From: Hirudinaria manillensis
Taxonomy: Eukaryota; Annelida; Clitellata; Hirudinida; Hirudinidae
Length of the DNA stretch: 64,000 nucleotides
Direction of reading: 5' to 3'
NCBI GenBank assembly: GCA_034509925.1
Contig: CM067534.1
Coordinates: 3,769,501-3,833,500, forward strand
In this document: piece by piece, positions 1 through 64,000 of the stretch
Layout of the letters: the number at the start of each line of letters is the position of its first letter
Numbering within the stretch: the first letter of the stretch is position 1
The notes under the pieces: model-generated
The model's input: only the letters and a program-made list of their open reading frames with translations
The model's database searches: none
What the model was told of the DNA's origin: nothing
Translations under genes and position numbers: made by a program

Positions 1-1818
1 CCCGGCTCTAACATAATCCGTCAGTTAATGTTATTCAAGACATTTGTTTAAGTTGTTAACTACTAAGGTGAGTGATAATGATCTTCGTTGACAACCTGCC
101 TATCTGTTGCCGTCAGAGACTTCTTATCGATGGCTTCATATCTTCCTACTACATCACCCTATTGAAAAATGCAATAATTTTATTTATAATTTTCTGCTAA
201 ATTTTTGTTTATGGCAAATAAACTTGGCATAAATTTTTTAAAAAGTTTCCATTTGGTGAATACCCAAACTCCATGCACAATATGGATGCATACAGATTCA
301 GTTATATCTAAAATATCAACTAACCAAAATCAATAACCAGAGACCAAACATTGTTAACCTCAATTCCCAAGAGTGCTGCCCATAGTTGGGCCCTGTAGAA
401 TGGAGGTACATCCATGTGACATTCCTTCAGGATTTGCTGCTTCTTGAAAGGGTAGCCTTCCAACAGTCTCTTGAGCAATACTATCCTGTGAAACTTATCA
501 AGTTGTTTGGCATTATGGCTTTCTTTGTGCTTCTTATAGTTTTGAACTTAATATAAATTAATCAGAAAATATATTCTTATTGCAATTTCTGTAGATTGAT
601 AGGTGAAATATGTAATTTAAAAAATGATTACTTCTATATGTCTATATATTGGATAGGTTTACAAAAAGTTAACGAATCAATATGGCCTAACAATAACATT
701 AATAACGAATCAATACGCCTAAAATTAACATAAATAATTAGCAAGGGTTTACTAACTTGATATTCGACATCATTTTCTTTGATAACCAGAGGTAGTTTTG
801 CAGTTTCTTTCAAATCAATGTTGGCCTTGGATGGATTGCTGTCATCTGAGCTGAATGTTTGAAGAACACGTTAATTCAATACCTCAAACATGGGATGATA
901 ATTAACTATTACTTGCTAACGTTCAGGTTTAAGTTTTAATTCTTAATCAAAATTAATAATTTTATTAATTAGAAAGAAAACTAAAGAAATTGGTTTAAAA
1001 TGGGTTAACCTGAAGTCATTAAACTCCACGAGGATATAATAAGCTCTCACATCCAAATCTTTCAATCTCTGAAACAATCCAAATATACAATTTTAAATGT
1101 CAGGCATTTAAAATGATGCATTTAACTCAATTGATTAAAGATTAATAATTAATTTATTTACTTATTTAGTTATCTAATTAATTAATTATTAACTTGTCTC
1201 AGCTGTTGCTGGGGAAGGATGGTGACCGTGTCATCAAACAAAGTCGAGGAATCGTGGACAGACCCGTAAGTTTCACCGTCGGCACTGACAAAGCTGCGAG
1301 TCATTCGTTCAAAACAATGTACGAATGCATTTCATTTCATTGCATTTAATCTTTAAATGGAAAATATCAATTTGAAATGGAAAAAACAAATAATATACCA
1401 AATTTTACTTTTTATGATACATTTTTTTAACATAAATTAGGCGTAAATAGCAAAATTGGCAGTCGTTTTTCAGGATTGTGTAGGTTGAAATGGACTTAAA
1501 GATGAGTTACCAAGGCAGGTTCATGATGGGTGGCCTTCTACTCAGCCTCCCCAGCTTCTTAAAGGTTCCCTCAACTTCACCACCAGCCAATTTCCAGAGA
1601 TGATAAACTTCGTCCATGCCTCGCTCGGACAAAAGATCCTCTGATTCTGAACATCAACAAGAATCACTATTACTTCTAAGATGCCCCTGATGTTAATGCA
1701 TAAGTTAACTAATAATAATAATAATAATAACAATTAATGCATTAATTATTATTATTAATAATGCACAGCACATGCAATATCTTGCATACATCCATGCATA
1801 ATTAACTATTATTGTTAC

Positions 1819-1849
<31 letters not shown>

Positions 1850-3928
1850 ATTATTATTAGTAGTAGTATTATTATTAATAATATTGAAATCAATTAAATA
1901 TTACTGAGCTTAATATTTTAATAGTAATAATTAAACATTTAATTCACAGAAAAAAAAGCCTAAACTAGATCCATAATGTTGTGATTTCACAACTGTACTA
2001 GAACTTAACTGAGGACCAAAATCCATCCAACTAATTGGAAAATAAACATTGGTTAATTATTATAACATAAAACAAACATTAATAAATTATTATAACACAA
2101 AAATAAACATTAATTAATTATTATAACACAAGAATAAACAATCCACCTGACTGTATACCTGCATTTTCCTCACTAGGATGCCTAAGATGCTCTGATCTTA
2201 GTCTTGTTGAAAACATCTTGTGGAATCCTCCATCACACAGACTGGATGGAATGGTACTCTTCAGGCCATAGTCCTTAAAAAGATCATCATCCAAAAGGTC
2301 TGAAACTCCAGATCTGGAAATGCAAGCTATTTACCATTCTATACAAGACACAAACAACAGATACAAATCTACAAACAAAAGCATTTATATTTATTTATAA
2401 TAATAATAATAAAAATAATAATTAATGCATTAATTGTTATTATTAATAACTTTTAATGGCTCTGAAAATATTTTAAAACAAACCTCTGTGATGGCATGAC
2501 ATATAAACACTTTCTTATGAAATTCTGCAAAGGCTTGGCTTGGTTCTGTCAATAATAACAATTAGCCATAATTATTTGTACTATTACAAATAAAATTCAC
2601 AAAAAGAAGCAGCTCAGTAACCTGAAACACTTGTTCATAATTAAGGTCTTTCAACATAACATCGAGGGGATCATTATCTAAAAGAAATTAAATTTGTTAA
2701 AACAAATTTAAACAAATATGTTCGGCCAATAGGATAGGAGCAATTTACCCTTCTCCAATACAAATCCAACCACTTTTTCAATTATTTCGTCCACAGCCAG
2801 ATCTAACCACAGATCTTTGCCCTAAGGAAATGCAATTTATAAGATGAAGTTGTTATGGTTTGTTTTAGACAATAAAATAAAATTCCAATGAAAAATAATT
2901 CATCACACTTTTATTCAAAATACAAATAACAAACTTAAAATCATTCAAAAATCATTCATGAAAATGGGGAATATGAAATATTGCAAATACTCACACAAAT
3001 AAGTTCAAGTAGTATTATGCCCAAAGACCAAACATCACTCTTAGAACTTCTGTCTCTCAAATGATCTTTTAATGAATGCAATTCATGATTGGAAGAGATC
3101 AATCCGAATCCATCAGGCTTTGTAATATTTTGGCAACAAATAATCTCAGGAGCCATGTATTTTGGACAACTAATCAAATCAATAATTAATTACTTAATAT
3201 TCTAAAAATTCAAGTTAACATCTTTGCCTAAAAATAACAAACCCTATTGGAAATTTAACTGTACTGCCACATTCTGTCATGTGATAGAGGCCATAATTAG
3301 AAACAACTGCCCGTCCCTGTTGGTTGTAACATTAGGACTTACAGATCATTAGGTAAGATAAATATATTTTTTATCCTTAACCTCCTCATCTAGCATGATG
3401 TATTTTGGTGCGAGACATCCATGAACCATGCCCTTTTTGTTGAGATAATCAATAGCCAGAAGTGTTTCATAAACAAGTTTTATCTTATGATCACTAAAAA
3501 AAATAATAATAACCTTTACCTCTATTATTTTTCTTAATGCAAAAATGCTAACATATTTAGTTTCAATTTTGAATGTAAGCTCAAATTCTTCTCATAATGT
3601 TCAAACAGAACAAAAACTCTCTCTGCAAATTAATAATTTTATTAATTTTTTTCTGCATAACGTTAATGAAAATCTTAAGATTATAATTATAAGATTTCAA
3701 CTTTTCTCAGCTTAAAAAAAAACACAGAAACAGACCATGCTTGCCCCTTACAAGATCCAAATACATCGCCAAATGGGGGTGGTAAAAAGATTTAAGTTGC
3801 TGGAAACAACCCAATATCCTTATTGAGTTTGGGGTTAATGGTAAGCCATTAATACCACATTCTTCATTTTTGTGGCATGAAGCGCAAAACGTTATTGCCC
3901 CCAGGTGGGCTTTCCCCAACGGTTTCAT
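1..3928 (-). CDS. TBCK: TBCK (TBC domain-containing kinase-like) pseudokinase, 3' part outside the window
   Basis: TBCK combines an N-terminal pseudokinase with a TBC Rab-GAP domain and a C-terminal rhodanese domain, and acts in the FERRY/mTOR-linked endosomal system. The first exon, from ATG 3928, contains NGLPLTPNSIRILG and RGKH, which match vertebrate TBCK closely. Further exons lie near 3570-3622 (FEHYEKNL), 3384-3496, 3250-3330, 2995-3175 (KYMAPE, then SKSDVWSLGIILLEL), 2750-2822, 2625-2680, 2480-2545, 2148-2314, 1510-1640 (MDEVYHLWKLAGGE), 1190-1310, 1010-1075, 760-855, 365-530 (PPFYRAQLWAALLG, start of the TBC domain) and 60-160 (YEAIDKKSLTATDRQ). The catalytic-loop HRD is replaced by HGC and the DFG region reads SNYGL, as expected for a pseudokinase. 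The body of the TBC domain and the rhodanese domain lie left of position 1. ATG 3928 is preferred because the similarity begins there. Family identity is certain; exon borders are approximate. Confidence 0.93.
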
Positions 3929-4373
3929 TAAAAAAGTTGACAAAACAAAATTCAGCCTCCCAGATGACCGACCACTCCAAACAGTCTCACATGTGAAAAT
4001 ATGCTACAGGCGATCGCAAGACTAAAATCAAACAAGATTTTTTGGCCACTTTAAAGTGAAAGTTGATTAACGAATTAAAATGTACAATTTGAGTGAGTTT
4101 TAAATAAATATAATGCCTAATGAAATAAATGATCATGTTCACGAGTTGAAAGAAAAATGGCTGTATCACATTACATATAATATAATCTGCAAAAAAATAA
4201 AATTTTAATGTAATTAGACTGTTAATAGCGAATCAAATTAAATTTTGTCTCTTCTTCATCATCATACGCATTTCCCGAATCCCATTGAAAACTTACGGCG
4301 GCGAAATATTTACCTCCCTGTTACCGATACTGCCTCTTATTTTTCGTTTGACCAGTTCTGTGAGCTTAATAAG
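3929..4373. promoter_or_regulatory. Shared divergent promoter interval between TBCK and PDRG1
   Basis: Only about 445 bases separate the TBCK start codon (reading left) from the PDRG1 start codon (reading right), so 5' UTRs and promoters of both genes must fit here. No clear TATA box in a defined position or other motif could be assigned. An upstream in-frame ATG at 4245 would add 43 unconserved residues to PDRG1 and is more likely 5' UTR. The bidirectional role is inferred from geometry only. Confidence 0.5.
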
Positions 4374-4784
4374 ATGTCGAATCTAGCAAATCAGAAAGAG
4401 GAAACTGTTCTGCTTTCTAGCAATAGGACTGCTGATGAAATATTGCAACTTAAAGGTAAGTCGTTCCGTCTAAGTTACCAGAAAGAGAAAAATAGAGAAG
4501 CTCTCAGGGCTTTGAAAAGCACAAGTGATGAAACACCACTGCTTATGGGTAGTTTCTTTATCAACCTTGATTCCCAAAATGCCTCAAAGATAATCTCTAA
4601 AAATCAAGAGCGGGTGAACAACGAAATTGAGGCAACGCGAATACTGATGAAAGAAAAAGTAAGACTGTTGCAAGACATCGAAAAGCAACAAGATAGCTCT
4701 TGGTTGGACTTAAAGCCTCTGAGCAAAGAGGAGCTGAGAAGGACTTGTGTTCAAACAAAAGATATAATAGACTCTCAGAAATAA
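4374..4784 (+). CDS. PDRG1: PDRG1, prefoldin-like subunit (p53 and DNA-damage regulated 1)
   Basis: A single-exon gene for a small beta-type prefoldin-like protein. PDRG1 is a subunit of the R2TP/URI prefoldin-like co-chaperone complex. Starting at ATG 4374 the product is 136 residues, close to the human protein of about 133. The similarity covers EKNREALRAL (end of the first coiled-coil helix), the short hydrophobic hairpin MGSFFINL, and the second helix ending in DLKPLSKEEL. The frame stays open upstream to an ATG at 4245, but those 43 extra residues show no similarity and would make the protein unusually long, so the internal ATG is preferred. It has no introns, unlike most of its neighbours. 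It lies head-to-head with TBCK. Confidence 0.92.
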   Translation: MSNLANQKEETVLLSSNRTADEILQLKGKSFRLSYQKEKNREALRALKSTSDETPLLMGSFFINLDSQNASKIISKNQERVNNEIEATRILMKEKVRLLQDIEKQQDSSWLDLKPLSKEELRRTCVQTKDIIDSQK

Positions 4785-5914
4785 ACCTGATGCCATTACC
4801 ATGATTGCCTTGTTAATTTGTTTGTGATAATAATAATAATAATAATAATTCAGGTTATTTAAGTGGCATATGTCCAGTGGACTTCAAGACCACTGAGGGG
4901 GATAAGGGTGACTTTCCCTGAAGAGGAAGGTCTTCAGGGCGGAGTGGAAACCGGCTGGGTCTGAGGTCGTCACCTTAGGATCTTTTTGTGATGAACAAAA
5001 GTACTGATCAACTGCTTCTTAAAGCAATCTAAGCAACTTCCCACCAATCTCGATCTAGGTTCATGCACTTCAAGAGGGAATGCCCAACTGATTCTTTATG
5101 ATTTTTCTTTGCCTTTTTTTGGTATGGAATACAATATGACCCCCTTGCCGTAATTGTTAAGTGGTGTCTTTTGTGGTAGTATGGGATATCTTGCAGAGGC
5201 CATCTCTGGTCGTTCAAAGCTTAATTTATAAATGAAGAAGCAAAACTGATCACTTTAAAATATCAATATGAGTTTAGGTTGAAATTCAAAAAGTAGTCAG
5301 ACAGGTGCAATGGTCCATAAAATAAATTATTTTGCAACCGCTAGGTGACGAGTCACGATGCCCGCCGAGCGTTCAAAAACCGGCGGCGATGCGACCATGC
5401 GAGTTCAAACGGCCAAATGTCGATTAAAAAGGGGGGCTCGTTAGAATCAACAGACGAAATAAAACAAAAAAAAATCCGAGCAGACATGAGTGCAAAACGA
5501 CCGTACGAACGTCATTTTCCCGAAAGCGTCCGACGCGCTCGTGCGTACGTGCGCTTCAAAATCAGGCATTAACTGGATGATAGCACTTTATCACCGAAAA
5601 TCTAATGCACCGTCAAAGAAATGATAATTTAAGAATGAAACAATAAGTCACATTTTTTAGAGATGACACAATTCATATCAAAATGCAATTGTCCTCCTTA
5701 TCGTCCGGATGGGTTGAAGCGGCTTCTTGAAAATATGAAAGAGAACCTGTGCTTGAATGAGGAAGGATTCTGCTGCCTTCAAAGTGATCTAAAAATCATT
5801 TGAAAAGATTAAATGCGGTTTTCGTTCGGTCACGTTCGATCGACGGTTCGCGCCCGCTGCCCGTGACTTACTTCATTCAAGTCCAAGAACCGCAAGACTC
5901 CGTGAACCGGAGAA
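4785..5914. other. Intergenic between PDRG1 and the SIN3 3' end
   Basis: An (AAT)n run at 4828-4848 follows the PDRG1 stop. A GC-richer stretch at about 4858-4985 (contains GACCACTGAGGGGGATAAGG) looks like a piece of a dispersed repeat. A CpG-rich stretch at 5340-5575 holds a 75-codon reading frame with no recognisable similarity. At about 5680-5790 on the minus strand there is a possible extra terminal exon for SIN3 (see findings). No tRNA or other RNA gene was recognised. Confidence 0.5.
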
Positions 5915-6993
5915 TCAAGATAGGCTGAGGTCGTTTTCATTCCTGACGGTTTGATGGTAGTCGTTGTGGAGTTGGTGGGAGGATCGATCGGGTTGAAATG
6001 GCGGGCTCGCAGGACTGAAGGTGGGACTGCCTCGACGACAGGTAGGACTCGCGGGGCACGCGACGTCGTCCGCACGAACGACGGAGCGAGAAGAAGGTTC
6101 GGGCCGGGCGAAGTCAGGACGTGCGATGACGGTCCGCTGCTCGGTCATCCGAGACGACGAGGATGGTTTGGGCGAGGGGACCTTCAGAACCGTCGTCTGA
6201 TCGACGATGCACGTCGAAACCGGCAGGTTGCAGGACGAGCCCGCAAAGTTTTCGGCAATTTGACGTCCCAGATCATTATTCAGGTGGACATCGTCCCAGA
6301 TATTTTTCCACTTGTTAAACTTTCTCTTTTTTGCTTGGTGGATCGTGTAATTATTCTGGTACAAATATGTAATTTATGCATTATAACATAATTTACATAA
6401 TAACGTGTAATATCGTTTAATTCAAAGTCATTTCTTTCACCTTCCTGGCCTTTTCCAAGCATCCAGGTCTGCAAAAATGAACTTCTGTGCATCCCGTCGG
6501 AATGGCAAACCTCCTGTAAGAGCCGGAACACGAAGAATCGTCTTCCGACTTGTCGTCCTTGTCGTGAAGCATCTTTTGACTGCCGTCGCTACTCTCTTCG
6601 TTCAAGCAGTGATCTGCAGTATCATTATCATAATCGCCCCTCGAGTGGGGACTGGCATTGACAGCAGGATGGCTGGATGCTATGGTTTCGAGCGCTTGAA
6701 CCAAACAGTTCTGAGGCGTCGTGTCCAGTCGAAGAGCATTGAATTTTCGCATTGAACCGATTTTCTGTCTGAACTTCCTGAAGAAGTCAGGCATGCTCCT
6801 TCAAGTAAAAATTTGGTTTTGGAATGACATATAATAAGAGGATTCGTTAGAGGTTTGGAGCCGTATTCAAAAAGTATGTTTGCACTGGCAACACACATTC
6901 ATCTGCAAAATTAGTGAGACAAGTAGAAGCTCTAATTTCATGCTGAGTTTATGACAGAAGTTCTATAAAATTCAGCTTCTGCTGTAAACTTAC

Positions 6994-7069
<76 letters not shown>

Positions 7070-10000
7070 TCAAATACGAGAATGCACTTGAAATTCAAAT
7101 ATTCTTACCTGTACGAATAAGCCGATTCATCAAGACCCAGTCTCCTCAAATTGTTGCCTCTGACCTCACTGGACTTCCTCCTCCTCTTTCTTTCCTTGAT
7201 GTCCGAACGAACTTGGACGACCTCTGAGGAAAAGTCGGTAGTGGCAGTTCTGTCTGCACGACTCATCGGATCAAAGTCCGAGATCATGTTGGTCACGTCC
7301 CTGTGCTTGACGGAGACCTCACAAGGTTGCAAACCATTTGCAGTGGGATGGATCAGAACATAACAAAGGTCAACAACTTCTGAGCTCTGGGATGTTTGAA
7401 TAATAAATTGGAAGATTTAGAATTAAGTATTAATTATTATTAATTATTTGCTAACATATTGATAACTTATCAGCTATGATGATGATGCAAATATGTATCA
7501 TAAGACATGAGAAGTTGAAATCTCCTAACCTTCTCAATGTTCAATTTGAAGCACAACTTATCAGCCATCAACTCCTTAGCGTTTTGCTCGTATTGCTCCC
7601 AGGTACAATCACTTCTGGTAACAGATTCAAAGTAATCTGCCAGAGTAATGCATTCCTCTTTACTGGTCACATGCTGAAGCTGTTGATTAAACGACAATGA
7701 ATTAATACAAACATGCAAATATAAACATACAAAACATTGTGTAAGTGATCATCAGAAGACCCTTCATTTTGTTTAGAAAAATAAATAAATAAATAAATAA
7801 ATAAAATATATAACAATGATAAGCAATGCTTCAGTACTCCAACAAATCTAGCATTCAATGAATAGCGTAAAACCTGACTTAAGGGCCGCTTTTTATAGGA
7901 CCCGATTTTACTTTTGTTTAGCATTTGATACCTGATAAAAGAGACAGCTTCCTCATAAGGACACTAAGTTCATGCAAATCTAGCTACCCCTATAGCCAGA
8001 TTTAATACAGCTACAAACCTGCTTGACTATGTTGAGTATAAGTTTGTCGATGGTGAAGGCCACATAGGAATTGATGCCAAACATTTCTCGAAGTTGATCC
8101 TCGAATGAATTCAATTCCATGAGGCCGTTCGTCAGCCTTTTGACCATCGTGAGAAAGGTTGCATAATAACTGTTTGGATCCAACGATTCTGAAACAACAA
8201 CAATGTGATAATGTTTTTAGACATTAGAGATTTTTGTTATTAGTATATAATATAGTATGCTATATAGTTGTAATACTTATTGTATCACCTATGATGATGC
8301 AAATATATATATATATTTATATCGTCACAATATATACATATATATGTATATATCTTTATTTATTTTATCTGTATTTATGAATTATTATATAGTTATAAGA
8401 ATCATCCACCTGGACATCTGGCTTTCAGTGCAGACGTCATCATTTCACTCCTCATTCCTTTATTGACCAATTCATCTTCAAACAACAGACGAGCCTTTTC
8501 CTTGAAAAGACAAAGTCTCTGGCAGAGCAGAACAAGCAATCTGATGAGTATGTACCAGTTGTCATTGCAGTAAAATGTGGCAGAGTTTGCATCCCTGGGG
8601 ACGTGGATGGGTCCGTTCTGAAATGAAGCCCAATGATAAGACAATTATTTCAATTATTTTAATTATTTCAATGGGAAAAAATAAAATTTTATAATAACCC
8701 TAACCAATGATTAAATAAAATTCACAATCTCAATCAAGCCTCATTAATATGTAATCAAATCCCAATAAGTAATCAATTGGAATTATAAACCCACCTCTGA
8801 ATCACTAAGTATTTCCCTTTTCACTGAAATTTTCGACCTCGTACTGATGCCCGGCTTCCCGTTGTCGACTTCTTCATCTTCGCAATCTTCTTCCTCGGAT
8901 CCTGACGACCGGGAATAGGGAGTGTTTTAGAAAACGCGAGATCGTAACGGCCGGAGAAAGGCTCACCTGCGTGGCCCCGTTCGCATTTCACTTCGGCTTT
9001 GACGCGTTTTCGATCGGAAAGGAAGAGCACCGAAGGCAGGAAGCGGAGGAGTACGTTCCTGATCTTGTCCTGGTCTTCGACTTGGATTGCACACTGTCTG
9101 TTCACGCTGCTCAATATCAGCGTGGCTGCGTCGTCGTAGGACGTCCTGTCCTGACAACTCAGCCTCAGTCCCTTTGCGCCGTGATTTCTCGCTTCTCCCC
9201 GTTTTGACGCCTCCCCGTTCGAAGGGTCCTCGTCGTCGTCTCCCATCCTAGAGTCGTTGTCATCTTGAACCTGGAAACGACCGGAAAGCATTGACAAAAT
9301 GAAACATACCATAAAATCATAGCCAAATGATGAACTAACGTTGAATAGATTTTCAATCTCTTTGATCAGAGACTTAGATCGAATGTTCTTGATGTCATTT
9401 TGCTTGAACTTCAGTCCCTGGAAGTCCAACGACTTCAGGTAGAACTTGTCCATCTGATCCGACCAAATTCTCTCGAAAGACTTCTTTGCCGACTTCCATT
9501 CCTTGTCCTTAATTTGCATGCTTTTGATGACGATCGGGACGGCAGTGCCGGGACATTTCTTCAGCCCCTCCATCATCGTCAGAAACTTTTCTCCATACAA
9601 TCTGACATTACGGTATTAACTATTAGAAGTAAGAACTATATATAAAAAATATAGAATATTTTCATTAGCATCAATTGCTTTAATTCCAAGTATCGCACAC
9701 TCAGCTTATACCCAAATAATATAAAATGTTTTAACTATTATCAACCACTTTAACTTTAAGTACTATACACTTATAGCTTATAGCTATATAATACTTTTTA
9801 ACTGCTCAAGATATCTTGAATATTTTATCAGCTTAGGAATATCTAGTGTAAATATCTTCAACATAGTTTTTACATCTGACATCCAGAATAGACACAATGT
9901 CTCAAGTAGATGCAAACCTTTTCATAGCAGTTTCTATATGCACCTCAGATACACCTAAGATACTGCTAAGATCATCCACTTGAAACTTGGCCAGATCATC

Positions 10001-13000
10001 CGAATTCATCTTCTGTATCTTCGGCATCAGCTTCATGAGTCCCCTCAACACAGATGTGTTCAAATCAATCACCATATCCATCTGACGAGCAAGCAACATT
10101 TATTTATCAAGACGCAAGCAAATTTACAATAAATTTTTCATAAATTATGGTCAAAAATTATGTTTCATAGGCAAATATTTAGATATATTATTTAATTATT
10201 TATGTATGTAATATATATATCTAACCTCATAGCGCTCGTCTTCGCATTGGAAGACGTGATCCTCATAAATGTTTCTCCTGGAGTTGTTGTCGCTGTCACT
10301 CTCACTCTCCGACAACATCGATGCATAGATGGCGTGAGTCTCGTTCAAGACCTGATCGGAAGTCGCAAATAAATAAAAAGTAAATAAATAATAACATGTC
10401 AAATGCACCTTTTTGCAGAGCTCCGATTGATTGCTCGACTTCTCTCCAACGTAATCGCTCGGCAAAATCCTGTAATGTTTTCCGTGCTGGGGACACGTGG
10501 AGAGATCTGCAAAAGAAAGTGTTTTGCACGTCGTCAGAAATTATCAAAACCGTGTCCAAAAAATGTATGTCTTAGCATGTTTTCTAAAGAAGAAGCATCA
10601 CATCTACTTGGATGGATGTTGATGATCATCATGTTTTTAATTTTTGAAATTCAGTGTTGAATGATCCTAAAATGTCACAAACCACTACAAACAAACTCAG
10701 ACCTGGAAAGCATTCTTTCTCGTGTCTTTCGGAATCCTTCAATTTTTCTGTCATGTTCACCCTCTTATCGACTCCTGATGTTGCATCATTCTTGGCCAAC
10801 AAGTTCTTTATGTGAGGCTTTAGTTCTGGTATTTTTCTGAGAAAAGACATAAGTATGTTCAATCTTCTTAACCTTGTTTTATTGCAACAAATCAATGCAA
10901 CAAATGAATTCCTAAAAATTAAATCAAAGAAATAAAACACAAAACTCATAGAATTATCTCTTAAATCTCCTCTCTTTGATAAGACCTAAATTTGGATGAG
11001 AATTTAATTCTTGTTCAATAGATGGCAACATCGAGTCTATTATTTTCACATGTGTTTTTTTTCTCTCAATTACAATCAATTATTTTCGTTCAGAATTGAA
11101 ATTCACTCCTAACTTATTTACAACACCTAAAATGAGATCACAAACTTTGAAAGTCATGGATATGTAAACAATGCAATAATTAAAGCAGGTCTTCAATAAA
11201 GACAACAACAACTGATTGCAAGTTTGAAATCAAATAACGAAATCAATAAATTAAAATTAATTAACATATCATGCAAATGAATTGAGTCCTCACTCAATCA
11301 AAGGGTTGACAAGCTTGTAGAACTCCCCAACGTCGACATGCTTCCTGTTCAACTGGTCGACTTGCTTCAACAATTCCCTGCATTGAAGTTCTCTTGATGG
11401 ATGTATGGACACCATTTTCTTCACCTATTCACGAGATTCCAATTTTAACGAGATTTCAATTTTAACGACATTCCTTCATGAAATCAAGAATTATAAATAA
11501 ACTCACAAATTTTGCCAACTCTACGTCGTGGCAAATGAGATCCACCCCGTCCGTCGGCTCTCTCGGACTAGACTTAGGAAACGAAAGCTTTTGCCTCTGT
11601 TGAGAAATATCGAAAAGTGCTGAATGACACTTTTAAATAGTATTTAAAGGGAAAAAACCATCCGACCTTAGTTGGTGGTACGGAGCAAGTAACAGAGGAC
11701 GATTTGTTCCTTATCGGACTATTTATGCTAACGCCGCCCTTGTTTTGGGGCGGGGCTTTGGAGGAGGAAGAGGTCGGATTCGAGGCCACGCGATGGGCGT
11801 ATTGGAAGTCCTGGGTCCCTTGACAAACGTTCTCGTGCACTCCGAGCTGAGGTCACGAAGTCGAAACAAAAAATCGTTCAGACGATCCGACGCGAATTTA
11901 TTCCAAAATAAATCTTCTACCCCTTTCATGAATTCATTCCCTCCGTTGGCATCCGGTAGGAACTGACGAAATTCCATCAAAAGTTCCGGCTGGTCGTTGA
12001 ATAACTTCGACACTTGCGCGTAAACCTCTGCTTCGGTTATTGGAGGTTTGTTACTCGTCTGCCTGACACCCTGTTGAAATGGACACGAATCAACTTTTTT
12101 TCCTAAACCCTCGGAAAGCGTGTTTGCAACGCTTACCTCTTTGAGATTCTTCTGCTCCTTTTGATAGCTGTGCAGAATGTCCAAAAATGATTTGTAGATG
12201 TCCGGCCTACCTTGGTAACAATTCTAAAAAAGAATGGATACGTTAATTGTATTGCATTTCAATTGTTGGTTTAATAGGCACTTAAATCAACCTCGTTGCA
12301 AATATGGGGAACGTTATTATGTTGCCGTCGGTAACCAAGCACCACTAATATCCCAAATGAAGATGTTCTCAAAGACAACAATAAATCGATTTATCAAAGA
12401 ACCAATTTTAAAAATCCAACTGACTTTGATCTTGTTGACGTAGTTGATAGCATGGTTGAACTGAACGGGCTGTCCCTGGTTGGTATTGAACTGATTGAGA
12501 TTTTGAGAGATATCATTGGTGGTTGCATTCTGCCTGGTTGCATTATGAGCTTGTTGATTGGCCTGAGATTATAAATTATAATTTACCGTTAATTAAAACA
12601 AAAATGGTAATATGCTCATAAATCATCAGGAATTGGAATTTACCTGATGGTGGACGTTGGGAGCATAAGTCTGAACGGGATTGGAGCTATTGAAGTTTGT
12701 GAGTGGCACGACCTGTTGTCCGGGCTGCCTGACATTGATGGTCTGATTCTCTTTTACTTCTATGCTGTAACCCTGCGGCAAGAAAGTATTGAAGCCGACT
12801 ATCAGTTCCGTGTGATCTTGGAAGAGCATGGAAACCTTTCTTATAACTCCTGGCGTATCGATCCTGCAAGTAGAACTCGTTAATTATAATAATAATAAAA
12901 TATACAAGATTAATTAAGTAATCTAGTTAATTAATTAATCTATTGATTAATCTGAACAGATTAATTTGAGAAGACGTTTGGAGAACAATATAATTGCTTA

Positions 13001-14612
13001 CGCTTGAGATTTAAATTCCTTCATGATGTCCAAGAATTCATTGTAGACCTGCGGCTGTTGACCAAACCTGAGCTTCACCTGATCCAAATAAGACAGGGCA
13101 TCTTCAACCTTCAGTCTCTGGTGTTGTTGAATCTGCTGTTGAGATATATTGTGTTGTTGGGGTTGATGGTGTTGCAACTGCTGCACGTGCGAGTTGAGTT
13201 GGGCCTGAGCAATAAAAATAAATTCTTCCTCGTTTAATTTAGATTTTGCCGTGAATTTGTGACATTATATTGAAAATCCTTTAAAAAATTAATTCCTTGG
13301 TCTTTCATTTCATAAAAATACAAAAAAAAGAAGAACATCTTGAGAAACTGACCTCAGCTGCAGGAGCCCAGGACTGAATTTGGGATGAAAATGTGTAAGA
13401 AGTCTGAGAAGGGTGATTGGCATTGGCCACAAGCTGGACTGAATTGTTTGGTTGGTATCTAATATAAATATGTTTGCATTAGACATGGCACATGGGGTCT
13501 AAAGGATTTTGCTTCATGCATTCTGGATTACCTTACAAATGAGTAGGAACTCATTGGTTGGTTAAGATGATTGGGTGGTTGAACCAAGACGCGTTGGGAG
13601 CTTGAATTCAAACCGGAGCTATAATGATCCTGTATCCAATAGCACACAATGGTTGATTTGCTAGGTTGATTTCAGCACAATGATGCTTTAAACTTTAAGA
13701 TAATCAAAATTTCCTTTATAATGAAACTTTTGGTTAGTTTGATAGAAATGGTCAAAAAATACCATCAACATGATTTTTTTAAAATTTTCATATGATTTTC
13801 CATCTACAAATCTTACAAATAAAACAACCAGGCACATTCCTATTCTCACATAATTTGCAGTAATTGCATTGCTAATGTTCAACAAAAATGACAATGCAAG
13901 ACCAAATCTGCCAAAACATTTCATAACCCTAACATTAATGCCACAGTTAGCAAACATACATGTTGGTCAAGACAATGCAAGAGTTTTTAGTTTTAAATCA
14001 TATATACATAATTTTTAAAATTATTTGCAATGGTTGTAATAAATTAAGGATAGCTGCATTAATATGCCTGTTCATGACAGTAAAAGGTAACAATCATTAC
14101 GTATTATGTCCAATACCCTGAAACCCTATAAAGCACCTTTATTGGAGGGCACTACATAAGAAATAAAGCAATCACTGGCACTAATGTGAAAAATGGGCTC
14201 ATATGGTTGTGTTGCAGCATATTGTTGCTGGCAACGATCATAATGTGTTGTGTTTGCAAACCAACTCTTAGTGTCACAGGTAGGAGTGCAATATCAATGG
14301 ATGTTCTACATATGGCATTATCATAAGTGAAAAACAATTACAATTACATTCGACAATCTCAATATTCAAAAGTAAGAACTTAAGCTTCAAACTTATTTCC
14401 TGATATTTGGCTAAATTAACCAAATTCTATAAGCAATTATTACCTATTACAATTAAATGCCTAATTTAATGTACAACTTATATAGGATCTCATGATGCAC
14501 AACTTTAGAGTATTAGTTCCATTGCTATATCTAGAAATGCTTAACAAGAGGTTTTTAAAAGGAGCCCTTCTCTAAATCCAAAATGCTAGGCTAAACATAC
14601 CTGATTTTGCAT
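5915..14612 (-). CDS. Sin3: SIN3 transcriptional co-repressor scaffold (Sin3A/B orthologue)
   Basis: SIN3 is the nuclear scaffold of the Sin3-HDAC1/2 complex. In transcript order: Gln-rich N-terminus (14601-14639, 13532-13630, about 13352-13459); PAH1 (13002-13204 with [19 protein letters not shown], and about 12644-12864 with [14 protein letters not shown]); PAH2 (about 12425-12562 [12 protein letters not shown], then 12139-12224 and 11930-12071 with [10 protein letters not shown] and [11 protein letters not shown]); PAH3 (about 11507-11580, 11291-11425, 10703-10839; [19 protein letters not shown]). The histone deacetylase interaction domain follows (about 10410-10506, 10225-10352, 9917-10082, 9340-9600 with [17 protein letters not shown], 8965-9270). 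The Sin3-C region follows (8796-8905, 8412-8621, 8017-8189 [18 protein letters not shown], 7529-7679, 7109-7389, then exons to stop 5915). A phase-consistent intron of about 105 bp lies inside the stretch at 11723-12071. Start is at least ATG 14612; an upstream first exon is possible. Locally high GC (5820-6260, 8850-9250) contrasts with the introns. Confidence 0.93.
6993..7069. repeat. (TAA)n microsatellite in a SIN3 intron
   Basis: About 25 uninterrupted AAT/TAA units lie in the intron between the exon ending at about 7109 and the next one downstream. The run is essentially perfect, which suggests it is young or actively slipping. Confidence 0.95.
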
Positions 14613-14639
14613 GACAAGCTGGCTAGGAGGTGTACAAAC

Positions 14640-16483
14640 CTGAAAACATCGAAAATGTTGTGAAATTCAGAGAATTAACTATTACTAAACGTGAATATTT
14701 AATAACCGTAATGCCAACAATGTAGAATTACAAGCTACGGCAACAATTTATTTTCTGAGCCTACGTAAATTGCTCCCGACAGACTACCTTTACCGTGAAA
14801 ATAGATCGTATCCAAATAAATGGTCGACATTAGATACAAATGTAAAAACAAATAACAAAACTGCGCCCATATTACTAAATGAATTTATGACACCAATTGG
14901 AAAAGGAAAGCCATCAATTTCAAAATAAATCGATGCTCAGCCAACCAGATACACAAATGATACAAAATCGAAATAAAACATCACATTCCTCTCGTTCCAC
15001 AAAAAACATCGATTTAAAATTCAACCTTAAAAAACTAGCAGCTATCTTCTAAATCATAAAATCGTCTACCAAACAAACATCAAGTCATTCAAGAATAAAT
15101 GGTTCAAAAGATAGCAAAAGTCATGTTGACCTAATTTGCAATGTTTTCAAAAGCGCATTATAAATTCTTGTCCAACATTGCTATTTACTTAGATCTTTCA
15201 ATTTTTGTAAATAATATTGGATATAAAACATAATAATGATGTTCTATGTGAAGATAAATATTAATATAACACTCTCTGAAACTCATTAGCGGAAAGTGCG
15301 CACACGAGCGAATTACATTTGTAGAATCTGCAATGTAGATCCAAAGAAATATCACAAAAATGTTCACATCTTAGGCTATTTGTAGAATGGTGAACTTAGA
15401 TGGACGTTTGTACGAATTACATAATTTTAGTATCCTCAAACTAGACTAGATTAGACTTAACGTCATTGCAAGGAATCGTTCAGTTGAAGTAAAGCAATCA
15501 CTGGCAATAGTGGTTCCTTTCCAACAAGGGCAGCTCAAAATATTTTTTATAAAAACTCACTTCCCCAACACGACATCTTCATCTGTATATTTCAGCGTGA
15601 GTGACCTAATAGTTTAACATGACTCCACAACAATATTTTGATTCTGAAAACGATCTGCTCGTTGCTCCCATTCATCTTTTATTTTAATTTGAAGCTCAAG
15701 AGGGAAATATAAGCCAAACAAATTTAAAAAATATGTCCGCAGCCCGCATACCAGACCGGACACACCCCACACGGACCCATGCACGCATCCCTAAAAACCC
15801 TTCACCCATCCGAAGCTCTGATCAGACTTAGACCATTGATATCTAAACGGTTGAAGCTCCTTCGAGGGTTTCCAACGGCGCCAACAAAACTTTTGCAAAG
15901 AGAGACTTCAGGAATATTATATTTCTTGCCGCGGTTTATCAGTTGATTCGAGTTAAATAATAATAAATCTATTTTACGGAACGAGGTTGTGATTTCAAGC
16001 ATAGCAAGCAAGTCATATATGGACTCAAAAGGGTTCTTTTCTACAAATCAATAACTACAAGCATGCTCCAATTTAATCCATAAAATGAATTGTTACAATG
16101 AATTGTTATGATGAATTGTTATAATGAATTGTTATATTGAATTGTTATAATGAATTGTTATAATGAATTGTTATATTGAATTGTTATATTGAATGTTTAT
16201 ATTGAATGTTTATATTGAATGTTTATATTGAATGTTTATATCTGGTTCCGTCACATAAGTTCATATTTCGAATTTGATTTCTCCTCCAAAATGATTATTT
16301 AACTGTTCAAACAAACAAAGTCATCATCATCATCATTGTTGTTGTTGTTGTTGTTGTAAGTAATTAAATTTTCATCAGAGTAATAATGAAATTCCAAGGC
16401 ATGGAGTTGTATTGATATTAATCACATGAAATTTAACATGAACATTACTTATAAAAATGTAATGTAATTTATTAAATATGAAT
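14640..16483. other. Region between the SIN3 5' end and the Nipped-B 3' end
   Basis: AT-rich sequence with no convincing coding exon. It must hold the SIN3 promoter and any 5' UTR exon. A small minus-strand ATG at about 15580 followed by a GTGAGT donor was considered as a first exon, but its phase does not join the 14601-14639 exon in frame. The right part holds a minisatellite at 16085-16240 and a short (CAT)/(GTT) repeat at about 16321-16357. Two minus-strand reading frames of 60-69 codons (15185-15367, 15802-16011) have no recognisable content. Confidence 0.5.
16085..16240. repeat. Minisatellite with 12-13 bp units
   Basis: Tandem units of the form GAATTGTTATAAT pass into shorter GAATGTTTATATT units from left to right, about a dozen in all. 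The two sub-families are arranged in blocks rather than mixed, which suggests successive local expansions. Confidence 0.9.
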
Positions 16484-19400
16484 TTATTGTTGTAAATTGT
16501 TTGGCCTTACTTCTGAGAAACAGTTGATCAATGTTTCAACATTGTCTTTGGACCTGATGACTGCAACGATTAACTTAGGATCAAATGGAGTGGACACTTT
16601 TGGGTGCACAAGGTGTGCACCTGCAAAGGTCTTGCATCCTCGGGACAAATAATCCAGAAGGTTCCTACAACACTTCAACATTTCTAAAACAAGTTCAGCT
16701 TTAAGATGGAAACTGGTCTGCTACCTGTCATTGATGTTGAATAGCTTTTGGAAATGATCTTTAAGATAAATTAGAAGCAAACACTTGTGAGCTGACAGAC
16801 AGATATCTTCCAATCTTTTTAAATTATTGGCTGGCAAATTCTTGATAATGTCTGTGTTGAATATTTACAAGTTTGAATTTATAAATTAATAATTCCACTG
16901 TTGATCATGCAATGCTTCAATAATGAAGGTAATTTATTGAGTAATTCTCATGCATTCATTTCTCCCAATTCATCAAATTCACAACTTGCACACTAAGAGG
17001 TATATTTTACTTTGTATTTCCGCCCTTGTATATGAGATGTAAGTATCATCATAATTTTCATCACCACTTTCAATGTCCTCATGTTTATCAACTCCATCCT
17101 TGTTTACTTTCCCTGCTGAACTACGATAATTCTTTTCGTACCTTTTCTTTCTGCTCGTGCTTTTCTTCTTCCTCTTTTTCCTTTTAGGGTTCTGATTTAA
17201 GTTAAGGACCTGAAAATATGAACTTAACTTGAGGAAATCAGAATTTTATTTCATGCAATAGAAAGAAGTCATGAGTCATGAGTCTGTCTGAAATATAAAC
17301 GCATGTAAGACTCACCTGGGAAAATTCTTCTAAAACACCTGGTCCCAAATTTGATAATACCATATTAATGCACTTGAGGAGATAACAAATGCTCTCCATG
17401 GAAGTGAATGGAAAGCACGACAAAGCATCGGACAGGAACAGAAGTTCACAGATGCCACAATCCTAACATCCAGTGAGATGATCCATGAAGATGCATGGAT
17501 GGATGGACAGGCGGAGGGATGCGCAGGTGGATGGACAGTTGGAACGGACAGAGGGGTGGATGGATGGATGCGTAAAAATTTTTATTTTCAACAATAAGCA
17601 GAAATTTTATATTAACATTTCCATACAAACCTGATAGTTAACAGTTGGTGAAGTAGAGAAGCATTTCATCAAGCAATTTACAAAACTATGGTAGTGCACA
17701 TTGCTATTATTAACAAAAGAGAACAGTGTATCCAAGCAACTGGACAATTTCCCATTTGCTTCCTTATAGCCTCTTATTATTTTATTTCCTGGTGTTTCCA
17801 GTGCAACGTTCAGTTGATATGAAAGTCTCAGTCCAGGCATTGTAGATGGCTGAAAAAAATTGTTGTCAATTATAAATCAAAATAGATTATGATTATAATT
17901 ATTTTACTAGTTGAGTGAAGAAACAATAAGACTCAGAGGTGGCTGACATAGCAGTAAACAAGTAATTGCAATTTCTAAAAAAATAATAACAAAACCAACT
18001 GCAATCAGTGAAGGATATTTAATGTGAATCATTCTCAGAAGCCTTTCAGCTTTGAAACACAAATGTTGATCTCTAGGAGCACCGCTTGCACAAATCAAGT
18101 GTGGAAGGCACTGTATAACAAAATTTATTACATATATAAATGAGAATTTAGATAAAAAGATAGACAGATGAATGGATGGATGGATAGATAGAAAAAAATG
18201 AGTTTATGGACCATAGCTGGATGGATCAGGCCTTGGTGTAATATTGAAGAAACAATGTCGAAGGAAGACTCTCTGATAACCGCGTTGCAATTAAGAAAAT
18301 TGTTCAACAGTGGCTCCAGAAAAATCTGAGCTATCTGACTGGTTGAACTGAAAAAAATATGTTTTTTTCATTTTTCATGAAAACTTATAATAATTAAGTG
18401 ATAATAAAAGTTGTAACGAATAAATATTATTATAAAAAGTTACATCATGATAATTATAACCCAAAACTTTGCCGTAAAGTGTCAAAATATGTTGCTTTTA
18501 ATAACAACAGAATTTCATAAACAATGATCTTGTTAGCCATAAGAATGGTATGAAATTGTAAAATGATATACCTCGAATCATTCTCATATGGTTCTTTCAA
18601 TGATGTCAAGCATCCACCATCTGCTAATAATATTTTAGATTGTCTATTCTCAAATAAAGTAAAGTAAAGTAAAAAAAAATTCTCAAATAAAAAATAAAAA
18701 TAATAATAATCAGTTATGAAGTATTGGCATCAACATAAGCAGAGCTTTGAAATAGTTTTGTAAAAGCAATGCATTTAGAAAACATAAGTTACCATGCTGT
18801 CCAACATAATTCAAGTCATGGTCTGTGAAATAGTGGCCAAGATATCTGAGGACACAAATGACAGCCGGAGGAGTTACAAGTGGTGATTTAATTATTTTTA
18901 GCATCAATTGTATTAATCTATCATCCAGTAACAAGTCAGAATTTCTCTGCAAGAAGTAACCTGTTTGCAAAGATAAATTATAAACATCAACAGTTGTTAA
19001 GTAAAAACAATTTCACACAAAAATCAATAAAATATGAATAAAAAGTAAAATCATCTTAATAAAGTTACCTAATCCATAAAGTCCTCTTAGTCTGACATCA
19101 TCATCCACTGATTGAGCATAATGAATGAAGCACTCAAAAATTTTAGACCTCTGCACCTAATAGTTAATTAATTGAAATCAATGTAATTGATCTGACATCA
19201 TTTTAATGTTTTATTTTTATATACTCTGAGCTGAGATTGGTCAAAATGTTTGGAGAACATCCCGACAATAAGGAGACTGGCCATGTTCTTCTGAGAACTG
19301 ACAGTTGTTGTTTCTTTATTTTCTGTACATACACTATGGTCATTTTCTATATCTGATGTCAAGCATTCTGAAACAAAATCTACCAATTCTTGGTAAACTA

Positions 19401-22400
19401 AATTACTTGATTAAATGTTTAATGAATAAAGTGCTAAATTAATTTGAATAAATTACTGAGTTAATTGTTCCTGTTAACTTTTACTAAATGAATCAAATAG
19501 AATTGTCATTTGAAGCTGACCAATCATTGTCGTAAACAAATCCCTGAGAGGCATTATTTCAAACATTCCTTTTGACATCATGGTTTCAATACATATCAAG
19601 GACTTTTCAATAACCTAATTTAAAGGACATTTTTTAAAGAAAATTCTGAATATTATCAAAAAACTATTACTATCAAAATGGCTCATATGCTAAATTAAAC
19701 TTTCGCAATCCCTTAAATTATTTTTTATGTTAATAATAATTTACAGTAGGTAAGCAAAGACATGTAAAAGTCAAACTTTAATAGATGGGAATGTGAGAAA
19801 TCTCAAGAGAATCTCTTGGAGTCTTGATTTTGAACTTTCTTGAAGAGATGGTGCTGATGCCAAGCAATTGCTCAAGATGCAAAGAAGATCAGATTTCAAT
19901 GATGCTTCAAATTCATCCTGAATTTATTTAATTACAATATATAAAATATACATTAAATTAATTAAAAATCAATAAAACAAAATTCCATCCCTCAGTAATT
20001 TGCAGCTGATAAGATTCTGCAGATAACTTAAGCTCTTTATGCAATTTGCTATCATTTGTGTTTATTCAAACAACAGATTAAATAAAGGTGCATCTCCATT
20101 ATCTCTATTAAAAAACATTCTTTCAAATATATTTCTTAATGACACCTTTCTAATGTACAAACCAAGACCATAATATAGAACTTACATCCTTGCAATTAAC
20201 ACATCTGTAAATTATGATTAAGAATTTTTTCCTGCCTACATTAACAATAATAAATATTTTAATTACAATTACCGGAAATTGAAGAATACAGCATTCAATG
20301 AAATTGTCAATGTAGTCCAAAAAACAATCACGAAGTTCCAAGCTTGACCATATCTTAAGCAATAAGCTAGAACTTGATATTTCTTTTTGAATACTATCAG
20401 TCATGCCAGACTTCTCTGAAACAACACGACGTCCTTCTTATTAATGACTTCATAAATGCATTTATGTCATGACCGAATCTAATAAACTTTGTTTATTTAA
20501 ATAAATAAATAAATAGTGCATTCCTAAATATTGATTACAATAGTTCAGTAACACCTCAAAAAGTCCAGCATAAAAACAAGAATTTAAGAATTTAAGTGCA
20601 ACCAACTGAACATGTGGCAATCAGCAAGAAATGTTTCAATTCCTTTGTGGACAACGGCCTTTAATCCTCTATCGATGGAGTCCTTTCTGACAACTTTTGA
20701 ATCTCCAATCTTGAGCAACTACAACAACAATATAAATATAATTTAGACAATTTGAAAAATAATGTAAATCAAAATATAAAATATAAATAAAAAACAATGA
20801 TGCCACCAAACACAAAATCCCTTTCTGAAAATAAACTAGATTTTCAACATATGTTTAACAAATGCTCAAAATAAAGTAAAATGATCAAAATGCTTACAGC
20901 TTGGAAATAGATCTCCAAGGATGTGAGAGTCACTTGAGAGGGATACTTTTCAATAATTTTCCTGAAGCATCCAAAAACTGTGGACACATCACTTGGAGAA
21001 ATGAGTTTTGAGAAGACATCTAGAACATGTTTCTGTCCAGGAAAGTTTATATCAATATTTAAGGACAATTGGCTAGAACTTTTAATGCAAAAATCTCACA
21101 AATATTAACAATGTACCTTCACTTGCTCCTCATCTGAAATTCTATTTAACAAGCATAGCATCATGTCAGGTGCCAGAGAATGTTCCAGACAATTCACAAT
21201 ACCAGGATTCAGAAGAAAATCTTTAAGAGCCATTACAGCCTGCTTCCTCACGTTGATGCTAACATCCTACAACACACAAAGCATCTTGCCGATCTTCATG
21301 CAGCTTAAAGCACTTAAAGCACAATATCAAGAGAAACGCCAGCAGACCGAGCAACAAGTGGACAGATCCTCAAAAAACAAATCGATTGAAGCCTCAAATT
21401 TGCACACAACTCGTCCTATGACCTCGATCGCTGACGACCTGACGGAGGGTGCAGAATCTTTGACCCTGGTATGAATCAAGTCCACAAAGGTTTCCTGGCA
21501 AAGAGGATTGAATAAGCAGTTTGCCCTATTATTAGCTTTTACATCACGTTGCACTTTGCAACATTAACCATCATTAAACTGGTGATTGTTCATGAGTATA
21601 ACAAAATGGGCAACAGTCACCTTCTTGGCAAAGTTGGAGTCCAGGACTGCAAAGTAGCCCAAGTACTGAATGACATTTAATCTAATTGCAATTGCATCAT
21701 CAGAAGCCAACTGGAACATCTAATAATAAACCATAATATCAAAATCATAACCATAATCATAAACCATTTGTTGCAACAAACTTTAAACTTAACAGGATAA
21801 TAAATCTAGAGAAAGTTTTTTTCTTAAAAGTTTTGAACTCCTCTTTTGTGAAGATTTAGATGTTAGTTAACATTTTTAAAAGAACAAAACTTAATCAATA
21901 AACGAATTCATGGCATTAAGCATGAAATTCTCTCTAAAGAGCTAATGAATCAATGATTTTACACCAACATATTTTGTCAGTATGTCATGCACTTTGAAGC
22001 ACCAAGTCGTTGAGGATAAAATGTGGTACATTTGCTTGAGGGCATCTGCTGGCAACTTATACCTAAAAATTTGAAATGGCTTTCTGCGATCAAATCCAGA
22101 ACATCTATATATTGTTGAGCAAGATTGAGTAGACATTGTTACCCATCATCAAATTTTCCATTCAGTCCTTCATCAAACTCATTCTTGTTGGATTGCTTAT
22201 TCATGAGCGAGTCTATATATCTCCATTGAGATACGTGAAAATTACAGGCATTCTAAAATGAAATTCACAAGTAAACAAATAGATCTTACTTATCATCTCA
22301 ATATAATGCACCACCTTGTCACCAGCACGGACGAGCCACTTCAGGATAACCGTTCGGTAAGAGTCGATAGAAAACTGTAGAATACAAACATTTTCAAACC

Positions 22401-24474
22401 CTTAAATAAGTTGATTTGAAAACACAAAAGAAGCAATTGTGTACCTTGCAATCATCAACAGTGCCCTCAACAATTTCCTTTGGAGAACAAACATAAGAAG
22501 AAAGGAATTTGTAAATCTTTCCAATACAGTGACAAGAGGTCACTCTAAGAGAAACCTCCTTGGACTTGTCAGTTATGAACTTCATCTTCAGCAATTATGT
22601 TAAATTATATTACAATTGCATCAGATGTGTTTTGTCCATCATTTCAAAGTAATAATGTAATCAACAAATTCAGTACTTTATGAATTCATTATGATTACCA
22701 AAATTTGATAGGATGTCATTATGAAAAGATGAGCTGACGGCCATTGGATGTGATCGGCCAAACTGATTATGTTATCAAGGAATTCAATGAAAAACTGATC
22801 AGTTTTAAATCTGCCTTCTGATGAACTGCAACTGTACACATTAATTTGGAAATTCAGAACAAAAATATTTACCATCATATTATTATCATTATTATTATTA
22901 TCATCAGTTATCAAGTAATCAAAACTAAACTATAAAACCATGAAAAGCCTAATTAAGGTGTCTACTGTTTACTGTCTGTAGTGGCTCAAATAGTAGCGTG
23001 TCATGGTCACAACCCAACATGCATTGCCAATGAATGATCTCAGCTGTTAAAAAAGTGCTTGGGCACCCCATAACAACTTCAGATGTCAGGCATTCAGAAA
23101 ATCAGCTTCATATCTATACAAATTAATTGACATACCCAATAAAAATATTCATCAAAACAGGCTGACACAACACCAAATAACTTCTGTAACTTCCAATTTG
23201 ATCAATTTGAGCATCCTAAAAATGAAATTATATTTAAAAAAAACTATGTGAATTAAAACATTAAACATGCTTTTGAACCTTATAAGGAGATTTTTTAGCT
23301 CTATGTGATCTACGTTGGTGCCTCTTAGTGGTCACCTGTTGGTTTGGTATGACATGGTCTTCTGTTATATGTGGAATGCTTTGAAACAGGCTCAGAAGCA
23401 AAGCGGTTAGCAACAGAACTTTATGTTCATTATCCACGCTATTTAAATTCAAAATGATACTTAAAGCTCGTATAAAAAATTATGTAAATTGACATGTTTC
23501 ACCATGAAGCTATTTTTACCTAAAGTAATTTCTCTGATTTGATAGGACCTGTTTCTTTAGAAGAAGGGAAATGTCGTCTAATATGGCAGCTCTAGCCCAT
23601 TTGCATATTGAAAATACCTCAATAATGCCCAAAAAATTACGATTCAAATAAATATTAAAGGCATTTGAAAACACAACCTGTTCATCTCAACCAACCTCTG
23701 AAATCACCTTGATGGCTTTTACATTCAAGACCTCGTGTATTTCTGATGATAAAATGAAAAAGCTACAACTCAACACCTGCCATTTAAAATAAAATTCAAC
23801 TTTATTATTTTCAATGTTTAAGAGAGAAAACCTAATTAATTATACTTCATGTATTCCAAATTGAGTAAAGGCATTCTTTATAAGAAGATCGGGCAAAATC
23901 TCATAGAATGTAAGAAGTCCATTAACAATTTTGTCACTTATATCATCTGGATGTAGCTTGGCCTTTTTTGAATTCATGTTCTCAACTGCAATAATAGGTT
24001 CAATTTATGACAATAGTTTTTTTTTATTAAAGTGCACAATTTTTACATTATAAAATATGTTTAAAAAGTTTAGAAAAAGATATAGTATACCTTGTTCATC
24101 GAATACTTTTGAAAAAAAGAACCCTTTAATGCTTTGCAAAAAGCTTTCAGTAGCTTCTTCATAAATATTGAGTTTTGTTCTTGTTGTTAAAAATGAAAAA
24201 AACCAGTTAGTAATGTCGAGCAATAGCAATTTTTCACTTTGACATCTGCTCCTTTTATCTTTTAATTGCATGTTATTAATAAATAACTTAAATGTGGCAA
24301 GAGAATGCTCCAACACACTGTCGAAAATCTGTTTAACAATAAAAATGATTCACAATGGATTCACCACGACAAAACTACCACAATACAGATGAATCCTTAC
24401 TTCACTCTCAGCTCCTACCGTCTTTATTTCTCTAAGTAGACTTGTAATATACTCCACAGAGTGATCATCTAAAA
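16484..24474 (-). CDS. Nipped-B: Nipped-B / NIPBL (SCC2) cohesin-loading HEAT-repeat protein
   Basis: SCC2/NIPBL with MAU2 loads cohesin on chromatin and drives loop extrusion. About 30 short exons on the minus strand encode a HEAT-repeat protein that follows human NIPBL in order. Landmarks are AIAIRLNVIQYLGYFAVLD (21620-21720), KDSAPSVRSSAIEVIGRVV (about 21330-21500), SINVRKQAVMALKDFLL then NRISDEEQVK (about 21120-21265), and LDVFSKLISPSD (about 20900-21040). They continue with ASLLIVGMFSKHFD (19198-19380), DDDVRLRGLYGLG (19065-19157), LPHLICASGAPRD and ERLLRMIHIKYPSLIAV (17905-18112), LRLSYQLNVALETP (17635-17850), ALSCFPF (about 17400) and a Lys/Arg-rich linker (about 17010-17213). The final exon ends at stop 16484. 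The most upstream exon found (24414-24474) opens in mid-frame without a Met, so the true 5' end is unresolved. The long disordered MAU2-binding N-terminus of NIPBL was not seen. Exon borders are approximate; family identity rests on collinear similarity. Confidence 0.85.
17470..17575. repeat. Degenerate GGATG/GATG minisatellite in a Nipped-B intron
   Basis: Imperfect tandem GATG/GGATGGAC units lie between two Nipped-B exons. A second small cluster of the same type (GAATGGATGGATGGATAG) lies at about 18168-18190 in another intron of the same gene. Confidence 0.85.
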
Positions 24475-25760
24475 TTCAAAGTCAACGTAGCAAATAACGC
24501 AAATAAAATTACATCATAATTTAAAGCCAGACCAAATCCATCATTTTGTTCAATTTCAGCCAATCGGGAGACTAAAAATCTCTTCGCACCGTGGGTATTC
24601 TTCAAATCTTTTTTCTTGCCTTCATTTTGAATAAAGAAAAGTGGTCTAAGACTTATACCAAATCAAAATCAACTCAAAACCAAATCCCTACGATTCGACA
24701 CTCTCGCGCTTCTCATCTTAATTTAGCAGAAACGAGGCAAAAACAGCAAAAGTCGTCTGCATGCAAAAATATTGCATTACATAATTAAAATTCCTGAAAT
24801 TTATTATTACTGCTAGTTGAAATATATTTCTAAATTAGTATTCATTAAAATCATGCAGCATTTTTCAAACTTTATGTATTTGTAAAAGATTGCAATCTTA
24901 GGAAAGATTTCTCGCAAAAATTAAGCGATTATTAAAATACTGATTACACTAAATCCAATTCACAGATCCATCGACAACTGTTACTTATAAATCTTAAAAT
25001 TTAATTTTCAAATCTACTTTGTCGGCGAAATTCGTTATGATTGTCTGTTGTGTTTTGATTAATCAGAGCAAGTTGTTGCGGGGAATTAGGTACCGGTTTT
25101 GTTTGCGTTTTTTTCGAATTACTTTTATTTAAAATTTTTAAAGTCGAAATTGACAATTCTGCTTCCGTTCTCCATTACCAATGTCAACGCACAAAAAAAA
25201 GCATCTTTCGTTGATTCATCACCACTACACTTTATTGAGAAGTACTTGGATTGAGATGAAATACTACATTTCAGAAGATGTTTGTGCTGGCAAACTGAGT
25301 AGCGTTAATTCGGTCATAAATTTTCTCATGCATCAAAGCGTCATAACTCCATAACAGGGGGGACTTAATATGATCTAATGAAAGGTTGTTAACATAAGCA
25401 AACATGGTATACATGTATATCCGATACCTTATCTTGCTTCAAAAGCAGATAATTAAAATATATAGTTTAATAAATAGTTTAACTGAAAGTTATCAGAATA
25501 TAAGCAATATCACCAGAATATAGCCATTATATAAATATGTAATATATAATATATTACTGAAATGTATTAAAATAGATTCAAATAATTAGTAAATGTTCAT
25601 ATTTCAGGTTGTTTTCCTAAAAATAAAACTTGAAAATTTTCCAACCTAAACAGTAAAGAAAAGGATTTAACACGTTTTTACTTTTACTTTTTACAAAATA
25701 ATAGGGTTGTGGACATCTTAAATAAATAAAAAGCTGCCCTCAGATATCATTCGATTGAGA
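24475..25760. other. Interval between the first recognised Nipped-B exon and the SLC52A cluster
   Basis: About 1.3 kb that must hold the Nipped-B promoter and first exon(s), plus the 3' UTR of the first SLC52A gene. I see no reading frame resembling the NIPBL N-terminus. Short runs such as the minus-strand ATG at about 25175 (16 codons) are not convincing. Confidence 0.5.
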
Positions 25761-27305
25761 TCAGGAGCATGGTGCTTTGCTAACAAAGAGGGAAGTCCAG
25801 TTTATAAGTGAAAAGACGATTAGTGTCCCAATGAATGATCCAATTTGTGATATTCCACCACACCACATCAGTCCTCTGCGACCTTGAGAATGAAGCATGG
25901 AAGTTAGGATAACTCTAGAATATGAGAAACAAGTTGATAGCACCAAGCCGGACACAACCTGAAATAAATTGATGTAAGATGATGATGGTGTCCTTTCTCT
26001 TTAAACTTGTTGTCTTATCAATATTATAGCCTAGTTAATATGATCATTTATTTATCATATCATTTAAGTTTACTTGCGGCTAACTTAATAAAATAAGCAT
26101 AGTGTCATGAAAGATGTTAGATTAACAGGAGAAACATTAGAAGAAAAATTTACCACGATGATTGAACCAGCCACATGATGCTGTAGGATTGGATTGGGGC
26201 TTTGCAGAGCCAAGGCAAATTGGTAGATAAATGCAAGCAGTCCTAGTAGAGAGACAATCATAACAATTCTTTCAGATTGTGAACGAATAAATAGAGTCGA
26301 AAGAGCTCCTATAGCTCCGAAGATAAATGACAGACGAACAGCTAGATTGAATACCATACTGCCATATGGCAGATACGTGTAAGGCTGGATAGATGGTAAA
26401 CAGCCATATCCTGCGGCTTGTATTACACCAAAAACAATTAAAAACGTCACATCCCAAAATGCAAATGTTTTTGTCAAAGACTTGTCTGTTTGGTTTATCG
26501 GATTATTGGAAGTTTTCTCCTTGCCTTTCTCTTTCACCATTTCTTCAATTATACCAAGATCAGTTCTCATAACTTGATGTCGACGTAATTTTGTGTAGTT
26601 TAAGTAGTAAAACGACACGAGACTAATCAATAACAAGCAACATATCACCATAAAATAAACCTTAACAGAAAATCTTGGTTGAGGAAACTGAGGGAGCAAT
26701 TTGTATTGTAATGTGCAATTGCTCGATAAACAAGATTGGTTCGCAAGTACCGTGACATTCAAACATGTCGGTTCTTCGCCCAGTCCTTGAGCTAATCCTA
26801 TCAGCCCAGGTATTATTCCGCTCAAACCATTTCCCAGATAATAGGCCGATATGTAGTGGGCCGGATATTGGGCCATATAGGGTAAGAAAACTAAAGATGA
26901 CAAGCAACTACACAGTCCACTGCAAGAAATCAAAATAAAGAGAGTAACGCTGTACTTCTTCCCTTTAACATCTGTCGGGTGATTCCAAAACAGTGACATT
27001 AGAAACATGGATACAATTTCGATGGAAATGATGGCAAAAGATAAAACGATGTCCTTGTTGCCATGATAGTTGGTTGATTTGCCGGATTGAATTTTGGAAA
27101 CGATAGAATATATCACAGGCCCGATGTTTGCCGCCTGAGTTGCAAAAGACATGTACGAGGGAAATTTCCATCCTTCTGGTACATAATTGATCATGAAGGG
27201 AATCTCAACTCTTAGTCCAACGACGTCTGCCCATGACGAAATCGAATACACTGCAATTAGAATAAATACCGGTAATGACAAATTTTCAAAGCTAAAGTAA
27301 GTCAT
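25761..27305 (-). CDS. SLC52A-type riboflavin transporter, copy A
   Basis: A plasma-membrane riboflavin (vitamin B2) transporter of the SLC52/RFVT family. Two exons, 26154-27305 and 25761-25958, join in phase 0 across a GTAAAT donor and a CAG acceptor to give 449 residues, as usual for the family. The N-terminus has the family signature (SSWADVVGLRVEIPFMI, then PEGWKFPSY). The centre has PAHYISAYYLGNGLSG followed by a Cys- and N-glycosylation-rich loop (CLNVTVLANQSCL), and about 11 hydrophobic segments are visible. A charged cytoplasmic loop at about 240-270 is rich in Lys/Glu. The last exon supplies the final two membrane helices and ends SKAPCS. It is the first of three tandem paralogues; a tract near 26751-26897 is almost identical to copy B. 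Confidence 0.93.
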
Positions 27306-30300
27306 TACAAATGTTGTAAGCGGTATTGAACGAAAGACTGTTTTCTCTCAGCCAAACTTTGTTTTAACCTTTTCGCTATTTAAGTGACCGCTCTGTCACC
27401 ATCTGTAACTGAAATTTATTAATGCTCTATCAATTTTAACTTACAAGACGCTCTGGGATGTTTTAATACACTACACAAACAATGTAAGCGTAAGCATTAC
27501 ATTTAAAAAAAAGATAATCAACAAGGTGTATCGATCCATTCCGTAATTGTGTACCTGCATAATGCATGTGGATAAGTAATAGAACAATGTAAGAAACAGT
27601 GTGAACAATCATTGCTCCTATCTTCTGTTTCTGATAATGTCGATGTTGGTGATATTATTCTTGCTTCGTTTCCTGGCTTACAAGTTTTGACTTAGGGTTT
27701 TGATTTGGTAATCATCATATTTTATTATCTAAACTTGAATATTATGGTAATTATTATGATTATAATATTACGTTAGGGGAACTGTACTAAATTGGTTTAC
27801 TGGTTATTTGTCAAATATGATGCAAAGGGTTATAAATAATAATACTGTCTTTCCAACATGATTCCAACATGAGTCATGATGTACCTCAAGGTTTTGTCTT
27901 AGGTTCACTTTTTTTCTCTTTTGTTTCCACTCAGCAAACCCATTGAGAATGGAATGACTCCTTTCAGGATGACTCCTTTCCAAAAGTGTCATTGGGTTCG
28001 TATTAAAAAATGCTCCCTTTGAATGAAAATGGTGACACGTTTGAGATAAATTACAATTAGGGATTATTGATTTTTACAGCCACAGACACATTTTTAAATT
28101 GAATGTCGATCAACAGTAGCGGAACAATGGCAAAACCACCTGTTAAATGATTGACGTCAATCGATTTTGCGATTTGATGAATTAGGAAGCATTTCGATGT
28201 AGGTTGAATTAAACTGGTTGTGTTTTGAGACATCAACGCCTCGGGTTGAAGCCAATTACTTTGGCAAGAAAGTGACCGTTCAATAAGAAACATTAGTTGA
28301 ATGGAACCTCTGTAGAGTTGTGTTCAACTTCTGGTATCAGGAAAATTTATCGCGGTGCCGTTGAACCACAATGTATCCAATGAAGATTTAAATTTCAACG
28401 TTTAGATTTCAAATTTAGACTTCAAATGGGGCGTTTAATGTAGCGCATCGATTGACATACATTGCTAGACATCAGCACACTTTATTTTCCCTTTTAAAAA
28501 TTACACTGCGATGAAATTATCCAGCAATTAATTTTTCGTGATTCACTTCTTCTAGCATAGCGCTAAGCTTCTCCTGAAATGAAGCCTCTTCAAAAGAAAT
28601 TGCCGCCTCTCCACCCTCAAGTACCAGGTGCAACACCGCCCAGATTGTTATAGTTTGCAAAAAGTTTCAATCGTTCAAAGCTTCGAAGTTTTCATCTTCG
28701 CCCTACTCCTCAGCTCCTTTCAAGATCTTAAAATCAATTTAACACACAGTGTTCTGACTTAATTTTTCACTTTTGCTTGATTGCCACGCCATAATTTTTC
28801 GGTATTGTTCCATCTTAAAAATAATGCCGTGACATTTACGAATTATGTTTGATGTCAAGGATTGAGTATTTTTCTGCATTTTCTGCATTGAGCATTTCTC
28901 TGAGAATTTTTCTCTTTATCTTTTGTAATTGCTCTCACCCGTGGATTCTCAAACTTCTTTACCAATTCAAAACTTTTCATTCTGTCTTCAAAATCTTTGA
29001 AAAAGATTTCATTAAAGTCAATAAATTTATACTAACGAATTATTTTAATGGATGTGTTAAATTATTTACATTTATATTGAATTTTATTTTTATTTTTATA
29101 ATTTACATTAGCTTATTTTATATTTTATTTATATTTATAACGAATTATTTAGAATTCATTAGTAAGCATATTCTCTGAGTATCTATGGCCTACTTATCTT
29201 GATAATTTCTATAAACAGTTTGTCAACTACGTGAGAGTTTAAAAGATGTGATCGATATCTGTCCAACAGGCAAGCCACACTTGTTCACAAGAAATTGGGT
29301 GTAGCAATGCGGTGTTATTCGACGAGAATTACAAATTGATTAATTCCTCTATTCGCATAATTAGATAATTCGATAATAAATGCATTTTTTTGTTTAATCT
29401 GCATGCAAAAAGTCCTTTTTGAAAGCAGCCTTTTGAATTTTCCGCTAGTTTGAACTGAACATGAGTGACTTAATGAGTAACTATGCAGTTGAAACTAAAA
29501 TTCTAACCTTAGTCAGAAAGTCAGTTCTTTATACCGTCACACATTGTATATACAGTCGTCGCATACATTTACGAAGTTCAATTTGTTTAATTTGCTATTT
29601 TTGTAACATCTTTGCATGTTAGATAGTCAAACCGCCTTGAATTTGTCGTGTTCTAAAAATAAGCATCTAGTAAATTATAATATATAAAAAATAATATATA
29701 GCGTACAATATAAATATTATGTAAATTATATATGAAATAGTACATAATATGTCTACATAAATTATATATAAATTAATAGTTACTACAGACATGTCATAAG
29801 TAACGCGAAGTAGGTGGGGTTTGTATATAGGAATCTTTGAGTAAATTATGTCGGACATGGCGATGAAGAACATTCTCTTTATGAAAAGGGCGATGCCTTA
29901 AGTGATATATTCAGGACATATAACTCAAACTAAAAATTTGGGTTACGATTGTGACAGATTCAAGACTAAAATTTCAGACAGAATATTAATTGCCAGAATC
30001 AATTGAACGTACGTACAATAAACGATAATGGTTTATATTATTATTTTGATTTATATTAGTTATTATTATTTTCCAAGATCTGAAAAAATTGTTCCCAAAC
30101 GAAATTTTCCCGGTTTTACTTTGTTTTCCAGAAAAAAAAATCGACAAAAGACTGTAAATACTTTTAATCCGAGTTAAAATATAAACTAAATTTTAAAATT
30201 ATAATTTACCCGACCGAACGTCATTATTGACTGTTGAGTCTATATTATGTAATATATAAATTTATATATAGAATTGCCAGCTATACAAATAAGTAAAACC

Positions 30301-30517
30301 ATGATATAATCAGTATCATCACAAGTTTGAGGGAAATAAAATATTTGGAGGTAAAATACAGAAAGTCAATAGGAAAGTCACCATCTTGATGTCCGCAACG
30401 CATGTCCACACTGTAAAAGAAATCTCTTTAATGATAACATCTACAACTATAGATTCTGTTTACGGGTCTTAATGAAACAAGGGCATATGAATCTCTATAA
30501 ATATATTTCCATTTCTG
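27306..30517. other. 3.2 kb spacer between SLC52A copies A and B
   Basis: AT-rich spacer containing the copy A promoter and copy B 3' UTR. It has no complete gene. At about 27870-27930 (+) is a short relic with the reverse-transcriptase signature DVPQGFVLGSLFF. The stretch 29650-29800 is an AT-rich low-complexity run. The minus-strand frame at 28057-28293 and the plus-strand frame at 28849-29178 (Phe/Ile-rich) have no recognisable similarity and are treated as chance. Confidence 0.55.
27866..27935 (+). mobile_element. Short non-LTR reverse transcriptase relic
   Basis: The translated plus strand reads DVPQGFVLGSLFFSF, closely resembling the conserved motif (G/D)VPQGS(V/I)LGPLLF of non-LTR retrotransposon reverse transcriptases. 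No flanking RT sequence is recognisable in frame, so this is at most a small, old fragment. Confidence 0.45.
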
Positions 30518-32046
30518 TTAACAAGGATCTTTGCTAACGAAAAGAGACGTCCAATTGATTAGTGCGAAAGCAGTTGTAGCTCCAAAGAACGACCCGGCTT
30601 GTAGCACCCCACCACACCACATCAAACCTCTTCGACCTCCGTAAGTATGAATCATGGATGTTAAAGCTATTCTGGAGATACCAATGAAAGTGTAGGCAAT
30701 CATTGTCGATAAGCCCTGAATAGGAAAACAATGAAAAAACGGAATTTAAATAATTCTATAGACCATTAAATCCATATTAAATTAAATCCATTAAATGAGA
30801 GGTTAACTGAAAGTTATTTTAAAACAATTTTTGATATTTTTAATAAGAATCACTTTAATTGTAAACTGACCACGAGTACATATCCAGATATATCATGCTG
30901 TAAAATTGGATGAGGACTTTGTAAACCTATGCCCAACAGATATACGAATCCAGATAATCCAAACAAACCAAAGCCTACAACGGCTTTTTCAGAAGGCCGT
31001 GGAGTGTACAAAGTCAGGATAGATACCAAACCTCCATATACATAAGAAAGACGGACCGTTATATTGAAAACTTTGTTTCCGTAAGGAAGACACGAGTAGG
31101 GAAGAATTGGAGGTAAAAATCCAAACAATGCGAACTGTGACAAGCCCAAAGCAGATAAATATAAGATCAATTCCGTGATGGAATATTCTTTTGTTGTGCA
31201 TTCAGAAACTTCCTCGTTTGTGGTCTGAGCAAGAGTATCACTTTTGTCCTGAAGTTGTCCTTCTGTCTTTGGGATAAGATCGTTTACAGGCACCTGATGA
31301 CGTCGCAGTCTCGTGTAGTTTAAGCAATAAAATGACATTAGACTTGCCATCAACAGACAACTTATTATCAGGAAATAAACTTGAACAGAAAATCTTGGAG
31401 GAGGAAACTCAGGGACCAACTTGTATCGTAATAACGAGTCTGTACAATTGCCCGTTAAGCAAGAATGGTTCGTAAGTATCGTGACATTCAAACATGTCGG
31501 TTCTTCGCCCAGTCCTTGAGCTAATCCTATCAGCCCAGGTATTATTCCGCTCAAACCATTTCCCAGATAATAGGCCGATATGTAGTGGGCCGGATATCGG
31601 GCCATATAGGGTAAGAAAACTAAAGAAGATAAGCAACTACATAATCCGCTGCAGGAAAGCAATATCATAAGAGCGATGCTATATTCTTTTTTACTCACGT
31701 GTGTTGAATGATTCCAAAAGATTGAAATTAACAACATGGATACTATTTCGATTGAAATGATGACAAACGACATAATGATGTCTTTTCTGGAATGCGAATC
31801 ATTGGCTTTTATTTTTCTCTGTCTTGAACAGACCTTTGAAACAATTGTGTAGAATAATGGTCCAACATTTGCTAGCTGAGTAACTAGAGAAACATATGAT
31901 GAAAATTTCCATCCTTCAGGCACGAAATTGATCATCAAGGGCGTCTCAACTCTAACTCCAGCAACATCAATCCAAGACGAAGACGTATAAAGTGCTAGTA
32001 GAACGAAGGCAAAGTAAGATACTTTATTAGATTTTGTGCAGGCCAT
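30518..32046 (-). CDS. SLC52A-type riboflavin transporter, copy B
   Basis: The second tandem riboflavin transporter. Exons 30871-32046 and 30518-30715 join in phase 0 (donor GTCAGT, acceptor CAG), giving about 457 residues. Signature regions are SSWIDVAGVRVETPLMI, PEGWKFSSY, PAHYISAYYLGNGLSGIIPG and a glycosylated loop with CLNVTILTNHSCL. The terminal exon has the same length (198 bp) and splice position as in copy A and ends VSKDPC. The central cytoplasmic loop (LIPKTEGQLQDKSDTLAQTT and beyond) is unlike copies A and C. The GTCAGT donor is weaker than in the other copies. Function is assigned from family; substrate preference within SLC52 cannot be read from sequence. Confidence 0.93.
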
Positions 32047-33229
32047 TTTTAAGTATTATTGTAGGCAATACTTATTAGTATATTATCGGGATAACGTTCT
32101 TAGCTCTTCCTTAGTACATTTATTGGAGTTATAGGATATTGAAGAGAAATTTTTTACTTTAAAACAACTCTTCTTCGTTACGACGTCGACATGTTGAAAC
32201 TTAAAAAGCATTCTGCATTTCTCTATTAGGGGGGTTATGTGTACCTAAAATGATTGTCAAAAACAGGTGTGGATCTTTTAATCGATATTTAAAATATGTC
32301 AAGCAAGCATTATCGTCTACATGAAAAAAACAATTAATTATAAAGCCTTATAAAAAAAAATACTTGACTGAAATTAAACAGTCAAAATATCAAATTTTAA
32401 TTTCTCAAAATTTTACATGAATTGACATTAATTCACGTTGAACTATTTTGACATTTAAATGTGTTAGCAATGGTGTGGACATCCATTAAAAGGCTAAGAC
32501 GAGAAATGTTTGTTACACGCAAACTTCTTTTTTCAAACTTATACAAACCCACGTCTCCAGTACTTGAAACACGCATACCTGATTCTGCACAAACACATTA
32601 CTATTATTTTTTTTTATGTTTGTCTTGATAGTTTTTGGCTGGCTAATGACACCAAATAAAACTTATATACAGAATTGACTGATATATATGCAATATTGTT
32701 TTATTAAAATAATCTTCACGTAATTATAAAGTTTTTTACTAGAAGTAAAATTATAAAATGAAAAAAAAAAATAATAATTATAATAATGGTATACTAACAA
32801 ATCTTAAAACTCTTAAAGTCTTTAAACCATGTTGATTTAATATCAGATACTTTACCTCATTCTATATTACCCTGCATTATTTACTTAATCTTCTCTGTTT
32901 GACTTGTCTAATTCTAATTTCGATTGGTTAAGTATGGGCTCGTCATTGTTAGAGTGCACCTTGGCATCACCTTGGATATTGGATATTGGCACTGTAAATT
33001 TTTGCTTGAAATAAATAAATAATATTCAATTTATTACATTTTACATATCTGTAATATTTTTCGAATTGAATGAACAAATTGGACGGCTCACAGTTCCTTT
33101 TTTTTTTCAAATCATTTAAATTATATTCGGTATAGAGCAACCTCAAATAAAATTACAGGATAAAATCGCAGATAATGGATAATTATTTTATAATACTGTA
33201 ATTCAAAATTCAAGCTAGGAAGGAACTTC
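32047..33229. other. 1.2 kb spacer between SLC52A copies B and C
   Basis: Low-complexity AT-rich sequence with no coding potential seen. It contains homopolymer runs (for example A-runs at about 32761-32770 and T-runs at about 33100-33108). It holds the copy B promoter and copy C 3' UTR. Confidence 0.5.
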
Positions 33230-35266
33230 TTAAGAACAAGGTGCCTTTGAAACGTAAATTGACGTCCAGTTGATGAGTATAAAGGCAGTCAAAGATCCGA
33301 GGAATACTCCACCCTGTGTCATTACCCCACTCCAAAGGAGCGCTTTTCGACCACCAAGTAATTGGAGATTTGAGGTCAAAATAACTCTGGAGAAGGAAAG
33401 TGTTCCTGACATGACCATGGCTGATAAAACCTACAATCGGATAAATAAATAAATAAATTTCGTTATCCTCCAAATTTACGCTTTCAAACGATCTTCGAAT
33501 GTTTACATGTCACTTAGAATTTGCTCTGAATATCATTAAAATTTTGATAGTACACACAAAAACGAAAAAAACAATTTTAATTAAAATGACATAAAACAGA
33601 CTCCCATGTGGCAGTCTTAAAAGTTAGCCCTTTTGAAGTGACATCAAAACAAATATGATTTTCATCAAGTGACCTTGCACTTCGAACCATTACATGAACG
33701 AGGTGATGTAACCACGGTTCCACGAATTGTATAGAATTTTGACATCTATTATCTACGCTTAAATATTTCAAATGGCATTTTTTACAAATAAATATTTCAA
33801 TCACAGATGTCGTTCGCCAAGAATAATTATATTATATTGTTATCACTAACATCTAGACATTCTAGATATCATAATAATGATAATAACAATAATAATAATG
33901 ATAATAATAATAATAATTCCATACGTTACCCAAGAATGGTTAAGCACTTGAATTAATATTAAAGCTAAGCTAAACACCTAATAATCTATAAACTGGTCTC
34001 CTCTTTCTTAAACATAATTGCACTTAATTAATCATTAAGTAAGTATAAATAAAATAAATGAGCGACAAAAGGCAAACATACCACAAGAACTCCTCCTATT
34101 GTTTCGTCCTGTAAGATTGGACTCGGACTCTGCAGTGCCAAAACAAATTGATAGACGAAGGATGATAATCCAGCTATTGTTACTCCAAGGAGAATTTTCT
34201 CTGAGGGTCGTGGGAGAAACATGGTCACTAACGAGCCTAATGCTGAGCACATAAATGAAAGTCGAATGGCCAAATTAAATACATTGCCGCCATAAGGAAG
34301 ACTCGAAAAAGGTTGAATTGAAGGGAAAAATCCAAACATCACTGCACTCAAAATGCCCAATACTGCTAGATAAAAAACATATTTGCATCCGGAACTTTCT
34401 TTTTTTAAGGCAGGCTCGATAGATTCCACAAAATGTTTGCCGTCTTTCAAAAATTCGGCAGAATTTTCATTTTCTTGAGCAACGTGTTTAGTCTGACTTG
34501 AGGAATTTCTATTAACTTGATGTCGACGCAAGCTCGTATAGTTTAAACAATAAAATGATATCAGACTTGCCACCAATAAGCAGGTTATAATCAGAAAATA
34601 ATTCTGAACAGAAAATCTCGGAGGGGCGTATTGAGGAACCAATTTGTATTGTAATGATGTTTCTGAACAGTAACTCGTCGCACAGGAGTTGTTCGTAAAC
34701 ACCGTGACGTTCAAGCATGTGGGATTTCCTCCCAAACCTTGAGCAAGTCCTATCAATCCAGGCAGGAATCCTCCTAAACCATTTCCAAGATAGTAAGCCG
34801 AAATGTAGTGTGCTGGAAAACGAGCCATGTAAGGCAAGTAAACCAAATTTGATAAAGAACTACATGTTCCGCTGAAGAACAGCAAAATCATGAGGGCTAT
34901 GCTGTAATCTTTTCCTCCGAAAGAGGTTGTGTAATTCCAGAAAAACGAAATCAGTACCAGTGAAACGATTTCAATCAAAATGATTAAGAAAGATAAAACG
35001 ATGTCCTTCGTTCGACCGTCATTTTCTTCTGACTTATTTTTTCCTTGACAAAGTCTGCAAATGACCAAATACAAAGCCGGCCCAACGATTGTTACAAGAT
35101 TTATCAAAGAAAAGTATGAAGGAAGATTCCATCCCTCCGGCAACACGTTTATCATGAAGGGTACCTCAACTCTGACACTGATGACATCAGCCCACGACGA
35201 AATGGAGAAAATTGCTATCAAAAATAATACCGGCAATGATAACTCCTTCAAATTAAGGTTTGTCAT
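33230..35266 (-). CDS. SLC52A-type riboflavin transporter, copy C
   Basis: The third tandem riboflavin transporter. Exons 34082-35266 and 33230-33430 join in phase 0 (donor GTATGT, acceptor TAG), giving 461 residues. The N-terminal signature (SSWADVISVRVEVPFMI, PEGWNLPSY), the PAHYISAYYLGNGLGG block and the cysteine-rich glycosylated loop (CLNVTVFTNNSC) are present. It is more diverged from A and B than they are from each other in the central block. The last exon ends VSKAPCS. The intron, about 650 bp, is the longest of the three and holds an (AAT/GAT)n run at about 33869-33917. This copy is probably the oldest branch of the local family. Confidence 0.93.
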
Positions 35267-37116
35267 TTCAATTACTTACGGTTTATTATCGCTTTAATAG
35301 CAGTTAAACTTAAATCACAGTTAAAAAACTTGTATTGGAAACGCCGATTCAGAAATCTTGAAACAAATGTTATCTCGCAATGTATATACATGTATATATA
35401 GTACTGTCAAATGCGATCCCTTTTACAGGAACTTAGGGGGGCCTGGCTCACTTGGCCTACAGTGTCAAATGAATAGTGATGACTTTAGACCAAATAGCAG
35501 ATGAACGCGATCAGATAAATCAGATATATTCATTTTCAATAGCTTTATTTTTGTAACTTAATTATTCTGAACTTAAATCAATCGGTAAAATATTTGATTA
35601 AGAATGGCACTTCCTCTATTGAAACAGATGGGTTCTTTATTCAGAGAAAAGATTGAATGATTATAAATGACTTTATTCATTACCAATCGACTTGTAAATG
35701 ATCAAAATCACAATTTTTCTGCGAAATCGCATTTTGAGAGTTTAAACTAATTAGAATTTTTTTTGGAACTTAGACTATGGTTATAAGTTTCAAGGAAATA
35801 ATTCTTTCAATCAAAATGTTTGATCTATTATAATTGAAGGACAATAGTTGACATCTTACCTGTGCAAAAGTTTGGCCCATTCTTCTATAGAACTTCGATA
35901 TGGTTTTATGGTTTTGCATATAAAACTTGTATTCATTCAATCTTTTGAATTGCAGTTGACTTAATAAAGTTGTAAAGTTAACAAACTTCTACAGGCGGAT
36001 CCGAACGACGCACTTTGAATTCGCAGAGTGAATTTCTACTCCACATACATTTGAAAGTCTGCAATCACTGCTACAAATTGCACAAGGATCTGCTGAAATC
36101 CGTACAAATCTCTTAGATATCGCAATGTTTTTCTTACCACTAGCCAAATAATTTGCATTATTACCAAAGTAAATCACCAGACTAAGTTAACTTAATTCAT
36201 CTTTAAGCCACCTTTCCGCTTCTCTTTTAGTCACAAATGCTAAAAAGTACCAAAACTTGATTACACTAATTCAGATGTAATTAAAGATAAGAATGCCAGT
36301 ACTTATTTGAATAAGATTCTTATTCGGAGGCTAAAAAGAAATTTTGGCCCCCAGCCACCTTCCTTCTTTGGATTATGTCCCGGCTACTATCCCCCTCGCT
36401 AAGCCTTTTGGGAGAATGACGCGCATCTATTGCTTTTGGCTATTTAAAAAATGAATTTCGATTGAAACTATGTGGAATCCATTCTCAAGTAATTTATAGA
36501 AAGAATCTTTACAATTACTAAAAGAGTGAAACACGAATGAAATTAAGAATGGCGTCAACAGTTCTTAAAGCAATTGTAAAATCAGACTGAAGTCACGGCC
36601 AGTCACAAGAAATCAACTTTCGATTAAAGATGCTAATGATTGTTGTATATTTATGTTTTAGAGACAACTTTCCTCGAATCGAGATGCTGATCAAAAAAAA
36701 TCTGGGAATCATCAGTCTTGTTTGATATGACGCCTCACGTGCATATGTATAACCTTCATAACGATATTACTAATATTAGAATATATTACGATATTGCTTT
36801 TAGACTACTTTCAACTTGCTTTCAATTTACTTTATATTGTCCTTATCTTTGGTTTTATTGTGATGTAAGTGACTTGTGTAGAAGAAACACGATTTAATGC
36901 TTTAAAATAATATATGTCGTTTCTTATAAAACGGCTTCAGCCCATAAAATGTTGTCGAAAATTATAGCAAGTTGATTTTTAGAATTTTAGTACTATTTTT
37001 TTTTGGAACCAAAATGTAAATATCGTAAATAACTCAAATATTTCTACTGAATATCGGCTCTTGTCAGCAACATAAATATTTCTCTAAAATCGTCTGTCTG
37101 TACTAGACGTCTGATC
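35267..37116. other. Intergenic between SLC52A copy C and THUMPD1
   Basis: Divergent promoter region for SLC52A copy C (-) and THUMPD1 (+). A GC-richer island at about 36338-36415 (GGCCCCCAGCCACC...) may be a piece of a repeat. A Cys-rich minus-strand frame of 62 codons at 35989-36177 has six Cys in 31 residues, but no splice or family support. Nothing else was recognised. Confidence 0.5.
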
Positions 37117-38123
37117 ATGCCTCAGGAAAATAAACGAAAGAAGAAAGGTTACTATACACAATCGAAGAAGCCCAAGCATGAATTTCATTTGGATGCTGGG
37201 ATGAAAGGTTTTTTAATTACTTGTAATAGAAACGAAAGCCGTGCTGTTACAGAAGCTTACAGACTGTTTAACGAATATCATGACATTCTTTATCCAAAAC
37301 AGGTAAAAGTGCAAATGGTTTATTTGAGTCGCATTTTGATTTTGTATACGAACATATGATTTTCTTCTTTTAGGTTAATGAGTCAAAAATTGAAGATGAC
37401 GACATAAAAGCATGTGCTCTGAGTTATTTAAGCAGTGCCTCTGCTGATGGGAAGCGATTTCAAAACGTTGACACAAAGACAAACAACTGCATTTTTATCA
37501 AAACAATGCTGGAGCATCCTGAGGAACTTACCCAAAAAATATTTTCAGATTCTCTCAAGACTGGAATTGTGAAATCAAAAACAATTTTGCGTTTATTACC
37601 TGTTCTGAATACTTGTAAAGTTAATGAAGAAAAGCTTGAAAAAATGGCAGAGGAGGTTTTCTCCGATTATTTCAAGAGAAACCCCTCAAACAGCTTTACG
37701 TATTGCATTATGAGTAAGATTCGGTGTAATAATTCCATAAATAAAGATGTGATATTTTCAATCATTGGAAGGGCACTGAGAACATTGGATGTGGAAATCA
37801 AAGTGAATTTTGACAATCCAGATATTGTCATAAGTGTTGATGTGCTTCAAAAGATTTGTTGCCTGAGCATCCTTCCAGAATACTTTAAGTTCAAGAAATA
37901 TAACCTTCATGAACTGGGAAACAATCCTTCAGAGACATGTAAAGAGGAATCAATTCAAAGTGATCTTCTTGAAGCTTCTAGAGATGATGAGCCATCAAAT
38001 GAATTACCACAAAATCCTACTCAAGTTGAAGACTGTTCATCAGGTGAAAAGCCACTAAAGGACAACATTCAAGAAGTAGATAACCAATCAGAAACTACAA
38101 CAGGAGAGGGAAAGGACAATTAA
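37117..38123 (+). CDS. THUMPD1: THUMPD1 (Tan1-type tRNA acetylation adaptor)
   Basis: A THUMP-domain protein that partners the NAT10 acetyltransferase for ac4C modification of tRNA Ser/Leu. Exon 1 is 37117-37302 and exon 2 is 37374-38123. The 71-bp GT-AG intron is in phase 0 and the product is 311 residues. A basic start (KRKKKGYYTQSKKPKH) is followed by GMKGFLITCNRNE and VTEAYRLFNEY, matching human THUMPD1. The central THUMP domain contains RFQNVDTKTNNCIFIKT, ILRLLPVLNTCK and VISVDVLQKICCLSILPEY, followed by FKFKKYNLHEL. The C-terminal 70 residues are acidic and low-complexity. A possible AATAAA signal lies at 38303-38308. The start is the first ATG of the open frame and fits the family length. 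Confidence 0.95.
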
Positions 38124-39477
38124 GAATGTTGTTTCATAATAGTTTCAAGATTAAATTTGATCTTTGTTTATAACATCTTGCAAAATTGTGTTGTCCAGTG
38201 TTGGTTGAACCATTTTTTGGAATTAGTGTCACTTTTAGTAACTTTTAACTGACCTTTATTAATTTCTGTGGCCAATATTTTTGAGATGTGATAAAAATTA
38301 AGAATAAATCTCCAAAGTGCTGGTAACTACTGTCAAACTTTTGTTGAAACATTGCACTTCTTATGAGTATACAGTGTCTCCAAAACCTTGCCATCGGCCT
38401 GACAAACAAGGTAGTCTCACATTTAAATGTTTAATAATAAGCATAACAATAAATAAATTTAAATTCATAATTTGCGGTTATGAGGGTCGCAGTATCTAAA
38501 ACGTGGCAAAACTCTAATCAGTGTTCTCATATGCGTCGCGGCATCATCCAAACAAATGTTAAGGGTTTGAGTCACTGTAGTCAAATGAACGCGTTCATCT
38601 TATTTATTTCGTTGATTTATGAAAAGAAAAAGCTTATAGCCATCCATATAAATAAAATTGTTCCCCATCTAATTGTCATAGCTTCTACCAATTTCAAAAT
38701 CCTGGCTATGCTGCTGACCCCATAGCGCTCCGATGAGGATGTGCCTTTAGAGCCAATCTGGATTGACCATCTGGTAATTAATTTTTGTATGATGACTGTG
38801 ATGACTACTAAAATATTATTTCTAAATGTTTGTCGACCCCTGGACCAAGTATAATAAAGATTTGTCAAAATTCAAGGTGAATCGAAGGACTTTTTGGGAT
38901 CAACATAGGTGACATCAATGCCTGAGTATGTAAATTAGTAATTACTAATCACTAGTTAGCAATAATAAAGAGTGGTTACAACTCAGACCTCGATCTACCT
39001 TTGTCTGTTAAGATATATTTATTGTCAACAAATGACAAGTGTTACATTATCCAAGATAAGTTATCTAAATTATTTTAATTATTTAATTCTGGCTAGTTTA
39101 TTTGAGTGCCTTATCAAGTAAACTATTTGCCAACTTTCAATGCAATTCATTCGGCAATTATATTTTATCAAAATGCCATTTAAATGTTAATTTATTTTTA
39201 AAATATTTTTTTACATATCGAGCAACACGTGTGTATTAATTGCTAAACAATGTTTGAAAATTTGAACCTTAAAAATAGTGCCAGGTTATTCGGCGCGCGG
39301 CAACGGATTGATCAGAAGCGTGGGGCGGTCGTGATTCGGTTGCCATTCAATGTGTTACTACTCATTGTCGCTGCTCGTAGTAGTACGTTTTGGCGCATAA
39401 ACTTGTGTATTGTGCGGGTTCTGTTGCGCGTTGTTTACATTATATCGAACAACAACACGGGATTAAATGTTTGGATT
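38124..39477. other. Intergenic between THUMPD1 and TFAP4
   Basis: THUMPD1 3' UTR with AATAAA at 38303, then about 0.9 kb without recognisable genes. A slightly GC-richer block at 38700-38770 may be repeat-derived. Immediately upstream of the TFAP4 start, 39280-39460 is CpG-containing and GC-richer than its surroundings, as expected of a promoter or 5' UTR. A CACGTG E-box lies at 39226-39231. A frame open back to 39250 reads into the TFAP4 exon but is not conserved. Confidence 0.5.
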
Positions 39478-42377
39478 ATGACAGTTTATCAGAAAGGATC
39501 TGAAAAGGTTGAAAACTACCGCGAATTTCATTTTTTGACGTCTGGACAGATGGGCGGTCTTGCTAGGTATGTTTAGCTTCTCAGCTGCTTTGCATACATT
39601 AGTAAGGTTTCGCCTCTCATCTCGACCTTCCATATTCCTTATTATTCTCAATTTCCCACATTTATTGATTAAAACGTGCCGATATGATACTCTGGTTTGG
39701 TTCGGGCAGTTAAATTTCTCGATAGAGCCTTTATTTACGTTGTATTTATGGTTTACATGATCGCCACAATGTACAGCTGATTACTCAAGGGCTCCAGACA
39801 TGTTTAGCTACCGTCTGTTTCAATGCGCGCGGACTATGTCTAGACGAGTGAATGCTCAATTGACTTGTTAAAATACCTACGCTTTTTTTTTTATTTAGAC
39901 TACTTTTTAATTCAATACTTTTTTATGGTTTTGTGATTACTAAATTAACATACCAAACATTGACTCACATTCGCTCGTATCTGGTAGCAGTCTGTGTTTT
40001 TAACACTTAGGAAGTTGAGAACTTTGTGCATCATTTAAGTATGAAATGTTCACTGTGCATTGATCATCAAATTCGCAAAATTTTCTCTGATCAAACTAAG
40101 AAGCAATTAATTATATCTTCAAGCATTCCATTAGTGTCACTAATAGTATGTATTAACAATTTGTGACAGTAATTTATTGGTATTAAAGGTGTACCTCTGG
40201 TATTTTAGTTGTGCCAAAGTTTGTGATTATTTGCACATTTTATGAGATTGAGACCCACATTGTCTCCTTATTCCATGTTTAATTAGAATATCAGTGTGTA
40301 ATATCTTTTTTATATTGTATTTAGAAAACACACTCATTTTTTGATATATGTAAGCATATTGTAATCTGTTAATTTTAGTCAGACTGTTATATCTTAGATT
40401 CCATAAAATTGGAAAAATATTTGGTCTGATCAAATTTGATTGAGATAAATCATTGTTATTGTAAAGTTGTTATTATTATTGTTATTAAATTTTGTTTATT
40501 TTGCAATAAATTTGTAGAGAAAAAACATCAAGATCATCTTTAGATCGTGATAAAAAGACCAGGCGAGAGATTGCCAACAGCAATGAGAGGAGACGAATGC
40601 AAAGCATTAACAGCGGATTCCAACAACTTAAGGCACTTCTTCCTGAATCTGAGGACGACAAAAGAAGCAAGGTGAGAATTGATTTTTTGAGTAATGATGG
40701 TTGCTTATATTTATATATTTGTCATTGAGTTGGGCCAATATATAAGCTTTACATATTTTGGAGCTATTGATATTGTTTTCTCACTGGGTAAAAATCAACC
40801 TTATCTTTTCTGAAATGAATTTGTATTTGCTTTTGATTAACAATTTTTTCGTTTCAGTCCGTCATTCTTCATCAGGCTGTGGAATATATTACCAAGCTTG
40901 AAACTGAAAAATTAACGCTGATCAACCAGAATGCCAGGCTTACTCACTTGCTACAGGATGGCAGATTAGTCAAGAGAAAAAGAGGGACCGATAGTGTTGG
41001 CTCTGAACTTGATATATTTCAGTCAGACAACATGGAAATGTTGAGTAAGGTGGAAAGAGTAGCAAGAGAGTTGAGGACTCAATTAGATGAGGAAAGGAGA
41101 AAAAGACTTGCCTGTGAGAGGCAACTCGACAGCATCAAAGCCGCTCTCAAAAATTCCTCAAACTCTTCTTTCCTGGCCATGGCATCGCCGACTCATAACA
41201 GCACAAAAAATTCTTCTGGCAGTCACATCAGAAGCAACTCTAGCATCTCTATTTCCAAAGTTTTGGAGGATGTTGATGCTGTTGCTCTTCCTAACAATGA
41301 AGTTAGTTTTTAGTGATGTCTTCTGTGGTGATGACACTTCATTTTAAACCATTGCTCATTATCTTGCATTGGTCATCATTTGTGAAGCTTGCCTTTACTT
41401 TAATATATATCGAACAGCTTATATATCTCTGGGACCCAGCTGTGATAGAATGATAATTAGAGATTGCTCTAAAAATATTTCATTCATAAAATGTCTAGTG
41501 ACAAAGCATCATCAATGAGTCTCTGTTTTGAGTCTGCTTAACAGCTTAGAATCGTTGCTGTTGGTTCGGTCCCGAGGCAAACAAGGTGTAACTGCACCTG
41601 TATTTCAGGGCACCTGTACCTTTCGCAGATGCTTGTCGTATTTTTAATCCACTGTCATGCACAACTATTTATCAGTCAACAATTTGTGAATGTCCTAAAT
41701 ATAAATTATAGACTATAATTAAGTGATAACAATAATAATAACTATAATGGCAAATTTATAAAGCAACCCTCCAGTCATTCAAGACTGCTCAGTACAATGC
41801 TGAAATAGTGCAAGTTATTTTATTATACAGATATTATTTATCACTTCTTTAAATTTTAAGAAATGAATTTCAGGAAGCAATAATGAAGCTGAAGAGTGAA
41901 AGTGGATATTCTCAAACCGCTGTGAGCACCATCGTCTCCTGCTCGATGTCAAAGCGAAATCTCGAGACCATCGTCGAAGCAATAAGGCATCTCGAAGGAG
42001 ATCAGGACACTATCTTTTCGAGCGACCACAAAATGTCCGCCTCGCAGCCCACGATCATTCACACGAAGCAGAAGTTGTTAGAAAATGAAAACTTAGCGGA
42101 TGCTTTGAAAGCTAAGCCAGCTCCGCTGATACAGATTCCTAAACAAATTCACATACAAGGTCATCCTCAGCTGCTGTCTATAGTACACTCTTGTCAGCTT
42201 TCTTCTCCGTACGGTTCACCTTTATCCTCGCCTCCTTTGTCTTCGACTCCCCCGCAGGTGTTACAACAGCCGTTAGGATCGCCTCATCGTCTCATATCGC
42301 CCATTATTATTTGTTCGCCCGAGTCCTCCTTGTTGACTTCTCGTCTGTCTGCCGTCTCCGCCGCGGATCGGTCCTGA
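39478..42377 (+). CDS. TFAP4: TFAP4 / AP-4 bHLH leucine-zipper transcription factor
   Basis: A nuclear bHLH-LZ homodimer that binds CAGCTG E-boxes (Drosophila cropped, vertebrate TFAP4). Four exons, 39478-39566, 40518-40671, 40858-41301 and 41874-42377, join with consistent phases (2, 0, 0) to give 396 residues. The bHLH is at about 44-95: RREIANSNERRRMQSIN is nearly identical to the vertebrate basic region, and SVILHQAVEYI forms helix 2. Zipper heptads follow (LETEKLTLINQNARLTHLL) and a second coiled coil at about 135-175. Exon 4 contains the AP-4-specific RNLETIVEAIRHLEG segment, then a Pro/Ser-rich tail. ATG 39478 is chosen because the next residues resemble the family N-terminus (VYQKGSEKVENYREF against PTQKVPSLQHFRKTE-like sequence). 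Without the exon 3 donor the frame stops at 41313, so intron retention would give a short form. Confidence 0.93.
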
Positions 42378-44021
42378 CCCGCGGTCGGTTTGTCGTCGCA
42401 TGGCGACGTATTATTTCCGTTTCTCCATTTCTCGTTGTTGTTTTTACTGTCATCGGAGCACCTGTTGCTTTCTTTACTGGCTCCTCTCAGGCCAAACTTC
42501 TTAGCTTCAGTCATTAAAATCTTTTAAAAAGAAAAAACTTCTTCAATAAGGAAAATTTGTTTTGTTTTTCCTTGTAATTTCTAGGGAGAGTTTTGTTCTT
42601 AAAAATGATCATGTTAAAGTTAAATGCAAGTGCAGTGATTTTGATTGCGAGTTTCCAGGTTCTGGGCCTGCATGGGATTCGTCCAGTAATCTTTTTAACG
42701 AGTTGGTCGAATAATAATGCCAGTATTATGTACTATAATTCTCTTTGCCAGCTGTGTTGATAATGTTGCCACGGTCGGACTGTCGGCGTAGTCGCGTGAT
42801 GTCTCGAATGATAATGGAGCTTGTAATTAATAACGATAACGATTTATCTTTGTTGCGGAAGGATGTTAGGTCTGTCGGCACAATGGATGAGTTAAATTAT
42901 TATGAATCGACAATTTGACTTTGAGGATGTGTTTTATTTATTGCGTTTCTATGTTGAGATTTAATAATAAATCCGATAACCAGCTTTCCCCGATCCTATT
43001 TATCCGATCAGTTCCTGATCTGTGATTCACTGGCTGACATCTCGACTGCATTGTTCTCGGTTCGTTGGTTCTTAGAGGATTTTCAAATTTTATTCTGCCC
43101 ATGCTTGATTCTTTTTCTGTTCAGTGTTGTCTCCAGTATTTTATGGCCGTCTGCTGCTTTTTGCTACAGGGTTTAAAGTGTTTTGTCATTGTTTTTATTG
43201 TTTTAGCGAGGTATGTGGTAGGTTAAACTTAATTTAAATTTAAACTCTATTTAAGTTTTATTGTGCTGACCCTAATTGAATCTTGCCAACAACGTAACTT
43301 TATTTATAATCTTTCAAATGTTAAGAGCTCTAAATATTTTAATTGTCTTTTTTTTTTACACTTTATTGCACTACTGGATTTTGGAGATTTTGATTTTTTG
43401 CTTCTCTTCCTTAGTTGCTATTGGCTTTTTATGCTTGGGTCTAAACTGAATGAATGCTGATGACATGTGAAGTTGCTAGCGTGGGACGTTTTATTTCTTC
43501 CTTTCCCTTTTGTGTGTGGATGCGTCTATGTCTCAGGCTCTACGTTAGCATCTCCAATTCCTACCTCCCTGATTCGTGTCTTGTATCTGAGTTCCATCAA
43601 GAATATTGCATATTCGTGTCGTTGCTCACTGGACTGCCGAGAATCGGCACGGGGCGTCCTCGGGTGCGTCCGTGTATGTACGTGGGGAGATTGACGATTG
43701 TGGTAGCAATTGCTTTGTATATTTTGTCATTACCTCTAAGATTATGAGCAGTGATGTGTTAAAATGCAATCCGAGGCAGATCTAGAATAGCTTTGAGGAA
43801 GGCTGGTGATTCACCGAGCTTATGGGGGTTAGGATTCAAAGCCTGCCTCCCGAGCATTAAAGCCAGTCCCTGGCTTGTGAGTTTCTCGAATGATTTCCAA
43901 TAAGTTGCCGGGATGGTGATTTTTCAAATTCCAAAACCTGTTGTTGGGGAAAAGATAGAGCCTTCAGGTCCAAATTTGTGTTATAAGTGCAGGGTTGTCT
44001 TTGAGGCAAACAGGTGGGTTA

Positions 44022-44125
44022 AGATTAGGTAAACCCTTGAGGGTGTTTGACCTGGTCATTCACTGCCTGTGCCCGCCCTTAGTGGTGAGGGATGCTGCAT
44101 CCACGCTCGTGTCTTGATCCAAGGA
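44022..44125. repeat. Dispersed repeat, copy 1
   Basis: Shares GTTTGACCTGGT, TTCACTGCCTGTGC and a GGATG...CATCCACGC-like end with copy 2 half a kilobase away. Diverged, with small indels. The family is not recognised. Confidence 0.7.
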
Positions 44126-44547
44126 TTTTTAATGACAATTGTCATTAATCGGTTTACCAGCTCTATCGAATAAACATTTTCTAAAAATTTGTTTCTGACC
44201 CTAACCCTGCTTAACCACTGTCATGCTTTTATTATATTCACACTTTGATAAAAAGGCTTCAGCTGGGAAAGCATCTAGTGAAAGAGCATGCCTGATGGTG
44301 TTGGGAACCTTGGTTAGATTTTTATAAAATTTATTTAAAGAAACAGTTGGAAAGTATGACATCAAAAGGTTCAAGTTTTATCTAGATCACAGCAAAAGTG
44401 GAATGTGGCTGCTGCACTGAACAGATATCTAGCAGCTGGGAATGGTTTCTGATCATCATGTCCGTCCATCGCTTGGATTGAATGGCTCAAATGTTATGGG
44501 ATCTGCAAACATTTTTCAATATCGTTGAAATGATCAGGATGGTTGTA

Positions 44548-44650
44548 AGATTAGAAAACCCAAAAGGTTGTTTGACCTGGTCTTTCACTGCCTGTGCTTG
44601 CCCTGGCGACGAAGGATGACATATCCATGCCTACATCCACCTTCTCCAAA
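44548..44650. repeat. Dispersed repeat, copy 2
   Basis: Same orientation as copy 1 and comparable length. It begins with AAGATTAG..AAACCC as copy 1 does, followed by GTTTGACCTGGTCTTTCACT. It is probably a SINE-like or other short interspersed element; no tRNA-like promoter was proven. Confidence 0.7.
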
Positions 44651-44737
44651 GAATTTCTGATAACCTCACATTTCTAGCATTTAAATATAAGCTTTAAAAT
44701 TTGTATTTAAAGCTTAATCTCATAAATTATGACATAC

Positions 44738-46921
44738 CATATCCATGTCTATGGAGTTGGCAGAAATGACATTGCAAGTTTGCCATAACTGTTCTCTGAG
44801 AAATTCAAGTCTACTTTCATCCAAATTCTCACACAGCTGAAAGGGAAAGGTCTTGTTAGATGCTACATAAATAATAAAAGTTATAACTTGCCAAACCATG
44901 CAGTAGTCTGACATGTCTTTTTCCCATCTCTGTCTGGTATCAGTCAGTTGTGTAACTGCATCCCTATAATCACTCTCTGCAGATTAGAGTCAAACAATTG
45001 CCTTAGTGATTGTGGTTTTAAAGCTAGCTAAATTTTGAGTAACTTTTGTCAGGTAAAGTCAGTTTTACAACTTACCAGCTTTATTGGCAGCTTGTTTGGA
45101 TTCACGACATCTATCTGACATCTATAAGCAAATAAAAGTCATTGTCACGTGCTATGGAATTGATCTGGAATTATTAACTGACTTTATCAAAGTCCTTTGC
45201 TGAGCAGTTATCATCATCTTTTGCCTTCATAACATTGAATGCAAAATTGCAGGCATCTTGGGATTTGGTGAAATAAAGCTTTTTTGTCTGAGGAATTAAA
45301 ACAGATATATTTAATTACCCCCAAAAAACCCAAAATGTTTATGGCTCCTCACATCCATAGTTTTCCTATACAGATTTGATTTCTCTCTACTGCTTCTGAC
45401 GATGGAATCTTCTAACTTAACCACAATTATTTAACATTAATTTATTAATTACATTACTAAAAAAAGTGGAAACACCAACATTTCTCCTAGAGGTTTTTTG
45501 TGCTTTGTGAAAGTCAGAAATCTTTGTGGCAATGTCATTAAGGTGTGCAGCTGATTCAGAAAAAGCCTGACCCATTTTATCAAACTCATTCCTCAGGCAT
45601 TCCAGTGAAGTTTTAAGAGATCTATTGAAGACAAGATTTTTTTTATAAATGATAGATCCGTTTTCTATGAAATTCTTAAAACACTTACCCCAGTTCACTT
45701 GCTTCACCTGCAGATCTTTTTATCCTCTGCAAGGCCTTAGCATATTCTTCATCTGCTTTGGCCCTGATTAATATTTCAATTTTTAATTTATAACAACATT
45801 AAATTAGTTTCATTTGCAATGTAATTAAGAGAAAGGAAATAGGAAGAGTAATGATAATATTCTAAATCATTCTTTATTTCATTTTATGTATTATTTAATA
45901 GCTGCAAATGCCACAATTCTCAATTAATGTTAACAATTCGTTAAAATTTCCTTAAAGAAAAGGAGTCAAAGCTTTTAATGATATCTTTATTGCTGTCAGC
46001 AATAAATTATATGTTCAACCAAAATGCACTTAGTTAAAATGTTTGTACTCGGTTTATTTTTGTCTTGATTATTTGTAAGACAAATTCAATGCTAGACCTG
46101 GCAATAAATGTGCTTAAATTATTGGGTTTTCCAGAGAAAGGAGAGAAAAAGCAAAATACTTTTGTGTCTATCTGTTTTGTTTTTTTTTTAGAGAGAGAGG
46201 GGTGTTGCCAAAGTTGGCTTGCTATGTTCAGTCAAGCAAGTTATTTAAATCATGCTTAAAAAATGTAATTTGTTCCAAAAATTTCAGAACTCTTAAGCCA
46301 AAACTTTCTGAGCCAATTACCAGCGTGACTCATGCAAAATTATCCCACAAATTGCATCTCAGATTACTTAATTTGAGGGCACAATTATAGGGAAAATCTT
46401 TGGTGAAAATAGCAAAAGATAAGAATTTTCCACTAAAATATTTATGCCACATTCAATAATTTTGCACATTTTCAAATGATTGTAAAGCTTAGTATAACTT
46501 ATTATTACAAATATATAGATAAATATTTTAGTAAAGTCTTGGCATTTTGGTGCTTTGGTTCAATGTAATTTGTTTTATATGTATTGCATAATATGCAACA
46601 AATATTTCTAAAATAATTCTAGGCTAATTTCAAGTGTAACAATTTCATGTCCAGATGACCTACATCACATACATTATTTGCTGGTTTGTTAGTTAAGATT
46701 TTAGCTCTTTATGTCAGATAAGATTATAAACAATGAAATTAGGAACTCTTAATTAAAGCTGATTGATACTCAATCCTTATGTTATATATTAAATCTTCCA
46801 AGCCACTATGTTGCAATCACCTTGCTCTGATGAGCTTCTCAGCCACCTCACAAGTACATTTCCCTTCTTTCATACGCTTTTGTAGTCTGTCAAAGCCCTC
46901 CGTACTGTTGATGTCCTTGTC
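44738..46921 (-). CDS. F-BAR domain protein, PSTPIP-like, partial model
   Basis: F-BAR proteins dimerise into curved, membrane-binding coiled-coil modules at the cortex. Eight minus-strand exons are readable: 46822-46921 (DKDINSTEGFDRLQKRMKEG), about 45691-45767 (AKADEEYAKALQRI), 45470-45620 (LRNEFDKMGQAFSESAAHLN), 45370-45415, 45185-45288 (QTKKLYFTKSQDACNFA), 45075-45121, 44890-44979 and 44738-44838 (LDESRLEFLREQLWQTCN). The order matches the F-BAR fold of PSTPIP1/2 (EGF/GYEVL...RAxAEERYxKEL...LRxEL). The first exon, expected to encode the FxDxFW start, was not found upstream of the 46921 acceptor. The last visible exon ends in a GTATGT donor, so C-terminal exons are also missing from the model. 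PSTPIP assignment is likely; another F-BAR subfamily is possible. Confidence 0.72.
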
Positions 46922-48064
46922 CTTTTAAATAAATTTAATTTTCTAAAATAAATTCTTTGAAATAATAGATTTTTGTAATGAAGATAACTTTTCAATATAG
47001 ATTTTCATTAACAAATAAGCTTAGCGCGAGGTAACTAACTCATCTTGCCAAGATTAAGCAAAATCGATGGCATTAGATGCCTCGGGTCCAAAACTCTTGC
47101 CGAATGTGGGATAACATCGGATCCCCCGCAACACACAACAAAGCAAAGCTGACAACTCGAAGCAAAGTATTTTTGAGGAGCGTCAAAATATTTGGAAATA
47201 CCAAGACAGGAATCGTGTTTAACATTGATATTTAGGCATCTAATCAAAACTTCACATCGTACTAGTCATCAAATAGTTTACCCAGAACGGACTGTAACAT
47301 CCTGAATTCCTCTTTTCCATAACAAAATTCCTTATAATTAAATGTGGTTAACAAAGTCAAATAATAAGTCTTTAACTTCTAGTTACCAACAAATTCTTGG
47401 GTAAAGAACACGCCAGCTGTAACATCCATATAAGCCAACAAGGATGTCAGATTTATTAGCTGATACAATAAGGAAGCCCCAAGTAGACAAGGCTTGGAGC
47501 TTTGTTATAGCTTGGGAATAGCATTTTAACTAACTGTAACAAGTGTCATTCATTGGACATTTTAAACTCTATTTCTACTAAATACTAGATCATGTCCCGA
47601 GTTACATCGATTAAGGGCTAAATTTAATCTGAAAAATTTCTTTTTTTCAGTTCCTACTTCCGCCTGCTCCTAATTTATTGAATTTTCTTTAAAACTAAGG
47701 TCGGCTTTCCTAAAAAATCAGATTTTACGCGCATTCTGCTGGCTAGCAAACAAATTTTGAATGCTTTTTATTTGTCGAGATTTTAGCCAATTTCTTGAGT
47801 TGATTTTTTATTTAAAATTATCTCAAATGCTCTTTAGGTTCATAATGTTAAGGACACATGACCTTAATTGCTAGCCTAAAATTGTTGGATTTGAGTTTGA
47901 GTGTAAGGATGGCCGAAGATTAATTTGCCGAAACAATTATGAATCTATTGGTCCGAAATTCTTTTATTTTTAGAGGGATGGAGGGGAGGATTACTTTTCT
48001 CCCTGATTGCCTGTTGCGTCCCTCTTCTCAAGCACGAATTTGGCACGAATCAAACAGAATTGCT
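46922..48064. other. Upstream of the F-BAR exons
   Basis: It should contain the F-BAR gene first exon and promoter, not recognised here. A minus-strand frame of 70 codons at 47035-47247 contains several Cys but has no similarity. Otherwise unremarkable AT-rich DNA. Confidence 0.45.
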
Positions 48065-49640
48065 ATCATTTTTTTTTTTTGACGGTTATGAATTCGTTTT
48101 ATTCAAAAAAAAAAAAAAATTTTTGAAATATACACAGATCATGCCCCAAAAAAATCACAAATTCATCAATGGTTTATCCCAAGGGAATTTAATTCCCGTC
48201 TAGGGGATAGGCTAATTCATATTGACAAAGTTGAAGGGGCGTATGAAAGGGTCTTTACATAAATGATAAACTGAGATTAGGATGACAAAACTTCTAAACT
48301 TCTAAACACGATGGGAACAACGAACACCTGATAATGAGAGATGTAGATTAACCAGGGAGGTGCTGTGACAGAAGACCAAGGATAACGAAAGGAATGATGA
48401 ATGATGAAGTGATGAGGAAATGTGCGGTTCAACAACTGGAGAGAATGTGTTTTTTAAGAAGGGATTTAAATAGAGAGGAACTGTTTAAAGAAGTAAGGGA
48501 TAATGGCAGAGAAGAGAACAAAAATGGACCTTTACAACATATGGAGAATTTTTTGAAGGTGGTACGGGAAAATTCAGATCTAAATTGATTGGATGATCTA
48601 AGATTGTAAGAATGGATATCTGAGGATTTGGAAAGCATATTACCAAAGGCAGAAGGCAGCAAGTTATATTCATAATTATACATGAAGAGGCAAGTTTGGA
48701 ATTTATTGATCTGATGAATATTCAAAAAACCGTTTGAAATGAAGAAGTCCTTTGTGTGAGCACGTGGATGGAGGCGAAACATAATCCTGATTATTCTTTT
48801 TTGAAGAGTGAGTAGATGGGTGAGTTTAGAGGGATAGCTGGATGCCCAAGTTATATTACAATAGATGAGATAGGGATAGATTAATGAATAGTACAGCATA
48901 GTAAGAATTTTTCTATCAACAAATGAACTGATTTTTGATATGACTCCAATATTTTTTGAAATTTTGGTGGCAACATAATTGATGTGGAAAGACCAGTTTA
49001 ATTTCTCATCGATAATAAACATTAGTGTCATCCGCAAATAACAAAAATGAAAGCAAAGATGAGGAATTGTGTAGGTCGTTAATATAAATGATAAATAGTA
49101 AAGGACCAAGAATAGAACCTTGAGGAACCCCACAAGTTACGTCACTGAACAACGATCTAGACCCATTAAATTCTGTCAATTGAATAATTCCACTCGACGA
49201 TTTCAAAAATTTTAGAGAAATATGGCAGGATTGAGATAGGTCTGTAATTGCAGATCTTGTTCAAATCACCAGATTTATGCAATGGAATCACTTTGGCCAA
49301 TTTTAAGTCATCAGGAACATTCCCCGTTAACAAAGAACAATTAATTAGAGAGCTGAGGGTGTCCGAGATCAATGAGATGAATTCACCAGCAATGCAAGGA
49401 TCAACACCATCAAGACCACAGCTATGGGAGGTCTTCAATTCTTTGACTATTTGAATGATCTCATCTGCCGAAACAGGGAAAAAAAAAACATTGTGGGGGT
49501 GGAAGATCTCGTGAGGAATTTATCGAAGGACTTGGATGAAGGAATGTTAGTATCATCATTTGTCTCTCTTCATAAAGCTATAACTAACATTCTAGTTAAA
49601 GCGAAAAGCTGAATATCTGCTGTCAAAGTTTGCCAATAAC
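48065..49640 (-). mobile_element. Decayed non-LTR retrotransposon with RT fragments
   Basis: Minus-strand reading gives reverse-transcriptase blocks in the correct order. They are VSADEIIQIVKELKTSHSCG (about 49430-49480), LDGVDP, LKLAKVIPLHKSGD, NYRPISILPYFSKIFE (to about 49200), CGVPQGSILGPLLFIIYIND and LLFADDTNVY (about 49010-49140), then DEKLNWSFHINYVATKISK and the C-terminal YSLIYPYLIYCNITWAS and LQKRIIRIMFR (48430-49000). The segment that should carry the catalytic FxDLSKAFDT motif is missing at about 49195, and a second gap follows the FADD box at about 49010. A T-run on the plus strand at 48068-48081 may be the 3' poly(A) tail. It is jockey/CR1-like, but the clade cannot be fixed by eye. 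It is non-functional. Confidence 0.88.
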
Positions 49641-49834
49641 AAACATAATCTCCAGCAATAGTTCATTCATTAATACAGAAATTTGATAAAGGATAATAAT
49701 TTGAAAATGGTAACGAATGGAGCCGTTACCGGAAAAATTCCCTTAAAGAAATAATGAGAGTTAACCAAGAGCAATTTCACGTCATTTATTGGACTCAGAA
49801 GATTATAATTTAAAGATTTATAAATCAGTACTTC

Positions 49835-50290
49835 CTGCTTTACCACAAGTACCACGGCTGTTCCTGGCAGGGAGTCTCTATGCTCCTCTGACAGTCGGAC
49901 CCTGGTTGTTCCAAGGTATCGAACAGTGAGGCAGGGAGACCGGGCTTTCTACGTCAGCGCTCCCAAGACATGGAACGTGCTTCCTCCGAACATTTGTCTG
50001 GCGCAGTCGTCAGAGACTTTCCGCTCCAAACTGAAAACTCACCTATTTATGAAATGCTATTGATTCTATTTCTTTTCTTTTCCTCTCATAGCGTTTTATT
50101 TTATTTTGTTCTAATCAAATTTCCCATTTCCTTCCAGGTATTCATTTTAATTCCAATTTTATTCTTTAATTTCCTTTCGTTTTATTAATTTAGCCGCTAG
50201 TTTGTGTCTGATGACACTGTTTGTCCTTACATCCCTTTGGGATAAAATGGAGCACGTTAAAAATTGGCTGAATAAATGTAAATGTAAATG
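49835..50290 (+). mobile_element. 3' end of a second non-LTR retrotransposon (CR1/L2-like)
   Basis: The plus strand encodes the C-terminal part of a retrotransposon polyprotein: SSDSRTLVVPRYRTVRQGDR, SAPKTWNVLPPNI and SETFRSKLKTHLFMKCY, then a stop and a 3' UTR. It ends in a short tandem tail of GTAAAT units (AATAAATGTAAATGTAAATG) rather than poly(A), as typical of CR1/L2-type elements. The upstream part is absent, so the copy is 5'-truncated. Its orientation is opposite to the neighbouring element. Confidence 0.88.
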
Positions 50291-51935
50291 TTTAAACTAA
50301 CTTACGGATGTAATACACGATTTAATGGATTCCGATAAACTTTTCAGAATAACTTAAAAATAGTCTCAAAATAGCGTTGTGTAATCGGTATTTTTGTCAA
50401 TATTGCTTTATGAAGCTTTATTATAATTAATAAATGCATTTAGATTGAGCAAACTGAATTCTTTTCTGCTCCATGCTCCAAGTTCCCGCTGCTTGGCGGC
50501 TTCGTTTAACGTCTGCAAAATTGAGGAAAGATAGGGTGTTAATTCTGTCATCTTGAAATATCTTAAGTGATATCTAAGAAACCTGACATGCAATAAAAAG
50601 GACCATTCTCATCTGGGTTTCCAAGATTCAGACACTCCATCTGGCGTGCAAAAAAAAGGTTTTCGAGATTCAGGGGGGATTGATTTGTAATTGTCATAAA
50701 AATAAAATTATTTTATTTTAACGCAATTTGAAATAAAAATATTTATTTAGAACATTTGAAACACGTGATGTGAAAACAAGTACAAGCCAGCAGAGGATTC
50801 TAGATAGTGTCTCAGCCATGATTTTAATATTGGTCAAGGCGAGTCTGGACATCATTTATATGTATTCAGTGGCGGATCTAGATTAACATTTAAAATTAGA
50901 TTCTGATAGCTGACGTAAAATTATCGCTGGAGACCAAGATGGAAATGTAGGTTAAATATTTAAAGTTTAAATCTGCTCCTTCACCTTAGTCAACAGGCAT
51001 AAAAGATTGTCATGGATCACAGGGGGAAACGGAGAAGACATTTGGATTTATGTCTCGCCATGTGTATGATGCTAAGTTTTCCATAGTAAAACGTGTGCCT
51101 ATTTAATTCGAGTGATTCCCATTGGGGCAGAGGCCCCATGAATGAATATGTCTTATTTATCACATTTATCTTATTGTGGGAGCAGCCAATAGGTTGATGT
51201 CATCAATTCGGGCCAACACCTTTCTCTAATATCTTAGGCATATACTACCTCAACGTTGACTCAACACTGTGTACGCACGTCCCGGGACCAGTTGTTTGCG
51301 AATTATGACCGATAGAAGGTTCGAAGTTATAATTCGAATTTGCGACCTCGAGCTACTCTAAACGAGATGTCGATAATCAATTTAACTTTACCAAACTATA
51401 ATAATCTATGAATGATATTTGTACCTGCTTTACTTTTTTTTTCGATCCGGACGATCCGAAACATAGAGTCGTGACTGGAACAACCTACAAAGTGCCATCA
51501 GCCTGACTTCTTAAACTTCTACTTGTGCCCGTTCGAATTACAGTCGTTGGATCCATTACTATTTCAAAAAGCGGTTGCTACGGACGCTTCATACAAATCA
51601 TTTGACAAATGACTCCCAGTTCTAATGCCCATTTATCTTCATTGCGTAAAATTTTATCAAAAATGTCAAATTTTCAGTGTGACCCAAAATATAAATGCAA
51701 AAAACGTGTTACCCGTAACGAAAAATGTAAGGAAAAACAGACCAAAATAAATAGCTGGCGTTCTGTTGTTTCTAATATTGTACAGCTGGCGTCGAAGTAT
51801 ATTTAAGATATTGCGACTTAAAATCACATCGAATCTTGCTCTACCATTCTCAATTAGCTAACTCGGCTCTTTAGATAAAATAAGAAGCAGTTTTATGGCT
51901 AAAAGGACGAAAAGTCAAAAGTTTTTAGCCCAGGA
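50291..51935. other. Sprouty 3' flank and intergenic
   Basis: It should include the Sprouty 3' UTR. On the minus strand at 50408-50516 an acceptor-like TTTTGCAG is followed by an open frame (TLNEAAKQRELGAWSRKEF...) that ends at a stop with an AATAAAG just upstream. This could be a terminal exon of an unidentified transcript. The plus-strand frame at 51609-51806 (basic, Cys/Lys) has no recognised family. Confidence 0.45.
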
Positions 51936-53150
51936 TCAAATGCTTGATGTTTCTGACTCAAGCAGTATTTTGCAACCAGATGATGTTGGCACGTTACTAG
52001 TACAGTTGCAACGAGTGTTGTCGCCACAACAGTCGTAACAACTCGAGACAACATATTTGAGAGGTAGATAAAAACATAGACATGGAAGACATGGCAAAAA
52101 TAAGGTTAAAATTGTCCAGCGGGACATGCAGTTTGGTTGTGAACAACAAGCGCAAGGCTTCTCCGAGCAGTCCTCCTCACCGTTGCTATCCTTCAAACAG
52201 TGATAAAATATCGGCTTGACCAAACACATGCAGCTCAAGCCGTCCACCAGGGCGTCTTTGCCGGGCACGTTGGAGAATTTGCGGGAAGACTTTTTGAGAC
52301 AATCCTTGCATCGGCACTTGCCGCACTTGCGGCAGACGATGGAGTTCGAACACTCGAACGACTTGGGAGCGAGAGAGGATCGGATCGTCAGAGGCGTCGA
52401 CGGAGAACTGTCTTCGCCGCTCGATCCCAATCCGGAGGTCGGTTTGCTTTTGCCGGTCACCAGCCTTCTGAGCCTTTGAAGCATGCCATACGATTTCTTT
52501 TCGCTTGTTATGATGACGGAAGTGACCCGAGAACGGGGAGACAAAGTCGTCAGGTGGCGAGCACTGCTCAGACTATTGCTGTTCGAAACGCTCTGGCATT
52601 TATTTCTCGACTTGGTTCCCGGACTTTCGACGTACTCGTTGGAAGAGGTCGTGAACTTTCCTGCCAAGCCGTCTATGGTCAGAAATTCGGACCTCTGCCG
52701 AGCTTCTGAAAGCGGCCACCTCGCCAGCGAGACCACCTGCGTGCCGACGTCCGTTCTCTCGGAAGTCAGGGGAATAAATTTGATCTGACCTCGGGACGAG
52801 AACAACACGACGTGGCTGCTGTTGTTTACGCTACTCAGAGTAGGGGCGGACCTGGTCAAGGTCTTGGACCGAGTTCGAACCCTGAGTGGGTCGACGACGA
52901 GAGGCACGAAACCGGACGTCGGATCGGCATTGCCAGGATGATTTGGCGGGGGAGGCGGAGGCTTGGTCGTCAGTGAAAGACTGCGTTTCAAGGGGGCCCT
53001 CGGAGGAATGGGCGGACCGAGTTCTAAGTTGGAGCGAGTCGATAATACTTGTTCGTTCTTTGGTCTCAGATGATTCTTAATCCTCGATGGCAGTGGGGGA
53101 GCCGTCTGCCTTGACGTGAACGCGTCGTCCTTGCCACGAGGAAGTACCAT
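51936..53150 (-). CDS. spry: Sprouty (feedback inhibitor of RTK-Ras-MAPK signalling)
   Basis: Sprouty proteins are membrane-targeted antagonists of receptor tyrosine kinase signalling. The 404-residue coding region is a single exon; an acceptor (TTTCAG) just upstream at about 53164 shows that a spliced 5' UTR precedes ATG 53150. The N-terminal half has Pro-rich patches (KPPPPPPNHP, residues 63-72). It also has the SSNEYVESPG motif with Tyr173, equivalent to the Cbl-binding NEYTEGP motif. The C-terminal cysteine-rich SPR domain (about 267-393) contains CRKCGKCRCKDC, SCMCLVKPIFYHC, CSEKPCACCSQPNC and a hydrophobic stretch (FLPCLPCLCFYLPL), followed by CYDCC and CNC. The CxxxCLC segment normally present between the first two blocks is missing. 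The N-terminal half is longer than in human SPRY2. GC content is high relative to the flanks. Confidence 0.94.
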   Translation of the reverse strand: MVLPRGKDDAFTSRQTAPPLPSRIKNHLRPKNEQVLSTRSNLELGPPIPPRAPLKRSLSLTTKPPPPPPNHPGNADPTSGFVPLVVDPLRVRTRSKTLTRSAPTLSSVNNSSHVVLFSSRGQIKFIPLTSERTDVGTQVVSLARWPLSEARQRSEFLTIDGLAGKFTTSSNEYVESPGTKSRNKCQSVSNSNSLSSARHLTTLSPRSRVTSVIITSEKKSYGMLQRLRRLVTGKSKPTSGLGSSGEDSSPSTPLTIRSSLAPKSFECSNSIVCRKCGKCRCKDCLKKSSRKFSNVPGKDALVDGLSCMCLVKPIFYHCLKDSNGEEDCSEKPCACCSQPNCMSRWTILTLFLPCLPCLCFYLPLKYVVSSCYDCCGDNTRCNCTSNVPTSSGCKILLESETSSI

Positions 53151-55475
53151 TGCTTCTGTATTTCTGAAACGTCATTGGCATCAACTCATTATTTGTTTGT
53201 AATTTTTGCATTTTACTGCCCCCTTTTGAAATGATGAATAAATCACCAGAGCAATATTGCAGTAAGCCACATCATTGAGCCTGGCCACAGCTGTTGTCTG
53301 AGATAACATTAGAATTGTTCATTGCATTAGAATATTTAATGTTATTCATACATGTTTGTCAGCCATGACTCATTTCACATTGCAGATCTAGCAAACATTA
53401 ATACATCCAAGCAGTTTTAGATGAAAAGAAACAATCAGGAAAAAGACATAGCAGTAGCAATAAAAGCTTTAAAAGCAGCCTTCCATTGTTGTTAATATTT
53501 CGTAAAGCAACATAATTTTACGACAGCTAGTCTGGAAAATAAACATTGAATATGTAATGAATATACGACTAAGAATTAGTACTTACTCTGGTTATCTTAG
53601 CCGATCAAACGTCGTCACAGCCACCGAACAATACTCTAGTCGTCGTCGAAGTCATAGCCATTGTCTCCAGGAGTTTTAAAGAGTTTATCCTAGCTTTAAA
53701 TTTACAGTAGAACCTGAATTATTTCCACAACTAAAGTTACCCGCGCCTATTCCTGAAAAACCATTGAGGAGAAAGCATCGAGCAATTTTATGAATGAAAA
53801 TCTCTTCGACGGCTGAGTAAGCCTGCAGAGCTGCAAAGCTGTAGCGTGTGAGTCCATATAAACACATCCCTCCCACACACGGCGTACACTCAATATTCTT
53901 TCTTTACTTTAAATCCTGAAAAATGGCGTAGTTTAAAATTTTTTTATATTTATTTATATCTCGTCCATTGTCTTTGGTGGAAAAGTGACATCTCCTCCGA
54001 TAGATCACGGTTCACGAGGATTTTGGACTGCTACGAGTAACACAATCTTCAGCATCGCCATCATCGCCATCATCGTACGTCTCATCGTATCAATTGCGTC
54101 GGTGTTAAGCTGCACAGAGCTTGTGCATCATAATCGCTTTGCTTGTTCATGTGGGGAAGTTCAGTTAAAATTTCCACAATCGCGTGGACAACGGCAACAA
54201 ACGAAATACAGACAACGATCGGGACTCGGATCGGCACTTCCGGATCCGTCAGAAACTAAGCGCCGTCCTCACCAAGGTGGAAGATAGATTCACTTGCGAC
54301 GTATTTCGTCTTAGAAACAAGAGTCTGATTCAGTGTCAGGGATGACTGAGACTGTCTTTATTTGCTGGATGGATTGGATGGATGAAGAGATGCGTTTAAA
54401 GAAATAAAGAGTCTTGCAAATAGGATGCAGAAGTGTATGGCGCAATAGCTGTTGTTTCTTCTTTTCATGCTGCTGCAGTACAGTTTTCTGAAGGCAAGAT
54501 GGATTCAATGGCTGTTACGTAAAAAAAAAGTTTCGCTTCTTATCAGTCGGTTTTTTTCAAGATAAGGCCAGATAATTTCTTCTCGGCGAACGGCAAAAGC
54601 GAGTGCAAACATTAATGGGCGTTCGAATGTAGTTCTAAGGTTGAATAATCTTTCGACTTGCTATCTTAATGTAATTAGAGTTCCTCTTTGGCACAGGAAA
54701 TGAATTCCTAAAGAAAGGAAGCACGCGTGATGCACGTAGGTGGTGGAGCAGCTTTAACACTCGAGTCCATCCTTATTCTGCTTCTCTGTTTCTAAAATAA
54801 TGATTTATGTTCTGACTAATGAGTTTTTTTTTTATTGTGAGGAACATAGAATCTTTCTACGATAAAGAAACGTAATTTCGACGACAACGACAACAACAAA
54901 AAATCTTCCACAAATCCGTCCAAATTAAAAGTGAACTTTTGACCCAATAAATTAATGACAGATAAGCAGTTGGTCTTAACAATTCGTTGAGGTTTTAATC
55001 GTCACAACAGAGATATTCGGAGATGCACGACCCGCAATCTTCTGTTAATTTAAATTAATTCATCACCGAATATCGTCATCCATCAACTTCTTTTCACCGA
55101 CAAGTGAATATTTAATTAAACTGAAATTATTCGATTACATTCCTTAAATATTAAAATCCTTAATTTTAATTAACCGAATAAAATAAAATATGAAAATTGT
55201 AATATAAATTCTGCTCCAACGGAAGAAAAAGAAGCAAGAATGCAGAAAAAAGAAATGATTTAGAATGATGTAATAATATACATTCAATTTTTTGCTCTGC
55301 GCAGGTCTCACTTTTATCCCGTGAAGCATGTAAAGCACAAACCAAAAAGAAATATACATTAATTTTTTTTAAATATCCAATCTCATTATTTATTAAACTT
55401 ATTACTGGATGAGTCTTTGAAGGAGCAGAGAAAGTTTATCAATATTTGAGCGAATAAAAACAATAATTTTAACAT

Positions 55476-55605
55476 TAATAATAATAATAATAATGATAAT
55501 AATAATAATAATGATGATGATGATGATAATGATGATGATAATAATAATGATGATGATGGTGGTAATAATAATGATAATAAAAAAAAAAAAATAATAATAA
55601 TAATT
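55476..55605. repeat. Compound AAT/GAT microsatellite
   Basis: Imperfect AAT runs mixed with GAT triplets and an interrupting A-run (about 55579-55592). The long open frames through it (His/Tyr-rich on the minus strand) are artefacts of the triplet repeat. Confidence 0.95.
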
Positions 55606-56369
55606 GTTCGAGAAAATAAAATGGTGTCGACAATTTAAAAAAATAAAATGAAATAATAATTATAATAACCATAACACGTAGATAATATAAATGTTCTTTA
55701 TAAGAGCTTGTGTGGGCGTTTGCATCTCAAGTGCAATCTCAATTGAATTTAGTTTTTTTTATATTTCCTTTCTCCCTAACCAATGGATCTTTATGAAAAG
55801 ATTATTCACCCTACGCACGGAACCGAAATTCCATCCGGGAAGTGATTGCGCAATAATTAATTGCAGATAATAAATGGAATCAACATTTTTAAACTAATCA
55901 TTTTAAACTAATTGATGAATTAAAGAATTAATATTATAATGAGCAGTTAATGAGTGGTGGGAAATTAATGGGAAGGGACAAATTGATGAATGACGATATC
56001 ATAATGATATCCATTCAACATTTGACCTTCTTGACGTGACAATTTTATCCATAATAATCATTTAATAATTTAAAGACGTAGTCGATTATCAACAATAATA
56101 AATAATATTAGTTTTAATAATAATAATAATAATAATACCCTATATCATTTATTTGATAATAAAATTTAAAAATCTTAAATCGCATCAAAGTTAAAAATAT
56201 GCCAGAAAATGAATTCAATGAATATATTAAATTATGAGAAATGTGAATCTTCTGATAAATAAAATTTGATTTTATTCAATTCGAAGAATCATTTTAATGT
56301 ATAAAAAGGTTTAGAGAATTCTTCAGAAGAGTGAAATTGATAATAATATTAAATAAATGATATGTGATA

Positions 56370-56371
56370 AG

Positions 56372-56422
<51 letters not shown>

Positions 56423-56471
56423 GTTGACGTTGTTATTATTATTATTATTATTATTATTGTTATTATTGTTA

Positions 56472-56570
<99 letters not shown>

Positions 56571-56571
56571 C
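56370..56571. repeat. Long (ATT)n microsatellite, about 200 bp
   Basis: About 65 ATT units, broken by a TTGTTGACGTTG interruption at about 56422-56433 and a few GTT triplets. All frames on both strands read as homopolymeric Ile, Leu, Tyr or Asn stretches; these are not genes. Confidence 0.97.
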
Positions 56572-57524
56572 ATTGCATAACATGTTTTATTAAGACTAAT
56601 ATTTATTAATTATTATTGTTACTAATCTACAACAGCTTTAAATTATTAAATGGTTATTATGGATAAAATTATCACATCACGAAAGTTAAATTTTGAATAT
56701 ATTGAAATATATTGAAATATATATGTTCTTGACATACAGTGGACGTGCATATCTTCAAGCGGGAGATGATTTTTCGCGATAACGTTCTTCAAAAGTATTT
56801 TACAAAAAATCCCAAATTTGGATACGTATAATATTTGCTTTCAGAGTCCCGCACCCTAGCGATCGGTATGGATTATATAGATTTTATATCGTTTGACCTC
56901 TTCCACCAAGAAAGAATTGCCCTGGTGAATTGTGTTAAAATATATTCAGGCGTAAGTTGCAGCCTAAGTTATTATGTGATGATTTTAGGTGTCTCAATAT
57001 GTTTTCATTCCTACTAGCTGGACCAGCGTGGTAACTGGTAACCATTTCAACGAGGTTAACAACTACTCCTAGATGATAACGAGATTTTTAACAGATCTGA
57101 TCAATCGCCACGATCAATTATAAATTAATTTCTTTATTAAATAAATTATTGGTTTTAAGTTTCAAACATTCAATTTATGTTTTGGTCCAACACCGTTTGC
57201 GTTGACGTCAATGTAGTTCCAAAACAAATTCTTCCGCGCTCGTCTTATTGTAAATTCATCGCAACATTACTAATTAATTATTTCACTTAAAAACATAGCA
57301 ATAAATAGCAATTATTTTCAGGTAAAAATTTTGGACGCCATTGTTTTTATTAAATACCTATTTAAAACATATTATGCACGTCTCGCAGACCAGGAAACTT
57401 AGAACAACCCTAAGAAAAGTTTATTGACTATCAAAATGCAAAGTTCATCTCCAGTACAGAATTTTTGATAAGCCACTCTGAAAATGTCATCGGAAATTTC
57501 AGGCGTTTTCTTTTAGACGGAATC

Positions 57525-60500
57525 ATGTCTTTCTTCGATATCCTCAGCGCCGGCCAAGAGAGGGGCCATACCTTGTTCAGACTGCTATGCTTGGAGTTAT
57601 TCGTGTTGAGTTTGTGCAACATGCTAAGGAGGTCGATTATGAGGAGGTGGCCAACTTTAGCGTGGTTGGCAGAGGTTGTTGCCACCCTGGAAACTGGATT
57701 CATCTTCTACCTCGAGGTAAATTTCTTTGGGAAGAAAATAAGTTGACGAACATTTTTTGAAAATGCAAACATCTTAAAAAGAAAAAAAAAACAACACATG
57801 AATAATGAGAATCAAAAAAAAGATCATTTATCGTTTCTTATCATTGAAGTTTGATTTCATGAATATCATAAGAAATATTTATAGTGGGTTTCACTAGCCT
57901 AACCTGGTACCAAGAGCAGCATATAACTCATAAATTACTCCCAAATTAGTCAGAAATTTACATTCTAATATTTAATTATTAATTAAATTATAAATTCAAT
58001 TCAATTCAATTAATTTAATGATCCACGTTACTTTTATTTTTCCCAGGGTATCGTATTCAACATAGCTACACTAAGCACGTTCATTACCGTGTTGTTCATC
58101 AATGCATCCTTCATCTTCCTCATCAACACGCCCGGACATTTCTCGAGACGACACGATTGCGATGAAGACGACGAATTCGACTCCAACAAAATCACGAAAT
58201 GCCTGAAAAGGCGTCTCATGGACTTCTTGAACAGGATTATTGTGACCATTTTGTCCATTCCGCTAATGCAGCATCTCGTTCTATTGGCTCTAAGTCCGGA
58301 ATTTCAAAAGAATGAATTGTCTTGCTTGTTAATGTGCGATCACACAGTCAGCTATTCTTTCTTTCTATTCCACTCGGTCGCTGAGTTCATCCTCACCTTC
58401 ATTTTGGAGTGGCTCTATGCCAGGACGAGATATCTCGAGGCAGTTGCAAGGGATTCTGCAGACGATCTCGTCAAAATATTTTACGTTTCGACAATTTCGT
58501 ATTTAGGTTTGTATTTCCAATACAAGGAGTGACTCGACAATGGATGTGTAAATGTATAATATATCGGTTGGTTACTGATATCATAACTTTAACCGCCATG
58601 AATATTGTTATTGTCATCGTGGTTAGTGACCATTACTGTTTATAAAGGCGACGATGATTAATATTAATGTTATTGAAACCGCAGGCTTCCCGTATGCTTC
58701 CCTGCATCTCAACCCCTTCACAGCCTACTTGATGGCAGATGTCTGCGATTGGAATGAAATTCCACTTCATTTGTTCATGTATTCCGTTTGTCCACTGTTA
58801 GGAACGCTGGCAGTCTGTTTTATGCCATTTTATAAAGAACACTTGACCGAAAGTGCGGCTTATAAAGAATTCAAGTAAGCATTTATTATTATTGGTTGAA
58901 GTAAATGAATTACTATTAGGCAACTGTTAATTACTAATTAAATAATTACTATTAAAAAACTATTTGCATTTAAAGGAGCAAGCCAGGTGCCCATTCGGAC
59001 GATTATTGGTACACGGATGCGTGCGGGGATTCTTCCGGAGTTCCTATCAACAACAATTCAAAGCAAAATCACCACGTATCGAACTGGAATTCGAAGTTTT
59101 TCGGAAACACGGACATTTGTAACTTCACGAGTTCAGAATCTCTGGAGAGCGACGACAGCTTCAAGGGCGACAACATCAACAACTGCAAGCAAAGCGACTT
59201 CTACGATGAAGGTCATTCGACCGCCAGTGACAATTCCTTCTCCCCACGTCCAAATGGTTATGCTTCCAAGTTGATCAGGCACTTTTCCGATACGAGCCTT
59301 TCAGATAATAAAAGAAAACATAAAGGAACATCCAGCAAGTGTCATCACAAACACAAAGACGACTTCCGTTTACCAAGATGTTCCCATCATTGCCACAAAT
59401 TTAAAGATGGCAAAAATGGCGGAAGCCACAAAAACTTCTGCAAGGCTAACCGGGTCGATGAAAAAGCGTCCGATGACAGCTGTGACAGCATCTACAACAG
59501 ATTGATGAAAGTCAAACAGCAACACAACAGTAAAAAGCAACACAAACACGATTTGAGAAAGCATCCTAGTGCACGTACGGATGGATTCTGCAATTGCAAC
59601 GATAGCTACAAAGCTTACCATGACAAAACTTATGCATCGACTTCGAATGACTTTTTCCAGAATTCTAAGATCGACAAGCCAGGACAATGGTACGGAAAAG
59701 ACGAGAATGAAAACAAGAACTGGCAATACCCTCACAAGAACATGAAACCCGATTTGGAAGCTTTACAAGAAAAATGTTTAAGGAAGAGACCTGATTACAG
59801 GGAGAACCCTCAAGACCAAAGCAAGCATGCTCGCAACTGTTACGTGAAGAACCTGCTCAGCAACGAATTTCCACCTCATCACAAACAGTCAAGTAAGCAG
59901 TTCAACAGGAATGGCGAGAAGCCAAATATCACTGCAAGCTTCAAGAATTTTAATGATAACTTTGAGGCTCAAGATTTCCGTCACTTACGAGGTATAGGAA
60001 AAGAAAACGTTCAACCACAATATAAGCATCGACATACGAATGAGTTCAACAGTAGGGAAGATTTCCAAGCATTGGACAATACCTGCACTAAACAGTGTTC
60101 TACATCCCACTGCAAATCTTACCATAAGCCTCCAAATCAAGGCTTTGACAGGAGAGCCAACGATCATGTCAAGCACGGAAGGTGTCACAGAACAGATGGC
60201 AGACACCTACCTCTACCTTATCACATGGATTTAGATCTCGACAAGAACCCAATAAGTCCAAACAAGAGGATGTTAAGGCCAGTTGAAAATCATTCATTAG
60301 ATGGACTCGACAACGAGAGAAAGCTTCGCCACTGCAGGCACAAGACGTATGCAAACCAGACTCAGAATGCCAAAGATTCTGCAGGCCACAAACGATGCCT
60401 AACTCCGATAGTTTCTTCTACCACTTACACAGTTCATCGTTCGCCCTTGGATCAAAGTCACTACGACAGCCCCATCGATAAAGGAGTTTCGTATTCTCCT

Positions 60501-60908
60501 TACAAAAAGACTTCGAATAGAACACTGCATCCGAGAAATTTCATGCAGGAGGATAGTATGACGAGACAGAATGAGATCTTCAATTATCCCAACATTGAAC
60601 ATCGTATGAAGAACAAGAGGAATGACTTTGTAAGGGAGTTCCAAGCAAAGGAGAACCTTCTGATGTCTCGCCGAGCTGAAGACATTCCAAAGATTAGAAA
60701 AAAATTCAGTTACAACGACCTACGCGGAAAACCTCAGGACTGCAAAGAGCGTTGCTGTGCAAAAGACAGTTCAGAGAAGTCGAGCGACAGTTTTGAACGC
60801 CTAGAAGCCACCAAACTTGTCAGAATCCCCAAGAAACATTCCAGAAATTGCTGGAAACGAATGAGATGTTCGCGATTGTACGACATATCGGAGTCTGATG
60901 AGAGCTGA
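57525..60908 (+). CDS. AQP11-type unorthodox aquaporin with a ~640-residue C-terminal tail
   Basis: Four exons, 57525-57716, 58047-58506, 58685-58874 and 58976-60908, join with consistent phases to give 924 residues. Residues 1-281 match AQP11-type superaquaporins in layout: TM1, RWPTLAWLAEVVATLET (like the HAFVLEFLATFQL segment), then a first re-entrant motif NTP at 91-93 instead of NPC/NPA. The middle has VTILSIPLMQHLVLLALS and SVAEFILTFIL; the second motif is NPF at 227-229. Cys238, eleven residues after Asn227, is the cysteine that marks the AQP11/12 group. An acidic insert (DCDEDDEFDS) follows the first motif. The last exon encodes about 643 hydrophilic residues rich in Lys, His, Asn, Ser, Arg and Asp. 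Cysteines there sit in basic or His surroundings (KCHHKHK, CSHHCHKF, KQCSTSHCKSYHK, ERCCAKD). The first in-frame ATG is used. A poly(A) signal AATAAA lies at 60944. Transport activity is uncertain. Subfamily assignment is good; the tail resembles nothing I recognise. Confidence 0.85.
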
Positions 60909-62871
60909 CCTAATTTAAATTTCTTATGAAAAGGTTAATATTAAATAAATAATTGCTAAAATTCAATCGCTATTCGCAAAACATCTGAAATGTTATTTTA
61001 GAGAATGTTCAAGAGAAACAAAAATCACTCTCAGTTTGTGTGGCCACTAAGTTTCTAGTTCCATTTAAAATGATCAACCAGGACTTTCGCTAAAAAGATT
61101 CCTTGCTTAAAGAAGCAGTGCGAGATCTTTGTAATTTTGGTCGCTGTTGGATTTTAGCCCCCATAGTTTTGATGCAGTAATATTAATGATTTAATGATGA
61201 AATTAATATTAATGGGGACTATATGGTTGTCAGTTAATTCATTACATAGTTAGCTAATGTTCCAAGAACGACTTTAAGGCTACCCTACTTGAATTCATTT
61301 CAATCCAGCCAATAGCACTGAACCTCTAAATACTAAACAAAGGAATTTCGTCGATGAATATCAATTTTCCATTTGGTTTGTTAAAAATTTAAAATTTATC
61401 CGAGTTCAAAAGCTTCAAACAAAGGCGAAGACTTTAAAGCCCTCGTAATTTACTTGAATAAATTTAGCCTGCTGTTGACCTTGTGAGAGTTTCCTTGACG
61501 TGTATATTTAGTCCGAGAATATTCATGTATTCAGATCATTCATTACAACCACGAAAGATTACACTTCCTTATTCTATGCTGTTGTGCCATAAACAATTAA
61601 GTCTACTTGAAATTCAAGGTTGTCTGAGCTATTTCAAGCAATATCGATCAAAAACATGTAGGAAAAACAAAATAATAAATAACTTCAACAATAAAATACA
61701 TAAATATCACCGTTGAAAGAAATAAGAGTCAGAACAACAGGGAACCAGTGGAATATACTCTAGGGTTGTCCATAGGAAAACGAAATCTTTATTCGCAATT
61801 GGAATTTTAACTGGAACACTTTTTATCATTATAAGCAAATAATTTTCTGCTGCAAAAATTTTGACCGATTACGAAAATAAATAAATATATAAAAATAAAT
61901 AAATAAATATTTCATGTAATAGATTTTATAATAGAATTAATATAAAGTAGATTTGAAAAATCAATTTCAAGTCGTAATCCCATTTCCGAACTATTTGATA
62001 CTCAAACGATATTTTAATAAAACCTTTCATCTGCCTTTCATTTTTATGAGGAGTTCTAATCATCTTATTTTGAAATGGACAACACCCATGACAAGAAAGG
62101 GATGAACAAATCTTTCAAGCGTCTTTATTCTGACGAAATATTTGACAAATTCCATGGAATCATGACAAGCCTTCCCGCAAAAATATTTTTTTTTTGCTTT
62201 GAATAAAAAAGAACATTATCAAAAAAGATCGAGGCAGAGAAAGTCGTGACAAATGTAAACAATTGTTGTCTTTTTAACAGAATCGCATTGTAATTTTACT
62301 CGCTTTAAGATACGTGTGATTATGTATGTGATTAGAATCAGTCAAAATTCATTGAATAATGCGTTGGTCTTAGTGATATTACAATATTAAGATGTAAAGT
62401 CATGATTCTCCATAAAATGGTTAACGATGAAAGATTTTCTGTTAATTAAGTTAGTTTGTACCATAATTGGTTATTGTTTTTTCCCCTAAAACATTATCGT
62501 GTGCCACAATAATTGTAAATAAAGATATTAATAAGTTATTATAATTCGTACATATTTGTCATTTGTCGTGAAGCGTAAATCAAATAGCAAAGTTACAGAA
62601 ACTTCAGGCACAAGACTGTTTAAACAATATATAAGTGAAACTGTTTATTTTTTTTGTACTTATAAGTTGCAAAACGCCAAAAAACATTTCCACTTTATGT
62701 GGAACAAAAATGGAGACACTGGAAACTTTAACCCAGGGGAACTTTCAATGAGTTTTCATGATGCGAAGATACAATGAATATATCTAAAAGCAGCAAATGC
62801 TGTTTTACAATAAACCCCTGCATTTAATAGAAACGTGTAAATTAGGAAGTGTTTTATTAACCAAGGCACGA

Positions 62872-62930
62872 ATGTCCTTCTTTATTCTGCGTACACAGAA
62901 ATGTCCTTCTTTATTCTGCGTACACAGAAA
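62872..62930. repeat. 29-bp tandem duplication
   Basis: Two adjacent, essentially identical copies of a unit beginning AATGTCCTTCTTTATTC and ending CGTACACAG. A recent slippage or replication duplication in non-coding DNA. Confidence 0.9.
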
Positions 62931-63169
62931 TCGTGCCTGCATCGTGGTCGAACAGTTGTATCAACGCAGACACTTGAAAACCAAATTTAAAAGAATTCTT
63001 TGGAATTTCTTCTCCTTGTGAAATGTTCATTTCCATCAACCTCCACACTGAACCCAGTTTCTATCAGTCAAGTAAAATTTTAAAAATAACGGCTCTTTAG
63101 TCACGATTTATCGTCGCCTTTTGCAAAGAAATCGTTCTCAACTTCTCAAAGTCGAAATGTTTTCGAAGC

Positions 63170-63372
63170 TTCACAAACAATCATTGCTTTCATCAAAGCA
63201 AGTTTAATAGTGACATGACATGTTGTTTTTGTTTTTCAGATTAAAAATACTTTGTGCCAGTATGTAGCTGTATTAAATATGATCACAAACAATCATTGCT
63301 TTCATCAAACCAAGTTTAATAGTAACTTAATATATTTTAAAAATACTTTGTTCCAGTCTGTAACTCTGTTGG
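63170..63372. repeat. Diverged direct duplication, about 90 bp units
   Basis: CACAAACAATCATTGCTTTC, then ATCAAA(G/C)CAAGTTTAATAGT and later TTAAAAATACTTTGTGCCAG, occur twice, at about 63172-63270 and 63283-63365. The first copy has an extra segment of about 20 bp (GTTGTTTTTGTTTTTCAG). Non-coding. Confidence 0.85.
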
Positions 63373-64000
63373 ATTTATATGTGATGCACTATTAATTAAT
63401 AGTTAATTGGTTTTGCGTTTTAGTTTTATATATGTGAACAAATATATAAATCTATTGAAACAATTTGAACAAAAACTGCACGATATAACTGAAATTTTGA
63501 GAATCACTTGAAGCAACTATTCATCAAACCTGTCAATACATCAACTTCACTCCCGCGTCCCTAGAGTAACATGGACAATGAAAACGAAGTTATTTTTTGA
63601 TATTTAATTTATTTAAGTTTATTTGTTTGAGTTTTATTAACCGTTTAAATTTATTCAAACATTTAATTCTTTATTTGTCACAGATTAATTTAGTTCATCA
63701 TAGCAATTCAAAATGAAGAGGATAGTGTAACCCCCAAATGATCCGACTGCGAAAACTTCATTCTCACGCTTGCAGCACGAATTCCACCAAAATTTAGCTT
63801 AATTTAGTTATTAATGAATTTGGGTTCTCAAAAAAAAAGAGGAAGTAAAAAAAAAATTGGAAATTAAACGAAATGTTGAATAAAACTTTGGAAATCGCTG
63901 ACAATTTCAAGAGATAATTAGTGATTTAACCTTTATTTATCATATTTATCATAATGATATTTAATGCAATAGTATCATATGCATTAATATAATTATAATA

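Follow-up and report, generated by a model that had tools for sequence, protein, structure and literature searches.

A divergent superaquaporin-like gene of the leech Hirudinaria manillensis with a predicted 643-residue C-terminal tail

A gene of the leech Hirudinaria manillensis appears to combine a divergent aquaporin of the intracellular, AQP11/12 type with a long hydrophilic tail. The reading that we tentatively favour, with a probability of about 0.46, is that it encodes a single-copy superaquaporin whose last exon supplies a disordered, net-basic cytosolic tail of 643 residues that would serve in trafficking or scaffolding. Established in this reading are a gene model whose exons join in consistent phase, a divergent core that carries the cysteine signature, the composition of the tail and the fact that no second copy was found. 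The gene lies at 57525-60908 on the plus strand of the window, the whole stretch of 64,000 nucleotides that was analysed (contig CM067534.1, bases 3769501-3833500), which belongs to contig 9 of the 23 contigs (148,429,096 bases) of the genome searched.

Four exons, 2775 bases in all, give one frame of 924 residues, laid out as a membrane part of 281 residues and then 643 hydrophilic residues. The three introns are all GT-AG, with cumulative phases of 0, 1 and 2. The original prediction of a 281-residue channel and a 643-residue tail in a single frame of phase-consistent exons thus stands. The features of the gene are as follows.

57525-57716, plus strand: exon 1, residues 1-64, with the ATG start at 57525
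58047-58506, plus strand: exon 2, residues 65-218, codon 218 being split with exon 3
58685-58874, plus strand: exon 3, to residue 281, codon 281 (Lys) being split with exon 4
58875-58975, plus strand: intron 3, 101 bp, which starts GTAAGC
58937 and 58951, plus strand: ATTAAA in intron 3, a possible polyadenylation signal
58976-60908, plus strand: exon 4, 1933 bp, tail residues 282-924, with TGA at 60906-60908
59340-59396, plus strand: His/Cys patch CHHKHKDDFRLPRCSHHCH, residues 403-421, which fits no named zinc finger and only a loosely defined motif with two [CH] pairs
60944-60949, plus strand: AATAAA, a candidate polyadenylation signal that starts 36 bases 3' of the stop codon

Elsewhere in the window three similar open frames stand in tandem on the minus strand (26085-27347, 30850-32055 and 34028-35275), which we take to be riboflavin transporter (SLC52)-like; the trio, 26085-35275, represents a local expansion. 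A Cys-rich open frame at 51936-53171 (minus strand), upstream of the aquaporin and on the opposite strand, presumably resembles a Sprouty/Spred domain, and two open frames at 48429-49519 (minus strand) are, by their look, presumably reverse transcriptase pieces of a LINE-type element. In the genome as a whole the antistasin family gave at least 63 matches (150 of 162 candidates scored); among the matches listed 50 are on contig 2, and 19 of those listed there lie within 1.72-1.78 Mb.

The alternative that survives best, although we consider it unlikely, is that two products or two genes have been joined in the model. The aquaporin would then end at residue 281, by way of the TAA in intron 3 and intronic polyadenylation, and exon 4 would be an alternative last exon or another gene. 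Read-through into intron 3 gives AAG TAA immediately, since an in-frame TAA (58876-58878) lies inside the donor, so that retention of the intron leaves a family-sized protein of 281 residues; the two ATTAAA hexamers follow. However, the donor itself is a GTAAG, and the frame of exon 4 opens at 58974, two bases 5' of the acceptor, in the matching phase. The acceptor is weak, with pyrimidines at 9 of 20 positions (that of intron 2 is also poor, at 10 of 20), and short tails are usual in this genome as well as in the salmon louse, where the Aqp12-like proteins are given as 262-263 residues in all in the accessible part of the source (PMC4539701). Against a separate gene, the first Met within exon 4 is residue 458, so that 176 open codons precede any ATG (P ~3e-5 or 2e-6, depending on the base composition used), and the tail is found nowhere else in the genome. 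The nearest alternative acceptor in phase, 58979, costs one residue, and the out-of-phase acceptors 58983 and 58987 give total proteins of 377 and 325 residues. Because retention of intron 3 brings in the TAA and the intron holds ATTAAA, a short form is possible, and it is quite possible that a short isoform coexists with the long one.

Several properties of exon 4 bear on whether it is coding. The window has a G+C content of 35%, and a run of 643 stop-free codons has P ~5e-17 by the base composition of the exon and 1.5e-21 by that of the window; the other five reading frames of the tail contain 18 to 42 stops each. Third-position G+C is 0.497 in the tail, whereas the introns have 26.4% and the flanks 30-32%; at four-fold sites the tail has a G+C content of 39%, the core one of 56% and the training set one of 42%. 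The training set of a codon-usage model was made up of eight further open frames of the window, presumed to be genes. By this model synonymous codons in the tail favour coding over non-coding sequence by 57 bits, where the expectation is 46 (sd 12) for coding and -44 (sd 11) for non-coding sequence, and none of 1000 non-coding simulations reaches 57 bits. The wrong frames of the tail score from 9 to 56 bits, the best being a reverse frame (55.6 vs 57.1 for the true frame), and the core scores higher in a reverse frame (38.6) than in the true frame (23.4). Since reverse frames come close to the true one or beat it, the score mirrors base content more than frame; by this measure the codon use of the tail is coding-like, with an imperfect control.

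The composition of the tail, taken over residues 281-924, includes Lys 10.9%, Ser 10.4%, Asn 9.2%, Asp 8.5%, Arg 7.3%, His 6.4% and Cys 3.6%, and the tail is probably unstructured, as predicted by two methods. In a charge-hydropathy comparison all 594 of its 50-residue windows fall on the disordered side, and AlphaFold2 run without an alignment gives a mean pLDDT of 40.6, with 535 of the 643 residues under 50 and some helices, the longest of which covers tail residues 539-573; such calls from a single sequence are weak evidence of disorder. A repeat or mobile element was considered and rejected: the genome holds no second copy of the tail at E up to 0.1, and when the tail was cut into six blocks and these were compared, the best match (score 45) was reached by 174 of 300 shuffles, in line with the earlier statement that the tail is not a simple repeat. 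A known domain was rejected as well, as a Pfam search up to E 10 gave nothing and the two PDB matches (E 0.59 and 1.6) are taken as chance. The suggestion that the tail makes contact with RNA or the cytoskeleton found no protein-family match in Pfam. Among sorting and phosphorylation motifs, YxxPhi (3 vs 3.4 expected) and SxxD/E (8 vs 8.6) are at chance and RxxS/T is below it (3 vs 6.7).

It is rather improbable that the tail is a neutral or near-neutral feature, an old extension which arose through loss of a stop codon and persists as a disordered appendage of little function. The lack of a family or paralogue match and of a significant PDB match would fit such an origin, as would motif counts that are mostly at chance and the lack of self-repeats, but 643 stop-free codons at 35% G+C speak for a frame that has long been maintained. 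The third-position G+C, well above that of introns and flanks, argues in the same direction, the four-fold sites alone (0.39) less strongly.

The membrane core was read in terms of the following segments.

Residues ~15-36, exon 1: extra N-terminal hydrophobic segment
Exon 1: helix 1, with AWLAEVVAT at residues 46-54
Exon 2: helix 2, helix 3, loop C, helix 4 and the start of helix 5
Residues 91-93, exon 2: probable first box NTP, placed by eye from its distance to helix 1
Residues ~97-123, exon 2: charged stretch at the place of the first half-helix
Exon 3: the rest of helix 5, the second box and helix 6
58711-58746, plus strand: second NPA-like box NPF (residues 227-229, in register with the second NPA) and signature C238

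The core appears, by its sequence, to be a very divergent aquaporin of the intracellular AQP11/12 (superaquaporin) kind. It has no Pfam match at E up to 10, it lies below the Pfam cut-off for PF00230 (a scan of the genome with that family lists 28 matches, none of them on contig 9), and its PDB search was empty. A profile of 78 prokaryotic aquaporins (80 fetched) and four leech aquaporin fragments gives it 7.9 bits, where the best of 994 scored local shuffles (1000 made) has 7.6; the margin is slim and E is only 0.1 in the set of 1002 sequences. When human AQP11 and part of AQP12 are added to the profile the score rises to 16.8 bits, as against 9.1 for the best of 987 scored shuffles, a figure that depends on provisional letters for the human sequences. 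In a further control run the core's profile score exceeded those of 298 scored local shuffles (300 made) and 150 scored full shuffles (200 made), of the reversed core, and of three other polytopic frames of the window and their reversals. The profile alignment is confined to the second half of the core, where helix 4, helix 5, the second box and helix 6 match collinearly with NP and PLLG in place. In pairwise alignment with the provisional human AQP11, residues 211-264 align without gaps; in exon 1, E50, A53 and T54 align with their counterparts. The core's score was equalled by 25 of 500 shuffles against the provisional AQP11 alone and by 7 of 500 against the provisional AQP12 alone, and a genome search with the provisional AQP11 as query gave no match, this gene included. 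Helix 5 is not covered by any hydropathy window above 1.3, and structure prediction for exon 2 alone has a mean pLDDT of 53.9, which is, like that of the tail, too low for a comparison of folds.

A Cys nine residues beyond the second NPA box is the superaquaporin signature (PMC8700629), and C238 stands nine residues past NPF. Nine of the 281 core residues are Cys, which puts the chance of finding one at a single fixed place at ~3%. Loop C has two more, C157 and C161, the first of which aligns with a Cys of the provisional AQP11; for AQP12 the accessible part of one report mentions a disulfide between loops C and E and a mercury-sensitive Cys past the second box (PMC13344155). The earlier assignment to an AQP11-type channel is supported by this signature and by the way helices 4-6 align, both to the profile and pairwise. 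It is very unlikely that the core is an unrelated polytopic protein whose second half resembles an aquaporin by chance; the Pfam miss, the unaligned first half and the slim margin over shuffles are set against a collinear match of helices 4-6 with NP, PLLG and the Cys at +9 in place, and against the ungapped alignment of residues 211-264.

The original prediction dwelt on the tail, and did not mention that the channel half is unusual too, with its Pfam miss, NPF and probable NTP. NTP is followed by GHF and then by SRRHDCDEDDEFDSNK instead of a hydrophobic half-helix. The pairwise alignment does not pair NTP with the first box of the provisional AQP11, so that its assignment rests on spacing and on the eye. 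Non-canonical boxes are described as common among AQP12 proteins in the accessible literature. The probable NTP together with the charged stretch in place of the half-helix makes ordinary water conduction doubtful; we infer that the pore may be impaired.

The tail holds 41 His and 23 Cys, and their distribution was compared with residue shuffles in about 28 tests, for which P is uncorrected. The firmest excess is of His adjoining Lys or Arg (29 vs 14.7, P 0.0002). Basic/His clusters of the form BBxB are in mild excess (16 vs 9.2, P 0.016), as are Cys-Lys/Arg pairs within 2 residues (25 vs 16.6 expected, P 0.019), and a post hoc motif of Cys beside two basic or His residues occurs 12 times vs 4.1 expected (P 0.003). 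The claim that Cys keeps to His or basic neighbours comes down to a mild excess: 13 Cys have an adjacent Lys, Arg or His vs 9.9 expected (P 0.13) and 18 have one within 2 residues vs 15.5 (P 0.19), but within 3 or 4 residues there is no excess over shuffles. Binding of a metal (zinc, copper or haem iron, the animal being a blood feeder) by the His/Cys/Lys-rich tail, which had been suggested on these grounds, is the least probable alternative and a weak one: the patch at residues 403-421, the number of His and Cys and a raw count of nine overlapping matches to the loose motif with two [CH] pairs are in keeping with it, whereas Cys-His clustering is marginal (6 pairs within 1 residue vs 2.9 expected, P 0.07; P 0.06-0.07 within 1-2; 19 within 4 vs 11.7, P 0.02), a pattern search found no C2H2, CCHC or CCCH in the tail, Cys-Cys pairs are at chance level and there is no known domain.

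In the favoured reading, a superaquaporin with a disordered tail, the core would reside for the most part in an internal membrane, like other superaquaporins, and would conduct water poorly or not at all, given the NTP and the charged stretch. The tail comes after helix 6 and is therefore cytosolic by aquaporin topology. It would do the distinctive work of the protein by holding partners or acidic surfaces, may set the destination of the channel, by analogy with the C-terminus of vertebrate AQP12, and modification may tune it, as it does the tail of Drosophila Big brain. On these analogies we propose that the disordered tail decides trafficking or recruits partners. A bolder version, which we regard as doubtful, is that a superaquaporin that has lost the first half of its pore became the membrane anchor of a giant disordered scaffold, and so a second, independent origin of the Big brain type, on the intracellular branch and in leeches. 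A tail more than twice as long as the channel, beside an apparently damaged first half-pore, would if true be a natural test of non-conducting function, and long-tailed, possibly non-conducting aquaporins would have arisen more than once.

Orthodox aquaporins of the same genome give a baseline for the length of the C-terminus. In eight distinct ones the open frame, followed as far as its stop, continues for 61-81 residues from the start of helix 6, and later introns may change these ends; they come from 14 loci scanned, of which one (L022) duplicated three of them while five yielded no row. By eye, a ninth shows about 67 residues after that point, and the long-tailed protein has about 675. At another locus (L019, C3:5084600-5086400, reverse strand) an aquaporin-like frame has about 100 mostly hydrophilic residues ahead of helix 1. 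It was rejected as a second superaquaporin, having FNSS at the place of the first box and no second box in reverse-strand frames of at least 55 residues.

The leech core is like those of superaquaporins (AQP11, AQP12, invertebrate Aqp12-like proteins and annelid AQP11-like proteins such as Alitta AsucAQPd) in its strong divergence from orthodox aquaporins, its Cys nine residues past the second box and its degenerate boxes, and it shares with the provisional AQP11 an extra hydrophobic segment ahead of the E..AT helix. Unlike the salmon louse Aqp12-like proteins it is 924 residues long. The boxes of superaquaporins are, in the accessible parts of the sources, CPY/NPV in salmon louse (PMC4539701) and CPY/NPM in barnacle; the leech differs in having NTP (probable)/NPF and a charged stretch that replaces the first half-helix. 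The salmon louse Aqp12-like channels are reported to remain inside oocytes (PMC4539701, accessible part). Superaquaporins are poorly understood, and the cytosolic C-terminus of vertebrate AQP12 is reported to decide its destination by steering it to internal vesicles (PMC13344155, accessible part). The targeting heptapeptide described there is reported in the same part to be lacking in invertebrates, and the leech protein does not have it either.

AQP11-like sequences have been named in five annelid families, and the authors point out that their similarity search may miss fast-evolving members (PMC8700629). The main texts of three leech genome papers, that of H. manillensis included (PMC10671345), do not name aquaporin. 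Publications on long-tailed aquaporins, invertebrate superaquaporins and unorthodox aquaporins of Helobdella describe no such protein in their accessible main text. A literature search on AQP11 in Hirudinea gave no paper, and searches on leech aquaporins brought up nothing about this gene. To our knowledge no leech family is among the five annelid families with AQP11-like sequences.

The nearest parallel to the long tail is Big brain (Bib), as originally proposed, with C-terminal tails of ~300-329 residues. In the accessible sources long-tailed Big brain is known from Drosophila, barnacle, salmon louse and Daphnia. The C-terminus has about 300 residues in barnacle, tyrosine phosphorylation of the tail modulates the Drosophila protein, and that of salmon louse has a C-terminus of 329 residues and stands at the cell surface, with no water transport found (PMC4539701, accessible part). 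The leech tail of 643 residues fits the arthropod pattern of a C-terminus that exceeds the membrane domain, but it is about twice as long and is rich in Lys, Ser, Asn and Asp, with much His. Bib has a core of the classical branch, and a long N-terminus in the louse, whereas the leech core is of superaquaporin type; the signature Cys, like the lack of a Pfam match, suggests a place away from the classical branch. The view that the architecture is undescribed is not contradicted by the accessible literature on such proteins, but long-tailed aquaporins are known as a kind from Big brain, and the leech protein is therefore a variant of that kind and not a new one.
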